NCBI GenBank assembly: GCA_021286765.1
Contig: JAJTBS010000001.1
Location: forward strand, 124,001 to 188,000
DNA: 64,000 nucleotides
From: Holophagaceae bacterium
GTDB taxonomy: Bacteria; Acidobacteriota; Holophagae; Holophagales; Holophagaceae
Direction of reading: 5' to 3'
Part shown: positions 1-64,000 of the stretch, piece by piece
Layout of the letters: each line of letters starts with the position of its first letter
Position numbering within the stretch: the first letter of the stretch is position 1
Made by a program: the position numbers and the translations under genes
The notes under the pieces: model-generated
The model's database searches: none
What the model was told of the DNA's origin: nothing
What the model saw: only the letters and a program-made list of their open reading frames with translations

Positions 1-1020
1 GAGCAGGCCCTGAAGACCCAGGCCGGGTTGATCAAGGAAACCCAGTACGTGGGTTCCGCCCGGTCCACCACCCTGGGCCAGGCCCTGGCGCTGGTGCGTC
101 TCGCCGAGCAGCTGGCGCTGCCCGTGGAGAAGCGCCTGACGGAATACCGCTCCGAGAGCGGCCTCAAGACCCTGAAGACGCGCCTGGCCGGGCCCGCCAT
201 GGGCATGATGGGCCAGGCCCCCAACCCCGAGCAGGAGGTCCTCCTCTTCACCCGCGGCCTGGAGGATGCGGCCAAAGAGCTGGGGTCCAAGCATTCCTTC
301 GTGGTCACCATCCTCGGCAGCCGCAAGCCTGCGGAGGTGGCCAAGGCTCTGGTGGAGGGCACCAAGCTGGGCGACCCCGCTGTGCGCAAGGCCCTGGTCG
401 AGGGCGGCGCCAAGGCCGTGGCCGAGAGCACCGATCCCATGGTCCAGCTGGCCCGCAAGCTGGAGCCCACGCTGCTGGCGTTGCGCAAGAAGCAGGATGG
501 CGTGAAGGCCATCCTGGACGAGCATGGCGCCCGCATCGCCAAGGCCCGGTTCGCCGTCTACGGCAAGACCCTGCCTCCCGATGCCACCGGCAGCCTGCGC
601 ATCACCTATGGCGCCGTGGCCACCTATCCGGCCAACGGCACCCTGCAGCAGCCCTTCACCACCTACCTGGGCCTCTACGACCGGCACCTGGGCTGGGGCG
701 GCAACGCGGCGAAGGACCACACCGACTGGAACCTGCCCCAGCGCTGGCTGGACCGCATGGGCCAGCTGGACCTCAAGACCCCCCTCAACTTCTCCCACGC
801 CGTGGACACCACCGGCGGCAACTCCGGCAGCCCCGTGGTGAACCGCAAGGGCGAGCTGGTGGGCCTGCTCTTCGACGGCAACATCGAAGGCAACGCCGGG
901 CGCTACTTCTACGACGAGAAGGTGAACCGCAGCGTCTCCGTCGATGCCCGCGCCATCCTCGAAGCCCTCGCCAAGGTGTACGACGCCCCGCACCTTGTGG
1001 CCGAACTGACCGCCAAGTAG
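1..1020 (+). CDS. S46 family dipeptidyl-peptidase, C-terminal part (cut by window edge)
   Basis: The frame is open from base 1 and ends at a TAG at 1018-1020, so only about the last 339 residues of a roughly 690-residue protein are present. It contains the GGNSGSPVVN motif carrying the nucleophilic serine of the S46 (DPP7/DPP11) family, followed by GLLFDGN. Knowledge of the family: S46 enzymes are periplasmic or surface exopeptidases that release dipeptides from peptide N-termini, and a Gly in the FDGN position is associated with DPP7-like preference for hydrophobic P1 residues, whereas DPP11 has Arg there. The catalytic His and Asp lie outside the window. It is the first of three consecutive paralogues; the next starts 26 bases downstream, so they are probably co-transcribed. 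Confidence 0.9.
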   Translation, partial: EQALKTQAGLIKETQYVGSARSTTLGQALALVRLAEQLALPVEKRLTEYRSESGLKTLKTRLAGPAMGMMGQAPNPEQEVLLFTRGLEDAAKELGSKHSFVVTILGSRKPAEVAKALVEGTKLGDPAVRKALVEGGAKAVAESTDPMVQLARKLEPTLLALRKKQDGVKAILDEHGARIAKARFAVYGKTLPPDATGSLRITYGAVATYPANGTLQQPFTTYLGLYDRHLGWGGNAAKDHTDWNLPQRWLDRMGQLDLKTPLNFSHAVDTTGGNSGSPVVNRKGELVGLLFDGNIEGNAGRYFYDEKVNRSVSVDARAILEALAKVYDAPHLVAELTAK

Positions 1021-1045
1021 TCCCTTCCCGCTTTCCGGAGCCATC

Positions 1046-3112
1046 ATGCGCCTCACCGCCCTCGCCGCCTCCCTGGTCCTCGCCGCCGCGCCGCTCCTTC
1101 GCGCCGACGAGGGCATGTGGACCTTCGACAACCTGCCCACCAAGAAGATCCAGGCCAAGTACGGCTGGGCCCCCGATCAGGCCTGGCTGGATCACGTGCG
1201 GCTCTCCGCCGTGCGCTTCCCCGGCGGCTCGGGCTCCTTCGTCAGCAAGGACGGCCTCGTGCTGACCAACCACCACGTGGGCCACCACTGGACCCAGGTG
1301 GTCTCCGACGCCCAGCACGACTACGTGAAGAACGGCTTCGTGGCCATGACCCGCGACCAGGAGCTCAAGGTGCCGGGGCTGGCGCTCTACACGCTGCTCG
1401 AGATGGAGAACGTGACGGAGGCCATCGAGAAGGCGGTGCCGGCCGGCGCTGACGAACAGGCGGCGGCCAAGGCCAAGGGCGAGGCCCTGGCGGCCCTGGT
1501 GAAGGATCAGACCGCCAAGACCGGCCTGGACTGCCAGCCCGTCACCCTCTACCAGGGCGGGCAGACCTGGATCTACCGCTACAAGAAGCACACGGATGTG
1601 CGCCTGGTGATGTCCCCCGAATACGGCGTGGCCGCTTTCGGCAAGGACTGGGACAACTTCAGCTGGCCCCGGCACGACCTGGACTTCAGCCTCTTCCGCG
1701 TCTACGAGAACGGCAAGCCCTACGCGCCCGCCCATCACCTGGCCTGGACCGGGAAGGGCGTCGCCTATGGCGACCTTACCTTCACGGTGGGCCACCCGGG
1801 CCGCACCTCACGCCTGGAGACCCTGGCCCAGATGGAGGCCAAGCGCGATGTGACCAACCCCCTGGCCCTCCGCGGCCTGGACCGCATGCGTGGCTCGCTG
1901 CGCGCCTTCGCGGCCCAGGGCGGGGAGCAGGCCCGCGTGGTCTCCGACCAGCTCATGGGGGTGGAGAACGCCTACAAGGTGGTGGCGGGCGAGACCGAAG
2001 GCCTGCGGGACAAGGTCGCCATGGCCAAGGTGGCCGAGGCGGAGAAGGAGCTGCGCGCCAAAGTGGAGGCCGATCCCAAGCTGAAGGCTTCGGCCGGGCA
2101 GAGCTGGGCGAAGGTCGAGGAGGCCGTGGCCCAGCAGAAGGCCGGGGCCGCCGAAGCGACCCTCCTCGGCGCCATGCGCAGTGAGACCCTGGGTGGCGCC
2201 CTGGGCCTGCACCGCTACGCGGTGGAGATGGCCAAGCCGGCCGATCAGCGCGCGCCGCAGTACCGCGACGAAAAATCACTGGCCGGCCTGAAGGCCCGCC
2301 TGGCGCGGATCGATCCCGCCGCCGCCGGGCAGGAGGCCTTCGCCCTGCAGGGCTTCCTGGCCACCGTGCAGCAGGAACTCGCCGCCACCCACCCTGCGGC
2401 CCAGCTGCTGCTGGGCGGCAAGTCCCCGGAGGCCTCCGCCAAGGCGCTGCTCGCCGGTTCCAAGATCAACGATCCGGCCCTGCGCAAGGCCCTGGTCGAA
2501 GGCGAGCCCAAGGCCATCCTTGAGCACCCCGACCCGGCCCTGGCCCTGGCCCGCCAGCTCGCGCCCCGGCTCGACGAGCTCCAGAAGAAGCAGCAGGCCC
2601 TGCAGTCCGTGATTTCCGAGCACCTCACGCGCATCGCCAAGGCCCGCTTCGCCGTCTACGGCACGTCCACCTATCCCGATGCCACGTTCACCCTGCGCCT
2701 CTCCTACGGCGCCGTGGAGACCTACCCGCTGTCCGGCACCCTCGCCCAGCCCTTCACCACCTTCGCGGGGCTCTACGACCGCGCCGCCGCCTGGGGGCCC
2801 AAGGCCGAGGAGGGTTCCTGGGAACTGCCGGCCCGCTGGGTCGAGCGCCGCGACAAGCTGAACCTCTTCACCCCCTACAACTTCATCTCCACCAACGACA
2901 TCATCGGCGGCAACTCCGGCAGCCCGGTGGTGGACAAGCGGGGCGAGCTGGTGGGCCTGGCCTTCGACGGCAACATCGAAAGCAATGCCGGCCGCTACTA
3001 CTTCGATGCCCGCGTGAACCGCTGTCTCTCCGTGGACGCCCGGGGCATTGTCGAGGCCCTGGACAAGGTCTTCGACGCCAAGCACCTCGTGGCCGAGCTG
3101 ACCGGCAAGTAG
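1046..3112 (+). CDS. S46 family dipeptidyl-peptidase, DPP7-like
   Basis: A complete 688-residue protein, the usual size for S46 peptidases. It opens with a Sec signal peptide (MRLTALAASLVLAAAPLLRA) and then the mature start DEGMWTFDN. The chymotrypsin-like triad is readable: His77 in TNHHVG, Asp213 in WPRHDLDFSLF and Ser624 in GGNSGSPVVD. Gly642 in FDGN matches the DPP7-type S1 pocket, so cleavage after hydrophobic P1 residues is expected from family knowledge. It should act in the periplasm or at the cell surface, releasing dipeptides from oligopeptides. It is the middle gene of a three-gene S46 array. The start ATG follows a CCGGAG ribosome-binding site. A hairpin with a T-run follows it at 3133-3156, so read-through into the third copy may be attenuated. 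Confidence 0.95.
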   Translation: MRLTALAASLVLAAAPLLRADEGMWTFDNLPTKKIQAKYGWAPDQAWLDHVRLSAVRFPGGSGSFVSKDGLVLTNHHVGHHWTQVVSDAQHDYVKNGFVAMTRDQELKVPGLALYTLLEMENVTEAIEKAVPAGADEQAAAKAKGEALAALVKDQTAKTGLDCQPVTLYQGGQTWIYRYKKHTDVRLVMSPEYGVAAFGKDWDNFSWPRHDLDFSLFRVYENGKPYAPAHHLAWTGKGVAYGDLTFTVGHPGRTSRLETLAQMEAKRDVTNPLALRGLDRMRGSLRAFAAQGGEQARVVSDQLMGVENAYKVVAGETEGLRDKVAMAKVAEAEKELRAKVEADPKLKASAGQSWAKVEEAVAQQKAGAAEATLLGAMRSETLGGALGLHRYAVEMAKPADQRAPQYRDEKSLAGLKARLARIDPAAAGQEAFALQGFLATVQQELAATHPAAQLLLGGKSPEASAKALLAGSKINDPALRKALVEGEPKAILEHPDPALALARQLAPRLDELQKKQQALQSVISEHLTRIAKARFAVYGTSTYPDATFTLRLSYGAVETYPLSGTLAQPFTTFAGLYDRAAAWGPKAEEGSWELPARWVERRDKLNLFTPYNFISTNDIIGGNSGSPVVDKRGELVGLAFDGNIESNAGRYYFDARVNRCLSVDARGIVEALDKVFDAKHLVAELTGK

Positions 3113-3132
3113 CGCGATCCTTTGATGATCCC

Positions 3133-3156
3133 GGGGGCCCGCGAGGGCCCCCTTTT
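3133..3156 (+). terminator. Rho-independent terminator or attenuator between S46 genes
   Basis: An 8-bp perfect GC stem (GGGGGCCC / GGGCCCCC) with a GCGA loop is followed directly by TTTT. It sits 20 bases after the stop of the second S46 gene and 12 bases before the ATG of the third. It can end or reduce transcription before the third copy, and its 3' arm lies close to that gene's ribosome-binding site. Confidence 0.65.
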
Positions 3157-3168
3157 CGGGAGCCCCCC

Positions 3169-5247
3169 ATGCGCCTCACCGCCCTCGCCGCTTCCCTCGT
3201 CCTCGCTGCCGCGCCGCTCCTGCGTGCCGACGAGGGCATGTGGACCTTCGACAACGTGCCCGTCAAGGCCATCCAGGCCAAGTACGGCGTGGCCCTCGAC
3301 GCGGCCTGGCTGAAGAACCTGCAGCTGGCCACCCTGCGCTTCCCCAACGGCACCGGCGCCTTCGTGAGCCGGGACGGCCTGGTGATCACCAACCACCACG
3401 TGGGCCGCGACGCCATCGCCCAGGTCTCCAGCGCCAAGGCCGACTTCGTGCGCGACGGCTTCACCGCCGCCACCCGGGAGCAGGAGATCAAGGTGCCCGG
3501 CCTCGAGCTGATGCTGCTGGTCTCCAGTGAGGATGTGACGGCCCGGGTGAACGCCGCCGTGAAGCCCGGCATGGCCGACAAGGACGCCCTCACCGCCCGG
3601 CGCAACGCCTTGGCCGAGCTGCGCAAGGCCGAGGAGGCGAAGACCGGCCTCACCTGCGAGCCGGTCACCCTCTACCAGGGCGGCGAGTACTGGCTCTACC
3701 GCTACCGCAAGTTCAAGGATGTGCGTCTGGCCGCGGCGCCGGAAGTGCAGGTGGCCAGCTTCGGCGGCGACCCGGACAACTACACCTACCCCCGCTGGAA
3801 CCTGGACTTCGCCCTCTTCCGCGTCTACGAGGACGGCAAGCCCTACCGGCCCGAGGCCTTCCTGCCCTTCACGCAGACGCCCCTGAAGGCCGGCGACCTC
3901 ACCGTCATCTCCGGCCACCCCGGCGTCACCTACCGTGGCCAGACCCTCGCCCAGATGCAGTACGCGAAGGAGGTGGGCATCCCCTTCCAGCTCGCCTACC
4001 TGGCGCGCCAGCGCCGGGCCCTGGAGGCCTACGCGAAGGTCTCCCCGGAAGCCGCCCGGGTGGCCGCCGATGCCATCTACAGCATCAGCAACGGCCAGAA
4101 GCGCGTCACCGGCCAGCTCATGGGCCTGTCCAAGCCCGAGAGCCTGGCCCTGGTGGCCTCGCGCGAGGCCGACCTGCGCGGCACCGTGGCCCGGAATGCG
4201 GGCCTGGCGGCCACCGCCGGCGCCAGCTGGGACCGCATCGCCGAGGCCGTGGCCCGGCAGAAGGCCCTGCTCAAGGAATACACCTGCCTCGGCACCCGCG
4301 GCAGCGCCCTCTTCGGCCACGCCCTCACCCTCGTTCGCATCCTGGAGGAGGAGGCCAAGCCCACCGCCCAGCGCCTGCCCGAATACAGCGAGGGCAGCCT
4401 GAAGGCCACCCGCGAGCGGCTGCTGAACCCGCGCCCCGTGCAGATGGGCCTGGACGAGGCGCGCCTCGGCTGGGCGCTGCGCGAGGCCCTGGAGCAACTG
4501 GGCGCCGACCATCCCTTCGTGAAGGCCGCCCTGGGCGGCCGCACCCCCGAGGCGGTGGCCCAGGCCGCCTGCGCCGGCACCAGGCTGCAGGATCCCGCCT
4601 TCCGCAAGCAGCTGCTGGAAGGCGGCCGCGAAGCCCTGGCCGCGCACAAGGACCCCATGCTCGCCCTGGCCCGCGTGCTGGATCCCTTCCAGCGCGGCCT
4701 CCAGCGGCAGTGGGAGGATCAGGTGCAGAGCGTGTTCGCCGAGCATGGCGGGCGCATCGCCCGGGCCCGCTTCCAGAGCTACGGCAAGTCCCAGTACCCC
4801 GATGCCACCTTCACCCTGCGCCTGAGCTGGGGCCCCGTCGCCACCTATGACACGGGCAGCGGCACCAAGGCCCAGCCCTTCACCACCTTCCTGGGCCTCT
4901 ACGACCGCCACACGGGCTGGGGCGGCAACGCCGCCGCCGCCGAAGACGGCGCCTTCACCCTGCCCGAGCGCTGGCTGCAGGCCAAGGGCCGCCTCGCCCT
5001 GGAGACGCCCTTCAACTTCGCCTACGGCTGCGACACGGTGGGCGGCAACTCCGGCAGCCCCGTGGTGAACGCCAAGGGCGAGTTCGTGGGCATCAACTTC
5101 GACAGCGTCCTCGAAGGGCAGGGCGGGTACTACGTCTATGACGCCGCCACCAAGCGCGCCGTGGCCGCCGACGCCCGCGCCATCCTGGAGTCCCTGCGCA
5201 AGGTCATGAACGCCGGCCACCTGGCGGATGAGGCGATCGGGAAGTAG
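3169..5247 (+). CDS. S46 family dipeptidyl-peptidase with non-canonical specificity residue
   Basis: 692 residues with the same signal peptide as the upstream paralogue. Triad residues are His77 (TNHHVG), Asp213 (YPRWNLDFALF) and Ser628 (GGNSGSPVVN), so it should be active. The position that is Gly in DPP7 (FDGN) and Arg in DPP11 (FDRN) is Ser646 here (INFDSVLEG), and the following Asn is lost, so the P1 preference cannot be assigned by analogy. The first 100 bases of the gene are nearly identical to those of the preceding gene while the bodies have diverged. The next gene begins 4 bases after this stop. Expected location is periplasm or cell surface. Confidence 0.94.
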   Translation: MRLTALAASLVLAAAPLLRADEGMWTFDNVPVKAIQAKYGVALDAAWLKNLQLATLRFPNGTGAFVSRDGLVITNHHVGRDAIAQVSSAKADFVRDGFTAATREQEIKVPGLELMLLVSSEDVTARVNAAVKPGMADKDALTARRNALAELRKAEEAKTGLTCEPVTLYQGGEYWLYRYRKFKDVRLAAAPEVQVASFGGDPDNYTYPRWNLDFALFRVYEDGKPYRPEAFLPFTQTPLKAGDLTVISGHPGVTYRGQTLAQMQYAKEVGIPFQLAYLARQRRALEAYAKVSPEAARVAADAIYSISNGQKRVTGQLMGLSKPESLALVASREADLRGTVARNAGLAATAGASWDRIAEAVARQKALLKEYTCLGTRGSALFGHALTLVRILEEEAKPTAQRLPEYSEGSLKATRERLLNPRPVQMGLDEARLGWALREALEQLGADHPFVKAALGGRTPEAVAQAACAGTRLQDPAFRKQLLEGGREALAAHKDPMLALARVLDPFQRGLQRQWEDQVQSVFAEHGGRIARARFQSYGKSQYPDATFTLRLSWGPVATYDTGSGTKAQPFTTFLGLYDRHTGWGGNAAAAEDGAFTLPERWLQAKGRLALETPFNFAYGCDTVGGNSGSPVVNAKGEFVGINFDSVLEGQGGYYVYDAATKRAVAADARAILESLRKVMNAGHLADEAIGK

Positions 5248-5251
5248 CCCC

Positions 5252-5668
5252 GTGGACCTCTACTTCTCCTGCTCGCTCACTGGCGGCCGCCAGGACCAGC
5301 CGGTCTACGCGGCCCTGGTGGCCCGCCTGCAGGCCCTCGGCCATCGCGTGCTCACGGAACACCTGGCGTCCGAGGCCGTCATGGCCGCGGACAGCGGGAT
5401 GGCCCCCGAGGCCGTCTTCGAGCGGGACACGGCCTGGCTGCGGGCCTGCGACGCCCTCATTGCCGAGGTGAGCACGCCCTCCCACGGCGTGGGCTTCGAG
5501 GTCGCCTACGCCCTGGAGCGGGGCAAGCCCGTGCTCTGCCTGGCCCGCGAGGGCGTGCGGGTCAGCAAGATGCTCACCGGCATCCGGCAGCCGGGCTTCG
5601 CGTTCCATACCTACGCCACCCCGGACGAAGCCACGGCCCGGATGAGCGCCTTCCTCACAGCCCCCTGA
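5252..5668 (+). CDS. DNPH1/Rcl-like 2'-deoxynucleoside 5'-phosphate N-hydrolase
   Basis: About 138 residues of the nucleoside 2-deoxyribosyltransferase superfamily. The sequence follows the pattern of human DNPH1 (Rcl): VDLYFSCSLTGGRQDQ, RVLTEHLASE, FERDTAWLRACDALIAEV, HGVGFEVAYA. The residues matching DNPH1 Tyr24, Asp80 and Glu104 are present as Tyr4, Asp59 and Glu83, counted from the GTG start. The predicted reaction is hydrolysis of the N-glycosidic bond of deoxynucleoside monophosphates, giving free base and deoxyribose 5-phosphate (nucleotide salvage or pool cleaning, cytoplasm). I chose GTG at 5252 because the fold begins immediately there; an ATG at 5228 would overlap the upstream gene by 20 bases and add eight residues. 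Its 3' end overlaps the convergent marC-like gene by 14 bases. A nucleoside deoxyribosyltransferase activity is the alternative. Confidence 0.8.
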   Translation: MDLYFSCSLTGGRQDQPVYAALVARLQALGHRVLTEHLASEAVMAADSGMAPEAVFERDTAWLRACDALIAEVSTPSHGVGFEVAYALERGKPVLCLAREGVRVSKMLTGIRQPGFAFHTYATPDEATARMSAFLTAP

Positions 5669-6308
5669 TCAGCTCGCGCAGGCCGCCCCACACGATCTGC
5701 ACGCCGATGGCCAGCAGGATGAAGGCCGAGAGCTGGGAGAGCGTGGCCTCGCCCGTGGCGCCCAGGCGGCGGATGGCCTTGGTGCCGAAGCGGTAGAAGA
5801 GGAAGACCGTGAGGGCCGCCAGGCCGATGCCGCAGCTCGTGGCCAGGAAGCTGGTGAAGGTCTGCGGATGCCAGATGGGCCCCCGCGGCACCAGGCTGAG
5901 CGTCACGGCGATGGAGCCGGGGCCCGCGGTGAAGGGCATGGTGAGCGGGAAGAAGGCCTTGTCCAGGAGGACGGTCTGCAGCTCCGCCTTGTCGGACTCG
6001 CTCACGCGGGGGTCGCGGTTCAGCATGCGCCAGGCGCTGTGGAAGACCAGCAGGCCGCCGGCGATGGCGATGACGGGGATGGAGATGCCCAGCAGCTTCA
6101 GCGCCCAGCCGCCCACCACCAGCAGCAGCGTGAGGAACACCCACGTGTAGAAGCCGATGAGGGCCGCCAGGTGGTTGCGCTGCTCGTCCCGCACCGCGCC
6201 GGTGAGCTGCAGGAAGATGGGCGCCATGGCGGGCGGGTTCAGGATCGGGAACAGCGCCAGGAAGGCGAAGAGCATGGTGTTCAGGAAGAGGGCCAAGCCG
6301 GGCTCCAT
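5655..6308 (-). CDS. MarC family integral membrane protein
   Basis: 217 residues, almost entirely hydrophobic, with about six predicted membrane helices. Family signatures include LFPILNPPAMAPIF near residue 20 and PLTMPFTAGPGSIAVTLSLV near 120, typical of MarC/YchE/YhgN proteins. The family is annotated as putative multidrug-resistance or neutral amino acid transport proteins, but no substrate is established for most members, so none is assigned. It converges on the DNPH1-like gene with a 14-base overlap and is divergent from the aldo/keto reductase gene, with 92 bases between their starts. The ATG start gives the expected family length. Confidence 0.88.
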   Translation of the reverse strand: MEPGLALFLNTMLFAFLALFPILNPPAMAPIFLQLTGAVRDEQRNHLAALIGFYTWVFLTLLLVVGGWALKLLGISIPVIAIAGGLLVFHSAWRMLNRDPRVSESDKAELQTVLLDKAFFPLTMPFTAGPGSIAVTLSLVPRGPIWHPQTFTSFLATSCGIGLAALTVFLFYRFGTKAIRRLGATGEATLSQLSAFILLAIGVQIVWGGLRELIRGL

Positions 6309-6400
6309 TCAGGCACACGCCTGCAGCGATCCTACCCATTCCTGCGCCGGTCGCGCCCCCTTTACGCGATACTTGGGTCAGTTTCAGCCAGGAGGACGCC

Positions 6401-7477
6401 ATGTCCGCTTCCGGAACCTCACGCCGCGACCTGTTCAAGCTCGGCGCCGCCGCCGCGGCCGGGCTGGTGGCCACCAAGCTCCAGGCGCTGGAAGCCGCGC
6501 CCGAGGCGGCCAAGCCCGCGACCACGACGGCCGCCCCCTACAACCCCGTCACCGCCACGGCCATGCCCACCCGCAACCTGGGCCGCACGGGGCACCTGGT
6601 GGGCCTCTTCAGCCTCGGCGGCCAGGCGGCCATCGAGAAGGCCGACAACGCGGCCGTGGCCATCCCCATCATCGAGCGGGCCCTGGACCTGGGCGTGAAC
6701 TACCTGGACACCTCCGCCCGCTACGGCGGCGAGGCCCGGTGGAGCGAGCAGTACTTCGGGCAGGTCATGAAGCGGCGGCGCAAGGAAGCCTTCCTGGCCA
6801 CCAAGACCCACGACCGCACGGCGGACGGCTCCCTGCGCCTGCTGGAGACCTCCCTGAAGCTGCTGCAGACCGATCACGTGGACCTCTGGCAGCTGCACGC
6901 CATGAGCACGATGGACGATGTGGAGAAGGTCTGCGCCAAGGGCGGGGCGCTCGAAGCGTTCCAGAAGGCCCGCGACCAGAAGCTGGTGCGCTTCCTGGGC
7001 CTCAGCGGCCACACGGACCCCGACATCCTGGCCGAGGCCATCCGCCGCTTCCCCTTCGACTGCGTGCTCATGGCCTTCAACGCCGCCGACACCTGGCACC
7101 TGCCCTTCAAGAAGACCCTGCTGCCCCTGGCCATCGAGAAGGAGATGGGCATCATCGGCATGAAGATCCCCGCCCGGGGCCGCATCCTCGAAGGCGTCCA
7201 GCCCCCGCCGCCCGACAAGCAGCGCGGTACCGCCAAGCACGACCGCCCCGGCACCCTCAGCATGCGGGAGGCCATGCGCTACACCCTGAGCCACCCCGTG
7301 AGCACCGTCATCATCGGCGTGGACAACGTGGCCCAGCTCGAAGAGAACGTGCGCCTCGCCCGGGAGTTCCTGCCCCTGAATGCCGCGCAGCTGGAGACCC
7401 TGGAGCAGAAAGTGAAGCCCGTGTACGGCCAGGCCTCCTGGTATAAGCGGGATGCGCCGGCGAATCCCGAGAAATGA
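6401..7477 (+). CDS. Tat-exported aldo/keto reductase
   Basis: 358 residues. The N-terminus carries a twin-arginine signal (SRRDLFKLGAAAAAGL), so the folded, NADP(H)-loaded enzyme is probably exported to the periplasm. The AKR barrel starts at about residue 48 (MPTRNLGRTG). Catalytic tetrad candidates are Asp in NYLDTSARYGG, Tyr in the same motif, Lys in FLATKTHDR and His in LWQLHAM. It therefore looks catalytically complete; the substrate is unknown. Similar Tat-dependent AKRs are common in Acidobacteriota and Bacteroidota. A strong AGGAGG sits 7 bases before the ATG. Downstream, base composition drops abruptly and the DUF4238 island begins. Confidence 0.88.
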   Translation: MSASGTSRRDLFKLGAAAAAGLVATKLQALEAAPEAAKPATTTAAPYNPVTATAMPTRNLGRTGHLVGLFSLGGQAAIEKADNAAVAIPIIERALDLGVNYLDTSARYGGEARWSEQYFGQVMKRRRKEAFLATKTHDRTADGSLRLLETSLKLLQTDHVDLWQLHAMSTMDDVEKVCAKGGALEAFQKARDQKLVRFLGLSGHTDPDILAEAIRRFPFDCVLMAFNAADTWHLPFKKTLLPLAIEKEMGIIGMKIPARGRILEGVQPPPPDKQRGTAKHDRPGTLSMREAMRYTLSHPVSTVIIGVDNVAQLEENVRLAREFLPLNAAQLETLEQKVKPVYGQASWYKRDAPANPEK

Positions 7478-7490
7478 AAACTGGGATTAG

Positions 7491-7520
7491 CCACAGATGA
7501 ACCCCGATGAACATAGATCA
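7491..7520 (+). repeat. Left 'CCACAGATGAAC' type repeat at island border
   Basis: The segment CCACAGATGAACCCCGATGA plus the following ACATAGATCA belongs to a degenerate family built on CACAGATGAACAC units, seen interspersed in many bacterial genomes. A related copy in opposite orientation lies at 8681-8717, on the other side of the DUF4238 gene. It begins 13 bases after the aldo/keto reductase stop. Confidence 0.5.
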
Positions 7521-7583
7521 AGACGAATGAAGCCTGGGTGGCGGTAGGATGAATCATCCAATCTCATCTTTCCGATTGCATTT

Positions 7584-7649
7584 GTCTGAATCGCTGGCGA
7601 ACCGCTGTGAGCATACGTCACAACGGTTCGCCTAATACTAATGTTAGGT
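7584..7649 (+). other. attC-like recombination site, upstream side of DUF4238 cassette
   Basis: A 9-bp perfect inverted repeat (GGCGAACCG at 7596-7604, CGGTTCGCC at 7624-7632) is extended by TGTGA/TCACA after one mismatch, with a 7-base loop. The 3' flank reads CCTAATACTAATGTTAGGT and ends in GTTAGGT (7643-7649), which fits the integron core GTTRRRY at the spacing seen in classical attC sites. The 5' core is only weakly matched (GTCTGAA at 7584-7590 against RYYYAAC). The next gene starts 7 bases after the core, as in integron cassettes. Identification rests on pattern only. Confidence 0.5.
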
Positions 7650-7655
7650 CGCTAA

Positions 7656-8537
7656 TTGAACGCCTCACGACACCACTTTGTCCCGCAAGGCTACCTACGT
7701 GGCTTTGCGATTGCCGAAGATTCGTCCGGTAGCTTTATTTGGGTTTACGACAAAACTGCTGATAGAGCACCACGAAAAAAATCTGTGAAATCTATTGCTT
7801 GGGCACCCGCTTACTATGCTCAAGAGCATATCGATGGCAGTCCAGATTTGGACACGATCGAAAACGCCCTCGCAAAATCGATCGACAACGAGATCCCGAT
7901 AATCCTCCGACGAATGGCCCCGGAAGTTGGCGTACCCATGACCATCCCAGCCGAGGACAGGGGCAAACTCGCCTACTTCATCGGTCTATCTATGACGAGG
8001 GTCCCCAGCTTTCGGGATGGGATCAACGCGTTACATACCCGTGTCGGGGAGATTTCACTGTCCTTAATGCAAGACCATGACCCTAAACTAAGAGACATTG
8101 CATCGAAATATGGCATCACCTTTGAGGCAAAACCTTGGGTTTCTCTCCACCCTATGTTTGAAATGGCGAAGGCCATCGCATCCGCTGCCCTCCAAAAAAA
8201 TTGGCAATTCTATATTCCTCCGCCCGAGGTCCCATTCGTCACATCCGACAATCCTGTAGTATTCTCCGGGGCTGCTGCCGGGTTGAAAACAATAGGCCCG
8301 GCTCACCCCCAGTCAGAACTACTCCTGCATCTCCGCAAAGACCTTGCTTTGGTCTGCACCCCGCTAACTGGTCACCCGGATTTGCAGGTGTTTCAGCTTC
8401 GTCCATTCGATGCGCGGAAGTTTAATCGCGGTATAGTTCGCGCCGCCCGGCGGCGGGTTTTTGCTGACCACAAATCCGATACATTTGACGAATTTGTGAA
8501 GAAATATGCAGGGCAAGAACAGAAATTGATAGTTTAG
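7656..8537 (+). CDS. DUF4238 family protein (probable mobile cassette gene)
   Basis: 293 residues. The N-terminus ASRHHFVPQGYLRGFA and the later PFVTSDNPVVF are the two hallmark blocks of DUF4238, a family of unknown function found sporadically in bacteria. No signal peptide or membrane segment is seen, so a cytoplasmic protein is expected. The TTG start is chosen because the family motif begins five residues in; no better start exists. Codon use and base composition are visibly more AT-rich than every neighbour (AAA, TTT, ATT codons frequent), which points to recent acquisition. It lies between attC-like sites (7584-7649 and 8547-8671), with its start 7 bases after one core and its stop 10 bases before the other. 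I assign no biochemical function. Confidence 0.8.
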   Translation: MNASRHHFVPQGYLRGFAIAEDSSGSFIWVYDKTADRAPRKKSVKSIAWAPAYYAQEHIDGSPDLDTIENALAKSIDNEIPIILRRMAPEVGVPMTIPAEDRGKLAYFIGLSMTRVPSFRDGINALHTRVGEISLSLMQDHDPKLRDIASKYGITFEAKPWVSLHPMFEMAKAIASAALQKNWQFYIPPPEVPFVTSDNPVVFSGAAAGLKTIGPAHPQSELLLHLRKDLALVCTPLTGHPDLQVFQLRPFDARKFNRGIVRAARRRVFADHKSDTFDEFVKKYAGQEQKLIV

Positions 8538-8546
8538 CCTCACGCA

Positions 8547-8671
8547 ACCTAACACCTCACTCAAGTCGGGCCGAACATGCACGGCCTGCTTTCCTCTCTC
8601 GTGGTACATCCTTCTCGTCTTCGTTCATCATTGCGGCTACAGGTTGGGCCGCTTAGCTTCATTCATTAATC
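8547..8671 (+). other. attC-like recombination site, downstream side of DUF4238 cassette
   Basis: It begins with ACCTAAC (8547-8553, fits RYYYAAC), ten bases after the DUF4238 stop, and continues ACCTCACTCAAGTCGGGCC, close in layout to the 5' half of classical attC sites. An imperfect inverted partner lies at 8640-8654 (CAGGTTGGGCCGCTT), with unpaired extra bases as expected for attC. The 3' core is less clear: GTTGGGC at 8643-8649 fits GTTRRRY, and ATTAATC at 8665-8671 is the other candidate at the outer edge. The length (about 100-125 bases) is within the known range. Confidence 0.5.
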
Positions 8672-8680
8672 CTTAAATCA

Positions 8681-8717
8681 GTGTTCATCAGCTTTGATCG
8701 GTGTTCATCTGTGTTCC
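8681..8717 (-). repeat. Right 'CCACAGATGAAC' type repeat at island border
   Basis: Read on the minus strand it contains ACACAGATGAACACCGATCA and then a further ATGAACAC unit, matching the unit of the left repeat at 7491-7520 in inverted orientation. It overlaps the last codons of the amidase gene, whose C-terminus (QMNTDQS) is written by the repeat. Confidence 0.5.
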
Positions 8718-9518
8718 GTTTTTGATCTCTAACGCCGCGTAAACCTTCACCCGCCGATCCCTGAGCGCCGGGAACCGCTCCCGCCAAGCCCTCAATGAGG
8801 AAAGGTCGATGTCCCCGACCACCAGCCCCTCGGTGGCATCTCCTCTGGCGATGACTTCGCCAAAACAGTCATGAAGGGCGGAGGCGCCGGGATAGTCGAG
8901 GCCCATGGCGTCGCGGCCCGCGCGGTTGACGCCGCAGACGGCCATCTGGTTCTCGATGGCGCGGGCGGCGAGCAGGGTGGACCAGGCGGCGATGCGGCGC
9001 ACGGGCCAGTTGGCGGGTACGAAGACCACCTCGGCGCCCCGCACGGCCAGGCTGCGGAAGGGCTCGGGGAAGCGCAGGTCGTAGCAGATCTGCAGGCCGC
9101 AGGGGATGCCGTCGATCTCGAACAGCGGGCAGTCGTCGCCGCCGCTGTAGTGCTGGTGCTCCTCGCCGTAGGAGAAGGGGTGGAGCTTGCGGTAGGCGGC
9201 CACCAGCGCGCCATCGGGCCCGGTGACGAAGGCGGCGTTCCGCGCCTTGGGCGCGTGGGCCTCCACGCACGATCCCACCAGGTAGAGGCCGAACTCCCGC
9301 GAGAGCGCCGCCACGGCCTCGGTGGTGGGGCCGGGAATCGGCTCCGCGAAGGGCTCGGGCGCCATGGTGAAGCCCAGGGTGAACAGCTCCGGGAACACTG
9401 CCACCCGCGCCCCCGCCTCGGCGGCCTGGCGCGCGAAGCCCCGGGCCTTGGCGAGGTTGGCGGCCGGGTCCTGCCAGACCGTGTCCTGCTGGACGAGGGC
9501 GACGCGGAGGGTGGTCAT
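8688..9518 (-). CDS. Nitrilase-superfamily omega-amidase-like hydrolase
   Basis: 276 residues of the carbon-nitrogen hydrolase fold. The Glu-Lys-Cys triad is visible: Glu in FPELFTLGF near residue 45, Lys in YRKLHPFSYG near 110 and Cys in LQICYDLRFPEPF near 145. The closest pattern is the YafV/NIT2 omega-amidase group, which hydrolyses alpha-ketoglutaramate or alpha-ketosuccinamate to the 2-oxoacid and ammonia (methionine salvage and ketoacid repair, cytoplasm). The C-terminal residues after about 264 (NGTQMNTDQS) come from an interspersed repeat, so the natural C-terminus has been altered by whatever inserted next door. It reads in the same direction as the FAD oxidase upstream (28-base gap), so the two may be co-transcribed. 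Confidence 0.85.
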   Translation of the reverse strand: MTTLRVALVQQDTVWQDPAANLAKARGFARQAAEAGARVAVFPELFTLGFTMAPEPFAEPIPGPTTEAVAALSREFGLYLVGSCVEAHAPKARNAAFVTGPDGALVAAYRKLHPFSYGEEHQHYSGGDDCPLFEIDGIPCGLQICYDLRFPEPFRSLAVRGAEVVFVPANWPVRRIAAWSTLLAARAIENQMAVCGVNRAGRDAMGLDYPGASALHDCFGEVIARGDATEGLVVGDIDLSSLRAWRERFPALRDRRVKVYAALEIKNGTQMNTDQS

Positions 9519-9546
9519 GGAGCGATCCTACCCCGGCGGCGCGGCC

Positions 9547-10614
9547 TCAGGCCCTGAACCTTCGCGGATCCAGGGGCCCCGCGTCGGCGCGTCGCAGGAA
9601 GCAGTCGGCGGCGAGCTGGCCCACGGCCAGGCCGCTGGTCATGCCGTGGCCGCCCAGGCCGGCGCTCCAGAACAGGTTCGGGTTCCAGGGATCCCAGCCC
9701 AGGACGAAGCGGCGGTCCGGCGCGAAGGTGCGCAGGCCGGTCCAGTAGCGCGTGACGGGGCGCTCGGCCAGGTGGGGCGCCAGCTCACGCAGGCTGGCGA
9801 AGAGGCCCTCCAGCACGGCGGGATCGGTGTCGGGTTGGCGGCCCCGGGGGGGCAGGGGCACGGCCACCTCCTCGCAGGGGCACATGAGCAACCCGCCGCT
9901 CTCGGGCCGCAGGTAGAAGGGCCGGTCCACCCACCAGGCCCAGGGCTCCCGCTGGGGATGGGCGGCGCCGCTCCACACCAGGGAGCGCCGCAGCGGCGTG
10001 AACGCGAGCGGGGAGCCTGCCTGGGCGCCCAGGGCCCCGGCCCAGGCGCCGGCGGCGATGGCCAGGCGCTTCGCCCGCAGGGGGCCGCGATCCGTCTTCA
10101 GCTCGAAGCCAGCTTCCATGGGACGCAGCTCCGACACGCCGCAGCCGAAGCGCAGGTCGGCGCCGCCCGCCCGGGCGCCCTCGGCACAGGTGCGCAGCAG
10201 GCCTGCGATGTCGATGACGCCGTCGCCGGGGATGGCGAGGTGTTCCGCCGCCTTCAGGCCGGGCAGGGGGATGCCTCCGCCGCGCTGGACCGCCACGCCG
10301 TGCCGCGCCGCCTCGGCCTCGAAGGCCGCCAGGGGGCCGGGCTCGGCGCTGGCCAGCAGGCCGCCGGTGACGGTGAGGAGGCCGGCCTCTGCCAGGCGGT
10401 CCCGGCCCGCCACCGTGAGGGCGGTGTGCTCGTCCCGGCCCGTGAGGCTGCGGGCCACGGCGGCGTTGTGGCCGCTGGCGTAGGTGCCGGGCTGGTCCTC
10501 GCGGTCGAGCAGCACGATGCCCGGCAGGCCGGCCTGGGCGAGGTGGCAGGCGAGGCCGAGGCCGGCGATGCCGCCGCCGATGATCGCAACTTCAGCCGTC
10601 TCAACCGTGCCCAT
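9547..10614 (-). CDS. FAD-dependent amine/amino-acid oxidase (DAO family)
   Basis: 355 residues. An N-terminal dinucleotide-binding fold (VAIIGGGIAGLGLACHL, residues about 9-25) and the C-terminal motif GLGGHGMTSGLAVGQLAAD are typical of DadA/glycine-oxidase-like flavoproteins of the DAO family. It probably oxidises a D-amino acid, glycine derivative or sarcosine-like amine; the substrate is not predictable from sequence. No signal peptide, so cytoplasmic or membrane-peripheral. It sits upstream of and in line with the omega-amidase-like gene, which would fit amino-acid nitrogen catabolism. It is divergent from the copper locus, with 127 bases between start codons. Confidence 0.85.
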   Translation of the reverse strand: MGTVETAEVAIIGGGIAGLGLACHLAQAGLPGIVLLDREDQPGTYASGHNAAVARSLTGRDEHTALTVAGRDRLAEAGLLTVTGGLLASAEPGPLAAFEAEAARHGVAVQRGGGIPLPGLKAAEHLAIPGDGVIDIAGLLRTCAEGARAGGADLRFGCGVSELRPMEAGFELKTDRGPLRAKRLAIAAGAWAGALGAQAGSPLAFTPLRRSLVWSGAAHPQREPWAWWVDRPFYLRPESGGLLMCPCEEVAVPLPPRGRQPDTDPAVLEGLFASLRELAPHLAERPVTRYWTGLRTFAPDRRFVLGWDPWNPNLFWSAGLGGHGMTSGLAVGQLAADCFLRRADAGPLDPRRFRA

Positions 10615-10694
10615 GCCTCCATCCTATCGCCGCCCGCGGATGCGCCCGAACCTTCCAGGCCGCTGCCCCTGTGACCGTCGTCAACCTTTCCGTG

Positions 10695-10721
10695 TTGCCA
10701 CAGGGGTGGAAGACCTATGAT
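10695..10721 (+). promoter_or_regulatory. Candidate sigma70-type promoter of the copper-efflux locus
   Basis: TTGCCA (10695-10700) and TATGAT (10716-10721) are separated by 15 bases, shorter than optimal, just upstream of the GGAGGG ribosome-binding site at 10730-10735. Over-short or unusual spacing is common at MerR/CueR-type promoters, but no convincing operator dyad was seen here. Position relative to the first gene is the main support. Confidence 0.35.
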
Positions 10722-10741
10722 GGGCCTTCGGAGGGTGTTCC

Positions 10742-11122
10742 TTGCGGTCGCTCCTGCGCGCCATCTTCACCGTCGTGCTGCTCCTGGGCGGCTTGGGCGG
10801 GGACTGGGCGCCCGCCGCGACCGAGGCCCGCCACGCCTGCTGCTGCGGCATGCCCAGCGGTGTCGAGGACAGCTGCCCCTGCCCGAAGCCGGAAGGCAGC
10901 CGGACGCCCCGGGGCGCCTGCTCGGAACGCCAGGCACCGGCCGTGCAGGTCATCCAGCGCCAGGCGGAGCAGGGCCAGCGCAAGACGGAACCGCGGCCCG
11001 AGCCCGCCGGCTGGTCCCGCGCGGCCGCCGCTTCGCCCGAGCACTTGGCCCTGCCCGCCGCCCGCGGCCGCGACCCGGATCTGGGACGCCACCTGGCCCA
11101 CTTGAGCAGCTTCCGGATCTGA
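10742..11122 (+). CDS. Small exported Cys-rich protein heading the copper-efflux locus
   Basis: 126 residues, starting with TTG placed 6 bases after a GGAGGG ribosome-binding site. An N-terminal hydrophobic segment (MRSLLRAIFTVVLLLGGLGG) looks like a Sec signal. Directly after it come clustered cysteines: HACCCGMP and EDSCPCPKP, then a further GACSE. The rest is low-complexity, rich in Gln, Arg, Glu and Pro. I do not recognise a family. Position as the first gene upstream of the TolC/CusB/CusA set, together with the CCC and CPC motifs, suggests a periplasmic metal-binding or metal-sensing role, which is inference only. The gene could also be mis-assigned, since GC-rich sequence readily stays open, but start context and composition favour a real protein. 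Confidence 0.6.
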   Translation: MRSLLRAIFTVVLLLGGLGGDWAPAATEARHACCCGMPSGVEDSCPCPKPEGSRTPRGACSERQAPAVQVIQRQAEQGQRKTEPRPEPAGWSRAAAASPEHLALPAARGRDPDLGRHLAHLSSFRI

Positions 11123-11188
11123 TCGGGACGGAGTGAAGCATCGCCTGCCTGCGGGTGGGCCGTTCCTCGTTCCCTTTCCGGAGTTCCC

Positions 11189-12571
11189 ATGCGCACGCTG
11201 CTGCGCCTGGTTCCGGCCCTGGTGCTCGCCGCACCGGGCCTGGCCCAGGTCCCCCCTTCCGATTCACCCGGCCCCGATCCCGTCCTGGCGGGCCTTCTGC
11301 GCGAGGCCCTCGCGGTCCATCCCGATGTGCAGCGGGCCGACGCCGCGCTGCGGATGGAGCAGGAGCGCGTGCCCCAGGCGGGCGTGCTGCCCGATCCGAG
11401 CCTGTCCCTGGGCCTCCAGAACGATGGCTTCAAGCGGCTGGAGGTGGGCCGCATGGAGACCAGCTTCTACAGCGTGGCCTTCACCCAGCCGCTGCCCTGG
11501 CCCGGGAAGCGCGCGCTGCGCAAAGAGGTCGCCGCCATCGGCGTGGCCCTGTCCGAGGCCACCCGCTCCCGCGTCCAGCTGGGGCTGGAGGCCGAGGTGC
11601 GCCGCGGCTATGCGGCGCTGCTGCTGATCCGCGGCCAGAAGCGGCTCCTCGACCAGCAGGCCGTGCTCCTCGAGCAGGCGGAGCAGCTGGTCCGCACGCG
11701 CTACGAGGTGGGGCAGGGCAGCCAGGTGGACCTGCTGCGGGCCCAGCTGGAGCGCACCCGGCTCCAGCAGTCGGCCTGGAGCCTGGACACCGAAGAGAAG
11801 GCCGTGCTCGCGGGGCTCAACCGCCTGCGCCAGCACGATCCGGCGGATCCCATTCCCACCACGGCCCAGCTGGCGGACCTGCCGGACCCCGAGCTGCCGA
11901 CCCCGGAAGCCATCGAGGACCTGAGTCCCGAGCTGGCGGGCGCCCGGGCCGGCGTCAAACAGACCGAGAAGCTGCTGGACTTGGCGAAGCTGGACCGGCG
12001 GCCGGACTTTGCCGTCACCGCCGGGCTCATGCCCCGGGGTGGCCTGGATCCCATGTGGCAGGTGGGCGTGAGCATCTCGCTGCCCATCTATGGTCGCCAC
12101 AAGCAGCAGCGCGCCGTGGCCGAGCACGAGCACCACCGCCAGGGGCAGGGCGCCGAGGTGGAATCGGTGCGCACCCTGCTGCGGCTCCGCACCGAGGAGC
12201 GGACCCTGCAGATCCAGCTGCTGCGCCGCACCCGCGACCTCTACCGCGACGGCCTGCTGGTGCAGAGCGAGGCCAGCTTCCGGGCGGCCATGGCCCAGGT
12301 GGAGGCGGGCCGCGGCGCCTTCCTCAGCGCCCTGGAGGCGCTCAACGGCTGGATCGGCGACCAGGGCGCCCAGCTGCAGACCCTGGCCCAGCTCCTGGCC
12401 CAGCACATCGCCCTGCGCGAGGCCGCCCTTGGCCCCACGGTCCCCATCAACGGCGGCGCCCTGGCCTCGGCCGGGCTCTCCTCCGGCGCCAGTGCGCCGG
12501 CCGCCTCGAAAGCCACCGCCAAGGTTCCGGGCAAGGCCCAGGACAGCGGCCCCGCCTCCATGAAGATGTAG
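11189..12571 (+). CDS. TolC/CusC-type outer-membrane channel protein
   Basis: 460 residues with a signal peptide (MRTLLRLVPALVLAAPGLAQ). The OEP (TolC) domain is recognisable from its two repeated helical blocks: DPSLSLGLQNDGF near 70, the long helix containing YEVGQGSQVDLLRAQLE near 172-188, and the second repeat around SISLPIYGRHKQQRAVAEHE near 295. It should form the trimeric outer-membrane and periplasmic tunnel of the tripartite metal efflux pump whose adaptor and inner-membrane genes follow, with 10- and 9-base gaps. The last 40 residues are an Ala/Ser/Lys-rich tail beyond the usual domain. A CCGGAG ribosome-binding site precedes the ATG. Confidence 0.88.
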   Translation: MRTLLRLVPALVLAAPGLAQVPPSDSPGPDPVLAGLLREALAVHPDVQRADAALRMEQERVPQAGVLPDPSLSLGLQNDGFKRLEVGRMETSFYSVAFTQPLPWPGKRALRKEVAAIGVALSEATRSRVQLGLEAEVRRGYAALLLIRGQKRLLDQQAVLLEQAEQLVRTRYEVGQGSQVDLLRAQLERTRLQQSAWSLDTEEKAVLAGLNRLRQHDPADPIPTTAQLADLPDPELPTPEAIEDLSPELAGARAGVKQTEKLLDLAKLDRRPDFAVTAGLMPRGGLDPMWQVGVSISLPIYGRHKQQRAVAEHEHHRQGQGAEVESVRTLLRLRTEERTLQIQLLRRTRDLYRDGLLVQSEASFRAAMAQVEAGRGAFLSALEALNGWIGDQGAQLQTLAQLLAQHIALREAALGPTVPINGGALASAGLSSGASAPAASKATAKVPGKAQDSGPASMKM

Positions 12572-12581
12572 GAGCTCTCCC

Positions 12582-13904
12582 ATGACCCTCGACCAGCCTT
12601 CCTTCGATCAGCCCGCCCCGCCCCGCGCCCCGCGCCTCCGCACCCTCGGCCTGGTGGCCCTGGGCCTCATCGCCGGCATCGGCGGCACGCTGCTGCTGCG
12701 CCCGGCCCCGAAGCGCGAGCCCGTCGCCGCCGCGCCCAAGAAGCAGATGTTCCAGTGCCCCATGCACCTGCAGATCATCCAGGACCACCCGGGCGCCTGC
12801 CCCATCTGCGGCATGGACCTGGTGCCCATGGAGGAGGTGGGCGCCAGCGGCTCGGGCGTGGAGGGCCACGCGGCCATCACCATCGACCCCGCCCGCCAGC
12901 AGCTCATCGGCCTGCGCACCGAGACCGTGGCCGAGGCCGCCGTGAGCGGCGAGCTCCGCGCCCTGGGCCGGGTGGCGGTGGACGAGACCCGGGTCCGCAA
13001 GGTGACCGTGAAGGTGGAGGGCTTCGTCGAGCGCCTGTTCGTGGACTTCGTCGGCAAGCCCGTGGCCAAGGGCCAGCCCCTGTTCAGCTACTACAGCCCC
13101 GAGTTCGTCGCCGCCCAGCGGGAGTACCTGCTGGCCCTGAAGACCCAGAAGGCCCTGGCGGGCGGCTCGCTGCAGGGCAGCGGGGGCGACCTGCTGGAGG
13201 CCGCGCGGCGCCGGCTGTCGCTCTGGGATGTGCCCAAGGAGGCCATCGACCACCTGGAGAAGACCGGCGAGGTGCAGAAGACCCTCACGCTGCGCAGCCC
13301 CATGTCGGGCGTGGTGACGGCGAAGGGCGTGGTGGAGGGCGCCCGGCTCACCCCCGCGGACATCCCCTTCGAGATCACGGACCTCAGCCGCGTCTGGGTG
13401 CTGGTGGACATCTACGAGGCGGAGCTGGCCCGCGCCAAGGTGGGGATGCCCGCCGAGCTGACGGTCCAGGCCTCCCCCGGAAAGGCCTTCAAGGGACGGA
13501 TTGCCTTTGTCGATCCGGTCATGGATCCCAAGACCCGCACCGCCAAGGCCCGGGTGGAGTTCGCCAATCCCGGAGGCGAGCTCAAGCCCGAGATGTTCGG
13601 GGACGTCCTGCTCAAGGGGCCGGGCCGCAAGGGCCTGATCGTACCCCTGGACGCGGTGCTGGATGCGGGCACGGCCAAGGTGGTCTTCGTGGCCCTGGGC
13701 GAGGGCAAGTTCGAGCCCAGGGAAGTCACCACCGGCACCACGGTGGGCGAGAGGGTGGAGATCCGGTCGGGTCTGCAGGCCGGCGACGCCGTGGTGGTCC
13801 GCGCCAACTTCCTGGTGGACTCCGAATCGCGCCTGAAGGCCGCCCTGGCCCAGATGAGCCAGAAGGGGGACTCGCATCCTACGCCTTCGGCGCACCAGCA
13901 CTAG
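12582..13904 (+). CDS. CusB-like periplasmic adaptor of heavy-metal RND efflux
   Basis: 440 residues. Residues about 20-42 form an N-terminal membrane anchor (TLGLVALGLIAGIGGTLLLR). Residues about 50-77 are a heavy-metal-binding domain with the FQCPMHLQ and CPICGMDLVPM motifs typical of CusB/CzcB partners of copper or silver pumps. The following part is a membrane-fusion protein: paired lipoyl halves around FSYYSPEFVAAQREYL and RSPMSGVVTAKGVVEG, then beta-barrel and membrane-proximal domains. The C-terminus has His residues (THPTPSAHQH-like tail). It links the CusA-like pump to the TolC-like channel and may pass Cu(I)/Ag(I) to it. It sits in the middle of a tight three-gene operon. Confidence 0.93.
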   Translation: MTLDQPSFDQPAPPRAPRLRTLGLVALGLIAGIGGTLLLRPAPKREPVAAAPKKQMFQCPMHLQIIQDHPGACPICGMDLVPMEEVGASGSGVEGHAAITIDPARQQLIGLRTETVAEAAVSGELRALGRVAVDETRVRKVTVKVEGFVERLFVDFVGKPVAKGQPLFSYYSPEFVAAQREYLLALKTQKALAGGSLQGSGGDLLEAARRRLSLWDVPKEAIDHLEKTGEVQKTLTLRSPMSGVVTAKGVVEGARLTPADIPFEITDLSRVWVLVDIYEAELARAKVGMPAELTVQASPGKAFKGRIAFVDPVMDPKTRTAKARVEFANPGGELKPEMFGDVLLKGPGRKGLIVPLDAVLDAGTAKVVFVALGEGKFEPREVTTGTTVGERVEIRSGLQAGDAVVVRANFLVDSESRLKAALAQMSQKGDSHPTPSAHQH

Positions 13905-13913
13905 GGGGCCGAC

Positions 13914-16900
13914 ATGAGCGGACACGCACACTACGACCCCGAACACCCGACCTTCCTCCAGCGGATCATCCGCTTCTCGGCGGAGAACCGCTGGCTGGTC
14001 ATGGCCGCCTCGGCGGTGCTGATCGCCATGTCCTTCTGGACCATGCGGAACATCCCCATGGATGCCCTGCCGGACCTCAGCGACACGCAGGTGATCATCT
14101 ACAGCAAGTGGGACCGCAGCCCCGACCTGGTGGAGGACCAGGTCACCTACCCCATCGTCACCAGCCTGCTGGGCGCCCCGAAGGTGAAGGCCGTGCGCGG
14201 CCTCTCGGACTTCGGCTTCTCCTATGTCTACGTGATCTTCGAGGACGGCACGGACATCTACTGGGCCCGCAGCAGGACCCTGGAATACCTCAGCAAGATC
14301 ACGTCCAGCCTCCCGGCCGGGGTGCAGACCTCCCTGGGGCCCGACGCCAGCTCCGTGGGCTGGGTGTACCAGTACGCCCTGGTGGACCGGACGGGCAAGC
14401 ACAGCACGGATGAGCTGCGGTCCCTGCAGGACTGGTTCCTGCGGTACGCCATCCAGAGCACGCCCGGCGTGGCGGAGGTGGCCACGGTGGGCGGCCAGGC
14501 CAAGCAGTTCCAGGTGGCGCTCAACCCCAACAAGATGGCCGCCTACCGGGTGCCCATCGAATCCGTCATCGGCGCGGTCAAGGCCGCCAATTCGGAAGCA
14601 GGCGGACGCCTGGTGGAGTACAGCGGACGCGAGTACATGGTCCGGGGCCGGGGCTACGTGAAGACCACCCAGGACCTGGAACAGGCGGTGCTCAAGGCCG
14701 AGAACGGAACCCCCGTGCGGCTGGGCGACGTGGCCACCGTGAGCCTGGGTCCCGAGATGCGGCGCGGCCTCACGGATCTGGATGGCCTGGGCGACACGGT
14801 CGGGGGCATCGTGGTCATGCGCCAGGGCGAGAACGCCCTGAATGTCATCGAACGGGTGAAGGCGAAGGTCAACGAGCTGAAGCTGGGGCTGCCGCCCGGC
14901 GTGGAGGTGGTCACGGTCTACGACCGCTCCGAGCTGATCCACAAGGCCATCGAGACCGTGAAGCACAAGCTCATCGAGGAGATGATCGTGGTCTCGATCA
15001 TCATCCTGATCTTCCTGTGGCACGTGCCGTCCGCCATCGTGCCCATCGTGACGATCCCCGTGAGCGTGGGCCTGGCCTTCATCCCGCTCTACGGCATCGG
15101 CCAGAACGCCAACCTCATGAGCCTGGCGGGCATCGCCATCTCCATCGGCGTGCTGGTGGACGGCGCCATCGTCGAAGTGGAGAACGCCTACAAGAAGATC
15201 GAACGCTGGATCGAGGCCGGGAAACCCGGGAGCTTCTACCAGGTGCGGCTGGAGGCCCTGATGGAAGTGGGGCCCAGCGTCTTCTTCTCCCTGCTGGTGG
15301 TGGCGGTGAGCTTCATGCCCATCTTCACCCTGCTGGACCAGGAGGGCCGGCTGTTCAAGCCCCTGGCCTATTCCAAGAACCTGGCCATGGGCATCGCCGC
15401 GCTGCTGGCGCTGACCCTGGATCCGGCCATGCGCATGATGTTCGCCCGGGTGGAGCCCTTCAGCTTCAAGCCGAGGTGGCTGGCCTGGACCGCCACCCAG
15501 GTGGTGGTCGGCAAGTACTACGCGGAGGAGAAGCACCCCATCAGCGTCTTCCTCCACAGGATCTACGAGCGGCCCTGCCGCTTCGTGGTGAAGCATGCCA
15601 AGGCCACCATCGGCGTGGCCGTGCTGCTGGTGCTGGCCACCATCCCGGCCTTCGTCTACCTGGGCAGCGAGTTCATGCCGCCCCTGAACGAGGGGACCCT
15701 GCTCTACATGCCCTCCACGCTGCCGGGGCTGAGCCAGACCGAGGCGCAGCAGATCCTCCAGGTGCAGGACCGCCTGATCCGCACCGTGCCCGAGGTGGCG
15801 CGCGTCTTCGGCAAGGCGGGGCGGGCCGACACGGCCACGGACCCGGCCCCCTTCTCCATGATGGAGACGGTGATCGTGCTCAAGCCCGAGGAGCAGTGGC
15901 GCGAGAAGCCCCGCTGGTTCAGCGCCTGGGCCCCGGACTTCCTGAAGGCCGTCCTGCGCCCCCTGTGGCGGGACCGCGTCACCCAGGAGGACATCGTGGC
16001 CGACCTCGACCGGGCGGTGCGCCTCCCGGCCATCCCCAACGCCTGGACCATGCCCATCAAGGCCCGGCTGGACATGCTCAGCACCGGCATCCGCACCCCC
16101 GTGGGCCTCAAGATCAACGGGGCGGACCTGGAGATCATCCAGAAGGTGGCCGTGGACGCCGAGCGCATCCTGCAGGGCGTGGCGGGCACCCGCAGCGCCT
16201 TCGCCGAGCGCACGGCCCAGGGCTACTTCCTGGACTTCGCGCTCAAGCGGGAGGCCCTGGCCCGCTACGGCCTCAGCGTGGAGCAGGCCAACATGCTGGT
16301 GATGACCGCCATCGGCGGCGACAACCAGAGCACCATCTTCGACGGGCGGGCCCGGTACCCCGTGAACGTCCGCTATGCCCGCGACTACCGGGAGAGCCCC
16401 GACGCCTTGAAGCGGGTGCTCATTCCCGCGCCGGGGGGCGCCCTGATCCCCATGGAGGCCATCGCGGACCTGCGCCTGGTCAACGGCCCGGCCATGATCC
16501 GGGACGAGAACGGGCAGATGAACGGCTATGTGCTGGTGGACTTCGACACCTCGAAGATCGACGTGGGCACCTACGTGCAGCACGCCAAGGCGGCCGTGGA
16601 GAAGGATCTGAAACTGCCCGCGGGCTACAGCCTCACCTGGTCGGGCCAGTACGAGAACATGATCCGCGTGAAGGAGCGGCTGAAGGTCATCCTGCCCATC
16701 ACGCTGGTGCTGATCTTCGGGCTGCTCTACGCCAACACCAAGTCGGCCTTCAAGGCCTCCGTGGTGATGCTGGCGGTGCCCTTCAGCGCCATCGGCGCGT
16801 TCTGGCTGCTCTGGCTGCTCGGCTACAACATGAGCATCGCCGTGTGGGTGGGTCTCATCGCCCTCATGGGCCTCGATGCGGAGACCGGGGTCTTCATGCT

Positions 16901-17222
16901 GCTCTTCCTGGACCTCAGCCACGACGAGGCCCAGAAGGAGGGCCGCCTGAATACGGAAGGCGACCTGGTGGAAGCCATCATCCACGGCGCCGTGAAGCGC
17001 GTGCGGCCCAAGGCCATGACCGTCTTTGCCGCCTTCATGGGCCTCCTGCCCATCATGTGGAGCACGGGCACCGGCGCTGACGTCATGAAGCGCATCGCGG
17101 CGCCCATGGTGGGCGGCCTGGCCACCAGCTTCCTGCTGGAGCTGCTGGTCTATCCCGCCATCTATTTCCTCTGGAAGCGGCGGTCGCTTCCCGTCCCCGC
17201 CCAGGTTCCTGCCGAAGCTTGA
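13914..17222 (+). CDS. cusA: CusA-like heavy-metal RND efflux pump, Cu(I)/Ag(I) type
   Basis: 1102 residues, slightly longer than E. coli CusA (about 1047). It is an inner-membrane proton-driven RND transporter, with two sets of six helices around two large periplasmic loops. The three methionines that bind Cu(I)/Ag(I) in CusA (M573, M623, M672) have clear equivalents: Met599 in LLYMPSTLPG, Met649 in FSMMETVIVL and Met721 in RLDMLSTGIRTP. The helix-4 motif GVLVDGAIVEVENAYKK carries the proton-relay acid. This argues for monovalent Cu/Ag rather than Zn/Co/Cd. An insert relative to CusA around residues 505-560 (KPRWLAWTATQ... and the following segment) explains the extra length. It is the last large gene of the tripartite operon. 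Confidence 0.93.
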   Translation: MSGHAHYDPEHPTFLQRIIRFSAENRWLVMAASAVLIAMSFWTMRNIPMDALPDLSDTQVIIYSKWDRSPDLVEDQVTYPIVTSLLGAPKVKAVRGLSDFGFSYVYVIFEDGTDIYWARSRTLEYLSKITSSLPAGVQTSLGPDASSVGWVYQYALVDRTGKHSTDELRSLQDWFLRYAIQSTPGVAEVATVGGQAKQFQVALNPNKMAAYRVPIESVIGAVKAANSEAGGRLVEYSGREYMVRGRGYVKTTQDLEQAVLKAENGTPVRLGDVATVSLGPEMRRGLTDLDGLGDTVGGIVVMRQGENALNVIERVKAKVNELKLGLPPGVEVVTVYDRSELIHKAIETVKHKLIEEMIVVSIIILIFLWHVPSAIVPIVTIPVSVGLAFIPLYGIGQNANLMSLAGIAISIGVLVDGAIVEVENAYKKIERWIEAGKPGSFYQVRLEALMEVGPSVFFSLLVVAVSFMPIFTLLDQEGRLFKPLAYSKNLAMGIAALLALTLDPAMRMMFARVEPFSFKPRWLAWTATQVVVGKYYAEEKHPISVFLHRIYERPCRFVVKHAKATIGVAVLLVLATIPAFVYLGSEFMPPLNEGTLLYMPSTLPGLSQTEAQQILQVQDRLIRTVPEVARVFGKAGRADTATDPAPFSMMETVIVLKPEEQWREKPRWFSAWAPDFLKAVLRPLWRDRVTQEDIVADLDRAVRLPAIPNAWTMPIKARLDMLSTGIRTPVGLKINGADLEIIQKVAVDAERILQGVAGTRSAFAERTAQGYFLDFALKREALARYGLSVEQANMLVMTAIGGDNQSTIFDGRARYPVNVRYARDYRESPDALKRVLIPAPGGALIPMEAIADLRLVNGPAMIRDENGQMNGYVLVDFDTSKIDVGTYVQHAKAAVEKDLKLPAGYSLTWSGQYENMIRVKERLKVILPITLVLIFGLLYANTKSAFKASVVMLAVPFSAIGAFWLLWLLGYNMSIAVWVGLIALMGLDAETGVFMLLFLDLSHDEAQKEGRLNTEGDLVEAIIHGAVKRVRPKAMTVFAAFMGLLPIMWSTGTGADVMKRIAAPMVGGLATSFLLELLVYPAIYFLWKRRSLPVPAQVPAEA

Positions 17223-17249
17223 GTCAGAACACCACTCACAGGAGTCACC

Positions 17250-17483
17250 ATGCTCACCACCCTGCTATCCCTTGCCATCCTGGCGGCGCCAGGCGCCAAG
17301 CCGATCCCGGCCACCAATCAGGCCTGCCCCGTGCTGGGCGGCAAGGTCAGCGAAAAGTCCAAGACCGTGGTGGTCCGGAACCGCGAGTACCGCATCTGCT
17401 GTGCCGGCTGCGACAGCAAGCTGCTGAAGGATCCCGACAGGTACCTGGAGAAGGACGGCACCCCGAAGAACGCCAAGAAGTAG
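17250..17483 (+). CDS. Tiny exported YHS-like metal-binding protein
   Basis: 77 residues: a short signal peptide (MLTTLLSLAILAAPGAKP), then a mini-domain with CPVLGGKV, YRICCAGCDSKLL and DPDRYLEKDG. This is the YHS-domain pattern (CPV-G ... Y-x-C-C-x-x-C ... P-x-x-Y), known from copper resistance proteins and fused to CopA-type ATPases. The predicted role is binding Cu or Ag in the periplasm beside the CusABC-like pump. The gene starts 27 bases after the pump's stop, with an AGGAGT ribosome-binding site, so it is probably co-transcribed. A paralogue with one fewer cysteine in the second motif lies at 18006-18245. Confidence 0.75.
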   Translation: MLTTLLSLAILAAPGAKPIPATNQACPVLGGKVSEKSKTVVVRNREYRICCAGCDSKLLKDPDRYLEKDGTPKNAKK

Positions 17484-17551
17484 GTGCCCCTTCGCATCCG
17501 GTCTATGCTGGGGGCATCACCCCCCAGCATCCTTTTCCCCAGGAGGCCGAC

Positions 17552-17941
17552 ATGCGTCGCCGTGTGGTTTTCAGCACTTGTCTATGGCTCGGTTTGGCCG
17601 GCCTGCCCCTGGTGGCCCAGGCTCCTGGAAAGGGCACCAAGGCCATCGGCCCAAAGCCCGACGATCCGGGCCGCGGGAAGGACACCAAGGCCATCGGCCC
17701 GAAGCCCGATGATCCAGGTCGCGGAAAAGACGCGAAGGCCATCGGCCCGAAGCCGGATGATCCGGGCCGCGGGAAGGACACGAAGGCCATCGGCCCGAAG
17801 CCCGACGATCCAGGCCGCGGGAAGGACACGAAGGCCATCGGTCCGAAGCCGGATGATCCGGGCCGCGGGAAGGACACGAAGCCCAAGCCGGGTGATCCCG
17901 CCACGAAGAAGGCGCCCGCTTCCGCGCCCGCCAAACACTGA
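17552..17941 (+). CDS. Exported protein built from five 16-residue repeats
   Basis: 129 residues from an ATG preceded by AGGAGG. After a signal peptide (MRRRVVFSTCLWLGLAGLPL...AQA) the protein is five tandem copies of KAIGPKPDDPGRGKD(T/A), residues 30-109, then a shortened variant KPKPGDPATKK and an Ala/Pro/Lys tail. Each unit has equal numbers of acidic and basic residues, two prolines and no Cys, His or Met, so classical soft-metal binding is unlikely. The region is expected to be disordered. I know no characterised homologue. It lies between the two mini-YHS genes of the copper locus and shares their direction. A periplasmic spacer or surface role is a guess. Confidence 0.65.
   Translation: MRRRVVFSTCLWLGLAGLPLVAQAPGKGTKAIGPKPDDPGRGKDTKAIGPKPDDPGRGKDAKAIGPKPDDPGRGKDTKAIGPKPDDPGRGKDTKAIGPKPDDPGRGKDTKPKPGDPATKKAPASAPAKH
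17639..17878 (+). repeat. Five tandem 48-base coding repeats
   Basis: Five in-frame units of 48 bases encode KAIGPKPDDPGRGKD(T/A). Copies differ at a few third positions (for example gac/gat and ggc/ggt), so they are old enough to have drifted but still nearly identical. The copy number is likely to vary between strains. Confidence 0.9.
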
Positions 17942-18005
17942 GACCCGCCCTGCGACCCATTGTCGCAGGCTGGTCCGCTACACTGGGAGCCTTCCCGGAG
18001 GAACC

Positions 18006-18245
18006 ATGCTGCACGCCGCCCTGCTCAGCCTCGCCGTCCTGGCCGCCCCGGCCGCCGACAAAGCCAAGCCCGCCACCAACACCATCGATCCCGTCTGTGG
18101 CATGACCGTGGACGCCAAGGCCGCCACCGCGGTCGTGCGCGGCCAGGAATACCGCGTGTGCAGCAAGCACTGCGGCGCGGCCATGCAGAAGGATCCGGAC
18201 AAGTACCTGGAGAAGGACGGGACCGTCAAGACCAAGAAGAAGTAG
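18006..18245 (+). CDS. Tiny exported YHS-domain protein
   Basis: 79 residues: signal peptide (MLHAALLSLAVLAAPAA), then a YHS module with DPVCGMTVD, YRVCSKHCGAAMQ and DPDKYLEKDG. DPVCGM is the canonical YHS opening motif. It is a clear paralogue of the 77-residue protein at 17250-17483; both end in DP-DxYLEKDGT followed by a basic tail. The predicted role is periplasmic Cu/Ag binding or chaperoning for the efflux pump. The start ATG follows GGAGG by 5 bases. The unit ends at the strong stem-loop at 18259-18295, which probably closes the whole copper locus. Confidence 0.78.
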   Translation: MLHAALLSLAVLAAPAADKAKPATNTIDPVCGMTVDAKAATAVVRGQEYRVCSKHCGAAMQKDPDKYLEKDGTVKTKKK

Positions 18246-18258
18246 TTCATTTTTCCGC

Positions 18259-18295
18259 AAACGAGCGCGCCCGGCTCTGCCGGGCGCGCTCGTTT
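18259..18295. terminator. Bidirectional terminator between copper locus and coiled-coil gene
   Basis: A perfect 17-bp stem (AAACGAGCGCGCCCGGC and its complement) with a TCT loop, flanked by A-runs and T-runs so it can work on both strands. It lies between the convergent stops at 18245 (+) and 18307 (-). Confidence 0.85.
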
Positions 18296-18306
18296 GGAGG
18301 GTCGCT

Positions 18307-19449
18307 TCAGTCCGTGACCGCGAAGACCACCCGGTCGTTGCGGAGCCGCTCGGCATCCAGGATGCGGATTTTGGCGCTGGTGCGGTCCTCGGAGATCACC
18401 ACGGCGTAGTGGCGATCCTTCTCCAGGGAACCGGGGATGACGCTGACCTTGCTGAGGGCCTTCAGGCCCAGGTCCGAGGCCTTGATGGTGACTTCGGGAT
18501 TGGGGCCATCCAGGGCCAGGTCCTTGTCGAACCTGGCGGCCACGGCCTTGGGGCCCATGCGGTCCTTGGCGAAGACCGGCACCACGATCACGCCGTCCTC
18601 CTCCAGCTGCTTCCGCCGTCCCACCAGGTAGTGCATGGCGTTGAGCTTCGACTTCTGGGTCTGGCTCAGGGTGGTGAGCTCATTCACCTGCGAGAGGAGC
18701 GAGGTCTTCTCCGAGCGCAGGGCATCGACCTCCTCCTGCACCTTCACCCGCTGGGCGACCAGGCTCTCCACCTCGTCGGCGAGGCCGTGGGCGATGAGCA
18801 TGGTGTCCTCCTTGTCCCGCACCAGGGCCGCCCGCTGGGTGCGCACGTATTCGGAGGGGCTGACGGTGGCCTTGCCCTGGGTGACGGTGGTGAGGTAAGT
18901 GCCGTCCACATACTGGTGGTAGACCTGCCAGCCGGGCTGCAGCTCCTCCATCAGGTTGGCCCGGGCGGCCACCTCCTTGGCCTTGTCCTCGCCGAGGCCG
19001 CGGCCCTTCAGGTAGCGCACGGCCATGGCGAAGTGATTGTCCTTCTCGCCGGCCACCTGGGGCTTGGGCAGGTCGGCCCGCAGCTTGGCGACCTTGGCGT
19101 TCAGCTCGCCGATCTGCTTGTCCCGGTCCAGGATCTCCTGCAGGAGCGCGGCGACCCCGTTGTCCTTCTCGGCCTTGACGCGGCTCTCCAGCAGGGCGCG
19201 CTGGGCCTCGCTGAGCTGCACGCTGGGGCCGGGCTGGACGCCCGCCTTGGCCATGGCCTCGGACTGGGCCTTGGCGGCGCCCTGGACCTGGCTCTCGGCC
19301 TTCTCGGCCTCGGTCACCTTCTTGACAAGGTCCTTGGTCTCAGCCTCCGCGCCGGATTTCCGGTCGCAGCCCAGGGTGAGGGCGAAGGTGAGGGCGAGCG
19401 GCACGGCCAGGAGGGCGGCGCCAAGGGCGAGGGGACGGAGCAGTCGCAT
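18307..19449 (-). CDS. Putative lipoprotein with long coiled coils
   Basis: 380 residues from an ATG preceded by AAGGAG. The N-terminus (MRLLRPLALGAALLAVPLAL) is a signal, followed by FALTLGCDRKSG, a plausible lipobox with Cys near residue 28. Heptad-rich segments cover about residues 35-135 (KDLVKKVTEAEKAESQVQGA onward) and 215-290 (DEVESLVAQRVKVQEEVDAL). The C-terminal 90 residues look like a compact beta-rich domain (GVIVVPVFAKDRMGPKAVAA onward). I do not recognise a family. It may be an outer-membrane-anchored periplasmic scaffold. It is isolated: convergent with the copper locus and 73 bases downstream of the Nudix gene on the other side. Confidence 0.7.
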   Translation of the reverse strand: MRLLRPLALGAALLAVPLALTFALTLGCDRKSGAEAETKDLVKKVTEAEKAESQVQGAAKAQSEAMAKAGVQPGPSVQLSEAQRALLESRVKAEKDNGVAALLQEILDRDKQIGELNAKVAKLRADLPKPQVAGEKDNHFAMAVRYLKGRGLGEDKAKEVAARANLMEELQPGWQVYHQYVDGTYLTTVTQGKATVSPSEYVRTQRAALVRDKEDTMLIAHGLADEVESLVAQRVKVQEEVDALRSEKTSLLSQVNELTTLSQTQKSKLNAMHYLVGRRKQLEEDGVIVVPVFAKDRMGPKAVAARFDKDLALDGPNPEVTIKASDLGLKALSKVSVIPGSLEKDRHYAVVISEDRTSAKIRILDAERLRNDRVVFAVTD

Positions 19450-19522
19450 GGGGACTCCTTGGGTCAAAGGTCGTTCGGGCAGGACCCAGGGTGAACCCAG
19501 TCGGGGGCCGATGCCAGCCTAT

Positions 19523-20164
19523 TCAGTCCGCGAGGCCGGCCAACACGTCCAGCCAGGCCCTGAGGACGAAGGCCGTGGCCCCCCAGAGCGGGGCCTGGGG
19601 CAGCTCCAGCCGCGGGATTTGCAGGGCCAGGCCGTGGCGCTCAAAGCGCTCCGTGGTCCAGGGCGCGGTCAGGAGTGGAGCCAGGGGCACCAGCAGCACC
19701 TGCTCCAGCTCCCGGTCCAGGCGGAAGCGCGGCTCGGGGGCCTCCCACCGGAAGAACACCGGCGTGAACCGCACCCGGGCCTTGGCCACGCCATCCGGGA
19801 AGCAGCCCAGCTCCCAGAGGCCGTCGACGATGCCGAGTTCCTCAGCCACCTCCCGACGGGCCGTGCCCGGCAGGTCGCGGTCCCGGGGTTCCACCATGCC
19901 TCCCGGGAAGGCGACCTCGCCCGGGTGGTGGGGGGCGCCGAAGCCGCGCTGGACCAGCACCAGCTTGCGGGCTCCATCGGCGTCGCCCCAGAGGAGCACC
20001 CCCACGGCCGCGCGGCGCGGATCCTCCGGGATGCGGGGGCTCAGCTTGTGGGGATTCGGGCCGAGCTGGGGGAGCCGCAGGCTCTCGGCGATGCGCGGCC
20101 AGGGCACGGGGGGCGCGGCCTCGGGAGGCCGCCAGATCGGGCCTCTCCCCTCCTGGGAGCTCAT
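19523..20164 (-). CDS. Nudix hydrolase, CoA-pyrophosphatase-like
   Basis: 213 residues. The Nudix box is complete in the middle of the protein (GGMVEPRDRDLPGTARREVA followed by EELGI), with VAFPGG just before it, as in CoA pyrophosphatases of the NudL/YeaB type. These split CoA or related diphosphate compounds to phosphopantetheine plus 3',5'-ADP in the cytoplasm. The ATG overlaps the stop of the Rel/SpoT gene in an ATGA arrangement, so the two are translationally coupled. Because several Nudix enzymes also hydrolyse (p)ppGpp, a role in alarmone turnover is an alternative worth considering, though the sequence does not show it. Confidence 0.82.
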   Translation of the reverse strand: MSSQEGRGPIWRPPEAAPPVPWPRIAESLRLPQLGPNPHKLSPRIPEDPRRAAVGVLLWGDADGARKLVLVQRGFGAPHHPGEVAFPGGMVEPRDRDLPGTARREVAEELGIVDGLWELGCFPDGVAKARVRFTPVFFRWEAPEPRFRLDRELEQVLLVPLAPLLTAPWTTERFERHGLALQIPRLELPQAPLWGATAFVLRAWLDVLAGLAD

Positions 20165-22386
20165 TTCACCTTCCCGAACACCGACCCCTTCACGCGCTCC
20201 ACGGTGTAGACGCCCCGGATGCGGCGCAGGCCGGACATCAGCTCCACCAGATGGGCCCGGTCCCGCACCCGCAGGGCGATGTGGAAGAGGCCGGCGCCCT
20301 CCTCCGTGGCGGAGCCGTGGAAGCGCTGGACGTTGATGCCCATGCGCTGGATGCCCTCGGAGATGGCGGCCACCATGCCGGGCCGGTCCTCGGTGGTCAG
20401 CGTGATCTCCGTGTCGTAGAGCTCGGTGCCGTGCTTGCCCCAGGCCACATTCACGCGCCGTTCGGGGTGCAGGGTGCCGGTGTTCAGCTGCGCGCAGTCC
20501 GCCTTGTGGATGGCCGTGCCGCGCGAGCGGGTGATGTAGCCCACCACCTCGTCGCCCCAGATGGGCTTGCAGCAGGCGGCCAGGGTGTAGAGGATGCCCG
20601 TGGTGTCACCCACCACCACGGAGTCCATGAGGTTGGAGGTGTTCTCCTTGGGCTTGGCCCGCTCGGGCTCGGGCACCAGGGGCTCGATGAGCTTGTGCAC
20701 CGTGACGCGCCCGAAGCCCAGGGCGGCGTAGGCCGCGTCCCAGTTGGCCAGCTTCAACTCGGCGAGGCGGGCCTCGAGCTTGGCCTGGGCCTCGGGATCG
20801 TCCAGGCGCACGCCCATGGCCCGGGCCTCGCGCTCGAGGCGCTCCTTGCCCAGGGTGATGGCGTGGGCCCGCTCTTCCTCGCGGATGAAGGCCTGGATGC
20901 GGCTCTTGGCGCCGGCGGACTTCACGAAGCCGAGCCAGTCGCGGCTGGGCTTGTGGTCGGGGCGGGTGAGGATCTCCACGCGGTCGCCGTTCTGGAGCGT
21001 GTGCTTCAGCGGCACGATGCGGCCATTGACCTTGGCCCCCACGCAGCGGTGGCCCACCTGGGTATGGATGGCGTAGGCGAAGTCCACCGGCGTGCTGTTC
21101 TCCACCAGGCTGCGGAGGTCGCCCTTGGGGGTGAAGACCTGGATGCGGTTGAAGGTCAGCTCGCCCCGCAGGTTGGCCACCAGGTCGCGGCTGTCCTGGG
21201 CGTCCTGGTGCAGCTCCACCATCTTGCGGAGGAAGGACACCTGGTTGATCTCGGAGCGGTTGGCGATGCGGCCGTCCTTGTAGGTCCAGTGGCTGGCGAT
21301 GCCCGCCTCGGCGTGCAGGTGCATCTCCTCGGTGCGGATCTGCACCTCGAAGATGTCGCCGGAGTTCATGAGCACGCTGGTGTGGATGCTCTGGTAGCCG
21401 TTCTCCTTGGGCAGGCTGATGTAGTCCTTGAACTTGCCGGGGACGGGCTTGTAGAGGCCGTGTACCAGGCCCAGGGCCGTGTAGCAGCTGGCCCGGTCGG
21501 GGCAGATGATGCGGTAGGCCAGCCAGTCGTGGATGTCATCGAAGCCCTTGGCCTGGGCGCCCATCTTCTTCCAGATGCCGTAGAGGTGCTTGATGCGGCC
21601 ATAGACCTGGGCCGCGATGCCCTGCTGGCGGAGGATGGCCTGGATGGAGCCGTGGATCTCCTGGATGGTGGCCGACTGCTTCGCGCGGCGCCCCTCCACC
21701 GCCTTGAGCAGCTCGGCGTACTGCTCGGGTTCCAGCTGGCGGAAGGCGAGGTCCTCCAGCTCCAGGCGCACCACGCCCATGCCCAGGCGGTTGGCCAGCG
21801 GGGCGTAGAGCTCCAGGGTCTCACGGGAGATGCGCCGCCGCTTCTCCTCCTCCATGACGCCCAGGGTCTTCATGTTGTGGAGGCGGTCCGCCAGCTTCAC
21901 CAGCAGCACCCGCACGTCCTTGCCCATGGCCACCAAGAGCTTGCGCACGTTCTCGGCGTTGAGCAGGTGCCGATCGGTGAAGGCCAGCTTGCTCATCTTG
22001 GTGAGGCCATCCACGATCTCGGAGATCTCCTCGCCAAACTGGGCCCGCACCTGGGCCTGGGTCATGAGGGTGTCCTCGACCACGTCATGCAACATGGCGC
22101 AGGCCACGCTCACGGCGTCCAGCCGCCAGTCGGCCAGGCTCTGAGCCACGGCCAGGGGATGGAAGAAATAGGGCTCGCCGCTCTTGCGGATCTGGGTGGC
22201 ATGCATGTCCCGACCCACGGTGAAAGCCCGGTAGAGCAGGGCGACGTCGCCGTTGGGGTGGTGCTGGAGGAAGGCCGCCTTCACGCGGTCAAAGGCCCCT
22301 TCCAGGGTCAGGCAGACCTCGTCGCCGCAAGCCGACCCTTCCCCCTCGCGGAGGACGGGTTCCGGGGCTTTCCCAGACACAGCCAT
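20161..22386 (-). CDS. Bifunctional (p)ppGpp synthetase/hydrolase Rel/SpoT
   Basis: 741 residues. Order of domains: HD hydrolase (about 45-200) with the HDVVEDT motif intact; synthetase (about 230-350) with RIKHLYGIWKKM and FKDYISLPKENGYQSIHTSV; TGS (about 390-450, FTPKGDLRSLVENSTPVDFA); helical linker; C-terminal ACT (last 75 residues, TLTTEDRPGMVAAISEGIQR). The basic RxKH in the synthetase loop resembles the RxKD of bifunctional Rel/SpoT rather than the acidic motif of synthetase-only RelA. It makes and degrades the stringent-response alarmone on ribosomes and in the cytosol. The ATG at 22386 is chosen because upstream extension shows no homology and would cross the divergent methyltransferase start. 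Confidence 0.95.
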   Translation of the reverse strand: MAVSGKAPEPVLREGEGSACGDEVCLTLEGAFDRVKAAFLQHHPNGDVALLYRAFTVGRDMHATQIRKSGEPYFFHPLAVAQSLADWRLDAVSVACAMLHDVVEDTLMTQAQVRAQFGEEISEIVDGLTKMSKLAFTDRHLLNAENVRKLLVAMGKDVRVLLVKLADRLHNMKTLGVMEEEKRRRISRETLELYAPLANRLGMGVVRLELEDLAFRQLEPEQYAELLKAVEGRRAKQSATIQEIHGSIQAILRQQGIAAQVYGRIKHLYGIWKKMGAQAKGFDDIHDWLAYRIICPDRASCYTALGLVHGLYKPVPGKFKDYISLPKENGYQSIHTSVLMNSGDIFEVQIRTEEMHLHAEAGIASHWTYKDGRIANRSEINQVSFLRKMVELHQDAQDSRDLVANLRGELTFNRIQVFTPKGDLRSLVENSTPVDFAYAIHTQVGHRCVGAKVNGRIVPLKHTLQNGDRVEILTRPDHKPSRDWLGFVKSAGAKSRIQAFIREEERAHAITLGKERLEREARAMGVRLDDPEAQAKLEARLAELKLANWDAAYAALGFGRVTVHKLIEPLVPEPERAKPKENTSNLMDSVVVGDTTGILYTLAACCKPIWGDEVVGYITRSRGTAIHKADCAQLNTGTLHPERRVNVAWGKHGTELYDTEITLTTEDRPGMVAAISEGIQRMGINVQRFHGSATEEGAGLFHIALRVRDRAHLVELMSGLRRIRGVYTVERVKGSVFGKVK

Positions 22387-22444
22387 GGTTGAGTGTCGCG
22401 CAGGTCCCCTTTTGGATCCAGGCGGTTTATCCCACACTCGACAG

Positions 22445-23305
22445 ATGCCGCGTCGCCGCCCCCCCGCCGATGGTCCCAGCTTCAAGGGCTGGACGCGCCC
22501 GGGGCCCGTGCCGCCGGGCGGCGTGGACCTGGAGCCGGGCGAGACGCTGGACGGCCTCTGCGGGCACTGGCGCATCTTCCAGCTGGAGAAGGGCAACCGC
22601 TTCAGCACCGACGACCTGGTGACGGCCTGGTACGGCACCACCTGGTGCCCCCGTGCGGCCCGCATCGCGGACCTGGGTTCGGGCATCGGCAGCGTGGCCT
22701 TGCTGGCGGCCTGGCGCTGCCCCGGCGCCGTGGTGCACACGGTGGAGGCCCAGGAGCAGAGCCTGAGGCTGGCGCGGAAGAGCATCCGCGCCAACGGCCA
22801 GGAGGACCGCATCTTCCCCCGTCTGGGCGACCTGCGTGATCCGGACCTGTTCGCCGATCAGGCCCCCTTCGACCTGGTCACCGGCACGCCGCCCTACTGG
22901 CCCGAGGGCCACCGCCTGCCGGCCGCCCATGCCCAGTCGGTACCGGCCCGGTTGGAAGTGCGGGGGAGCATCGCGGACTACGCCCGGGGCGCAGCGCGGC
23001 TCCTGGCCCCGGGCGGGGTCTTCGCCTGCGTGTTTCCCAATGACCAGCGGGAGCGGGCCCTGGCGGCGCTGCGCGAGGCCGGGCTGCTCTGCCTCCACCG
23101 GCGGGAGGTGGTCTTCAAGGAGGGCGAGCCCTACGGCCTGGATGTCTTCGCCGCCGCGCGGCGCCAGGACCTGCCGGAGGGCTTCGAGGCCCGGGCCGAG
23201 TGTCCCGAAGTCGAGGCCCGCATCCTGGTGCGGCGCGCCGACGGCAGCGTGGCGCCGGACATCGCCAGGATCCGACTCGCCCTGGGGTTCCCTCCCGGCG
23301 TCTAG
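22445..23305 (+). CDS. SAM-dependent N6-adenine methyltransferase, TrmN6-like
   Basis: 286 residues. Class I methyltransferase fold: SAM motif ADLGSGIGSVALLAAW near residue 76-90, catalytic motif TGTPPYWPEG near 145 (the NPPY-type motif of adenine-N6 methyltransferases), and N-terminal GNRFSTDDLVTAWYG, which matches the family of tRNA1(Val) A37 methyltransferase TrmN6/YfiC. The likely target is tRNA adenine-37, but assignment to the exact tRNA is inference. It is divergent from the Rel/SpoT gene with only 58 bases between starts, so the two promoters must overlap. The ATG is preceded by a weak ribosome-binding site. Confidence 0.8.
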   Translation: MPRRRPPADGPSFKGWTRPGPVPPGGVDLEPGETLDGLCGHWRIFQLEKGNRFSTDDLVTAWYGTTWCPRAARIADLGSGIGSVALLAAWRCPGAVVHTVEAQEQSLRLARKSIRANGQEDRIFPRLGDLRDPDLFADQAPFDLVTGTPPYWPEGHRLPAAHAQSVPARLEVRGSIADYARGAARLLAPGGVFACVFPNDQRERALAALREAGLLCLHRREVVFKEGEPYGLDVFAAARRQDLPEGFEARAECPEVEARILVRRADGSVAPDIARIRLALGFPPGV

Positions 23306-23376
23306 CCAGGGCATGGACTTTGCCATTTCTGGGCCAAGGGGCACGCTCTGCCGATGAGGCCCCCGAGGGTTGATCC

Positions 23377-24144
23377 ATGGATCGAGGCAGCTTCCTGGGC
23401 GTGTTGCTGGGCGTGCTCCTGCTGGCGGTGGCCATCGGGCTGGGCCCCAATCCACGGATCTTCTTCCATCCGGCCAGCACCGTGGTCGTGGTGGGGGGGG
23501 TCATCGCCGCGACCATGATCCGGTTCCCGCTCGAGCACGTGAGCTACGCCTTCACCATCGCCAGCCGCGCCTTCTTCACCCGGCCGCCCGGGACCCAGGC
23601 CCTGGTGAGCCAGATCGTGGGCCTGTCGCAGCGGGCGCGGCGCGAAGGGCTGCTGAACATGGAGAAGGCCATGGACGTGGAGGGGTTCCTAGCCAAGGGC
23701 CTCCGCATGGTGGTGGACCAGGAGGGCCGGGACCACATCCAGGCGGTGCTGGCCGCCGAGCTGCGCTCCACCCAGGACCGCCACCTGCAGGGCCAGGAGA
23801 TCTTCCGCTTCATCGCCCTCAGCGCGCCCTCCTTCGGCATGGTGGGCACCCTCATCGGCATGGTGCAGCTCTTCGCCAGCATCAAGGACCCTTCCAGCGT
23901 CGGCGAGGCCATGGCCCTGACGCTGCTGTCCACCCTCTACGGCGCCGTCATCGCCTACCTGCTGGCCATTCCCATCGCCGGGAAGCTGGAGCTGCGCAGC
24001 AAGGAGGAACTCCAGCTGAAGCACATCATGATGGAGGGGGTCCTGGGCATCCAGGCGGAGATGCACCCGGCGGCCCTGGAGGCCCAGCTGAACGCCTTCC
24101 TGGCACCCCGGGAGCGGGGCGCCGACCGGCGGGCCCGTGGGTAA
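23377..24144 (+). CDS. motA: MotA-type stator / proton-channel protein
   Basis: 255 residues with four membrane helices. Helix 1 is near the N-terminus (FLGVLLGVLLLAVAIGLG), helix 2 follows (STVVVVGGVIAATMI), then a cytoplasmic loop of about 110 residues, and helices 3-4 with APSFGMVGTLIGMVQLF and LLSTLYGAVIAYLLAIPIA, the conserved MotA/PomA blocks. With its partner it should form the ion-conducting stator that drives flagellar or other motor rotation. It is followed by the MotB-like gene with a 10-base gap or an 8-base overlap, depending on the start used. No flagellar genes are in the window, so this pair is detached from any structural cluster here. Confidence 0.85.
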   Translation: MDRGSFLGVLLGVLLLAVAIGLGPNPRIFFHPASTVVVVGGVIAATMIRFPLEHVSYAFTIASRAFFTRPPGTQALVSQIVGLSQRARREGLLNMEKAMDVEGFLAKGLRMVVDQEGRDHIQAVLAAELRSTQDRHLQGQEIFRFIALSAPSFGMVGTLIGMVQLFASIKDPSSVGEAMALTLLSTLYGAVIAYLLAIPIAGKLELRSKEELQLKHIMMEGVLGIQAEMHPAALEAQLNAFLAPRERGADRRARG

Positions 24145-24154
24145 CCTCGCACCC

Positions 24155-24823
24155 ATGCGCTTTGCAAGGCGCAAGGCGGACCTGGAGTCCCTGTGGCTGG
24201 TCACCTTCGCGGATCTGATGGTGCAGCTCATGGCCTTCTTCGCGCTGCTCTATTCCTTCTCGGTGTCCGACCAGACCAAGCTGCAGCAGGCCGTGACCTC
24301 CATCCAGAAAGCCCTCGGCGTGGAGGCGAAGGCCGGTGCGAAAACCACCGGGGATGGCATCCTGCCCGGCTCCACGGGCCTGGACCCCGCCAAAGCCGAG
24401 GATCTGGAGAAGCTCCTCAATGCCGCCCAGGCCATCGAGGGGAAGGATGTGGGGTCCCGCCTGCGCTTCGTGAGCTTCCGCGGCTCTCTGATCTTCGAGG
24501 AGGGCAGCAGCACGCTGACCTCGGGCAGCGACGTCATCCTGACGCGCCTCTCGGTGCTGGCGCTCCGCTACCCGGGCTTCACCCTCGTCTGCGAAGGCCA
24601 CGCGGCGCCAGGCGAGCGGGGCCGGGGCATCGATGCCCTGGAGCTGAGCTCCCAGCGGGCCATGGCCGCCCAGCGCTACCTGGCCGGCATCGGGCTTCAG
24701 CCCGCGCAGCTGACCTCCGAGGCACATGGGGACAGCCGCCCCGAAGCGAATGATCAATCGCCGGAAGGGCGGGCCCTCCAGCGCCGGGTGACCTTCCGGT
24801 TCCAGCGGGTGGCGGAGCGCTAG
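24155..24823 (+). CDS. motB: MotB/OmpA-type stator protein
   Basis: 222 residues from ATG 24155; a GTG at 24137 would add six residues and overlap motA. One membrane helix near residues 18-40 (WLVTFADLMVQLMAFFALLY) contains Asp25, the proton-binding aspartate position of MotB. The C-terminal half is an OmpA/MotB peptidoglycan-binding domain, with LVCEGHAAPGERG, LSSQRAMAAQRYL and LQRRVTFRF. The usual HTD element is HAA here, and NRRVE is QRRVT, so peptidoglycan binding may be altered. It forms the stator with the MotA-type protein encoded just upstream. Confidence 0.8.
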   Translation: MRFARRKADLESLWLVTFADLMVQLMAFFALLYSFSVSDQTKLQQAVTSIQKALGVEAKAGAKTTGDGILPGSTGLDPAKAEDLEKLLNAAQAIEGKDVGSRLRFVSFRGSLIFEEGSSTLTSGSDVILTRLSVLALRYPGFTLVCEGHAAPGERGRGIDALELSSQRAMAAQRYLAGIGLQPAQLTSEAHGDSRPEANDQSPEGRALQRRVTFRFQRVAER

Positions 24824-24828
24824 GTGCC

Positions 24829-25539
24829 TCAGCGGACCAGAGAGGCCTTGCAGAAGGCTGCGAACTCCCCGGCGAACTTGGGAATCCGCGGCTCCAGGTC
24901 ATGCCCTTTGCCCCTCAATCCGGCCATGTAGCAGAGGAACCGGTGGTGGATCGCCAGCACCGTTTCACCGCTGTTTGCGTCCAGGATTTTCAAGTCGAAG
25001 GACATCATCTCTTTGGACAGGGACCAGCCGCTGCCCCGCGCATTAATGTGGACAATGCGCCCCGTGAGGATCAGGTCTCCGGCCGTGCTGGAGACGTTCA
25101 CGTCCCCCCCGAGGGTCGCGCCCAGAGCTTTGGTGAGCTGTTCCGGGATCAGTTTGGTGAACCAGGCGCCCACCTCCAGGTCCAGCTTGTCGTTGTCCTG
25201 GTTCAGCCAGTGGGGCTCCTCCCAGGCCACCTTCAGGGTGCGCCCCTTCAGATTCAGCCCCGGCTTGGCCCAGAAGAAATCCGCGAGGTTGGTCTCCTTG
25301 AGCAGGGCACCGTCGAGCTTGAAATAGGAAGGATCCAGGAGGCCCTGGTCGAGCAGGGGCCCCGGGGCGTTCGCGGCTGGAGCCGGCGCCGCGGGAATGG
25401 CCTGGGCCGGGGCCGGCGGCGGGACCGCGGGTGCCACCGGGGTGGGCGCGGCGACTTCGGCGGGTTTGGGGGCCGGGGCTGGTTCCTGGGCCTGGAAGGG
25501 AAGGGCGACCAGCACCGCGAAGGTGGTTCTGGTGAGCAT
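24829..25539 (-). CDS. Exported protein of unknown function with Pro/Ala-rich linker
   Basis: 236 residues from the ATG at 25539, which has a GGAG site upstream. A signal peptide (MLTRTTFAVLVALPFQAQ) is followed by about 50 residues of Pro/Ala-rich linker, then a folded domain with DPSYFKLDGALLKETNLADF, LKGRTLKVAWEEPHW, LGGDVNVSSTAGDLILTGRI and IHHRFLCYMAGLRGKG. The latter half reads like the small beta-rich lipoproteins that test for a dominant output (LTGRIVHINARG ... FDLKILDANSGETVLAIHHR), but I cannot name the family. Its stop is 5 bases from the convergent motB stop. It follows the M28 peptidase gene on the same strand, 53 bases away. Confidence 0.7.
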   Translation of the reverse strand: MLTRTTFAVLVALPFQAQEPAPAPKPAEVAAPTPVAPAVPPPAPAQAIPAAPAPAANAPGPLLDQGLLDPSYFKLDGALLKETNLADFFWAKPGLNLKGRTLKVAWEEPHWLNQDNDKLDLEVGAWFTKLIPEQLTKALGATLGGDVNVSSTAGDLILTGRIVHINARGSGWSLSKEMMSFDLKILDANSGETVLAIHHRFLCYMAGLRGKGHDLEPRIPKFAGEFAAFCKASLVR

Positions 25540-25592
25540 GCTGACTCCGGGGTGATGAATCAGATTACCCCTTTCGTCAAACCGCATGCAGG

Positions 25593-26948
25593 CTACTGGA
25601 AGCGCGCCTCCGACTGCGCCAGGGCGAAGGCGAAAGTGGCCAGGGCGGCGGCATTGTGGGCCAGGTCATCCTTCTCGACCTTGTCGAAGGTGTCGGCGTG
25701 GGTGTGGTGGATGTCGAAGTAGTGCGTGGCCGCATGGCTCACGCCGATGCCCGGCACACCTTCGGCCACCATGGGGCTCACATCCGCGCCGGATCCGCCG
25801 AGCCGAAGGTCCACAGGGCCGAAGGGCACCAGCACCTGCTCGAAGGTCTTCAGGGTGGCGAGGGCGGCGGCCTTGGCTTCCGGCGTGGCGTTCCTGAGTT
25901 CGAGGCTGAAGGCCTTGATGCGCTCGCTGCCGGAATCCGTCTCCAGGGCAGCCACGATGTCCTTGAACTCCGCCCGGTGGGCGTCGCGGTAGGCCCTGCC
26001 GCCCCGCAGGCCGTTCTCCTCGTTGGTCCAGAGCACCACCCGGATGGTGCGCCGGGGCTTCAGGCCCAGGCTCTGGATGAGCCGTGCGGCTTCCATGGCG
26101 ATGACGCTGCCGGCGCCATCGTCCTGGGCGCCCTGGCCCACGTCCCAGCTGTCCAGATGGCCGCTGAGGATGACGACCTCGCCGGGCTTCTCCGTGCCGC
26201 GGATCTCGGCGACCACGTTGGCGGAGGGCGCGTCGGGCAGCGTCTTCGCGCCCATCACGAGCTTCATCTGGATGCGCTCACCGCGCTGCTGCATGCGCCG
26301 CATCTGGGTGGAGGCCTCGATGGTCACGGCGGCCGTGGGGATCTTCGGGAAGGCCGGATCGTAGTCCATGGCACCGGTGTGGGGCGTGTCCAGGCTCACG
26401 GGGCCCACGGAGCGCACCAGGGCCGCGACCGCCCCATATCTGGCGGCTTTCGCCGCCCCATCGTGCCGGTAGACCACCGTGTGGCCGTAGCCCTTGAAAG
26501 GCACGTCGAAGAGGACGATCTTCCCCTTCACCGCCTCGCCGAGCTTGTCGAGCTCCTCGAAGGAGCCCACCACCACCACGTCCGCGGTGAGGCCGCCGTC
26601 AGGCGTACCGACGCTGCCGCCGAGGCCCAGGATGTTCAGCCGGGTCGGGGTCGGCAGGAGCAGTTCGGCGGATTCGTGCCCGCGCACCCAGTGGGGCACC
26701 ATGACGGGTTCCGTGTGGACGTTGACGAGCCCCGCGGCCTTCAGCCGGCTCTGGGCCCAGGCGATGGCCTGGTCCAGCTGGGGTGATCCGGAGAGCCGGG
26801 GGCCGATGCGATCACAGAGCCAGGCCAGATCTTCATAGGCCCCATGGGTGCGGAAGGCTTCGGCCCGCAGGCGCTCGGCGGCTGGCGGAGCCTGTGCGAC
26901 CAGGTGGGCGGCGATCAGGCAGGGGAGGAGGCATCGGAGGGGATTCAT
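25593..26948 (-). CDS. M28 family zinc aminopeptidase/carboxypeptidase
   Basis: 451 residues with a signal peptide (MNPLRCLLPCLIAAHLVAQA), so periplasmic or secreted. A PA-like insert lies around residues 95-215. Zinc ligands and catalytic acids of M28 are visible in the usual order: His and Asp in LSGHLDSWDVG and AQDDGAG near 265-280, Glu-Glu in WTNEENGLRGG near 310, Asp in ALETDSGSE near 335, and the last His in DIHHTHADTF near 425. It resembles plasma glutamate carboxypeptidase-like members. The expected role is removal of N- or C-terminal residues from peptides, complementing the S46 dipeptidyl peptidases elsewhere in the window. Confidence 0.92.
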   Translation of the reverse strand: MNPLRCLLPCLIAAHLVAQAPPAAERLRAEAFRTHGAYEDLAWLCDRIGPRLSGSPQLDQAIAWAQSRLKAAGLVNVHTEPVMVPHWVRGHESAELLLPTPTRLNILGLGGSVGTPDGGLTADVVVVGSFEELDKLGEAVKGKIVLFDVPFKGYGHTVVYRHDGAAKAARYGAVAALVRSVGPVSLDTPHTGAMDYDPAFPKIPTAAVTIEASTQMRRMQQRGERIQMKLVMGAKTLPDAPSANVVAEIRGTEKPGEVVILSGHLDSWDVGQGAQDDGAGSVIAMEAARLIQSLGLKPRRTIRVVLWTNEENGLRGGRAYRDAHRAEFKDIVAALETDSGSERIKAFSLELRNATPEAKAAALATLKTFEQVLVPFGPVDLRLGGSGADVSPMVAEGVPGIGVSHAATHYFDIHHTHADTFDKVEKDDLAHNAAALATFAFALAQSEARFQ

Positions 26949-26977
26949 GCCTCATCTTAATTGGTAGAGCCGCCAGG

Positions 26978-27445
26978 TCACGGCTTTTTTGCCGCCCCTT
27001 CGATCTGCGCCCTGACGGCCTTCATCAGCGCGTTGGGGATCGGGACGCTGAGGTTGTACTGCTGGATCAGCCAGCGGTCCCGGTCGCGGCTGAGGACGCC
27101 CGAGCCCCGGGCCGGGCCCAGGTTCGGGGTGTCCAGGTCCTCGTCGAACCAGGCGGTGCGGCCATCCTTCGACACCGTGATGGCCCGCCGGGTGGCCTTG
27201 AAGCTCCAGGCCTTGCCGCGCTGGAAGATGGGATGGGCCCAGGTCTGGAAGGCGGCCTTGGTCCAGCGTTCGCCGGGGTCGGTGCCCAGGAAGACGGCCC
27301 CCTCGGCCAGGTGGCCGAAGTAGCGCCCCTCATCGGCCTGCGCGGCGGCCAAGTGCCAGTCGTCGAGCACCACGGCGACGGCCTTGTCGGCGGGAGACTG
27401 GGCTGAGAGGGCCAGGGTGGCACAGAGCAGCAGGGCGGGGCGCAT
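26978..27445 (-). CDS. Exported NTF2-like (SnoaL/DUF4440 type) protein
   Basis: 155 residues with a signal peptide (MRPALLLCATLALSAQ). The remainder matches the NTF2-like fold used by SnoaL_3/DUF4440 proteins: VLDDWHLAAAQADEGRYFGH near 25-45, AVFLGTDPGERWTKAAFQTW near 50-70 and GSGVLSRDRDRWLIQQYNLS near 115. These small cone-shaped domains bind hydrophobic ligands or act as ketosteroid-isomerase-like enzymes; here nothing points to a specific substrate. It lies between the M28 peptidase and the M6-like metalloprotease genes, all on the minus strand with gaps of about 20-30 bases, suggesting an exported-protein operon. Confidence 0.8.
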   Translation of the reverse strand: MRPALLLCATLALSAQSPADKAVAVVLDDWHLAAAQADEGRYFGHLAEGAVFLGTDPGERWTKAAFQTWAHPIFQRGKAWSFKATRRAITVSKDGRTAWFDEDLDTPNLGPARGSGVLSRDRDRWLIQQYNLSVPIPNALMKAVRAQIEGAAKKP

Positions 27446-27466
27446 GGGGACTCCAAGCAGGGAAAG

Positions 27467-28942
27467 TCAGTGCCGGTCGAGCTTCACCCGGACCCGCATC
27501 CGGCCGCTGGCATCCGTCTCCAGCACCTCCCAGGACAGCGGCCCGCTGCGGCCCTTCGGCTGCTCGCCAGGACCGAGGTTGAAGGCGGCGTCGTCCAGTT
27601 GCCAGAGGCCGATGGGGAGCTTCGGCGCGGGGGGCTCGGGGCTGCCGGGGTGGGCATCCACCACGCGAACCGGGCCCCTGGGGTCGCCGTAGGTCAGCAG
27701 GCCCGGGTCGATGAGGGCCACCACCAGCCCCTGGTGGCCTGGACCGGAGCGGCCGCCGATGCGGCCCTGCTCGAAGCCCCAGAGGCGGCGCACCTCCAGG
27801 CTGAAGAAGCGGCCCTTCTTGCGGGGATCGGCCAGGGTGACCCACTGGGGATCGGCGCCAGGGGCCCGGGAGACCGGGGCGATCCAGCCCTCCCAGCTCC
27901 GGCCCTTCACCGCGAGGTGGCTCACCGAGGCACGGAAGCGTCCCCGGTACCACAACTCGGAGCGCACCCACGCCATGGGGTGGGAGGGGCTGTAGCCCAT
28001 GTCCGCCACCCAAGGACCTTCGCCGGGGTGCTGGCGGTCCCAGCCCCGGTACTGGCCGCCGTCCATGAGGTCCCAGATGCCGGCGGTGGGGACCTTGCCA
28101 TCTTCCAGATAGAGGTCGTCCACCCGGTGTTCGCCCATGCCGTGGAAGGCCTCGTGGACGATGTTGCCCAGGGGCACCTCCTCGGTCATGAAAAGCAGGG
28201 GCCAGCGACGGTGTTGATTCCAGGGCAGGGGCATCAGCAGGCTGACGGCCTTGATGTGGGAGGGATCGCCGGTCACGGACTGGGGATGGCCGGGCGCGAT
28301 GATCCAGAGGAAGTCCGGCTTGCCGTCCGGTTTGAGCGCCCCGGTGCGGTTGTCCACCTGGTCGCAGTCGCCCAGGGGCGCGCCGCGAAGCCGCTTCAGC
28401 ACCCACCGCGCCATGGGCGAGACCTGTTCATCGCGTCGCGGCGCCGGGTGCTCGTCGCTGCGCAGCTTGAGGAACCGCCCCTCGACCAGGGAGAGGGCGC
28501 CCTTACTCACCTCGTAGAGGTAGTTGGCCGCACTGGCTGCGCCCGGGCTCCGCGAGAAGAGGAGGTTCCGCAGGGCTTCATCCGAGACGCGAGAGGGCTC
28601 GTCGGGGAAGTCGAGGCGCACGAGGAGGACGGAGCCCCTCCGGAAGGCTGGTTCGGGGCGCAGGACGATCTCGCGGGACCACTCCGCGGCCGGCACGAGG
28701 TCGCGCCGCCAGCCATCCTTCTCCACGGCCAGCACGGCATCGTCGGGCGCCAGCTCCAGCCGGAACCGCCCCTCGGCATCGGTGATGGCCAGGGGGGGCG
28801 TGGCCGAAGGCGCGACCCGGGGCTGGCGGTCCGGATAGACGCGCACCCCGGGAAGGCCCTGGCGGCCGTCGGTGACGCGCCCTTCCGTGGCCCCCGCCAG
28901 ACCGGCCATCGCCAGCAGGAGGAGGGCCGCCGCCCGGATCAT
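27467..28942 (-). CDS. Secreted M6-like metalloprotease with N-terminal carboxypeptidase-regulatory-like domain
   Basis: 491 residues with signal peptide (MIRAAALLLLAMAGLAGA). Residues about 20-95 form a carboxypeptidase-regulatory-like beta-sandwich (GLPGVRVYPD, ITDAEGRFRLEL). The rest resembles M6 (immune inhibitor A) proteases: VLLVRLDFPDEPSRVSDEAL, ANYLYEVSKGALSLVEG, and the zinc site HEAFHGMGEHRVDDLY followed by IWDLMDGG. In M6 the usual spacing is HExxHxxGLPDLY; here three extra residues separate the glycine from DLY, so the third ligand may be shifted. No confident substrate. Its start overlaps the stop of the upstream receiver protein in an ATGA arrangement, so both are translationally coupled. 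Confidence 0.7.
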   Translation of the reverse strand: MIRAAALLLLAMAGLAGATEGRVTDGRQGLPGVRVYPDRQPRVAPSATPPLAITDAEGRFRLELAPDDAVLAVEKDGWRRDLVPAAEWSREIVLRPEPAFRRGSVLLVRLDFPDEPSRVSDEALRNLLFSRSPGAASAANYLYEVSKGALSLVEGRFLKLRSDEHPAPRRDEQVSPMARWVLKRLRGAPLGDCDQVDNRTGALKPDGKPDFLWIIAPGHPQSVTGDPSHIKAVSLLMPLPWNQHRRWPLLFMTEEVPLGNIVHEAFHGMGEHRVDDLYLEDGKVPTAGIWDLMDGGQYRGWDRQHPGEGPWVADMGYSPSHPMAWVRSELWYRGRFRASVSHLAVKGRSWEGWIAPVSRAPGADPQWVTLADPRKKGRFFSLEVRRLWGFEQGRIGGRSGPGHQGLVVALIDPGLLTYGDPRGPVRVVDAHPGSPEPPAPKLPIGLWQLDDAAFNLGPGEQPKGRSGPLSWEVLETDASGRMRVRVKLDRH

Positions 28943-29745
28943 GCCTGGACGAGCTTCTGCAGGTGGGCCATGCGGGCGAGGAGGGACACGCGGCGCCGGG
29001 TCTCCGGGGCGACCAGGGGCTTCTCGAGGGCATCGGCCACGGGCTCCTGGAGGCGGGACCAGGTCTCCAGCTCGCCGGGGGTGTAGAGCAGGAGGATGGG
29101 CATGTCCCTCAGCTCCTCGGACTGGTGGACAGCCACGGCCAGGGTCTGGGCGCTGCCTTCCAGCAGCTCCGTGTCCAGCACCATCAGGTCGGGCCGGTGC
29201 GCCAGGATCTGGGCGCGGGCCTGGCTTTCGCCCTGGGCTTCGATGAAGGTCGCCTGGTCCTTGCCGTAGTGGTTCTGGACCTGGGAGCGCACCAGGGAGC
29301 TGGCGGAGACCACCAGCACCTTGGGACGGGCCGGCGCCGGGGTGCCCGCCTGCAGGGCGAGGGCCCGGATCCGCAGGTGGGTCTGCACCCGGACCTGGAG
29401 GAGCATGGTGTTGGCGGGCTTGCGGAGGAAGTCGTCGGCGCCCGCCGCATAGCTGCGGTCCTTGGCGTCCCGGCTCAGCGCGGTGAGCACCAGGATGGGA
29501 ATGCCGGCGGTGGCCGGGTTGCCCTTCATCAGCTCACAGGCCTTGAAGCCATCCATGGATGGCATCACCGCGTCCATGATCACCAGGTCCGGCAGGGATT
29601 CCTGCATCCGCTCCAGGGCTTCCTGGCCGTTGGAGGCCGCGATAATCCGATGGCCCAGCGCCTGGAGCTGTGCCTCGATCTGACGCCGCTGTAAGGCATT
29701 GTCCTCGACCATCAGAATGGTCATGGGGGACGCGGACTGGGACAA
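28939..29745 (-). CDS. Response regulator with two receiver domains and no output domain
   Basis: 268 residues using the TTG at 29745, which follows AAGGAG by 5 bases; an in-frame ATG at 29724 would lose seven residues. Receiver 1 (about 8-125) has the DD-like acid pair in VEDN, phospho-acceptor Asp in LVIMDAVMPSMDG and Lys in FLRKPAN. Receiver 2 (about 135-250) has Asp in LMVLDTELLEG and Lys in LEKPLV but lacks the N-terminal acidic pair (LVVSASS), so its Mg-dependent phosphorylation is doubtful. There is no DNA-binding or enzymatic output domain. It may act as a phosphate sink or adaptor for a distant histidine kinase. It is translationally coupled to the metalloprotease gene. Confidence 0.85.
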   Translation of the reverse strand: MSQSASPMTILMVEDNALQRRQIEAQLQALGHRIIAASNGQEALERMQESLPDLVIMDAVMPSMDGFKACELMKGNPATAGIPILVLTALSRDAKDRSYAAGADDFLRKPANTMLLQVRVQTHLRIRALALQAGTPAPARPKVLVVSASSLVRSQVQNHYGKDQATFIEAQGESQARAQILAHRPDLMVLDTELLEGSAQTLAVAVHQSEELRDMPILLLYTPGELETWSRLQEPVADALEKPLVAPETRRRVSLLARMAHLQKLVQA

Positions 29746-29832
29746 GCTGACTCCTTGCACTCGTGTTTTGAGGGTAAAGGCCCTAGCGGCTGGGATCAAC
29801 CGCTGATCAAGTAAGAGATTGGGAAAACTCCG

Positions 29833-29861
29833 CAGACAGCGTGGCTCCGCACCAGTACAAT
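29833..29861 (+). promoter_or_regulatory. Sigma70-type promoter of lepA
   Basis: CAGACA (29833-29838) and TACAAT (29856-29861) are 17 bases apart. The -10 hexamer itself contains the ATG at 29860 that would otherwise be taken as the lepA start, so the transcript should begin near 29868 and the GTG at 29881 becomes the first usable start. Confidence 0.6.
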
Positions 29862-29880
29862 GGCGGGTTCGAGGTTCCGA

Positions 29881-31698
29881 GTGTCTGATCCCAGCCTGAT
29901 CCGCAATTTCTCCATCGTCGCCCACATCGACCACGGCAAGTCGACGCTGGCGGACCGCCTGCTTGAGCTCACCAAGACCGTGGCCCAGCGCGACATGCAG
30001 GCCCAGATCCTGGATGACATGGACCTCGAGCGGGAGCGCGGCATCACCATCAAGGCCCACGCCGTCACCCTGAAGTACGCGGCCCAGGACGGACAGACCT
30101 ACACCCTGAACCTCATCGACACGCCCGGCCACGTGGACTTCACCTACGAGGTGAGCCGCAGCCTGGCCGCCTGCGAGGGCGCCATCCTGGTGGTGGACGC
30201 CACCCAGGGCGTGGAGGCCCAGACCCTGGCCAACACCTACCTGGCCCTGGAGAACGGCCTGGAAGTCTTTCCGGTGCTCAACAAGACCGACCTGCCCAGC
30301 GCTGACCCCGAGCGCGTGCTGGAGCAGATCGACACGGTGATCGGGCTGGTGGACACGGCCCACGCGGTGAACGTCTCAGCCAAGACCGGCGAGAACTGCG
30401 ACCAGGTGCTGGAGCAGATCGTGAAGTGCATCCCGGCGCCCCAGGGCGACCCGAAGGCCGCGCTCCAGGCCCTCATCTTCGACTGCTACTACGACTCCTA
30501 TCGCGGCGTGGTCTGCCTCATCCGCCTGGTGAACGGGACGCTGAAGGCCGGCGACCAGGTTCGCTTCATGGCCACGGGCAGCGAGTACCGGGTGGACGAG
30601 ATCGGCATCTTCGATCCCAAGATGGACAAGCAGGAATCGCTCTCCGTGGGCGAGGTGGGCTACCTGGTGGCCAGCATCAAGCAGCTGGCGGACGTCAAGG
30701 TGGGCGACACCGTCACCCACGCCGTCACGAACACCACCAAGCCCGCCAAGGAGATGCTGAAGGGCTTCAAGGAGATCCAGCCGGTGGTCTTCGCGGGCAT
30801 CTTCCCCACCTCCAGCGACGACTTTGAGGACCTGCGCAACGCCATGGAGAAGCTGCGGCTCAACGACAGCAGCTTCACCTACGAGCCCGAGACCTCCACG
30901 GCCCTGGGCTTCGGCTTCCGCTGCGGCTTCCTGGGCCTGCTCCACATGGAGATCGTGCAGGAGCGCCTGGAGCGCGAGTTCGACCTGGACCTCATCACCA
31001 CCGCCCCCAGCGTGCGCTACCACGTGCACCTCACCGACGGCAGCGAGGCCAGCGTGGACAACCCCTCCAAGCTGCCGCCCCTCCAGAAGATCGCCAAGAT
31101 CGAGGAGCCCATCATCGAGGCCACCATCCTCACCCGCACGGATTTCGTGGGCGGCCTGCTGAAGCTCTGCGAGGAGCGCCGCGGCATCCAGCAGAAGCTC
31201 GAATACGTGAGCCAGGACCGCGTGATGCTCGTCTACGAGCTGCCCCTCAACGAGGTGGTGCTGGACTTCTACGACAAGCTCAAGTCCATCTCCAAGGGCT
31301 ATGCGAGCTTCGACTACCACATGAAGCACTACACGGAATCCGACCTGGTGAAGATGGACATTCTGGTGAACTCGGAGCCGGTGGATGCCCTCTCCATCCT
31401 GGTCCACCGCAGCAAGAGCCAGACGCTGGGGCTGGCGCTCTGCCAGAAGATGAAGGAAGTGATCCACCAGCAGCTGTTCGACGTGGCCATCCAGGCCGCC
31501 ATCGGCAGCAAGATCATCGCCCGCACCAACGTGAAGGCCCGCCGCAAGGACGTCCTGGCCAAGTGCTACGGCGGCGACATCAGCCGCAAGAAGAAGCTCC
31601 TCAACAAGCAGAAAGAGGGCAAGAAGCGGATGAAGTCCATCGGCAGCGTGGAGATCCCCCAGGAGGCCTTCCTGGCGATCCTCAAAGTCGATAATTAG
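29881..31698 (+). CDS. lepA: Elongation factor 4 (LepA), ribosome back-translocase
   Basis: 605 residues from GTG 29881. G1 is [17 protein letters not shown]2 region [14 protein letters not shown]3 [13 protein letters not shown]4 NKTDLPS, G5 VSAKTG. EF-G-like domains follow, then the LepA-specific C-terminal domain ending in [20 protein letters not shown]. This translational GTPase binds stalled or misplaced ribosomes and helps back-translocation and subunit biogenesis. The GTG is favoured over the ATG at 29860 because the known proteins begin only a few residues before [10 protein letters not shown] and because the ATG lies inside a TACAAT promoter element. The gene stands alone, divergent from the receiver protein. 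Confidence 0.96.
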
Positions 31699-31774
31699 GA
31701 TTCAAGCGGCCCCACCAGCGGAATTCCCGCCCGGGCCACGGGCAAGTCTCAGGGGCGTTCCTTGAGGCCGATGT

Positions 31775-32656
31775 TTAACCGACCCGATCGTCGTCCTTGA
31801 GTTCGCCTGATTCGATGAGGTTGGCCAGCAGCCGCTGGAGTTCGTCCTCGCCGATCACGCCGCGCCGCTGGAAGAGCCGGATGAGGCCCAGCACGAGGCT
31901 GCGGGTCTGGTAGGACTCCAGGCGCCGGACGGTGAGGCCAATGGTGCGGCTGTGGACGAGGTCGGGGTTCACCGGGGGAGCCGCCGGGGGTGCGGTGCGG
32001 GACGGGACGGTGGGATCGAAGAGGCCGAAGGGATCGATGTTCACCGGCTGGGTGGGCGCGGTGGGATTGTCGAAGAAGGGATCCTTGGGGAAGGCCAGGG
32101 GCGCGGGCGGGGGTGGCGCCGGTACCGGCAGGGGCGACAGGGAGAAGGTGACGGGCAGCGCGTCATCCTGGCTCGGGTCGTTGCCCAACTCCACGGTCAG
32201 GGCCTCCACCGGGGCCTCAAGGCGCCGATAGAGATCGGAGATGGCCTTCTTCAGGGCGCTGTGCGAGGCCACCACAGGCTGGACATGGAGGCCGGAGGCG
32301 AAGCGGGCGCTGTCGATGGCGTTGAGGTCCGATGGATCGGACATGGCCAGCACCAGAGACTTCGGTTCCTGCGTGGTGATGGGCAGCACGGTGAACTGGT
32401 CGGCGAGGCGGTGGGGCACCAGCTTGAGGACCTGGGGGGGAACCTCGATGTTCCGGACATCCATCTGCGGCACGCCGGTCTGGTGGCTGAGGAAGTCCAT
32501 GAGCACTTCCTCGGAGATGTAACCCAGGGCCACCAGGTTGCTGCCGAGCCGGCCCCGGGCAATCTTCTGGTGCGTGATGGCGCTCTGGAGCTGGGCAGGC
32601 GTGATGAGCCCGCCCTCCACGAGCAGTTCACCCAGACGCTTGATCGGTTGCTGCAT
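31775..32656 (-). CDS. Stand-alone MshEN / GspE N-terminal domain protein
   Basis: 293 residues. The first 150 residues match the type II secretion / type IV pilus ATPase N-terminal domain: RLGELLVEGGLITPAQLQSA, LGYISEEVLMDFLSHQTGVP and the PLVLAMSDPSDLNAIDS-type block (LVLAMSDPSDLNAIDSARFA). There is no ATPase domain; instead a Pro-rich linker (about 180-250) leads to a short helical C-terminus (SLVLGLIRLFQRRGVIGEDE). MshEN domains of this type bind c-di-GMP via RLGxxLxxxxxLxxxQL-like motifs; RLGELLVEGGLITPAQL is present here, so nucleotide binding is plausible. It may be a c-di-GMP reader for motility or secretion. It is divergent from the HDFNN protein at 32745. Confidence 0.8.
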   Translation of the reverse strand: MQQPIKRLGELLVEGGLITPAQLQSAITHQKIARGRLGSNLVALGYISEEVLMDFLSHQTGVPQMDVRNIEVPPQVLKLVPHRLADQFTVLPITTQEPKSLVLAMSDPSDLNAIDSARFASGLHVQPVVASHSALKKAISDLYRRLEAPVEALTVELGNDPSQDDALPVTFSLSPLPVPAPPPPAPLAFPKDPFFDNPTAPTQPVNIDPFGLFDPTVPSRTAPPAAPPVNPDLVHSRTIGLTVRRLESYQTRSLVLGLIRLFQRRGVIGEDELQRLLANLIESGELKDDDRVG

Positions 32657-32744
32657 GTTCGGATCCCGGGGGGTTCATCATTGCTGCACAGAGGTTCGTC
32701 TCCAAGGTAACTTTATTCAAGGAATTTGTGCAGATGGGGGCAGC

Positions 32745-33350
32745 ATGACGACGGAAGATCTGTGGCGGGCGACGCTGCACGACTTCAACAATCTCCTGGC
32801 GGGTCTCCAGGGCGTGCTGGACCTCAGTGATCCCCGCCTGCCCCTGGATGCCCGCAACCGGATGCGCCTGGAAACCACCCTCGGGGATGGAAAGACGCTC
32901 ATCGCCATGGCTCGGGCGCTGGCCCTGGGGCGGCACCCGGACGCCGGCATGGCGGCCTGGGGTGAATGGAAGTCCGGCCTTGAGCAGCGGCTGGAACCCA
33001 TGGCCGCACTCTTCCGCTGCCCGATCGAGCTGGTCGAGGCGGGGGCTGGTGGCGCCCACTGGCCGGCCCCCCTGCTGCAGGACTGGGCCGCGGCCTTCAC
33101 CCGGCAGATCCTCCCCTGGGCCGTTCCGGGTCCCCTGCGCCTGGAGGCTTCGGTCTCCTCCGAGGCCTGGACCCTGACCTGGGTGGGTGACGCGCCCCTG
33201 CCGACGGCCTTGCAGCCGGAACCTCCACCCGATGCCCCCAAGAACCTGCCTTCCCTCTGGCTGCGGGCCACAGCCGAGCGCCTGGGCCTCTCCATCGAGG
33301 CGACCCCCGCTGGTCTGGTCGTCCGCATGGAGCGGCCGGCCGCCTCCTAG
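32745..33350 (+). CDS. Short histidine-kinase-like protein with HDFNN phospho-acceptor motif
   Basis: 201 residues from the ATG at 32745. Residues about 5-70 read as a dimerisation/histidine phosphotransfer helical pair: TLHDFNNLLAGLQGVLDL corresponds to the HD-x-NN-L-L form of H-box found in hybrid kinases, and DARNRMRLETTLGDGKTLIA to the second helix. The C-terminal 110 residues may be a degenerate ATP-binding-like domain (LWLRATAERLGLSIEATPAG), but no N-, G1- or G2-box is seen, so autokinase activity is unlikely. A phosphotransfer or accessory role similar to ChpT-type proteins is possible. No sensor domain, membrane helix or linked response regulator is present. Confidence 0.55.
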   Translation: MTTEDLWRATLHDFNNLLAGLQGVLDLSDPRLPLDARNRMRLETTLGDGKTLIAMARALALGRHPDAGMAAWGEWKSGLEQRLEPMAALFRCPIELVEAGAGGAHWPAPLLQDWAAAFTRQILPWAVPGPLRLEASVSSEAWTLTWVGDAPLPTALQPEPPPDAPKNLPSLWLRATAERLGLSIEATPAGLVVRMERPAAS

Positions 33351-33437
33351 CGTCCCGCCCCTCCCGCCGCTCGGTTCGCCCCCGGGAAGGCTTCCGCCGC
33401 CGGAGGCCCAAGTAGGTTGGAGCCCGGGGGGTGATCC

Positions 33438-34754
33438 ATGGTGGCGATGCAATCCAGCCGCTTCCTAGGTGGGGCCGTGATGATGCTGGCGGCTCTGAGG
33501 CTCGGTGCGGTTGCACCGGCCATGTTCCGGGGGGATGCGGCCCGCACGGGGGTCTATGCCGCTGCGGCCCCCACGCTGTCCGCCACGGCCTGGACCTTCC
33601 GCACAGGCGCCAAAGTGCTGGCATCCCCGGTGGTGTCGGGGGGCGTCCTGTTCGTGGGGAGCGCCGATCACCGCATGTACGCCCTGGACGCCAAGACGGG
33701 CGAGCTGAGGTGGCGCTACCAGGCCGCCGGCGCCATCGCCTCCTCGGCGGCCGTCGCGGAGGGGCGCGTCATCTTCAGCAGCCTGGACGGGCTCATCCAC
33801 GCGCTGGATGCCGCCACGGGCAAGCCCATCTGGTCCTTTCGGACGGAGGGGGAGCGTCGGTTCACGGCGCCCGGCATCCACGGCGCGCAGCCCCGGACCG
33901 AGCTGATGCCCGATCCCTTCGATGTGTTCCTCTCCTCCCCGGCGGTCGCCGGTGGCCTCGTCTACGTGGGCAGCGGCGATCAGCACGTCTACGCACTGGA
34001 GGCCGCCACGGGGGCCCTCCGCTGGAAAGTGAAGACCGGCGGGGTCGTGCACGCAAGCCCGGCCGTGGCGGATGGACGCGTGTACGTCGGCAGCTTCGAC
34101 CGGACCCTGTATGCGCTGGATGCCGGCAGCGGCGCCATTCAGTGGACCTTCCAGACCGGGGACGACCCCGACATCCACAACCAGGTGGGCATTGCCAGCT
34201 CTGCGGCGGTGGCTGAGGGGCGGGTCTTCTTCGGCTGCCGGGACGGCCATTTCTATGCGCTGGACGCGGGCACCGGAAAGCTGCTCTGGAAGCATGACAA
34301 TCACAAGGGCTGGGTCATCGCCTCGCCCGCGGTGCAGGGCGGGCGGGTGTATTTCCCCACCTCGGACGGCCAGCGCTTCAAGGCCCTGGACGCCGCCACG
34401 GGCCGGCTCGTCTACGACCAGTCCATGAAGGCGGTGTCCTTCTCGTCTCCGGCCATCGCCGGGAACCGGATCCTCTTCGGAACCTCGGACGGCTGGCTCC
34501 ACCTGGTGGATCGCGACACGGGGGTGGCGGTGGCGGACTTCCAGTCTGAGGGCTGCAAGCAGAACGGGAAGAAGTACCTGGATGCGGAAGGCCGCATGAT
34601 CGGGTCAGTTCTCTATCCGGACAACACGCTGGAGGGCATGGTCATCGGCCTCGACCGCATGTTCAGCCTGGGGTCGATCCTGTCTTCGCCGGTCCTGGCC
34701 GAGGGCATGGTGTTCGTGGGCAGCACCGATGGGGCCATCTACGCCCTGCGCTGA
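33438..34754 (+). CDS. Exported PQQ-type beta-propeller repeat protein
   Basis: 438 residues with an N-terminal hydrophobic signal (FLGGAVMMLAALRLGAVAPA). The body is seven or eight blade repeats of the PQQ/BamB type; recurring elements are ADHRMYALDAKTGELRWRYQ, SLDGLIHALDAATGKPIW, SGDQHVYALEAATGALRW, SFDRTLYALDAGSGAIQW and RDGHFYALDAGTGKLLWK. PQQ-dependent dehydrogenases have extra catalytic and calcium motifs that are not evident, so this is more likely a non-enzymatic propeller such as a BamB-like scaffold or surface protein. It is not in an obvious operon: 87 bases separate it from the HDFNN gene, and miaB follows behind its own promoter. Confidence 0.85.
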   Translation: MVAMQSSRFLGGAVMMLAALRLGAVAPAMFRGDAARTGVYAAAAPTLSATAWTFRTGAKVLASPVVSGGVLFVGSADHRMYALDAKTGELRWRYQAAGAIASSAAVAEGRVIFSSLDGLIHALDAATGKPIWSFRTEGERRFTAPGIHGAQPRTELMPDPFDVFLSSPAVAGGLVYVGSGDQHVYALEAATGALRWKVKTGGVVHASPAVADGRVYVGSFDRTLYALDAGSGAIQWTFQTGDDPDIHNQVGIASSAAVAEGRVFFGCRDGHFYALDAGTGKLLWKHDNHKGWVIASPAVQGGRVYFPTSDGQRFKALDAATGRLVYDQSMKAVSFSSPAIAGNRILFGTSDGWLHLVDRDTGVAVADFQSEGCKQNGKKYLDAEGRMIGSVLYPDNTLEGMVIGLDRMFSLGSILSSPVLAEGMVFVGSTDGAIYALR

Positions 34755-34765
34755 AACCCTGCTGG

Positions 34766-34794
34766 ATGGCATTGTCCCGGCCGACCGCTACAAT
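34766..34794 (+). promoter_or_regulatory. Sigma70-type promoter upstream of miaB
   Basis: ATGGCA (34766-34771) and TACAAT (34789-34794) are 17 bases apart, 12 bases after the stop of the propeller gene. The same TACAAT hexamer is used before lepA. It implies a leader of about 160 bases before the miaB ATG at 34960. Confidence 0.5.
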
Positions 34795-34959
34795 GGAGGA
34801 TTCAGGCGGGGCGATGACGTTTCCTATTCAGACCTCGGGCTGCCAGAACAGGGCCCCCTCCGCGATCCGGCCAAGCCGGGGAGCGGGAGCACGGCGCGGG
34901 GCGCCGGGCGACCGGGGGGTGGTCCCCTTCATCCAGCAGCGCCAGGTTCGGGGCCATTC

Positions 34960-36264
34960 ATGAAATTCCACATCGAGACCTGGGGCTGCCAGATGAACGA
35001 CCACGATGGCGAGAAGCTGTCGGGGCTGCTGTCCGCCGATGGTTTTGAGGAGGTCGATTCGGTGGACGCGGCCGAACTGGTGCTGCTGAACACCTGCTCC
35101 ATCCGCGAGAAAGCCGTGCACAAGGTCTATTCGGAGCTGGGCCGCCTGCGGGAGGAGAAGCAGAGGCGCCCCCTGCTGGTGGGCGTCACGGGCTGCCTGG
35201 CCCAGCAGGAGCAGGCCGCCCTGTTCAAGCGGGCGCCCCACATCGACTTCGTGCTGGGCACCATGGCCCTCAAGCAGCTGCCACGGCTGGTGGCCGAGGC
35301 CCAGGCAGGCAAGGCCCATGTGCTGGATGCGGGCGAATACCCCGACAACCACCTGTTCCCGCCTTCCGTCACCCGCCGCCGCGACACGGCCAAGGCCCTG
35401 GTGACCATCACGGAAGGCTGCAATCACGCCTGCACCTACTGCATCGTGCCCACCACCCGGGGCGCCGAGCGGCACCGCCCCTTCGCGGATGTGCTGGCGG
35501 AGGTGCGGGGCCTGGTGGCGAGGGGCTACCGGGAGGTAGAGTTGCTGGGCCAGAACGTGAACAGCTATGCCGGCGGCTGCACCTTCGCCGACCTGCTGGA
35601 GCGCGTGTCCGAGGTGGACGGCCTCGAATGGATCCGCTTCACCACCAGCCACCCCATGAACTTCACCAAGGACCTGGCCAAGGTGCTGGTCACGAACCCC
35701 AAAGTGGCGCCCTTCCTCCATCTGCCATTGCAGAGCGGCAGCGACCGGGTGCTGAAGCGGATGCGCCGGGAATACACCGTGGCCGAGTACCTGGAGCGCC
35801 TGGGCTACCTGGGTGAGGGCCGCTCCCGCATCGCCCTCAGCACGGACTTCATCGTGGGCTTCCCTGGCGAGACGGACGAGGACTTCGAGGCCACGATGCG
35901 TGTGCTCGATGAGGTGGCCTTCGATGGCTCCTTCAGTTTCATCTACTCGCCAAGGCCTGGGACGCCGTCGCTGCGGCTCAAGGACGACCTGCCTCCGGCC
36001 GTGAAGTCCGCACGCCTCACGCGGCTGCAGCAGCGGCAGACGGAGCTGACGCGGACCAGCAACGAGCGCTTCCTGGGTCGGGAGATTCCGGTGCGGGTGG
36101 AGGCCCACGAACCCAATGAGCACGGCTGGTGGCTGGCGCGCAGCGGCGAATGGAAGACCATCCATCTGCAGGCCGGGCCAGGCCGCATGCTGCCCTTCGG
36201 CGAACTGGTGATGGCCAGGGTCATCCAGGCGGGCCCCCACTTCCTGGGCGCGGAGCTGGTCTAG
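34960..36264 (+). CDS. miaB: tRNA-2-methylthio-N6-dimethylallyladenosine synthase MiaB
   Basis: 434 residues from ATG 34960. The N-terminal UPF0004 domain has three Fe-S cysteines (ETWGCQMNDHDGE, NTCSIREKA, GVTGCLAQQEQ); the radical-SAM core has EGCNHACTYCIVP (CxxxCxxC) near 150; a C-terminal TRAM domain ends the protein. It inserts a methylthio group at position 2 of isopentenyladenosine-37 in tRNAs reading UNN codons, with two [4Fe-4S] clusters. The start is chosen at MKFHIETWGCQ, where the family begins; the upstream in-frame extension is non-conserved. Its stop overlaps the convergent epimerase stop by 4 bases. Confidence 0.95.
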   Translation: MKFHIETWGCQMNDHDGEKLSGLLSADGFEEVDSVDAAELVLLNTCSIREKAVHKVYSELGRLREEKQRRPLLVGVTGCLAQQEQAALFKRAPHIDFVLGTMALKQLPRLVAEAQAGKAHVLDAGEYPDNHLFPPSVTRRRDTAKALVTITEGCNHACTYCIVPTTRGAERHRPFADVLAEVRGLVARGYREVELLGQNVNSYAGGCTFADLLERVSEVDGLEWIRFTTSHPMNFTKDLAKVLVTNPKVAPFLHLPLQSGSDRVLKRMRREYTVAEYLERLGYLGEGRSRIALSTDFIVGFPGETDEDFEATMRVLDEVAFDGSFSFIYSPRPGTPSLRLKDDLPPAVKSARLTRLQQRQTELTRTSNERFLGREIPVRVEAHEPNEHGWWLARSGEWKTIHLQAGPGRMLPFGELVMARVIQAGPHFLGAELV

Positions 36265-37139
36265 GCGCTCTGGCCTTGGGATACGGAGAACGACCACCTG
36301 CGCGTCGCGCCGGGGGCAAGGAGGATGACGCCGGGCTTCTGGCTGAACTCACCCTCCCAGTCGGCCGGATCGGCGTGACCCGACCAGGGCTCAATGCAGA
36401 GGAAGGAGGGGGTCGGGTCGGGCTTGGCCCATAGGCCCAGATGGTGGAACCCCTCCCAGGTGATGGCCAGGGAGGGACCACCGCTGGCTTCGAACCGGAG
36501 GCCCTGGCTGCGTGGTTGCAGGAAGATCAGAGCATCCTTGCGGAACAGATCTTCATTCAGCGCGAGCTCGCGCTGGGCAATGGGCGTGGGCTGGTCTTCC
36601 GGCGCGAGCAGGCCTAGGCCATCGAGGCGCCGGAGCGAACCTGGTTCCTCGGTCTCGAAGACGAGCCGGTGGGCGGTCTTGGCGAGGCCCGGGATCAGGG
36701 GCCAGCGGAAGGCCGGATGCAGCCCCAGGCTCGCGGGAAGGTCCGCCACACCCGGGTTGTGCAGCTCCAGATCCATGCGAAGACCGGCGGGCCCCAGCGC
36801 GTAACGGACCACCAGGCGGAAGGCGAAGGGGTAGGCCTTCAGGGTGTCATCGTCCTCCCGAAGCTCCAGGGCGCATTGCAAGGGCGTGCGCTCTAGCCAG
36901 GAGAAATCGCGGTCGCGGGCGAAACCATGCCGGGGCATCGGGTAGGTTTCATCGCCATGGCGCAGGCGGTCGCCGTGCAAGCCGCCCACGACCGGAAAGA
37001 GCAGGGGCGCATGGCGGGGCCACAGCGGGCCCGCATGCCACAGCAGTTCCGAACCTTCGAGCCGGAGGGCCTGCAATTCCCCGCCGTGGCGGGCGATCAC
37101 GGCTTCCGCGCCGTCCAGGTGCAACCGGTGGTGGTCCAT
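36261..37139 (-). CDS. Aldose 1-epimerase family protein
   Basis: 292 residues of the galactose mutarotase-like beta-sandwich. Recognisable blocks are LFPVVGGLHGDRL near 47-60, MPRHGFARDRDFSW near 70 with the His-Gly-Phe element, LGLHPAFRWPL near 138 with the second catalytic His, and the Glu-containing FLCIEPWSGHADP near 250. These match the YeaD/LacX-like subgroup, which interconverts alpha and beta anomers of hexoses or hexose-6-phosphates. No signal peptide, cytoplasmic. It converges on miaB and is divergent from the GH19-like gene, with 78 bases between starts. Confidence 0.85.
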   Translation of the reverse strand: MDHHRLHLDGAEAVIARHGGELQALRLEGSELLWHAGPLWPRHAPLLFPVVGGLHGDRLRHGDETYPMPRHGFARDRDFSWLERTPLQCALELREDDDTLKAYPFAFRLVVRYALGPAGLRMDLELHNPGVADLPASLGLHPAFRWPLIPGLAKTAHRLVFETEEPGSLRRLDGLGLLAPEDQPTPIAQRELALNEDLFRKDALIFLQPRSQGLRFEASGGPSLAITWEGFHHLGLWAKPDPTPSFLCIEPWSGHADPADWEGEFSQKPGVILLAPGATRRWSFSVSQGQSA

Positions 37140-37217
37140 GCCGACATGATGACCGGCCCCGTGGTAGATTGGCCCTCCCGTCCTTCACGCACGCAGCCAG
37201 CCCCCCGGGAGCCAGCC

Positions 37218-37751
37218 ATGCCCTTCACGGCGGACGCCATCGCGACCATCCTTCAGGCGCCCCGGCCGAACGTGGAGGCCCACTGGCCGCTGGTCGTGGA
37301 GGCGCTTGGCGCCCTGAAGATCCTGGAGCCCGCGGTGGAGGTCGCCGCCATCGCCAGCATCGGCACCGAGAGCTACCTGTTCGCGCCAGAGAAGGAGGCC
37401 GGGACCGAAGCCTACTTCCGCCGCATGTACGAGTTCGACCGCGGCCTTGGCAACCTCGATCCGGGGGATGGCGCCCGGTACTGCGGTCGAGGCTTCGTCC
37501 CCCTCGTGGGGCGTTCCGAATACGCCCGCTTCGGCAGGCTGGTGGGCGTGGATCTCGTGGAGCAGCCTGATCTGGCCCTGGATCCGGCGGTGGCCGCCCG
37601 GATCCTGGCCTATGACTTCATGCTGAAGGGGGTCCCCAAGGCCGCCGCGGAGGATGACTGGGTCAAGGTTCGGAGGCTGGTCCATGGGGATCTGTCCGGG
37701 TGGAAGCGGTTCAACGGGATCCTGATCCCGCTGCTCAAGCAGCTGCCCTGA
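37218..37751 (+). CDS. Small GH19-like lytic enzyme (chitinase/endolysin fold)
   Basis: 177 residues. The block GARYCGRGFVPLVGRSEYAR near residues 83-102 followed by VGVDLVEQPDLALDPAVAAR corresponds to the GRG(F/Y)xQLTGRxNY core of GH19 chitinases and phage-type endolysins. A catalytic-Glu candidate is Glu in IGTESYLFAPE near residue 46. No signal peptide is visible, so it would need a holin or lysis to reach peptidoglycan, or it acts in another way. No phage genes flank it. It may be a domesticated lysin; the family core is recognisable but short, so confidence is moderate. Confidence 0.65.
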   Translation: MPFTADAIATILQAPRPNVEAHWPLVVEALGALKILEPAVEVAAIASIGTESYLFAPEKEAGTEAYFRRMYEFDRGLGNLDPGDGARYCGRGFVPLVGRSEYARFGRLVGVDLVEQPDLALDPAVAARILAYDFMLKGVPKAAAEDDWVKVRRLVHGDLSGWKRFNGILIPLLKQLP

Positions 37752-37850
37752 CTGCACCAAAATCAAGCCCCGGGGAACTACGCCCGAAGCAGGTGGCACG
37801 GCCATCGGCCTCGACCGGGTGTCGAGACCGGGCCCTGCCCGGGAGTTTTC

Positions 37851-39872
37851 ATGCGTGTCAATCAGCCGGTCACCAAGGTGGAACGCCGTTTGGAGGAGGG
37901 CGCCTACATCGTCTCCACAACGGATCTGCGCGGCGTGATCACGTACGGAAACGAGGAGTTCATCCGGATCAGCGGCTTCACCCGGGATGAGCTGATCGGG
38001 CAACCCCAGAATGTCGTCCGCCATCCAGACATGCCCCCCGCGGCTTTCGAGGACCTGTGGCGCACCATCAAGGCTGGCAAGGCCTGGCAGGGACTGGTCA
38101 AGAACCGCTGCAAAAACGGGGACTTCTACTGGGTGGATGCCAATGTGACGCCCATCGTGGAGGATGGCCAGGTCGTCGGGTACGTCTCCATCCGCAGCAA
38201 GCCGACGGCCAGCCAGATCGCCGATGCCGAGCGCATGTACGCCAGGGCCAACGCCGGCCAGCCCATGGAGGACCCCGAACGGAAGGTCTGGATCCCCTTT
38301 CCCGAGATGGGCTTCCGCAACCGGGTCTGGGCCGCCGCCGCCTCGGTTCTGGCCGTCTTCTTCGTCATGGCCGCCATCAGCTTCTTCGCCTTCACGACCA
38401 CCCAGGTGGAAGCCGCCTCGGTCAAGGAGGAGTACCTTCCGACAACCCTGCTGGCCGAGGAGATGGCCCTCCAGACCGTCCAGGTGCAGCAGGCCCTCAC
38501 GGACGCGGCCCTCACCCGGCGGGCCGAGTCGCTGCAGGACGCCGCCAAGGCCGCCGAGGCCTTCCACAAGGCTGAGCAGGCCTTCCGGAAGATCGCCGTG
38601 CGGGACGTGGCCAACCTCAAAGTGCTGGATGAGCTCAACGGGGACTTCGAGGCCTTGCAAAGCACCGGCAGGGCCATGGTCACGGCCTACCAGACCCAGG
38701 GGCTGGCCGAAGGCAACAAGGTCATGGAGACCTTCGACAAGGCCTCGGACAAGCTCACCGTCGATATGGGGAAGCTCCGGGACGGGGAGGTCAAGGATGT
38801 GGAGACGCGGCTGAACACCATCGCTGGCCGGGCAGGTCTCAGCCTGTGGGTCCTGGGGATCGGCACGATCGTCGGGGTCGGCGTTGGATTGGCGGTCTTC
38901 GGCAAGCTGGTGCAGGTGCTCGACCACCAGCTGGGTGGCGACCCGAAGGTCGCCCTTGAACTGGCCAGAGCCCTCGCGGAAGGCAACCTGCGCAAGGATA
39001 TTCCCACGCGGCCCGGGGACCGGACCAGCCTCATGGCCACCCTGCGGGGGATGCAGGCCTACCTGAAGACCACCATCAACCGCATCCGCTTCGACGCCAT
39101 GCGCGTCCGGCAGAACAGCGCCGAGATCGCCACCGCGACCCACGAGATCGCCAGCACCAGCCACGAACTGGCCCGCAATGCCGATTCCCAGCGCACCTCC
39201 ACCGACCGCATGGCTTCCGCCATCACAGAGCTGTCCGCCTCCGTCCGGGAAGTGGCCGATCACGTCCAGACGAGCCACCAGCGGGCCATGGAGGCCTCCA
39301 AGACCGCCCAGGAGGCCAACGCCTCGGGCCAGGCCGCCATCCGCGCCATGGACCGAGTCGAGGAAGCCACCAGTCAGATGGTCGAGGCCGTGCAGGTGAT
39401 CCAGGACATTGCCCGGCAGACGAACCTGCTCTCCCTGAACGCCGCCATCGAGGCCGCGACGGCGGGCTCGCTGGGCAAGGGCTTCGCCGTGGTCGCGGAG
39501 GAGGTCCGGAAGCTGGCCGAGCGCAGCGATGCTTCCGCCCGCGAGATCGCCCAGCTCATCGAAGGCAGCAACAAGGCCGTGACCCAGGGCAAGGCCACGG
39601 TCCAGGATGCGGTCCAGGCTCTGGAGACCATCCGCGACCACATCTCCGAGGTCGCGGCCATGTCCACCCAGATCGAGGCGGCCTCGGGCGAGCAGGCCAA
39701 GGCCAGCGAGGAGGTGGCCAAGCAGGTGGAGCTGGGAGCCCAGCAGGCCGTCCAGAACGCCAGCGCCAGCGTGCAGCTGTCGGGAACCGTGGACAGCAAT
39801 GCCGCGACCACCGAGCAGCTTTCCCGCACGGCCGAAGGCCTGGCGGACCTCGTGGGGCGGTTCCGAACCTAG
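37851..39872 (+). CDS. Aer-like methyl-accepting chemotaxis protein with PAS domain
   Basis: 673 residues. The N-terminal PAS domain (about 10-125) follows Aer closely: GVITYGNEEFIRISGFTRDE, NVVRHPDMPPAAFEDLW and VKNRCKNGDFYWVDANVTPI, the pattern of FAD-binding redox/oxygen sensors. Two membrane helices lie near 160-185 (AAASVLAVFFVMAAISFFAF) and 325-350 (LSLWVLGIGTIVGVGVGLAV), enclosing an extracytoplasmic helical domain of about 140 residues, unlike E. coli Aer, which has none. The signalling tip ([20 protein letters not shown] and [10 protein letters not shown]) is intact except for AATAG in place of the usual AARAG. It feeds a CheA/CheW system not seen in this window. Confidence 0.92.
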   Translation: MRVNQPVTKVERRLEEGAYIVSTTDLRGVITYGNEEFIRISGFTRDELIGQPQNVVRHPDMPPAAFEDLWRTIKAGKAWQGLVKNRCKNGDFYWVDANVTPIVEDGQVVGYVSIRSKPTASQIADAERMYARANAGQPMEDPERKVWIPFPEMGFRNRVWAAAASVLAVFFVMAAISFFAFTTTQVEAASVKEEYLPTTLLAEEMALQTVQVQQALTDAALTRRAESLQDAAKAAEAFHKAEQAFRKIAVRDVANLKVLDELNGDFEALQSTGRAMVTAYQTQGLAEGNKVMETFDKASDKLTVDMGKLRDGEVKDVETRLNTIAGRAGLSLWVLGIGTIVGVGVGLAVFGKLVQVLDHQLGGDPKVALELARALAEGNLRKDIPTRPGDRTSLMATLRGMQAYLKTTINRIRFDAMRVRQNSAEIATATHEIASTSHELARNADSQRTSTDRMASAITELSASVREVADHVQTSHQRAMEASKTAQEANASGQAAIRAMDRVEEATSQMVEAVQVIQDIARQTNLLSLNAAIEAATAGSLGKGFAVVAEEVRKLAERSDASAREIAQLIEGSNKAVTQGKATVQDAVQALETIRDHISEVAAMSTQIEAASGEQAKASEEVAKQVELGAQQAVQNASASVQLSGTVDSNAATTEQLSRTAEGLADLVGRFRT

Positions 39873-39894
39873 GTGCCCGCTCGATTCTTGGCCT

Positions 39895-39980
39895 TGGTGC
39901 GCCCGGCCGGACTCGAACCGGCACGCCGTTACCGGCAGCGGATTTTAAGTCCGCGGCGTCTGCCATTCCGCCACGGGCGC
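39895..39980 (-). tRNA. tRNA-Leu (anticodon TAA)
   Basis: Read on the minus strand from 39980: acceptor GCGCCCG pairs with CGGGCGC, D-arm TGGCGGAATGGCAGA, anticodon stem-loop GCGGACTTAAAATCCGC with anticodon TAA, a long class II variable arm, T-loop GGTTCGAGTCC, discriminator A and an encoded CCA (39895-39897 on the plus strand as TGG). It decodes UUA and UUG leucine codons. It sits 22 bases after the Aer-like gene, on the opposite strand. Confidence 0.95.
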
Positions 39981-40027
39981 ATGAGTCCAGCCTAACGAGA
40001 GCCGGCTGGACATGGTAGGTTCGACCC

Positions 40028-40360
40028 ATGATTTCCCGTGCCGCCGCCCTGCTGCTGCTGGCGTTCTCCAGAATGCCCCTGACCGCCGAGGTCCGGGATC
40101 TGAAGGCCTTCTTCCAGGAGCGCTGCGCCGTTTGCCACGGCCCGGATGGCAGCGGCCGGGGCGCCAATGGCGCCCGGCTGGGGGGGCGCAACCTGGCGGA
40201 AGCCCGCTGGCTCGCCAAGCAGGAGGAATCGGAGCTCGTGGCGGCCATCCTCAAGGGGCGTGGTGCCATGCCTGGATTTCGGCGGCAGCTGTCCGAGGCC
40301 GAGGCCCGTCGTCTGCTGGTGGAGATCATCCGGCCCCTGGCGACGAGAAAGCGCTCCTGA
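40028..40360 (+). CDS. Small exported class I cytochrome c
   Basis: 110 residues with a signal peptide (MISRAAALLLLAFSRMPLTA). One haem-binding motif CAVCH follows at residues 38-42, and an axial methionine candidate lies in GRGAMPGFRRQLS near 80. That is the size and layout of periplasmic mono-haem cytochrome c domains used as electron shuttles. The C-terminus is basic (RPLATRKRS). It lies between tRNA-Leu(TAA) and the UvrD helicase, not next to any oxidase or reductase gene, so its redox partner cannot be inferred. Confidence 0.85.
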   Translation: MISRAAALLLLAFSRMPLTAEVRDLKAFFQERCAVCHGPDGSGRGANGARLGGRNLAEARWLAKQEESELVAAILKGRGAMPGFRRQLSEAEARRLLVEIIRPLATRKRS

Positions 40361-40375
40361 TTCCGCCTTCCGGCG

Positions 40376-40486
40376 ATGGCATGGACCCGAGGTGGAGGGT
40401 TCAGGCACAGCGAGTTGATCCTGCGGACGGTTCTGGTCAGGGAGCTCCTGCGCAGGGCCGAGAAGGGCAAGGTCATCGCGCCCTGA
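40376..40486 (+). CDS. Possible 36-residue small protein or gene remnant
   Basis: A short frame starts with ATG 40376 and reads MAWTRGGGFRHSELILRTVL then VRELLRRAEKGKVIAP. The second half looks like an amphipathic helix with realistic amino-acid composition. There is no convincing ribosome-binding site. It fills the 150-base gap between the cytochrome and helicase genes. It may be a real small protein, the end of a decayed gene, or chance. Confidence 0.25.
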   Translation: MAWTRGGGFRHSELILRTVLVRELLRRAEKGKVIAP

Positions 40487-40512
40487 GCGTGGGGTCCCGG
40501 TAGCATGGGGGG

Positions 40513-42813
40513 ATGCCTGGCCCCGCCTCCGAACCGATCGACCACCCCCTCCTGCGCAACCTGAATGCCCCCCAGCGGGAGGCGGTGCGCCATGCCCACG
40601 GCCCTCTGCTGATCCTCGCTGGAGCGGGATCCGGAAAGACCACGGTGATCACCCGGCGCATCGCCTGGCTCATCGAGGAGGAAGGTGTCCATCCGGGATC
40701 CATCCTCGCCATGACCTTCACCAACAAGGCGGCCGAGGAGATGCGGGAGCGTGTCCAGCGGCTGGTCTCGGTTCCCGCCGCCCAGATGTGGGTCAGCACC
40801 TTCCACAGCTTCTGCACGCGCATCCTCCGCCGAGAGGGGGAGCGCACCCCGGTGGGCCGGGATTTCGTCATCTTCGACCCGGCGGACCAGAAGAGCCTCG
40901 TCAAGCAGGTGCTGGCGGAGCTGAAGCTGCCGGAGAAGCAGTTCCACCCGAAGAAGGTGTTGGAGATCATCAGCGACTTCAAGAACCGCTGCCTGCTGCC
41001 GGAGGAGGCCCGGGAAGAAGGCCTGGACCCCTGGACCCGCAAGGTGCTCGATGCCTATGACCTCTACCAGCAGGGCCTGAAGAACCACCGGGCCTGCGAC
41101 TTCGATGACCTGCTGCTCTGGACGGAGCGTCTCTTCCGCGATCCGGTGGTGCAGTCGATCTACGGTGAGCGCTTCAAGTTCATCCTGGTGGACGAGTACC
41201 AGGACACGAACCGCGCCCAGTACCTGCTGGTGCAGCACCTGGCGCGGCGGCACCACAACCTGTGCGTGGTGGGCGATGAGGACCAGTCGATCTATGGCTG
41301 GCGCGGCGCGGACATCCGCAACATCTTGGACTTCCAGCAGGACTTCCCCGAGGCCGTGCGTATCGAACTGCTGCAGAACTACCGGTCCACGGAGAAGATC
41401 CTGGATGCGGCCTCGCAGGTGATCTCCAACAACTCGCAGCGGGTGGAGGGCAAGGGCGCCCTGAAGACGGACCTGGGCGTGGGCGAATCCATCCAGTTCA
41501 AGCTCTCGGACGAGGGACGACTGGAATCCGAGTGGGTGGTGCAGCGCATCCAGGAGCTGCGCTTCCTGGACCACGAGGCGAAGGTCGCCGTGCTCTACCG
41601 CGCCAACTGGCAGTCCCGGCAGATGGAAGAGGCCCTGCGCGCCCAGAACCTCGCCTACCGCCTGGTGGGCGGCGTGAAGTTCTACGAGCGCCAGGAAGTG
41701 AAGGACCTCATCTCGTACCTGCGGCTCATCTCGAATCCTTTCGACCTGGTGAGCTTCCGGCGCTGTGTGAACGCGCCGAGCCGCGGGGTGGGTCCCACCA
41801 CGCTGGGCAAGATCGAGGGCGCCATTCCCGAGGGAGGCACCCCGCTGGAAGGGCTGGCCCTCCTGCTGCGCTCTGGCGAACTCAAGGGCCGAGCCCAGCG
41901 CGAGCTGGGCAAGTTCCTGGACCTGTTCCACCGGGCCGCGACGGAGCGGGAGGCCCAGAGACTGGCCGGGCTCGTGAAGTGGGTGCTCCAGGAGAGCGGC
42001 TACCTCCAGAGCCTGGAGGACGAGGCTACGCTTGAGGCCGAGGGCCGCATCCGCAACCTGGAGGAATTCCTCAGCGCCGCGGCGGAGTCGGAATCCCTGG
42101 GCCTCCGCCTCTCGGAATTCCTGGACCGCATCACCCTGGCCGCGGACACCGACCAGCTGGAGGAGGCTTCGCAGCTCAGCCTCATGACTATCCACTGTGC
42201 CAAGGGCCTGGAGTTCCCCTACGTGTTCGTCATCGGCATGGAGGAGGACGTCTTTCCCAACCGCAACGCCCGCGAGACGTCCGACGGCCTGGAGGAGGAG
42301 CGGCGCCTCTTCTACGTGGCCATCACGCGCGCGCAGCGCCGCCTCACCCTCAGCGCCGCGCGGCGGCGGCGCATCATGGGCACGGAGATGCTCTCCATGC
42401 CCAGCCGCTTCCTCCGCGAGCTGCCGGACGCGGCCCTGGCGGCGCCCATCCGCTGGGGCACCGAGCTCTACCAGGCGGGCGAGGGCGTGCGGCCCGGCAG
42501 CTCCTTCGCCCGCGGCGCCGGCGGCGCCTCCGTGGCCACGGAACTGCAGCGCATCCGCAGCTTCTTCGACCGGGTGAAGGAAAGCCCCTCGGCTCCGGCG
42601 CAAGAGCGGGAGGGCGGCCGGTCCTCCGAGCCTGCCGAACCCAGAGATCCGACTGCCTTCGAGGCGGGCACCCGCGTGAGGAGCGCCCGCTTCGGTGCGG
42701 GCACCATCCTGGCTGCTTCCGGCCGTGGCGATGGCCTGACTTACACCGTGCGTTTCGACCAGGGGGGGGACAAGCGCATCATGGCGCGCTTCGGGGGCCT
42801 GGAGCGGACCTGA
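40513..42813 (+). CDS. UvrD/PcrA-type ATP-dependent DNA helicase
   Basis: 766 residues, superfamily 1A. Motifs in order: Q/I LAGAGSGKTTVITRRIAWLI near 35, Ia AMTFTNKAAEEM, II VDEYQDTNRAQYLL near 225, III VVGDEDQSIYGWRGAD near 255, IV LLQNYRSTEKILDA, V MTIHCAKGLEFPYVFVIGME near 560, VI RRLFYVAITRAQRRLTLSA near 600. The C-terminal 80 residues include a short Tudor-like element (VRSARFGAGTILAASGRGDG) as in PcrA, which docks to RNA polymerase. It unwinds 3'-5' in nucleotide excision repair, mismatch repair or replication restart. It has no operon partner here. Confidence 0.95.
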   Translation: MPGPASEPIDHPLLRNLNAPQREAVRHAHGPLLILAGAGSGKTTVITRRIAWLIEEEGVHPGSILAMTFTNKAAEEMRERVQRLVSVPAAQMWVSTFHSFCTRILRREGERTPVGRDFVIFDPADQKSLVKQVLAELKLPEKQFHPKKVLEIISDFKNRCLLPEEAREEGLDPWTRKVLDAYDLYQQGLKNHRACDFDDLLLWTERLFRDPVVQSIYGERFKFILVDEYQDTNRAQYLLVQHLARRHHNLCVVGDEDQSIYGWRGADIRNILDFQQDFPEAVRIELLQNYRSTEKILDAASQVISNNSQRVEGKGALKTDLGVGESIQFKLSDEGRLESEWVVQRIQELRFLDHEAKVAVLYRANWQSRQMEEALRAQNLAYRLVGGVKFYERQEVKDLISYLRLISNPFDLVSFRRCVNAPSRGVGPTTLGKIEGAIPEGGTPLEGLALLLRSGELKGRAQRELGKFLDLFHRAATEREAQRLAGLVKWVLQESGYLQSLEDEATLEAEGRIRNLEEFLSAAAESESLGLRLSEFLDRITLAADTDQLEEASQLSLMTIHCAKGLEFPYVFVIGMEEDVFPNRNARETSDGLEEERRLFYVAITRAQRRLTLSAARRRRIMGTEMLSMPSRFLRELPDAALAAPIRWGTELYQAGEGVRPGSSFARGAGGASVATELQRIRSFFDRVKESPSAPAQEREGGRSSEPAEPRDPTAFEAGTRVRSARFGAGTILAASGRGDGLTYTVRFDQGGDKRIMARFGGLERT

Positions 42814-42858
42814 GCCGACCAAACCCCCCGGGTGGGTGTGACCGAGATCAAATTCGTA

Positions 42859-42886
42859 TTGAGACGCATTCTCGATTGTGTAAACT
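42859..42886 (+). promoter_or_regulatory. Promoter overlapped by Fur-box-like dyad, upstream of tonB operon
   Basis: TTGAGA (42859-42864) and TAAACT (42881-42886) are 16 bases apart, immediately before the tonB-type ATG at 42893. The 15-mer TGAGACGCATTCTCG at 42860-42874 fits the 7-1-7 Fur consensus (TGAtAATnATTaTCA) at about ten positions and overlaps the -35 element, which is where an iron repressor would block transcription. The stretch is AT-richer than its surroundings. The assignment comes from pattern and gene content only. Confidence 0.5.
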
Positions 42887-42892
42887 GGGGAC

Positions 42893-43705
42893 ATGAGGAA
42901 CCCGTCCCCCACTCCAGCCGTGTCAGCCCCCCTCGGGGAGCCGGCCGTCAGGCCCTCCCTGCCGGCTTCCGCGGCCGCTCGAGCGCACCAGCCCCTCCTT
43001 CCCGAGCCGCCCAGCCTTGGCACCCTCCCCCGGGGACCCCGGGCCCGGGTATGGTCCCTGTCGGTGGCGACCTACGGCGGCCTCATCTCCAGCGCCCTGG
43101 CCCTGGCCGTGGCTGCCCCTGTGACATCCCCCCCCATCCGGACCGTGACGGTGAGCTTGGAGACCCTGGAGGAGGCCGCCCCCGCGCCGCCCCCGCCCCC
43201 TGGGCCTGCCCATGCCGCCCGGACCGAGGCGCCAGTCAGGTCCGAGGAGCCTTCCCACCTCCGAGAACCTGAGGCGCCGCGCCCGGTGGCAACCGCGACT
43301 CCCTCGATCGCCGCTGGTGGCCAGACCTCCGGGGGGCCGGGAGGACAGGCGGGTGGGGTGGCCGGAGGTGCGGTGGGTGGGCCGTCGGGGGGTGTCGTGG
43401 GGGGCGTGGGGACGGCCGCGGTGGTTCCGCCCTGTTTCGATGCCGCCTACCTGCAGAATCCCGAGCCGGGCTATCCCCTGCTTTCCAAGCGCCTGGGGGA
43501 GGAGGGCCGGGTGATCCTCCGGGTGCTCGTCAATCCCGAGGGCCTCGCCGAGAAGGTGGAGGTCCGTCAGAGCAGCGGCCATGCCCGCCTCGACCAGGCG
43601 GCCCTCGGCACCGTCCGCCGCTGGCGCTTCACCCCGGCCCGTCGGGGCGCTGAGCGGCTGGCCGCCTGGGTCCTCGTGCCCCTCTCCTTCCAACTGGACG
43701 CCTGA
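42893..43705 (+). CDS. TonB-family energy transducer
   Basis: 270 residues. A membrane helix near residues 55-80 (ARVWSLSVATYGGLISSALA and continuation) follows a cytoplasmic N-terminus. A periplasmic linker rich in Pro, Ala and Gly covers about 85-180 (including GGQTSGGPGGQAGG). The C-terminal TonB domain covers about 190-270: NPEPGYPLLSKRLGEEGRVI, VNPEGLAEKVEVRQSSGHAR and RRWRFTPARRG, matching the YP-x-x-AxxxxxEG-V-L pattern. It transmits inner-membrane proton motive force to the receptor encoded 66 bases downstream. No ExbB/ExbD genes are in this operon. Confidence 0.88.
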   Translation: MRNPSPTPAVSAPLGEPAVRPSLPASAAARAHQPLLPEPPSLGTLPRGPRARVWSLSVATYGGLISSALALAVAAPVTSPPIRTVTVSLETLEEAAPAPPPPPGPAHAARTEAPVRSEEPSHLREPEAPRPVATATPSIAAGGQTSGGPGGQAGGVAGGAVGGPSGGVVGGVGTAAVVPPCFDAAYLQNPEPGYPLLSKRLGEEGRVILRVLVNPEGLAEKVEVRQSSGHARLDQAALGTVRRWRFTPARRGAERLAAWVLVPLSFQLDA

Positions 43706-43771
43706 AGTCCGCCCCATGCCCATGCCGGCCCCGCCCCGGGGCCCGGGAGCCCCCTGCCTGAAAGGTTGACC

Positions 43772-45898
43772 ATGTCCCCCACCCTCCTGCTTTCCCTGCT
43801 CGCCTGCTTCTCGTCGCAGGAGCCCCCCGCCCAGGTCCCCCCAGTCGCGGAGACCGCCCTTCCCGAGGTGAAGGTGAAGGGGAAGCAAGCCAAAGAAAGG
43901 GAGCGCGCCGATGGTCCCGTGAAGGGCTACCGGGCGCGGCGTTCCGCCACCGTCACCAAGACGGACACGCCCCTGCGGGATGTGCCGCAGTCGGTGCAGG
44001 TGGTGCCGGAAGCGCTCGTGAAGGACCAGGGCATGAAGAGCATGGCCGAGGTCATCCGCTACGTTCCCGGGGCCTCCATGAACCCTGGCGAGGGGGGGCG
44101 CGACCAGCCGGTGCTCCGGGGCATCAGCACCACCTCGGATTTCTTCGTGGACGGCCTGCGGGATGATGCCCTCTACTTCCGGGATCCCTACAACGCGGAG
44201 CGCATCGAGATCCTGAAGGGGCCCAGCGGCATGACCTTCGGCCGCGGCGGCGGCGGCGGCGTGGTCAACCGGGTGACCAAGCGGCCCCTCGAACAGCCTC
44301 TCGCCCAGGCCGAGCTGAGCCTCGGCAGCTGGGACGACAAGCGCGGCAGCGTGGACTACAGCGACCGCTTCGGTGCCGCGGGGTTCCGGGTGAATGCGGT
44401 GGCCGAGGACGCCAAGGGCTTCCGCGACGGGTTCAAGCTGCGCCGCTCGGGCCTCAATCCCGTGCTGGAATTCGACCTGGGCCAAGACACTCTGGCGCTC
44501 ATCGGGGTGGAGCATTTCGAGGACCGGCGCACCACGGATCGCGGCATCCCCGCCCTCAGCGGACGGCCCCTGGAGGGTGCCACCGCGACCTTCTTCGGCG
44601 ACCCGACCCAGAGCCCCAGCGCGGCGGTGGTGGACGCGCTCGCCGCCAAGGTGGAGACCAGCCTCGCGCCGGGCCTGCTGCTCCGCAACGCCTTCCGGGC
44701 CACCCGCTACGACACCCTGCGGCAGAACATCCAGCCCAACAGCGTGGTGGACCCTGCGACGCGGCAGCTCAAGATCTCGGCTTACAGCCAGGCCAACCTC
44801 CGCACCAACCTCTTCAACCAGACCGAGGTCGAGGTGCGGGGCCAGGTCGGCGGCGTGGAGCACCTGCTGCTGGCGGGCCTCGAACTGGGCCATCAGGACA
44901 GCGACAACACCCGCCTGACCGGGTATTTCGGCGCTTCCACCACCGCCACGGTCAACGCGGCCAACCCATCTGCCTCGGTCACCCGCTGGGCCCCTGCCGC
45001 GAGCGACACCAACAACAAGGTGGCCGCCAACATCGCGGCCCTCTACGTCCAGGACCAGATCACGCTGTCCCAGCAGTGGAAGGCCGTGCTGGGCCTCCGC
45101 TACGACCGTTTCAGCGTGTCCCTGGACGACCGCAATGCGGTCAATGTGGATCTGGCCCGCACGGACAAGGCCTTTTCGCCGAGGGCCGGCCTCATCTACC
45201 AGCCCAGCGCCTCCGCCTCGTATTACGCCAGCACCAGCTATGCTTTCCTGCCCAGCAGCGAGACCCTGTCCCTCAGCGTGAGCAATGCCGACCTGAAGCC
45301 GGAGAAGGCCACCAATTGGGAGCTGGGCGGCAAGTGGGACCTCAGCGCCGGGTTCTCTCTAACTGCCGCCGTGTTCCGCCTGGATCGCGCTGATGTGAAG
45401 AGCAAGGACCCCAACGATCCGACCAAGCTGGTGCTCTCTGGCCTCCAGCGCACGGAAGGCGTGGAAATCGGCTTCCAGGGCCAGGTCACGGGGCGGTGGC
45501 AGGTCTACGGCGGGTTCGCCCACCTCGATGCCAGCGTGGTGAAGGCCACGGGTGGCAGCGCCACCGCCGCGCCTGTGCCCGCTGGAACCCAGGTGCCCCT
45601 GGTGCCCCGGAATGCCGCCACCTGGTGGAACAAGGTGGACCTGGCCGGCGGCTGGGCCCTGGGGCTGGGCCTGGTTCATCAATCCGGAACCTACGCCAGC
45701 ACCACCAACACCGTGGCCCTGCCCGCCTTCACCCGCGCCGATGCGGCGGTCTACTACGCCTTCGGCAGGCAGAACCGCCTGTCCCTGAATGTCGAGAACC
45801 TGTTCGACCGCCGCTACTACCCCACGGCCGGCAACGACTACAACATCACCGTCGGCTCGCCCCGTCGCGCGCAGCTCAGCCTCGCCTGCCGCTTCTGA
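43772..45898 (+). CDS. TonB-dependent siderophore receptor, Fiu-like
   Basis: 708 residues from ATG 43772, with an AAAGG site before it; a TTG at 43766 is an unlikely alternative. A short signal (MSPTLLLSLLACFSSQ) is followed by a plug domain: TDTPLRDVPQSVQVVPEALV, QPVLRGISTTSDFFVDGLRD, AERIEILKGPSGMTFGRGGG. The plug region resembles catecholate receptors of the Fiu type, whose plug has the same RG-x-FVDGVRD and GRGGGGG motifs. A 22-strand barrel with terminal aromatic RRAQLSLACRF ends the protein. It should import ferric catecholate or related siderophores across the outer membrane. It is the middle gene of a tonB-receptor-PepSY operon; the next ATG overlaps this stop by one base. Confidence 0.9.
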   Translation: MSPTLLLSLLACFSSQEPPAQVPPVAETALPEVKVKGKQAKERERADGPVKGYRARRSATVTKTDTPLRDVPQSVQVVPEALVKDQGMKSMAEVIRYVPGASMNPGEGGRDQPVLRGISTTSDFFVDGLRDDALYFRDPYNAERIEILKGPSGMTFGRGGGGGVVNRVTKRPLEQPLAQAELSLGSWDDKRGSVDYSDRFGAAGFRVNAVAEDAKGFRDGFKLRRSGLNPVLEFDLGQDTLALIGVEHFEDRRTTDRGIPALSGRPLEGATATFFGDPTQSPSAAVVDALAAKVETSLAPGLLLRNAFRATRYDTLRQNIQPNSVVDPATRQLKISAYSQANLRTNLFNQTEVEVRGQVGGVEHLLLAGLELGHQDSDNTRLTGYFGASTTATVNAANPSASVTRWAPAASDTNNKVAANIAALYVQDQITLSQQWKAVLGLRYDRFSVSLDDRNAVNVDLARTDKAFSPRAGLIYQPSASASYYASTSYAFLPSSETLSLSVSNADLKPEKATNWELGGKWDLSAGFSLTAAVFRLDRADVKSKDPNDPTKLVLSGLQRTEGVEIGFQGQVTGRWQVYGGFAHLDASVVKATGGSATAAPVPAGTQVPLVPRNAATWWNKVDLAGGWALGLGLVHQSGTYASTTNTVALPAFTRADAAVYYAFGRQNRLSLNVENLFDRRYYPTAGNDYNITVGSPRRAQLSLACRF

Positions 45899-46584
45899 TG
45901 GGCACCCACCGCTTCCAGAGGCTCTCGCGTGAGGATCTGCCTGGCGGATTCCCACCGCTGCCACGGCCTTCGAGGAAGGCGGCCCTCCTGCGTCTGCTGC
46001 GCAGGGTCCACGCATGGGTGGGACTGGGAGGCGCCGCGTTCGGGCTGCTGTTCGGCCTCACCGGCTTTCTCCTGAACCACCGCGGCGTGATGAAGATCGA
46101 GGCGGGCCAGATCCAGGAACGCAAGGTGGTGGTGGAGTTCGCCGAAGCCCCCGCCAGCCCGGAGATCCTGGCCCGGGACCTGGCGGCCCGGTTCAACGTG
46201 CCCATGAGCCGCGTGAAGTGGCTCATCAAGGCAGGCAGGCCGGGCCGGATGGGCGGAGCTCCGGTCAAGGTCGCCGAGCAGTGGACCGTGGCCTTCCTCG
46301 GGCACGCCCACTTCGCCTTGGCCACGTACACCCCCGGCAATCGCACGGTGGAACTGGAGCAGAAGGACGCCAGCTTCGTCCAGACCCTGAAGCGCCTCCA
46401 CAAAGGGGACGGTGGGCAGGTTGGATGGATCCTGCTCACGGATGCCTTCGCGGGCGCCCTGGTCTTCCTGACCCTCTCCGGTGCCCTGCTCTGGACCCGG
46501 CTGGCAGGGCCGAAGCTGCTGGCCGCGGGGCTGGCGATCGGTGGGCTTCTCGCCGCGGTCCTAGTGGCCAGCCGTGCCTGGTAG
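45898..46584 (+). CDS. PepSY-associated membrane protein of iron-uptake operon
   Basis: 228 residues. One helix near 40-60 (VHAWVGLGGAAFGLLFGLTG) carries the RxxHxWxG opening of PepSY-TM (PiuB-type) proteins; a PepSY-like periplasmic part lies about 60-180 (LAARFNVPMSRVKWLIKAGR); two more helices follow at the C-terminus (WILLTDAFAGALVFLTLSGA and LLAAGLAIGGLLAAVLVASR). It is short compared with full PiuB ferric reductases (around 370-500 residues). Relatives are thought to reduce or process ferric siderophores at the inner membrane. It is translationally coupled to the receptor (TGATG). Its 3' end overlaps the convergent SRPBCC gene by 24 bases. Confidence 0.78.
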   Translation: MGTHRFQRLSREDLPGGFPPLPRPSRKAALLRLLRRVHAWVGLGGAAFGLLFGLTGFLLNHRGVMKIEAGQIQERKVVVEFAEAPASPEILARDLAARFNVPMSRVKWLIKAGRPGRMGGAPVKVAEQWTVAFLGHAHFALATYTPGNRTVELEQKDASFVQTLKRLHKGDGGQVGWILLTDAFAGALVFLTLSGALLWTRLAGPKLLAAGLAIGGLLAAVLVASRAW

Positions 46585-47055
46585 GCCGGCGGCGCTGGGC
46601 GGGGTGAACCGCTCCTCCAGGGCCCGCTTCCGGAATTCGAAGATCCGCGCGATGTCCCGCCGCACCCAGAGGGCGGTGGCGATTCGCCCCGCGAGGCCCC
46701 AGCCCACCCGGTAGCGGACCGTGTCGGTCATGCGGGTGCCGCCGCCGGGCAGATCCTCGAAGCGGTGGGTGTGGTGCCACAGGGCGTAAGGGCCCGCGAT
46801 CTGGCGATCGACGAAGCGCTCGCCGGGCACGAAGGTCTCGATGAGCGTCCGCCAGCGGAGGGGCCATCCGCGCACGGTGATCCGGTAGTCGAAGAGGGCA
46901 CCTTCACCCCGCGGCAGTGGCCGGGACGTGAGCACCTCGAATCGGAGCCAGGGTGGCGTCAGCACCTCGAGGTTGGCGGGATCCGAGAAAAAGCCGAACA
47001 CCTCGGCCCGGGGTGAGGGGAGATCCTGCACGGCGATGAAGACCTCCTCCCTCAC
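46561..47055 (-). CDS. SRPBCC (START-like) ligand-binding protein
   Basis: 164 residues from a GTG at 47055. The START/Bet v1 fold is recognised by its opening (EEVFIAVQDLPSPRAEVFGF), the helix-strand block DPANLEVLTPPWLRFEVLTS, and the closing helix WVRRDIARIFEFRKRALEER. This subgroup (CoxG/SRPBCC family near cell-division inhibitor SulA-annotated proteins) usually accompanies a TIGR01777 epimerase, as here. The ligand is unknown. The GTG overlaps the stop of the upstream yfcH-like gene (GTGA), so the two are translationally coupled. The 3' end overlaps the PepSY gene from the other strand. Confidence 0.75.
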   Translation of the reverse strand: MREEVFIAVQDLPSPRAEVFGFFSDPANLEVLTPPWLRFEVLTSRPLPRGEGALFDYRITVRGWPLRWRTLIETFVPGERFVDRQIAGPYALWHHTHRFEDLPGGGTRMTDTVRYRVGWGLAGRIATALWVRRDIARIFEFRKRALEERFTPPSAAGLPGTAGH

Positions 47056-47966
47056 AGCAGGTCCTCCAACGCCGCCGACGCCGAGGGGAAGCGGAACCGG
47101 AACCCCAGGGATTGGGCGCGGGCGGGCAGGACGAAGGCGCCCTGCAGCAGGAGGGCCTCCGCCATCTCGCCCAGCAGCAGCCGGGTGGCCAGGGTGGTGA
47201 GGAAGCCGGGAACGGGCAGCAGGGGCCGCCGCAACCGCCGGGCGATGAGGCGGGTGAAGGCCCCGTTGCCGAGGGGCTCGGGGGCCGTGCCGTTGAAGGC
47301 GCCGGACCAGGCCGGATTCCGCGCAGCCTCGACCAGCATGGCCACCAGGTCGTCGATGTGGATCCAGCTCAGGCCCTGGGTTCCCGAGCCCAGCTTGCAG
47401 CCCGCGAACCACCGCACCGGCAGCGCCATTTTCGGCAGCGCACCGCCCTCCCGGTCCAGCACCACGCCGATGCGGACCAGGGCCACGCGCACGCCGAGGG
47501 GGGCGGCGGCCATGGCTTCCGCCTCCCAGGATCGGCAGACTTCCGCGAGGAAGCCCGAGCCCGGTCCGGTGCCTTCGTCCACAGGCCGCTCGTCCCGAGG
47601 GATGTAGTAGCCGATGGCCGAGGCGCTGACGAGGGCCTGCGGCGGCCGCTCGCAGCTTCGCATGGCCTCGACCAGACGGGCGGTGGTCCTGGTCCGGCTG
47701 TCCCGGATGGCGGCTTTCCTGGAGGCGCTCCAGCGCCGGTCGGCGATGCCTTCACCAGCCAGGTTGATGACCGCGTCCGCTCCCTCCAACAGCGTCGGCA
47801 GCTCTTCCCAGCCATGGGCCGAAGCCCCGGCCGGCACATGGAGGGTGGCGGGATTCCGCGTGAGGACCTGCACCTGGACCCTCTGGTCCAGCAGGGCGCG
47901 GACCAGTCGCCGTCCCACCAGGCCTGAGCCCCCTGCCACCACTGCTCTTCTCAGGCCAGGTTCCAT
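47052..47966 (-). CDS. TIGR01777 / YfcH-like NAD(P)-binding epimerase
   Basis: 304 residues from ATG 47966, preceded by GGAG. Rossmann start RRAVVAGGSGLVGRRLVRAL, then ADAVINLAGEGIADRRWSAS near 65-85 and ASAIGYYIPRDERPVDEGTG, then WIHIDDLVAMLVEAA near 205 and the C-terminal DUF1731-type region (PGFLTTLATRLLLGEMAEAL ...GFRFRFPSASAAL). This is the SDR39U1/YfcH subgroup with no proven reaction. Neighbouring SRPBCC plus TIGR01777 pairs occur in several phyla. The start sits just downstream of an AT-rich block (47977-48008) that may hold the promoter. Confidence 0.88.
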   Translation of the reverse strand: MEPGLRRAVVAGGSGLVGRRLVRALLDQRVQVQVLTRNPATLHVPAGASAHGWEELPTLLEGADAVINLAGEGIADRRWSASRKAAIRDSRTRTTARLVEAMRSCERPPQALVSASAIGYYIPRDERPVDEGTGPGSGFLAEVCRSWEAEAMAAAPLGVRVALVRIGVVLDREGGALPKMALPVRWFAGCKLGSGTQGLSWIHIDDLVAMLVEAARNPAWSGAFNGTAPEPLGNGAFTRLIARRLRRPLLPVPGFLTTLATRLLLGEMAEALLLQGAFVLPARAQSLGFRFRFPSASAALEDLL

Positions 47967-48178
47967 CGAGGTCGCTCCATGTCCAAATATACAGCTAGAC
48001 AAAAAAGGTTCCTAGAGGCAATCACAGTCCCGTCGGGGGCTCCAGCCCGTGGGAGAGCCGGGTCGCCGCCAGGGACGGCAAGAAGCCATCTTGGATCGCA
48101 GCCTTCTCGCCTGTGGCCCTTCCCGTGGGCCCAGGAGACCATGGGGATTCGATCTCCCTCGATCCAGGAAGCCTCCCC

Positions 48179-48952
48179 ATGCTGCTGCGCCCGATCCTTT
48201 ACCTGTCCATCCCCCTGCTGCTGCAGGCCCTTCCTCCGGATCAGCCCCCCGCGGACGCCGTCCGCACCGCCAGCGGGTTGACCTTCCAGGTGGTCCACCC
48301 GGGCCGGGAGGGCGCCCATCCCACGGCCACGGACTTCGTGCGGGTGCATTTCGTGGGCTGGGACGGGGAAGGCAAGACCTTCGCCAACACCCGTGCCGAT
48401 GGCGAGGGGCCCTGCGTCAACCTGGCGCGCATCATGCCCGGCATGCGGGAGAGCCTCCTGGCCATGACCGCCGGAGAGCGGCGCCGGCTCTGGATTCCGG
48501 AGGCCCTGGCCTTCGCCGGGGCCAAGGGCCGGCCTGCGGGCATGGTGTCCATGGACCTGGAGCTGCTGGAGATCCTGCCGCCCCCCAGCCAGGCGCCGGC
48601 GGATGTGGCGGCGCCGGGCCCCGACGCGCAGGTGCTGCGCTCCGGTCTGGCCTTCAAGGTGCTCCGGCCGGGCACGGGCCAGGCGCACCCCAACCGGTCC
48701 AGCTGGGTGTCCGTGCACTACACGGGCTGGACCACGGACGGGAAGCTGTTCGACACCTCGATCACCAAGGGGTCGGCGCCCTCGCTGCGCCTGAAGGAAA
48801 CCATCGAGGGGTGGATCGAGGGCCTGCAGCTCATGACCGTCGGCGAGCGGCGCCGGTTCTGGATCCCCCAGAAGCTGGCCTACCGGGGCCAGTCCGGCAT
48901 GCCCGCGGGCATGCTGGTGTTCGATGTGGAGCTGGTGGGGTTCCATGATTAG
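48179..48952 (+). CDS. Exported double-domain FKBP-type peptidyl-prolyl isomerase
   Basis: 257 residues from ATG 48179, which follows an AGGA site. A signal peptide (MLLRPILYLSIPLLLQALPP) is followed by two FKBP domains: about 25-130 (DFVRVHFVGWDGEGKTFANT, RIMPGMRESLLAMTAGERRR) and 145-255 (SWVSVHYTGWTTDGKLFDTS, IEGWIEGLQLMTVGERRRFW). The second matches the canonical VHYTG-W-DG-FDSS active site well; the first has FVGW and FANT substitutions, so it may be a weaker isomerase or a chaperone-like copy. It probably folds periplasmic proteins. A single gene, divergent from the yfcH-like gene. Confidence 0.9.
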   Translation: MLLRPILYLSIPLLLQALPPDQPPADAVRTASGLTFQVVHPGREGAHPTATDFVRVHFVGWDGEGKTFANTRADGEGPCVNLARIMPGMRESLLAMTAGERRRLWIPEALAFAGAKGRPAGMVSMDLELLEILPPPSQAPADVAAPGPDAQVLRSGLAFKVLRPGTGQAHPNRSSWVSVHYTGWTTDGKLFDTSITKGSAPSLRLKETIEGWIEGLQLMTVGERRRFWIPQKLAYRGQSGMPAGMLVFDVELVGFHD

Positions 48953-49016
48953 CCCACTTCCGCAGTAAACTGGCGCCTGGCTTTGAGTCCCGTGGACTCC
49001 ACCCGCCGAGGCGACC

Positions 49017-50660
49017 ATGCGCTACCTGCTCTCCAACCTGCCGTTGAACCTGGGCGAGGAGGCGCTGGACCTGGCGAAACCCCTGGCCCACGCCCTGGGT
49101 GGGGCGCCGAAGGACTACCGGGCCGTGACCCTGGAGCGCCGCAGCCTGGATGCCCGCCATAAGGGTGCCATCCGCTTCCTCACGGCCCTGAGCTTCGACT
49201 CGGACCGGAACCTGACGCTGGGGCCCCTGCCGGGAGGGCTGAAGCTGGACGAGGCGCCGCAGCCGGCGCCCTACGCCGTGGTCCCGCCACCGCGTCGGCC
49301 CCGGGTCGTGGTCGTGGGCAGCGGGCCCGCCGGCACCTTCTGCGCCCTGCGCCTGCTGGACTACGGCATCGAGCCCATCGTGCTGGAGCGCGGGCCCGCC
49401 ATGGGCGAGCGCGTGAAGGCCATCTCGGGGCTGTGGAAGGACGCGGTGCTGGATCCCGAGGCCAACGCCCAGTTCGGCGAGGGCGGTGCGGGCACCTTCA
49501 GCGACGGCAAGCTCACCACGCGCATCGGCCACCCGGCCACACGCTACGTGCTGGACGCCTTCGTGCGCTTCGGCGCCAACCCCCGCATCCTCTACCTGGC
49601 CAAGCCCCATGTGGGCACGGATGTCATCCGGCGCTGCGCCGTGCTCATCCGGAAATCGCTGGAGGTCCGCGGCGCCTCGTACCGCTTCAATGCCCGGTTG
49701 GATGAATTGCGCTTCGACAGCCAGGGCAGGGTACGAGCGGCGGTGTTGGCCAATGGCGAGGAGATCCCCTGCGAGGCCCTGGTGCTGGCGCCCGGTCACA
49801 GCGCCCGGGACACCTTCGAGATGCTGCACCGCCACGGGGTGGCCATGCGGCAGAAGCCCTTCGCCATGGGCGTGCGCGTGGAGCATCCCCAGGACCTCAT
49901 CGATCGCTCCCAGTACGGCCCCAGCGCGGGGCACCCCTCCCTGCCCGCCGCGGACTACAAGCTGGTCTGCAACTTCGGATTGAACCGCGCCGCCTACAGC
50001 TTCTGCATGTGCCCCGGTGGCGAGGTCATCCAGTGCAGCAGCGAGGAAGGCGGCGTGGTCGTCAATGGCATGAGCAACGAGAAGCGCGACTCCGGCTTCG
50101 CCAACTCGGGCCTGGTGGCCAAGGTGAACACGGCGGATTTCGGCAGCGACCACCTCCTGGGCGGCATGTACTTCCAGCGGAAGTGGGAGCAGGCCGCCTT
50201 CCGGGCCGCCGGGGAGACCTACGGCGCGCCCGCCATGGCCGTGCAGGATTTCCTGAAGGGAAGGGCCACAGGCCGCCTGCCACGCACCAGCTTCAGGCCC
50301 TTTGCGGTGGCCTCGGACCTGCGGACCTGCCTACCGGATTTCGTGCGGGAGCAGCTGGCCGGAGCCCTCCCCACCTTCGACCAGAAGCTCCACGGCTTCA
50401 CCAGCCGCGAGGCCATCCTGCTGGCCATCGAAAGCCGCACCAGCAGCCCCATCCAGCTTCTGCGGGGCGAGGACGGGCAGTCTGTGTCGCACCCTGGCCT
50501 CTATCCCTGCGGCGAGGGGGCCGGCTTCGCGGGCGGCATCACCTCGGCTGCGGTGGATGGCGTTCGTGTGGCCGAGTGGATCGCCCAGTCTGCCGGGGCT
50601 CCGGTGTTCCAGCCCTTCGAGAAGCAGGTGCGGGCCGGGGATCTGGCGAACGAGTACTAG
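49017..50660 (+). CDS. FAD-dependent dehydrogenase, COG2509 type
   Basis: 547 residues. An N-terminal accessory domain (about 1-90) precedes the FAD fold: RVVVVGSGPAGTFCALRLLD near 97-117 and VLERGPAMGERVKAISGLW. Further family blocks are GEGGAGTFSDGKLTTRIGHP near 157, GHSARDTFEMLHRHGVAMRQ near 260, and the C-terminal YPCGEGAGFAGGITSAAVDG near 500. This uncharacterised group is related to HI0933-type flavoproteins and is annotated as an FAD-dependent dehydrogenase. No substrate is known. No signal peptide. The stop overlaps the convergent membrane-protein stop by 4 bases. Confidence 0.88.
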   Translation: MRYLLSNLPLNLGEEALDLAKPLAHALGGAPKDYRAVTLERRSLDARHKGAIRFLTALSFDSDRNLTLGPLPGGLKLDEAPQPAPYAVVPPPRRPRVVVVGSGPAGTFCALRLLDYGIEPIVLERGPAMGERVKAISGLWKDAVLDPEANAQFGEGGAGTFSDGKLTTRIGHPATRYVLDAFVRFGANPRILYLAKPHVGTDVIRRCAVLIRKSLEVRGASYRFNARLDELRFDSQGRVRAAVLANGEEIPCEALVLAPGHSARDTFEMLHRHGVAMRQKPFAMGVRVEHPQDLIDRSQYGPSAGHPSLPAADYKLVCNFGLNRAAYSFCMCPGGEVIQCSSEEGGVVVNGMSNEKRDSGFANSGLVAKVNTADFGSDHLLGGMYFQRKWEQAAFRAAGETYGAPAMAVQDFLKGRATGRLPRTSFRPFAVASDLRTCLPDFVREQLAGALPTFDQKLHGFTSREAILLAIESRTSSPIQLLRGEDGQSVSHPGLYPCGEGAGFAGGITSAAVDGVRVAEWIAQSAGAPVFQPFEKQVRAGDLANEY

Positions 50661-51583
50661 GGTTCCGGTTCTGGTTCCGGCACCTGGATGATGCGCCATC
50701 CCTCTCCGAACTGGGCCAGGAACTCCAGGGAGTAGCAGCGGAAGAAGACGAAGATCGGCAGGAAGACGACAGAGCTGATGTAGGGGAGCATGGCGACGCA
50801 GCAGGTGAGGCAGCAGGCGAGTAGCATGAGGATGGCCGCGCCGATGCCCAGCAGGAATTCCATCAGGTAGAACCCCACAAACTGCCAGCCATGTCCGGGC
50901 AGCACCTCCTGGCGCAGCACCTGCCAGGCGGCCGCCACGCGCAGGTCCCGGTGGTACATGATGGGAACCACGAAGTCGTGGAGCAGCGCGCCCACGAGGC
51001 TGAGGACGAGGATTCCGAGCAGCAGGAGTCCGCAGCTCACCACCACGCCAGCCAGGGCGGAGGCTCCAAACGCGCGGGCGTGGATGTCGGGCAGGGCGAT
51101 GAGGGCGCCTAGGCCGCCGCAGACGATGAACAGGGCCAGGGTCGCCAGCAGGAGCAACAGGCGGAAGCGGAAAAGGTCATCGCCCATGTGCCGCAGCCGG
51201 TTCCAGGGCTCGACGATCTCGGCCTGGTCCCGGACCACGCCATCCAGGAACATGAGCTGGCCGCGGCTGCCCAGCCACTGGAAGAGCACGGCCATGGCCA
51301 GCATGAGGATGAAGAGCACCACGGCCAAGGCGATGACCAGGGGCAGGTGCTCGGAGATCCAGCTGGTGACGGGGCTGAGGTCGGGTGTGGCCCCGGAGGA
51401 CGAGCGGTCGAAGGGGTTGCCGTTGTAGTTGAAGGAGCCTCCACCCCCGCCTAGGTGGGCCAGGAAGGCGGAGAAGCCCAGCACGAACCACTTCCGGGCG
51501 CTGAAGGGCTCGAAGAGGATGCGCTTCGCATGGGCGATGGCGGGCTGGATGGGCTCGGTGACGGAAACCATGGCTCCCATCAT
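50657..51583 (-). CDS. Polytopic membrane protein of unknown function
   Basis: 308 residues with about six predicted membrane segments: ARKWFVLGFSAFLAHLGGGG, LPLVIALAVVLFILMLAMAV, LLLLLATLALFIVCGGLGAL, SALAGVVVSCGLLLLGILVL, FLLGIGAAILMLLACCLTCC and YISSVVFLPIFVFFRCYSLE. The layout (short cytoplasmic start IQPAIAHAKRILFEPFSARK, amphipathic elements between helices) resembles DUF4013/DUF7544-type proteins, but I cannot assign a family firmly. The C-terminus ends in repeated EP. Alternative starts exist (51583 or 51571); neither has a strong ribosome-binding site. It is divergent from the PPK2 gene. Confidence 0.7.
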   Translation of the reverse strand: MMGAMVSVTEPIQPAIAHAKRILFEPFSARKWFVLGFSAFLAHLGGGGGSFNYNGNPFDRSSSGATPDLSPVTSWISEHLPLVIALAVVLFILMLAMAVLFQWLGSRGQLMFLDGVVRDQAEIVEPWNRLRHMGDDLFRFRLLLLLATLALFIVCGGLGALIALPDIHARAFGASALAGVVVSCGLLLLGILVLSLVGALLHDFVVPIMYHRDLRVAAAWQVLRQEVLPGHGWQFVGFYLMEFLLGIGAAILMLLACCLTCCVAMLPYISSVVFLPIFVFFRCYSLEFLAQFGEGWRIIQVPEPEPEP

Positions 51584-51660
51584 TCCATGGAGGGTGGACG
51601 CGGGAATCAGCTATCGTGGCTTGCGCGCCGAAAAGGCGGCACGTCCGTCCCGGAGGAACC

Positions 51661-53133
51661 ATGTTCGAATCCGCGGAACTCGGCCACAAGGTTGCCAAGG
51701 AGGTCTGGGAGAAGGAGGTTCCGATCCTCCGCGAGGCCCTCCTGGATGCCCAGTACGACCTGGCGGCGGCGAAATTCCCCGTGATCATCCTGGTGGCGGG
51801 CGTGGACGGCGCAGGCAAGAGCGAGACCGTGAACACCCTCAACGAGTGGATGGACCCGCGCCACATCCAGACCCACGGACTCGATGAACCTTCCGACGAG
51901 GAGCGGGAGCGGCCCCACATGTGGCGCTACTGGCGCATGCTTCCGCCCAAGGGGAAGATCGGCATCTTCGACGGCTCCTGGTACACCTGGCCCATCCTCG
52001 AGCGGGCCCACGGCCGTACCAAGACCTCGGACCTGGACCAGGACATGGCCCGGGTGGCGCGCTTCGAGCAGATGCTCATCCACGAGGGCGCCCTGGTGCT
52101 GAAGTTCTGGATGCACCTGGCCAAGGACACCCAGAAGAAGCGGCTGAAGGGCCTGGAGAAGGATCCCAAGACCCGCTGGCGGGTCGCCCCCCGGGACTGG
52201 AAGCACTTCGAGATGTACGACACCTTCCGCCAGGTGGCCGAGCGGGCGCTGCGCTCCACCAGCACGGCTGACTCACCCTGGATCGTGGTGGAGGCCACCG
52301 ACCCCCGCTACCAGAAGCTGACGGTGGGGAAACGCCTGCTGGAGCGTCTGCGCGCCCGGCTGGACAACCCCGCTCCCAGGCCCGCCGTGGCCCCGCCCAA
52401 GCCGGTCGTCGACCTGGATGGCGTGAACATCCTCAAGGCCCTGGATCTCACGAAGCGCATGGACAAGAAGGACTACGAGGAGGAACTGCTCACCCTGCAG
52501 GGGCGGCTGAACCTGCTCACCCGCCACCGCAACTTCAAGAAGCACTCGGTGGTGCTGGTCTTCGAGGGCGTGGACGCGGCGGGGAAGGGCGGTGGCATCC
52601 GCCGGATCACCCAGGCCCTCGACGCCCGCACCTACCGCATCCAGCCCGTGGCGGCGCCCACGGAGGATGAGCGGGCCCAGCCCTACCTCTGGCGTTTCTG
52701 GCGCCACCTGCCGCGGCGGGGCAAGGTGATGATTTTCGACCGCAGCTGGTACGGGCGCGTGCTGGTGGAGCGGGTCGAGGGCTTCTGCGCTGAGCCCGAC
52801 TGGCAGCGGGCCTACAGCGAGATCAATGACTTCGAGGATCAGATCGTTCGCAGCCGCAGCATCCTGATGAAGTTCTGGCTGTCCATCAGCCAGGAGGAGC
52901 AGCTGCGCCGCTTCGAGGAGCGCCAGGCCACCCCCTTCAAGCGCTTCAAGATCACCGAGGAGGACTGGCGCAACCGGGGAAAGTGGCCCGCCTACGAGCG
53001 GGCCATCTGCGACATGCTCGACCGCACCAGCACCGAGATCGCCCCCTGGACCCTCGTGGAGAGCGAGAACAAGTACTACGGGCGGATCAGGATCCTGCGG
53101 ACCCTGGTGCAGCGGCTGGAGGAGGAGCTGTAG
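51661..53133 (+). CDS. pap: Two-domain polyphosphate kinase 2 (polyphosphate:AMP phosphotransferase type)
   Basis: 490 residues composed of two PPK2 domains. Domain 1 has Walker A AGVDGAGKSETVNTLNEW near 40 and Walker B IGIFDGSWYTWPILERAHG near 100; domain 2 has EGVDAAGKGGGIRRITQALD near 302 and VMIFDRSWYGRVLVERVEG near 358. Fused double-domain PPK2 proteins (class II) transfer phosphate from polyphosphate to AMP, giving ADP. In characterised members one domain is the catalytic one; here the second keeps the FDRSWYGR form while the first has FDGSWYTW, so the C-terminal domain is the better catalytic candidate. A GGAGG site precedes the ATG. Cytoplasmic. Confidence 0.9.
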   Translation: MFESAELGHKVAKEVWEKEVPILREALLDAQYDLAAAKFPVIILVAGVDGAGKSETVNTLNEWMDPRHIQTHGLDEPSDEERERPHMWRYWRMLPPKGKIGIFDGSWYTWPILERAHGRTKTSDLDQDMARVARFEQMLIHEGALVLKFWMHLAKDTQKKRLKGLEKDPKTRWRVAPRDWKHFEMYDTFRQVAERALRSTSTADSPWIVVEATDPRYQKLTVGKRLLERLRARLDNPAPRPAVAPPKPVVDLDGVNILKALDLTKRMDKKDYEEELLTLQGRLNLLTRHRNFKKHSVVLVFEGVDAAGKGGGIRRITQALDARTYRIQPVAAPTEDERAQPYLWRFWRHLPRRGKVMIFDRSWYGRVLVERVEGFCAEPDWQRAYSEINDFEDQIVRSRSILMKFWLSISQEEQLRRFEERQATPFKRFKITEEDWRNRGKWPAYERAICDMLDRTSTEIAPWTLVESENKYYGRIRILRTLVQRLEEEL

Positions 53134-53191
53134 GGGGTATCCTGGCGCGGAAACATCGCCCGCCGCATCCTCTCCCCCTGAAGGTTTCCGC

Positions 53192-53797
53192 ATGCCGCTC
53201 CAAACCCCGCCTCCACCGGCCCAGATCACCCTGGCCCAGGTCGAGATGCCGCTGCTCCCCGGCTCGGACCCGGTGATCCTCGCGGCCTTCCACTGGACGC
53301 TGCTGCATTCGCCGAGCCTCCGTGGGGTGGTCAGCCAATTGCCCGCAGCCGACCGCAAGGCCCGCTACCGGCTGGTGCCCGACCTGGATTCCAACTACGG
53401 TTACCTCCGCATCCAGGCCACGGGGGACCTCTATCACATCGACATCGGCGTATCGTTCCTCGGCTGGTCCCGTTGTGGGGATGCCCTGGAGCCCTGGGTG
53501 GCCACGGCCCTCTTCCTGGCCCTGCAAACGGCCCGGCATGGGAAGGTGCGGGAGACCGGCAACCCTCAGGCCCTCCGTTTCATCAGGGAGACCCAAGCCG
53601 AGGCCTTCGCCTTCCAGGCCAAAGTCCGGGAGGAACTGGCCGCCGCCGACCCCGTGCGGATGAAGGACCTTCCCGATGGCGAGCTGCTCTACAAGCACGC
53701 CTTCAAGCCCGGGGTCTATCCGCCCGCTGCCTCCAAGGACATCCCCCGGTTCTCCCAAACGCCCACGCGCCGCCCGCTTCTCCACGGCGCGCCTTGA
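53192..53797 (+). CDS. Conserved-looking protein of unknown function
   Basis: 201 residues, no signal peptide or membrane segment. The middle portion looks like a folded alpha/beta domain: PVILAAFHWTLLHSPSLRGV near 27, YRLVPDLDSNYGYLRIQATG near 58 and LEPWVATALFLALQTARHGK near 98. The C-terminus is Pro-rich (PPAASKDIPRFSQTPTRRPL). I recognise no family or catalytic motif. It follows the PPK2 gene by 58 bases on the same strand with its own AAGG-type site. The convergent ppsR-like gene ends 33 bases further on. Confidence 0.6.
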   Translation: MPLQTPPPPAQITLAQVEMPLLPGSDPVILAAFHWTLLHSPSLRGVVSQLPAADRKARYRLVPDLDSNYGYLRIQATGDLYHIDIGVSFLGWSRCGDALEPWVATALFLALQTARHGKVRETGNPQALRFIRETQAEAFAFQAKVREELAAADPVRMKDLPDGELLYKHAFKPGVYPPAASKDIPRFSQTPTRRPLLHGAP

Positions 53798-53830
53798 GGT
53801 GGCCGAAGGCCCTCAGGCCGACGGCGTTGT

Positions 53831-54658
53831 TCAGACCGCCCGCTCCTTGCCGAACACGCGGTCCAGCACGAGGCCCGCGGTCTCCTCGATGCTGCGGCCA
53901 GTGACGTCCAGCACGGGCCAGCGGCGGTGCTGCTTGAAGACCTCGTCGGCGTAGGCGAGCTCGTCCAGGATACGGCCCATGTCGCTGTAGCTGTCCGCGC
54001 TGCCCGTGGCGCCCAGGCGCTTCAGGCGGTAGGCGCGGATCTCCTGGAGGCGGTCGGCCTGGATGGTGAGTCCCACGATGCGGCCCTGGGGGATGCCCGC
54101 CAGCTCCGGGGGCAGGGGCACGCCCGGCACCAGGGGCACGTTCATCACCTTGAAGCCCTCCATGGCGAGGTACATGGACAGGGGCGTCTTGCTGGTGCGG
54201 CTGATGCCCACCAGCACGATGTCGGCATCCCCGAGCCCACCCATGTCGATGCCGTCGTCGAACTTCAGGGCGAACTCGATGGCCTCGATTCGGCGGAAGT
54301 ATTTGTCGCCCACGGCATGGAAGCTGCCGGGCCGTTCCTCGGGCCGTTCCCGCAGGTAGAGCGCCAGGGTGTCGAGCAGATTGCCGAAGAGGTCCACCTG
54401 GGTGAGGCGCAGCTCCGCGCAGCGCTTGTCGAGGTAGTCCCGCATCTCCCGTGACACGGTGGTGTGGATGATGACGGCGCGCTTGTCCGCGGCCAGCTGC
54501 AGCACCCGGTCCAGGTCCTCCTGGGATCGGACGTTCTGGAAGCGGCGCACCAGGGCCGAGCTCTCGCCCTTGGCGAACTGGGTGAGGGCCGCCTGCACCA
54601 TGCGATGGGCGGTCTCGCCGGATCCCCCGGAGACGATGTAGATCGGCTGTCTGTCCAT
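53831..54658 (-). CDS. ppsR: PpsR-type pyruvate,water/phosphate dikinase regulatory protein (DUF299)
   Basis: 275 residues. The opening IYIVSGGSGETAHRMVQAAL and the P-loop-like ILVGISRTSKTPLSMYLA (written VLVGISRTSKTP near 152) are the signatures of the bifunctional ADP-dependent kinase and Pi-dependent pyrophosphorylase family that inactivates and reactivates PEP synthetase or PPDK by threonine phosphorylation. SYSDMGRILDELAYAD and the C-terminal DVTGRSIEETA complete the pattern. The target enzyme is not encoded here. Cytoplasmic. It is divergent from the histidine kinase gene, with 23 bases between starts. Confidence 0.92.
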   Translation of the reverse strand: MDRQPIYIVSGGSGETAHRMVQAALTQFAKGESSALVRRFQNVRSQEDLDRVLQLAADKRAVIIHTTVSREMRDYLDKRCAELRLTQVDLFGNLLDTLALYLRERPEERPGSFHAVGDKYFRRIEAIEFALKFDDGIDMGGLGDADIVLVGISRTSKTPLSMYLAMEGFKVMNVPLVPGVPLPPELAGIPQGRIVGLTIQADRLQEIRAYRLKRLGATGSADSYSDMGRILDELAYADEVFKQHRRWPVLDVTGRSIEETAGLVLDRVFGKERAV

Positions 54659-54681
54659 GGGATCCAGATTAACCTGGGAGC

Positions 54682-55818
54682 ATGCAACCTCACCTGATTG
54701 CCTGGCTCGTCCTGGCCCTGCCTTTCGCCGCGGTGGTGGGGGGGATGCTGGTGGTTCTGGTCCGCTGGGCCCGCCTGCGCCGCCGGACGCCCGCGGACCC
54801 GGAATCGCTCCTGCTGTCGGCGGTGTCCGGGAGCCTGAAGGAGCGCGGGGAGCTGGCGGCCAGCCTGGGGGAGTTGCGGACGGTCCATGAGCGGCTGCTG
54901 GACGCTCTGCCCATGGGCCTGCTCTGGGTGGACCAGCGGCATCGCCTGGCGGCTCTGAACCGCCAGGGTCGTGAACTCCTGGGCGTCACGCCGGGGGTGG
55001 TCGGCCTCGAGGCGGCCTTCGTGCTGGAGCCCTTCGGCTGGCTGCGGGAGGCCCTGGAGGGGGAGCCCGGCCCGGCCCGCCGCCTGGAGGCTGGGGGACG
55101 CCGCTGGCGGGTCCAGCGCATCGAGGCGCCGGACCGGATCGGCGCCCTGGTGCAGTTCGAGGATGTCACCGGGGTCGAGCTGGAGGAGCGCCGGCGGCAG
55201 CTGCGGGAACGGTTCGCCGAGCTCGGCGAGATGACCGCGGGCGTGGCGCACCAGTTGAAGAACGGCCTGGCCGTGCTCAAGGGGCAGGGCCAGCTGCTGA
55301 GGCGCGCCGGGCATGGGGAGTCCGCCCAGGCCGTGCTGGAGGAGACCGACGAGCTCGAGCGCCTGGTCCAGCGGTTCCTCCAGTGGGCCAAACCGCTGGA
55401 GCCCATCGTCGAGGACCTGCGGCTGGAGGATGTGGCGGCCCAGGCCCTGACCGAGTTGAAGCGCCGCCCCGTGAGCCAGGGGCGCACCCTGCTCTGGGAA
55501 GGCCGGGGGGCCGTCCTCGGGGATCCGGTGCTCCTGCATCAGGCTTTGGTGAACCTCCTGGAGAATGCCTGCCAGGCCACGCCCCTCGGGGGCCGCATCC
55601 TGGTGCGCATCGCCGAGGGGCGCCTGGAGGTGCTGGACGAGGGGCCCGGCCTGTCGGAGGATACGGCCATCCGCATGCTGCGTCCCTTCGAGAGCGGCCG
55701 GTCTGATGGCACGGGGCTGGGACTGCCCCTGGCGCTGAAATGGCTCAACGCCCAGGGGGCGGATCTTCGGCTTTCGCCCCGGCCCGAAGGCGGCACCTGC
55801 GCGGAAATCCGCTGGTAA
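54682..55818 (+). CDS. Membrane-anchored sensor histidine kinase
   Basis: 378 residues. One N-terminal helix (LIAWLVLALPFAAVVGGMLV) anchors it. A PAS-like segment lies about 75-165 (LLDALPMGLLWVDQRHRLAA, VGALVQFEDVTG-like). The H-box is AELGEMTAGVAHQLKNGLAV with His near 190; the N-box is HQALVNLLENACQATPLGGR near 290; G boxes are LDEGPGLSED and GTGLGLPLALKWL. All catalytic boxes are intact, so it should autophosphorylate. No response regulator follows; nadE starts 25 bases downstream. The tight placement with ppsR (divergent) and nadE (downstream) gives no clear signal input. Confidence 0.88.
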   Translation: MQPHLIAWLVLALPFAAVVGGMLVVLVRWARLRRRTPADPESLLLSAVSGSLKERGELAASLGELRTVHERLLDALPMGLLWVDQRHRLAALNRQGRELLGVTPGVVGLEAAFVLEPFGWLREALEGEPGPARRLEAGGRRWRVQRIEAPDRIGALVQFEDVTGVELEERRRQLRERFAELGEMTAGVAHQLKNGLAVLKGQGQLLRRAGHGESAQAVLEETDELERLVQRFLQWAKPLEPIVEDLRLEDVAAQALTELKRRPVSQGRTLLWEGRGAVLGDPVLLHQALVNLLENACQATPLGGRILVRIAEGRLEVLDEGPGLSEDTAIRMLRPFESGRSDGTGLGLPLALKWLNAQGADLRLSPRPEGGTCAEIRW

Positions 55819-55843
55819 GTTGGTGGACGATAGGAATTCCCAC

Positions 55844-57553
55844 ATGCGAATCGCGCTGCTTCAGCTCAATGCCCGCCTTGGGGATCCCGAGGGCAATGGC
55901 CGCAAACTGGAAGAGGCCTATGGCGAGGCCATCGCTTCCGGCGCCCAGCTGGTGCTGGCCCCGGAGCTCGCGATCCCCGGCTACCTGCTGGAGGACCGGC
56001 TCTGGGAGCCCGGCCTGCGGCGGCGAGTGGAGGTCGAGTCCCTCCGGCTGGCCGCGCTGTCGGGTGCCGTGCCCCTGGTCTTCGGGACGGCCCGGCCGGC
56101 TCCTTCCGGTCGGCTGTGGAACGAGCTCTGGTGGTGTGCAGAGGGTGGTCTCCGCCACTGTGCCCGCAAGCGGGTGCTGCCCAGCTACGACGTGTTCGAC
56201 GAGCACCGCTACTTCGAGCCGGACGCCTCGGCCCAGCCGCTGGTGTCCTTCCAGGGGCACCGCATCGGGCTGTCCATCTGCGAGGACCTCTGGGCCGATC
56301 CCCAGCTGGGCAATGTGCCCGTGGGCTACGGCCTGGATCCCATCGCCGATCTGGCAGCCGCCGGGGCCACGCTGATCCTCAACGCCAGCGCCAGTCCCAG
56401 CGCCCTGGGCAGCTGGCTGCCACCGGGCCGCACCGCGCCCTGGGCGATCCCCTCGAAGGAGGCCCAGCGCCGCCGACTGCTGCCGGGCCTGGCAGAGAAG
56501 CACGGCCTTCCCATCGCCTACGCCAGCCGCGTGGGCGCCGAGAGCTGGCTGCTCTTCGACGGAGGCTCCGGCCTGGCCCTGCCCGATGGCCGCTGGCAGG
56601 GCGGAGAGTCGTTCCACGAGGGGCTGCTCATGGTGGATCCGGCCGCCCCTGGCCAGCCCTGGCGGGCGGTGGATGAAGGCCCCTGGCTGCGCCGCGCCCT
56701 GGTGACCGGCATCCGGGACAACCTGGCGAAGCAGGGCCTCCAGGCGGTGGTGCTCGGCCTTTCTGGCGGCATCGACAGCGCGGTGGCCGCGGCCCTGGCC
56801 GTGGAGGCCCTCGGGCCGGAGCGCGTCCTTGGCGCCGCCCTGCCGACCCGCTTCAGCAGCGGTCTCAGCTCCGACCTTGCCGAGCAGCAAGCGCGGCACC
56901 TGGGCATGGGCTTCCTGCGCCTGGATGCGGACGCGCCCTTTGCGGGCTTCGGCGCCGCGCTGGAACAGGCCCTGCCCGGCCGCGCCTTCGGCCTGACGGA
57001 CGAGAACCTCCAGAGCCGCTGCCGGGGCAGCCTGCTCATGGCCCTGACCTCCGAGCCGGAGGTCCACCGGCGGCTGGGCACGGATCGCGTGGCCGTGCTG
57101 AACACGGGCAACAAGAGCGAGGCCGCCACGGGCTACTTCACCCTCTACGGGGATGGCATCGGCGCCTTTGCCCCCCTGGGCGACTGCCTCAAGGCGCGGG
57201 TCTACGCCATGGCCCGGGACCTCGGCGAGGCCGTTCCGGGCGGCGTCATTGAGCGGCCCCCCACCGCCGAACTGAGGCCGGACCAGACTGACGAAGCCAG
57301 CCTGCTGCCCTACGCCCAGCTGGACGCCATCCTGGGCGCGGCGCTTGAAGCGCAGCGCCCCGAGGAGGGCCTCGCCGATGACCTTGCCCTGCTTCTGGAC
57401 GGCGCGGCCCTCGCCCAGGCCAGGACTGCGCTGCCGCGCATCCTCGGCCTCCTCCGCCGCACCGAGTTCAAACGGCGCCAGCTGCCCTTCGCCTTCAAGG
57501 TCAGCCCCAAAGCCTTCGGCGCGGGACGCAGGATCCCCTTGACGGCGCTCTAA
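55844..57553 (+). CDS. nadE: Glutamine-hydrolysing NAD+ synthase
   Basis: 569 residues. The N-terminal glutaminase (nitrilase fold, about 1-260) has the Glu-Lys-Cys triad: Glu in LAPELAIPGY, Lys in RKRVLPSYDVFDE and Cys in LSICEDLW. The C-terminal synthetase (about 285-569) starts at LGLSGGIDSAVAAALAVEAL, the PP-loop for ATP, with LNTGNKSEAATGYFTLYGDG and FKRRQLPFAFKVSPKAFG later. It converts nicotinic acid adenine dinucleotide to NAD+ using glutamine as nitrogen donor, the last step of NAD biosynthesis. The ATG is preceded by TAGGA. It follows the histidine kinase on the same strand by 25 bases. Confidence 0.96.
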   Translation: MRIALLQLNARLGDPEGNGRKLEEAYGEAIASGAQLVLAPELAIPGYLLEDRLWEPGLRRRVEVESLRLAALSGAVPLVFGTARPAPSGRLWNELWWCAEGGLRHCARKRVLPSYDVFDEHRYFEPDASAQPLVSFQGHRIGLSICEDLWADPQLGNVPVGYGLDPIADLAAAGATLILNASASPSALGSWLPPGRTAPWAIPSKEAQRRRLLPGLAEKHGLPIAYASRVGAESWLLFDGGSGLALPDGRWQGGESFHEGLLMVDPAAPGQPWRAVDEGPWLRRALVTGIRDNLAKQGLQAVVLGLSGGIDSAVAAALAVEALGPERVLGAALPTRFSSGLSSDLAEQQARHLGMGFLRLDADAPFAGFGAALEQALPGRAFGLTDENLQSRCRGSLLMALTSEPEVHRRLGTDRVAVLNTGNKSEAATGYFTLYGDGIGAFAPLGDCLKARVYAMARDLGEAVPGGVIERPPTAELRPDQTDEASLLPYAQLDAILGAALEAQRPEEGLADDLALLLDGAALAQARTALPRILGLLRRTEFKRRQLPFAFKVSPKAFGAGRRIPLTAL

Positions 57554-57664
57554 TGCCTCCGGGAGTTCCATCCAGCGCCCCACCTTCGGAGCCTGCGCCG
57601 GACTCCGACCGAGCCGGGTTGTGGCTTTGAAAACCCGCGTCGCCACGATATCCTGGCCCTTCTG

Positions 57665-57751
<87 letters not shown>

Positions 57752-57758
57752 GAATCAT

Positions 57759-57775
57759 GGGCCCCGCAGGGGCCC
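57759..57775 (+). terminator. Hairpin directly after tRNA-Leu(CAA)
   Basis: Perfect 7-bp stem GGGCCCC / GGGGCCC with a GCA loop, starting 8 bases after the CCA and followed by TTCC. It is a plausible terminator or processing signal. An enlarged copy (8-bp stem GGGGCCCC, loop GCG) exists at 57926-57944. Confidence 0.5.
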
Positions 57776-57801
57776 TTCCGATGGGTGGGCGGGCTCGAAG
57801 T

Positions 57802-57886
57802 CGCGGTTGGCGGCCAGGTAGGTGCCCCCTCGGGACGCCACTAGATGTGGCGTTCCAAGGGGTGAGCGCCGAGCCCGCCAACCGCG
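57802..57886 (+). other. Nested palindrome between the two tRNA-Leu 3'-end copies
   Basis: Outer arms CGCGGTTGGCGG (57802-57813) and CCGCCAACCGCG (57875-57886) are perfect 12-bp complements. Inside lies a second perfect stem ACGCCAC (57835-57841) / GTGGCGT (57847-57853) with a TAGAT loop, extended imperfectly by CCCCCT/AAGGGGT. Such a stable nested structure is unusual here and is not explained by any gene. It belongs to the 607-base gene-poor stretch 57554-58160, which otherwise holds tRNA-Leu(CAA), its duplicated end and the hemerythrin promoter. Confidence 0.6.
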
Positions 57887-57898
57887 CGGCGGGGACCG

Positions 57899-57944
57899 GA
57901 GTCCGACCACCGCTACCAGAATCATGGGGCCCCGCGGGGGCCCC
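57899..57944 (+). repeat. Duplicated 3' end of tRNA-Leu(CAA) plus hairpin
   Basis: GAGTCCGACCACCGCTACCA and the following AGAATCATGGGGCCCC repeat the tRNA-Leu 3' end and its flank at 57732-57775, 167 bases away, in direct orientation. There is one mismatch in the tRNA part (CGCT for CGGT) and a slightly longer hairpin. It includes the T-arm 3' side, acceptor 3' strand and CCA, but no 5' half, so it cannot be a functional tRNA. Confidence 0.85.
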
Positions 57945-58045
57945 ATTCATGTCCGTGCCACGGCAGGTGATGCAGGCGGGGCGGTGCAGCCAAGGTCAAG
58001 CACATTAATCGCAATGACTAATTGATGTCATGAAACGGATATCAC

Positions 58046-58074
58046 TTGATCGGCTGATCTTGAAAATTTACAGT
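58046..58074 (+). promoter_or_regulatory. Candidate promoter of the bacteriohemerythrin gene
   Basis: TTGATC (58046-58051) and TACAGT (58069-58074) are 17 bases apart in a locally AT-rich patch. A start near 58081 would give an 80-base leader ending in the AAGGAG site before the ATG at 58161. No other element was seen in the leader. Confidence 0.45.
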
Positions 58075-58160
58075 CGACTGGCGGGCTTCATCCGCTGAAC
58101 CAATGGATCCGACGATGTCCCCGGCTCCGGGAGACTTCGGGGAAGGAGAGTACCGACCTC

Positions 58161-58565
58161 ATGGAAGTGGCCTGGAACACGCGCTATGACACGGGGATCA
58201 AGCTCATCGACGAGCAGCATCAGGAGTTATTCCAGATCGTTGACCGTCTGCGGCGGATGGTCCAGCAGGGGGCGGACAGGATCGCCGTGGAAGCCCTGCT
58301 CCAGGATCTGGTGGCCTGTTCGGAGCGGCACTTCGCCACCGAGGAGACCTACATGCAGCGGTTCGCCTACCCCGACCTCGCGCAGCACCTGTCCGAGCAT
58401 GCCTCGATGCTGACCAGCCTCCACGAGCTGCTGGCCAAATTCCAGGAGAGCCACCAGGCCATGGCCCTGATGGTGCCCACCTTCATGGAGGGCTGGCTCA
58501 AGCACCACATCAGCGACGGCGACTTCGGATTCGTGACCTACCTGAAGGCCCGGAACCTGGCCTGA
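58161..58565 (+). CDS. Bacteriohemerythrin
   Basis: 134 residues, a single four-helix hemerythrin domain of normal size. The di-iron ligands are in the expected motifs: WNTRYDTGIKLIDEQHQELF (first His and Glu region), SERHFATEETYM, HLSEHASMLTSL and LKHHISDGDFGF. It reversibly binds O2 at a non-haem di-iron centre. Roles in such bacteria are oxygen storage, delivery or sensing. It lies next to a minus-strand chemoreceptor gene, separated by a shared bidirectional terminator, so an oxygen-taxis link is possible but unproven. The ATG has an AAGGAG site 15 bases upstream. Confidence 0.93.
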   Translation: MEVAWNTRYDTGIKLIDEQHQELFQIVDRLRRMVQQGADRIAVEALLQDLVACSERHFATEETYMQRFAYPDLAQHLSEHASMLTSLHELLAKFQESHQAMALMVPTFMEGWLKHHISDGDFGFVTYLKARNLA

Positions 58566-58586
58566 GGTGTCCGGTTCCCGAAACGA

Positions 58587-58610
58587 AAGGCCCCGCGCAG
58601 GCGGGGCCTT
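58587..58610. terminator. Bidirectional terminator between hemerythrin and chemoreceptor genes
   Basis: Perfect 10-bp stem AAGGCCCCGC / GCGGGGCCTT with a GCAG loop, lying between the convergent stops at 58565 (+) and 58631 (-). Short T and A runs flank it on both sides. Confidence 0.8.
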
Positions 58611-58630
58611 CCTTTGCAGGGCGATCCAGG

Positions 58631-60181
58631 TCAGATCCGGAAGCGCGCCACCAGGGAGTTGAGCTGCTCGGCGAGGTGGCTGAGCTCGTCCACCGTGCGG
58701 GTGGACTCCTTGATGGTGGCGGCCATCTCCTCCATGGCCGCGGCGTTCTGCTCGGCGATGGCCGTGAGGTTGCCCATGGCGGCCACGACGGACTGGCTGT
58801 CGCGGCTCTGGGTCTCGCTCTGGGTGCCGATGGTCTTCATGCGTTCGGCGGAGTCGGTGATGGCGGCCTGGATGCTGCTGAGGGCTTCGCCGGCGGTGTT
58901 CACCATCTTGGTGCCGTCGCCGATGGCGCGGTTGGAGGTCTGGATGAGGGCCGTGATCTCCTTGGCGGCGGTGGCGCTGCGCTCGGCCAGCTTGCGGACT
59001 TCCTCGGCGACCACCGCGAAGCCCTTGCCGTGCTCGCCGGCCTTGGCGGCCTCGATGGCGGCGTTGAGGGAGAGCAGGTTGGTCTGGTTGGCGATTTCGG
59101 TGATCACCGTGAGGATGTTGCCGATCTGCTTGGAATTCTGATTGATGGCCTGCATGCCGGAGACGGCGCTGCCCACGGCCGTGCCGCCCTTGCCCGCCGC
59201 CTGCTGTGCTTGTTCAAAGACCTGCAGGGCGTCCGACACGTTGGTGTTGACCACCTGGGAGGAACCGGCGATCCCGTTGACGCTGTCGGTGGTGGTGGAG
59301 ACGCTGGCCTTCTGGCTCTCGGCCGCGTGGGCGATGCTCTGGGCGGTGCTGTGCATCTCGGACATGCCCGCGGACATCTGCAGGGATCCCGAGGCGATGT
59401 TGGTGGAGATGGCCATCACCTGCTGGACGATCTGGTGGATGTTGTCCACGAAGCGGTTGAAGTGGCCCGCCAGCGCGGCGATTTCGTCATTGCCATGCAC
59501 GTCCAGCCGGGCCGTGAGATCACCTTCACCCTCGGAGATGTCCCGCATGCGCCTCTGGATGTGCTCCAGGGGAGAGACGATGGCGTTGCCCAGGAGGAAG
59601 GCCGCCGCCCACCCCGCGCCGATCATCAGCAGGCCCAGCAGGCCCATGCCGAGGAGGGCACCTCCTTGGCTGGAGCGGAGGCGGTCCCGGTTGACCACGA
59701 GCATGAGGTAGGACTTCACGGGTGCGCCGTCGATCTTCACCAGACCGCCGACCAGCAGGTAGCCGTCCTTTTCAAGGATGGGATGCTCCTTGGCGGGATC
59801 CTTGGCGATTTCCTTGAGCATGGCGTCCGCGAGGGGAGCCAGATCCCCCTGGAAGGTCTTGGCCTTGGACTTGGTCACCACCTTGGCGGCCTTGGTGGCG
59901 GGGTCCTGGGAGATGAGGGCGGCCTGGGTGATGTCCGTGTCGTCCTTCATGCCATCGAGGCCACGCTCGACCAGACCCATGTCCTCGAACTGCACGCCGG
60001 ACTGGATGCCATCGGCCACGAGGCCCGTGAGGCTCTCGGCCTTGAGCCTCAGGCCGTCATTCAGGGCCGAGTTCAGGCGCCAGAGTGAGAAGGCGGTTGA
60101 AGCCAGGCCGAGCACGACCGCGAGGGCCAGGATCGAATACATCAGCTTCTTGCGGATGTTGAGGTTCTTCCAGAATTCCAT
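58631..60181 (-). CDS. Methyl-accepting chemotaxis protein with HAMP domain
   Basis: 516 residues. N-terminal helix (about 10-32, [20 protein letters not shown]), an extracytoplasmic sensor domain of about 150 residues ([20 protein letters not shown]-like start: [20 protein letters not shown]), second helix near 185-205 ([20 protein letters not shown]), HAMP about 205-260 ([20 protein letters not shown]), then a cytoplasmic signalling domain with [20 protein letters not shown] and [17 protein letters not shown]. The sensor resembles small double-Cache or NIT-free helical modules, ligand unknown. No pentapeptide CheR tether is seen at the C-terminus (SLVARFRI). mutS2 lies 67 bases upstream on the same strand. 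Confidence 0.92.
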
Positions 60182-60248
60182 GGTTCGCCCCTGAACAAGG
60201 TGTTCCCCTGCATCGGAAGCCCCGGGGATGGAGTTGAATTTTCGGAGG

Positions 60249-62669
60249 TTAACGGAGGGTGACGATGGTGGCCCCGGCCCCGCCCTGGGCCTGGGGGGCG
60301 TCCTCCACCCGGGCGATGCCCGGGTGGCCGCGCAGGGCCTCCCGGACCGCCGCTTTCAATTTTCCGGTGCCGTGGCCATGGACGATGCGGATGAACCGGC
60401 GGCCCGCTGCCAGGGCCTCCTCCACGAAGCGGTAGATCTCGCTGTCCACGTCGTCGCTGGCCCGGCCAATGAGGTTGATCTCAGAGTCCACTTCCTGGAC
60501 CTCGGCCCGGACCCGGACCTTGCCGGTGGCCCTGGGGGCCGCCTCCCGGGCCCCGATGGGTTCCAGCTCGCCCAGCCGGCACTCCAGCCGCCGGCCCTGG
60601 GGCGTTTCCAGGGTGGCCCGGTCGCCCTTCAGGGCCATGACCTTGCCTTCGACGCCTAGGCCGCGGTGCCGCGCGAAGCCGCCTTCTCTGATTTCCAGGG
60701 GAGTTGCGTTTCCAGGTTTCGCCCGGCCGCCATGGAACTCCGCCTCGGCCAGCCGGGTGAGCTGCCGGACCCGCTCATGCGCTTCGGTGCCCAGGCGATC
60801 GGCGTTGACGGACTCGGCCTTCTGCCGTTCCTTCAACTCCCGGACCAGGCGCTTGCCCTCGTGATCGAGGAAGTCCAGCACCCGCGCCACCTTTGCCTTC
60901 GACTCCGCCTGGAAGGCATCCCGCTCAAGGCGCAGGCGCTCCTCACGCTGGCGCAGGATCTCCCGGTCCTTCTCGGCCGCCGCCTGGGCCTGGCGCAGGG
61001 TCTCGGCTTCTTCCAGCAGGCGCGCGCGCTCGGCCTCCAGTTCCCGCAGGAAGTCCCTCCAGTCCTGTTCCCTCTGGCCCAGCACCTTGTCGGCGTGGTC
61101 CAGTACGGGGCGGGGCAGGCCCAGGCGCGCGGCGATGGTGAGGGCCCGGCTCTGGCCCGGCTGGCCCACCAGCAGACGGTAGGTGGGGGCGAGGCGCGCC
61201 TCATCGAACTGGACCGAAGCGTTCTGGAAGCGGGTGTGGCGCAGGGCCCACTGGCTGATCTCGCCCAAGTGGGTCGAGCAGAGGATCCAGCAGTGGCGCC
61301 GGGAGAGGGTCTGCAGCAGGGCGATGCCCAGGGCCGCCCCTTCTTTCGGATCGGTGCCCGTGCCGAGCTCGTCCAGGAGGACCATGCCGCCGTCATGAAC
61401 CGTTTCGAGGATCTCTTTCAGATGCAGGATATGGCTGCTGAAGGTCGAAAGGCTTCCCGTAATGGTCTGGTGGTCGCCGATGTCCGCGTGGAGGCTGGGC
61501 AGGGCGGGGAAGGCCGAGCCCTCCCGGGCGGGCACGGCGCAGCCACAGGCGGCCAGGACCGACAGCAGGCCCACGGTCTTGAGCACCACGGTCTTCCCGC
61601 CGGTGTTGGAGCCCGAGATGACCAGCCCGGGCTTGCCGGGTTCCATGACCAGATTGAGGGGCACCACCGGGTGGGGCAGGGGTTGCAGGCCCATGGCCTC
61701 CCGCACAGCGGGCAGCAGCAGCGGGTGGCGGGCGTCCAGGAGGCAGAGGCGGCCCTGCTTCGGGTCGGAAGCGAGGTCGGGGAGGTGGCCATCGCAGAGG
61801 GCCGCCCAGCGAAGGAGGGCGAGCCCCTGGTCGGCTTGGGCCTGGAGGTCGCGCCACCGGGTGAAGTCCTCCCGGCGGGTGCGCAGGTCGGCCAGGAGGT
61901 CGCGGAGGAAGGCCTGGACGGCCTGGGTGTAGTCCCTGTCCGCCTCGACGAAGGCGTTGTTGAGGGGCACCGCCTCCATGGGTTCGATGAACACCGTGGC
62001 GCCGCTGCCGCTTCGATCCAGTACCAGGCCAGGCATGAGGCCCCGCCGCTCCTGCCGGACCGGCAGGCAGAACCGGCCGTTCCGCTCGACCACCATGGCC
62101 TCGTTGAAGGCGTCCGGGGAGCTGCGCAGCAGCTTCTGGAGCTTGGCCTGCACGGACTGGAAGGCTTCCTGGCGCACTTTGTACAGGCTGGCCAGCGCCG
62201 GAATGCGCAGGGGATCCAGCTGGCCATCGGCATTGAAGCTCCTCGCCAGACGCTCGGCGAGGGGCGCGGGATCCGGCAGCAGGGCGGCCGTCACCTGCAG
62301 GCGGTCGATGCCCAGGTGCGTGCCGGGCGGTGCGGGGCGGGACTCGGGCCAGGCCAGGGAGGCGAGGCCCCGCAGCAGCAGGGACATGGCCTTCAGGCCA
62401 TCCCGCAGCTGCCGCCAGTGCTCCGGAAGCAGCCAGCCCGCGGGATTCAGCAGTTCCTCCAGAGACTCGTCCATGGGGAAGGTGGGCAGGCGGTCCGGCG
62501 AGGCCGCCCAGAGCTCCTGGAGTTCCAGCTGGTGGAGGCGGCGCAGGCCTGAAAGGCCGTCTCCTGGGCCCATGGCGCCGAGCGCCTTCCTTGCCAACGC
62601 CGTCCGCGCGCCCGACTGGATCAGCCGGACCGCTTCGGGAAATTCAAGGGCTTCAAGCTCGGGATTCAT
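60249..62669 (-). CDS. mutS2: MutS2 family protein (endonuclease MutS2 / ribosome-rescue ATPase)
   Basis: 806 residues. Central core and clamp helices, then the ABC-type ATPase: Walker [19 protein letters not shown] near 345, Walker [21 protein letters not shown] near 425 and [13 protein letters not shown] long coiled coil (about 520-620) follows, then the C-terminal Smr domain (about 730-806) with [18 protein letters not shown]. There is no mismatch-recognition domain, as usual for MutS2. It limits homologous recombination in some bacteria and splits collided ribosomes in Bacillus. It precedes the chemoreceptor gene on the same strand and lies downstream of rpsU's terminator. Confidence 0.94.
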
Positions 62670-62704
62670 GGGGTGGGTCTTCCGTCCTCAGCCTTCAGTA
62701 AATC

Positions 62705-62730
62705 AAAAGGCCCGCTTGCGCGGGCCTTTT
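62705..62730 (-). terminator. Rho-independent terminator of rpsU
   Basis: On the minus strand AAAAGGCCCGC pairs with GCGGGCCTTTT over 11 bp around a 4-base loop and ends in T4. It lies 27 bases after the rpsU stop and before the mutS2 start region. Confidence 0.8.
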
Positions 62731-62756
62731 TCACTCGAGGCGAAGCTTCGAGCAGA

Positions 62757-62963
62757 TCAACCGATCATGCGCCGTTCCTGCGAGAGGCGCTTCAGGGTCT
62801 TCTTACGGGCGGCAAGCATCTTCCGCTTGCGCTTGGCGCTGGGCTTCTCGTAGTGCTGGCGCTTCTTCAGCTCGCTGAGGATGCCGGACTTCTCGCACTT
62901 CCGCTTGAAGCGGCGAAGGGCGAACTCGAAGGTTTCGTCTTCTTTGACCTTGACCAAAGGCAT
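62757..62963 (-). CDS. rpsU: 30S ribosomal protein S21
   Basis: 68 residues, typical S21 size. The sequence starts [20 protein letters not shown] and has [20 protein letters not shown] and a very basic tail ([20 protein letters not shown]). S21 binds near the 3' end of 16S rRNA and helps translation initiation. An unusually perfect Shine-Dalgarno AAGGAGGTG lies 8 bases before the ATG, fitting high expression. It stands alone between a divergent pseudo-receiver kinase gene and mutS2, with its own terminator. Confidence 0.97.
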
Positions 62964-63027
62964 GTGGATGCACCTCCTTTCCCGTGGATTTGGGCCGGGC
63001 TGCCGGGCAGCATCGGACCGAACGAGA

Positions 63028-63056
63028 AGTGTATCCCAACTTTCGGGTTATGGCGA
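63028..63056 (-). promoter_or_regulatory. Candidate rpsU promoter
   Basis: On the minus strand TCGCCA (63056-63051) and TACACT (63033-63028) are 17 bases apart. A start near 63021 would give a leader of about 57 bases ending in the strong AAGGAGGTG site. The same stretch is the upstream region of the divergent kinase gene. Confidence 0.4.
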
Positions 63057-63105
63057 GGTTGAATGCCTCCCGCTACCCTGGATGCTCCTTGTCGCCCGGA
63101 GCCCC

Positions 63106-64000
63106 ATGTCGAATCCCCTGCTGCTGATCGTGGACGGCGAGTCCCTCAGGACGCCGGAACTGGTCACGGCCATGGAGGGGGACGGCTGGGAGGTCCTCTG
63201 GATCCGGTCGACGGAAGCCCATGCCTTCCTGGACTTGGGCCGTGAGCCGGACCTGCTGGTGCTGGAAGGCTCGACTCCCGGCGGTGGCGGCTACGCCCTC
63301 GCCCAGCGGCTGCAGGAGCGGCGGCCCGGCCTGCCGGTGCTGGTGCTCTCGGAGACCGCGGCGCCGGGCTCCTTGCCCCAGGGGCAGGCGGTGGCAGTCC
63401 AGGCCTACCTGGAACGCACCCAGCCCGGAGATGCCCTTGCCCAGGCCCTGCGGAAATACCGGCCGGAGGACGCCAAGCTCAGCCGGGACGACATCTTCGG
63501 GGACCTGCTCCAAGACCTGGAGCGGGAGGCGGATCCGTCACCAGCCGATCCCTTCACCCTGTTCCAGGCGGCCCAGGTTCCGGCGCCACCGCCGCCTCCC
63601 CAGGCGCCCCTGAGCGCGGAGGACATCTTCGGCCGTGTCCTCCAGGAGGTCGAGGCTCTGTCCGTGTCCAGGCCGGAACGTGCGAACCTGCCCACGCCCA
63701 CCGTTACCGTGGCCCCGGTGCGGATGGCCGAACCAAGGACTCCGGCTCCGGTCGCCCAGGCCGAAGCCCTGGGCCCTTCGGACTTCACGCTGAGCGGCAT
63801 CTCCGGGGTGCACGATCCCTTCGACTGGGTGGTGGCGGAGGTGCCCCAGACGGGTGAGTCCCTCCCTTCGGCGATGGTGCGGCCGGAGGCTCCGGCGGCC
63901 CCCGCGGCCATCGAGGAATACGGGAACTACTTCCTGCTGGAGAAGATCGCCGTGGGCGGCATGGCGGAGCTCTTCAAGGCCCAGCAGCGGGGCGTCCAGG
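63106..64000 (+). CDS. Pseudo-receiver / Ser-Thr protein kinase fusion, N-terminal part (cut by window edge)
   Basis: The frame runs from ATG 63106 to the window end without a stop (298 residues visible). Residues about 4-118 are a receiver-like domain (PLLLIVDGESLRTPELV start), but the phospho-acceptor position is Glu54 in LLVLEGSTPGGGG instead of Asp, and the switch Lys is replaced (AYLERT), so it should not be phosphorylated normally. A Pro/Ala-rich linker follows with two similar motifs, LSRDDIFGDLLQDLE near 125-139 and LSAEDIFGRVLQEVE near 169-183. From about 272 a Hanks-type kinase begins: YGNYFLLEKIAVGGMAELFK, the glycine-rich loop and the start of the catalytic domain. The rest lies beyond the window. 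Confidence 0.75.
   Translation, partial: MSNPLLLIVDGESLRTPELVTAMEGDGWEVLWIRSTEAHAFLDLGREPDLLVLEGSTPGGGGYALAQRLQERRPGLPVLVLSETAAPGSLPQGQAVAVQAYLERTQPGDALAQALRKYRPEDAKLSRDDIFGDLLQDLEREADPSPADPFTLFQAAQVPAPPPPPQAPLSAEDIFGRVLQEVEALSVSRPERANLPTPTVTVAPVRMAEPRTPAPVAQAEALGPSDFTLSGISGVHDPFDWVVAEVPQTGESLPSAMVRPEAPAAPAAIEEYGNYFLLEKIAVGGMAELFKAQQRGVQ

Follow-up and report, generated by a model that had tools for sequence, protein, structure and literature searches.

A DUF4238 gene cassette at a probable integrase-less attI platform between conserved genes in Geothrix

A single DUF4238 gene of the soil genus Geothrix (Acidobacteriota), with a possible anti-phage role, is carried as a lone integron cassette between an aldo/keto reductase (AKR) gene and an amidase gene. 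The stretch of DNA analysed, 64,000 nucleotides long and called the window throughout, contains an attC site and an attI-like core and encodes no integrase; in related species the position is conserved and its cargo turns over, further orphan attI sites head attC arrays, and arrays within one genome have cassettes in common. We put the probability at about two in three that the cassette occupies a platform with an orphan attI and no integrase gene of its own, and that this platform is loaded in trans. The platform would consist of a short attI-like site, held at a constant position between the Geothrix AKR and amidase genes, into which an integron integrase encoded elsewhere would recombine circular cassettes; loading of this kind should leave different species with different cassettes at one address. 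Integrase-less arrays are usually viewed as dead integrons. If such arrays have a conserved attI of their own and are loaded by a distant integrase, captured genes would have several slots for expression on a chromosome, and the location of integrase-less arrays would be accounted for.

The cassette and its two ends

Table 1. Features of the cassette locus, in window coordinates; a slash within a site marks the crossover.
Feature	Position	Strand	Remarks
Aldo/keto reductase (AKR) gene, left flank	6401..7477	+	PF00248 E 8e-28; syntenic in Geothrix
Inverted repeat left arm CACAGATGAACCCCGATGAACATAGATCAA, bracketing the platform	7492..7521	+	single locus in own genome
Hairpin GGCGAACCG..CGGTTCGCC (the earlier "hairpin site"), not attC	7596..7632	+	z -4.5
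attI-like core GGTTCGCCTAATACTAATG/TTAGGT, inferred crossover 7643/7644	7625..7649	+	best attI-model match in 64 kb
Inserted cassette, inferred crossover to crossover	7644..8665	+	comparison with intact cassettes of own integron
DUF4238 gene	7656..8537	+	293 aa, TTG start; PF14022 E 6e-33
Decayed attC	8547..8671	+	covariance model R1, 57.6 bits, E 1.5e-13
R'' ACCTAAC	8547-8553	+	part of decayed attC
L'' CTCAAGTCGG	8560-8569	+	part of decayed attC
L' CCGCTTAG	8649-8656	+	part of decayed attC
Right-flank amidase gene (carbon-nitrogen hydrolase), transcribed towards AKR	8688..9518	-	PF00795 E 1e-48
Inverted repeat right arm	8696..8713	-	pairs with left arm 7492..7521

An integron cassette carries one attC site, at its 3' end, and the window holds one open reading frame followed by such a site (Table 1), so the cassette is real. 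A covariance model (R1), built from 17 attC sites of the integrase-linked arrays of the family with the window left out, recognises this site as the only real attC in the 64 kb. The first-pass annotation had named a search of this kind as the check on its proposed cassette, and is borne out at the downstream end; the attC-like site that it placed upstream, however, has no match to the model, and the idea of an attC at both ends of the cassette was discarded. The upstream boundary reads G/TTAGGT (7643-7649), in agreement with the G/TTRRRY of a 5' cassette boundary. The gene starts 7 bases past this core and, as had been pointed out, is AT-richer (GC 0.50-0.52) than its surroundings (0.67-0.78, about 70%); an ACCTAAC core does lie just downstream of the stop, but at a distance of 9 bases and not the 10 given earlier.

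The downstream attC is broken at its right end, where ATTAATC stands in place of GTTAGGC. Its bottom strand lacks the combined R''/R' and L''/L' pairing of a cassette site: R''/R' are unpaired and the fold has a z of -1.0, compared with -3.0 for an active attC of the same genome, and the L''/L' subtype (AAG/CTT) is that of the genome's own integron. A decayed copy with so poor a fold makes the gene a cassette by descent and not by present activity. The cassette is probably the innermost one, and would be the only one to remain here; with an attC that is degraded on the crossover side, it is probably locked, in keeping with the earlier view of a degenerate 3' core and, probably, a fixed relic. 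GTTGGGC (8643-8649) was discarded as a candidate for the right core, since it falls within L' in the alignment to the genome's own attC.

The left edge of the cassette, which ends G/TTAGGT, appears to resemble the attI core of the genus, whose integrase-adjacent attI sites end in CGTCCAATTCAAAG/TTAGGC, GTCGTCTAATACTTAG/TTAGAC and similar. A profile trained on twelve integrase-linked sites and applied to the window and the AKR loci ranks the window core first in the 64 kb, at a score that is weak taken alone (7.3 bits, E 0.47), and the core is absent from our whole-genome list of attI matches at E≤10. Its position is that of strong attI matches in sister species (up to 22.5 bits), and the left edge in relatives shares the attI-like core; as the window core is weak, the case for an orphan attI rests on position and relatives. 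Neither the window nor the gaps hold the intI that an attI by definition adjoins. Of the 66-base hairpin site described upstream of the gene, a hairpin stands, which is not an attC and has no match to the covariance model; only in this genome is it strong, and since it is weak in relatives the idea that it is a conserved functional element is not supported.

The platform is bracketed by an inverted repeat. Its presence on both sides of the cassette would fit a gene borne by a transposon or MITE, with the GATGAACACNGAT inverted repeats as the terminal repeats of a small element, a reading that we consider highly improbable: the repeat is found in this genome at the window locus only, and elsewhere it occurs without a cassette, as a short palindrome (loci L063 and L068; genomes G038 and G040). 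Because G038 and G040 have the repeat alone, it is better understood as part of the host's own intergenic DNA where two convergent genes meet, and we rejected it as transposon ends.

The AKR-amidase interval and other orphan attI sites

The AKR-amidase interval was retrieved from 39 sister genomes. Where both genes were found it measures 509 to 10,215 bp; attC matches at E below 1e-5 are present in 14 of the 39 intervals, and no trace of intI was detected in the gap of any of the 39 genomes. Sister species have, in the same gap and behind the attI-like left edge, different cassettes, up to eight of them, and the cargo of the interval includes, judged by eye, small membrane, SnoaL-like, glyoxalase-like, hydrolase-like and PIN-like proteins; in the genome G018 the interval encodes eight unknown proteins. 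Relatives keep the flanks and not the gene, the opposite of the syntenic conservation of gene and flanks together that had been named as evidence against a lone cassette. In species without integron sites the interval contains other variable genes (L054, L059, L063, L068, L075, L084).

The seven best attI-profile matches in 404,567 bp of AKR loci all fall at the left edge and on the same strand, and the six with the AKR end inside the locus lie 99-370 bp beyond the AKR stop. Between species, the 26 columns of the attI core are 70% identical, as against 49% in the 74 columns just upstream. In an alternative reading, the integrase used an ordinary genomic G/TT site and the resemblance to attI is coincidental. 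Such attG insertions are known (cited in PMC12901181 and PMC12444791), they likewise place cassettes away from the integron, and the window core is one base longer than attI. An attG target would be neither attI nor attC; the left edge of the window is attI-like, weakly when taken alone and with better support in relatives. At this edge the sister species give the scores of a true attI, up to the value mentioned above, and a search blind to the locus recovers it in five species. Moreover, the literature portrays attG insertions as scattered (PMC12444791), whereas the platform is a recurrent, fixed address with a conserved attI-like core, and we regard a chance genomic target as improbable.

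The blind search covered whole genomes at E≤10 with a sequence model of attI built from eleven integrase-linked sites only. G018, a genome in one contig of 3.73 Mb, encodes one integrase and has 91 attC sites, about a quarter of them in the integrase array. All seven of its attI matches head attC arrays, six of which have no integrase (L108, L109, L058, L174, L175, L178), and the AKR locus is among the seven. Orphan attI matches in G021, G011 and G035 also head attC sites, with the exception of one weak match. Across 77 genomes of the family the search returned 83 attI matches, 27 linked to an integrase and 56 orphan, 7 of the latter near contig ends of draft assemblies. Besides the AKR locus, three orphan attI sites are syntenic between species, with flanks 89-93% identical. 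Two orthologous orphan platforms have nearby a gene for a tyrosine recombinase that shares about 33% identity with IntI (L105 4974-5735, L108 18547-17777).

Integrases at a distance and cassettes shared between arrays

The absence of an integrase, noted at first pass, is correct for the window but not for the genome, in which contigs C8 and C7 each encode a complete integron integrase; a genome without integrase was accordingly rejected. The attC sites of the C8 integron are 124 bp long, and the genome has 14 attC matches: the C8 array accounts for four and contig C3 for seven, while three stand by themselves, among them that of the window. The second integrase lies at a contig end (G000 C7:169430-170374) and the seven attC sites at the start of C3 (C3:1-4300); the two probably belong to a single integron that the assembly has divided. 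At C7:126872 (L106 6873-6998) there is an isolated attC of low score (49 bits) that has no attI in its vicinity.

In G018, two cassettes of the AKR array recur elsewhere: one in the integrase array, with 97.7% identity over 784 bp, the other in another orphan array, with 98.6% identity over 659 bp; both matches start and stop at attC limits. Exchange mediated by a single integrase would produce this pattern; the shared cassettes could instead represent two independent captures.

The platforms might also be whole integrons that have degraded and lost intI, their arrays fossil and their common position a sign of ancestry only. CALINs are usually interpreted as degraded integrons (PMC9024848), the attC of the window is decayed, and the orphan array L109 of G018 retains a stretch of about 250 bp that is 75% identical to the region upstream of intI. 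Nevertheless, orphan arrays have near-perfect attC sites (135-145 bits) and cassettes 97-98% identical to those that the intI array of that genome carries, the cargo at one address differs between species, and the attI core is more conserved than its surroundings; we judge it unlikely that the arrays are fossils. An origin by loss of intI is compatible with present use in trans.

Platforms loaded in trans may be part of a larger arrangement in Geothrix, a distributed integron, in which a single integrase would load several orphan attI platforms that are dispersed over the chromosome and conserved by vertical descent; we find this as easy to doubt as to believe. In G018 it would comprise six orphan attI platforms and one linked to the integrase. 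If true, many cassettes would be first in line at once, and not one.

An attI core that the platforms appear to share, the same 124-bp attC family and common cassettes are found in sedentary chromosomal integrons, which have attI and intI, but the platform locus is without intI and a chromosome has several platforms. CALINs (at least two attC sites, no intI nearby) resemble these loci as attC-bounded cassettes without an adjoining intI and in their conserved positions, as in Xanthomonas (PMC12444791). The AKR-amidase locus of sister species with several attC sites falls within that definition, whereas the window, with one attC, is below the usual threshold of two, and the arrays at issue differ from CALINs in starting with an attI-like site. 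Cassettes, CALINs, the conserved Xanthomonas positions and, as an idea, mobilisation by a distant integrase are known (PMC12444791, PMC9024848). Standard software seeks attI in class 1 only (PMC9024848), so that platforms with an orphan attI would go unnoticed. Our search of the open literature, with subscription papers outside its scope, returned no relevant paper on orphan attI sites that head arrays, several per chromosome and conserved in position, which is weak evidence of novelty.

The DUF4238 cargo

The cassette gene is the sole DUF4238 gene of the genome, and its product matches PF14022 over the full length of the profile (positions 1-280 of 281). Residues H7, E69, D198 and N257 are conserved, which suggests an enzyme. 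The statement that DUF4238 has no assigned role does not hold for the family: in E. coli, one DUF4238 protein, encoded in a hotspot of P2 prophages, is sufficient for strong resistance to T7 (PMC9122126), and PADLOC includes a DUF4238 model. That system resembles the window gene in belonging to PF14022, in consisting of a single gene and in its variable locus; it differs in that the window gene is cassette-borne in an acidobacterium, and the T7-protective protein is a distant family member relative to the window protein, which the PADLOC model DUF4238-Pers matches weakly and partially (E 1e-4). By analogy within the family, we give an anti-phage function about even odds, in which case the protein would act in its own host as DUF4238 does in E. 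coli.

No relative was returned from the PDB or from phage genomes; the plasmid search gave six distant relatives, and the viral scans few. The predicted structure (pLDDT 47) is too low in confidence for use, and a simple consensus scan gave no promoter upstream of the gene. In G006 and G035 as well, divergent DUF4238 proteins are encoded next to attC sites. In another species, the AKR-amidase interval contains an unrelated DUF4238 gene (23% identity) and has no attC match (L070 / L117, G020). Finally, a DUF4238 gene on a prophage contig lies immediately after a tape-measure-like gene (L171 1749-2771).
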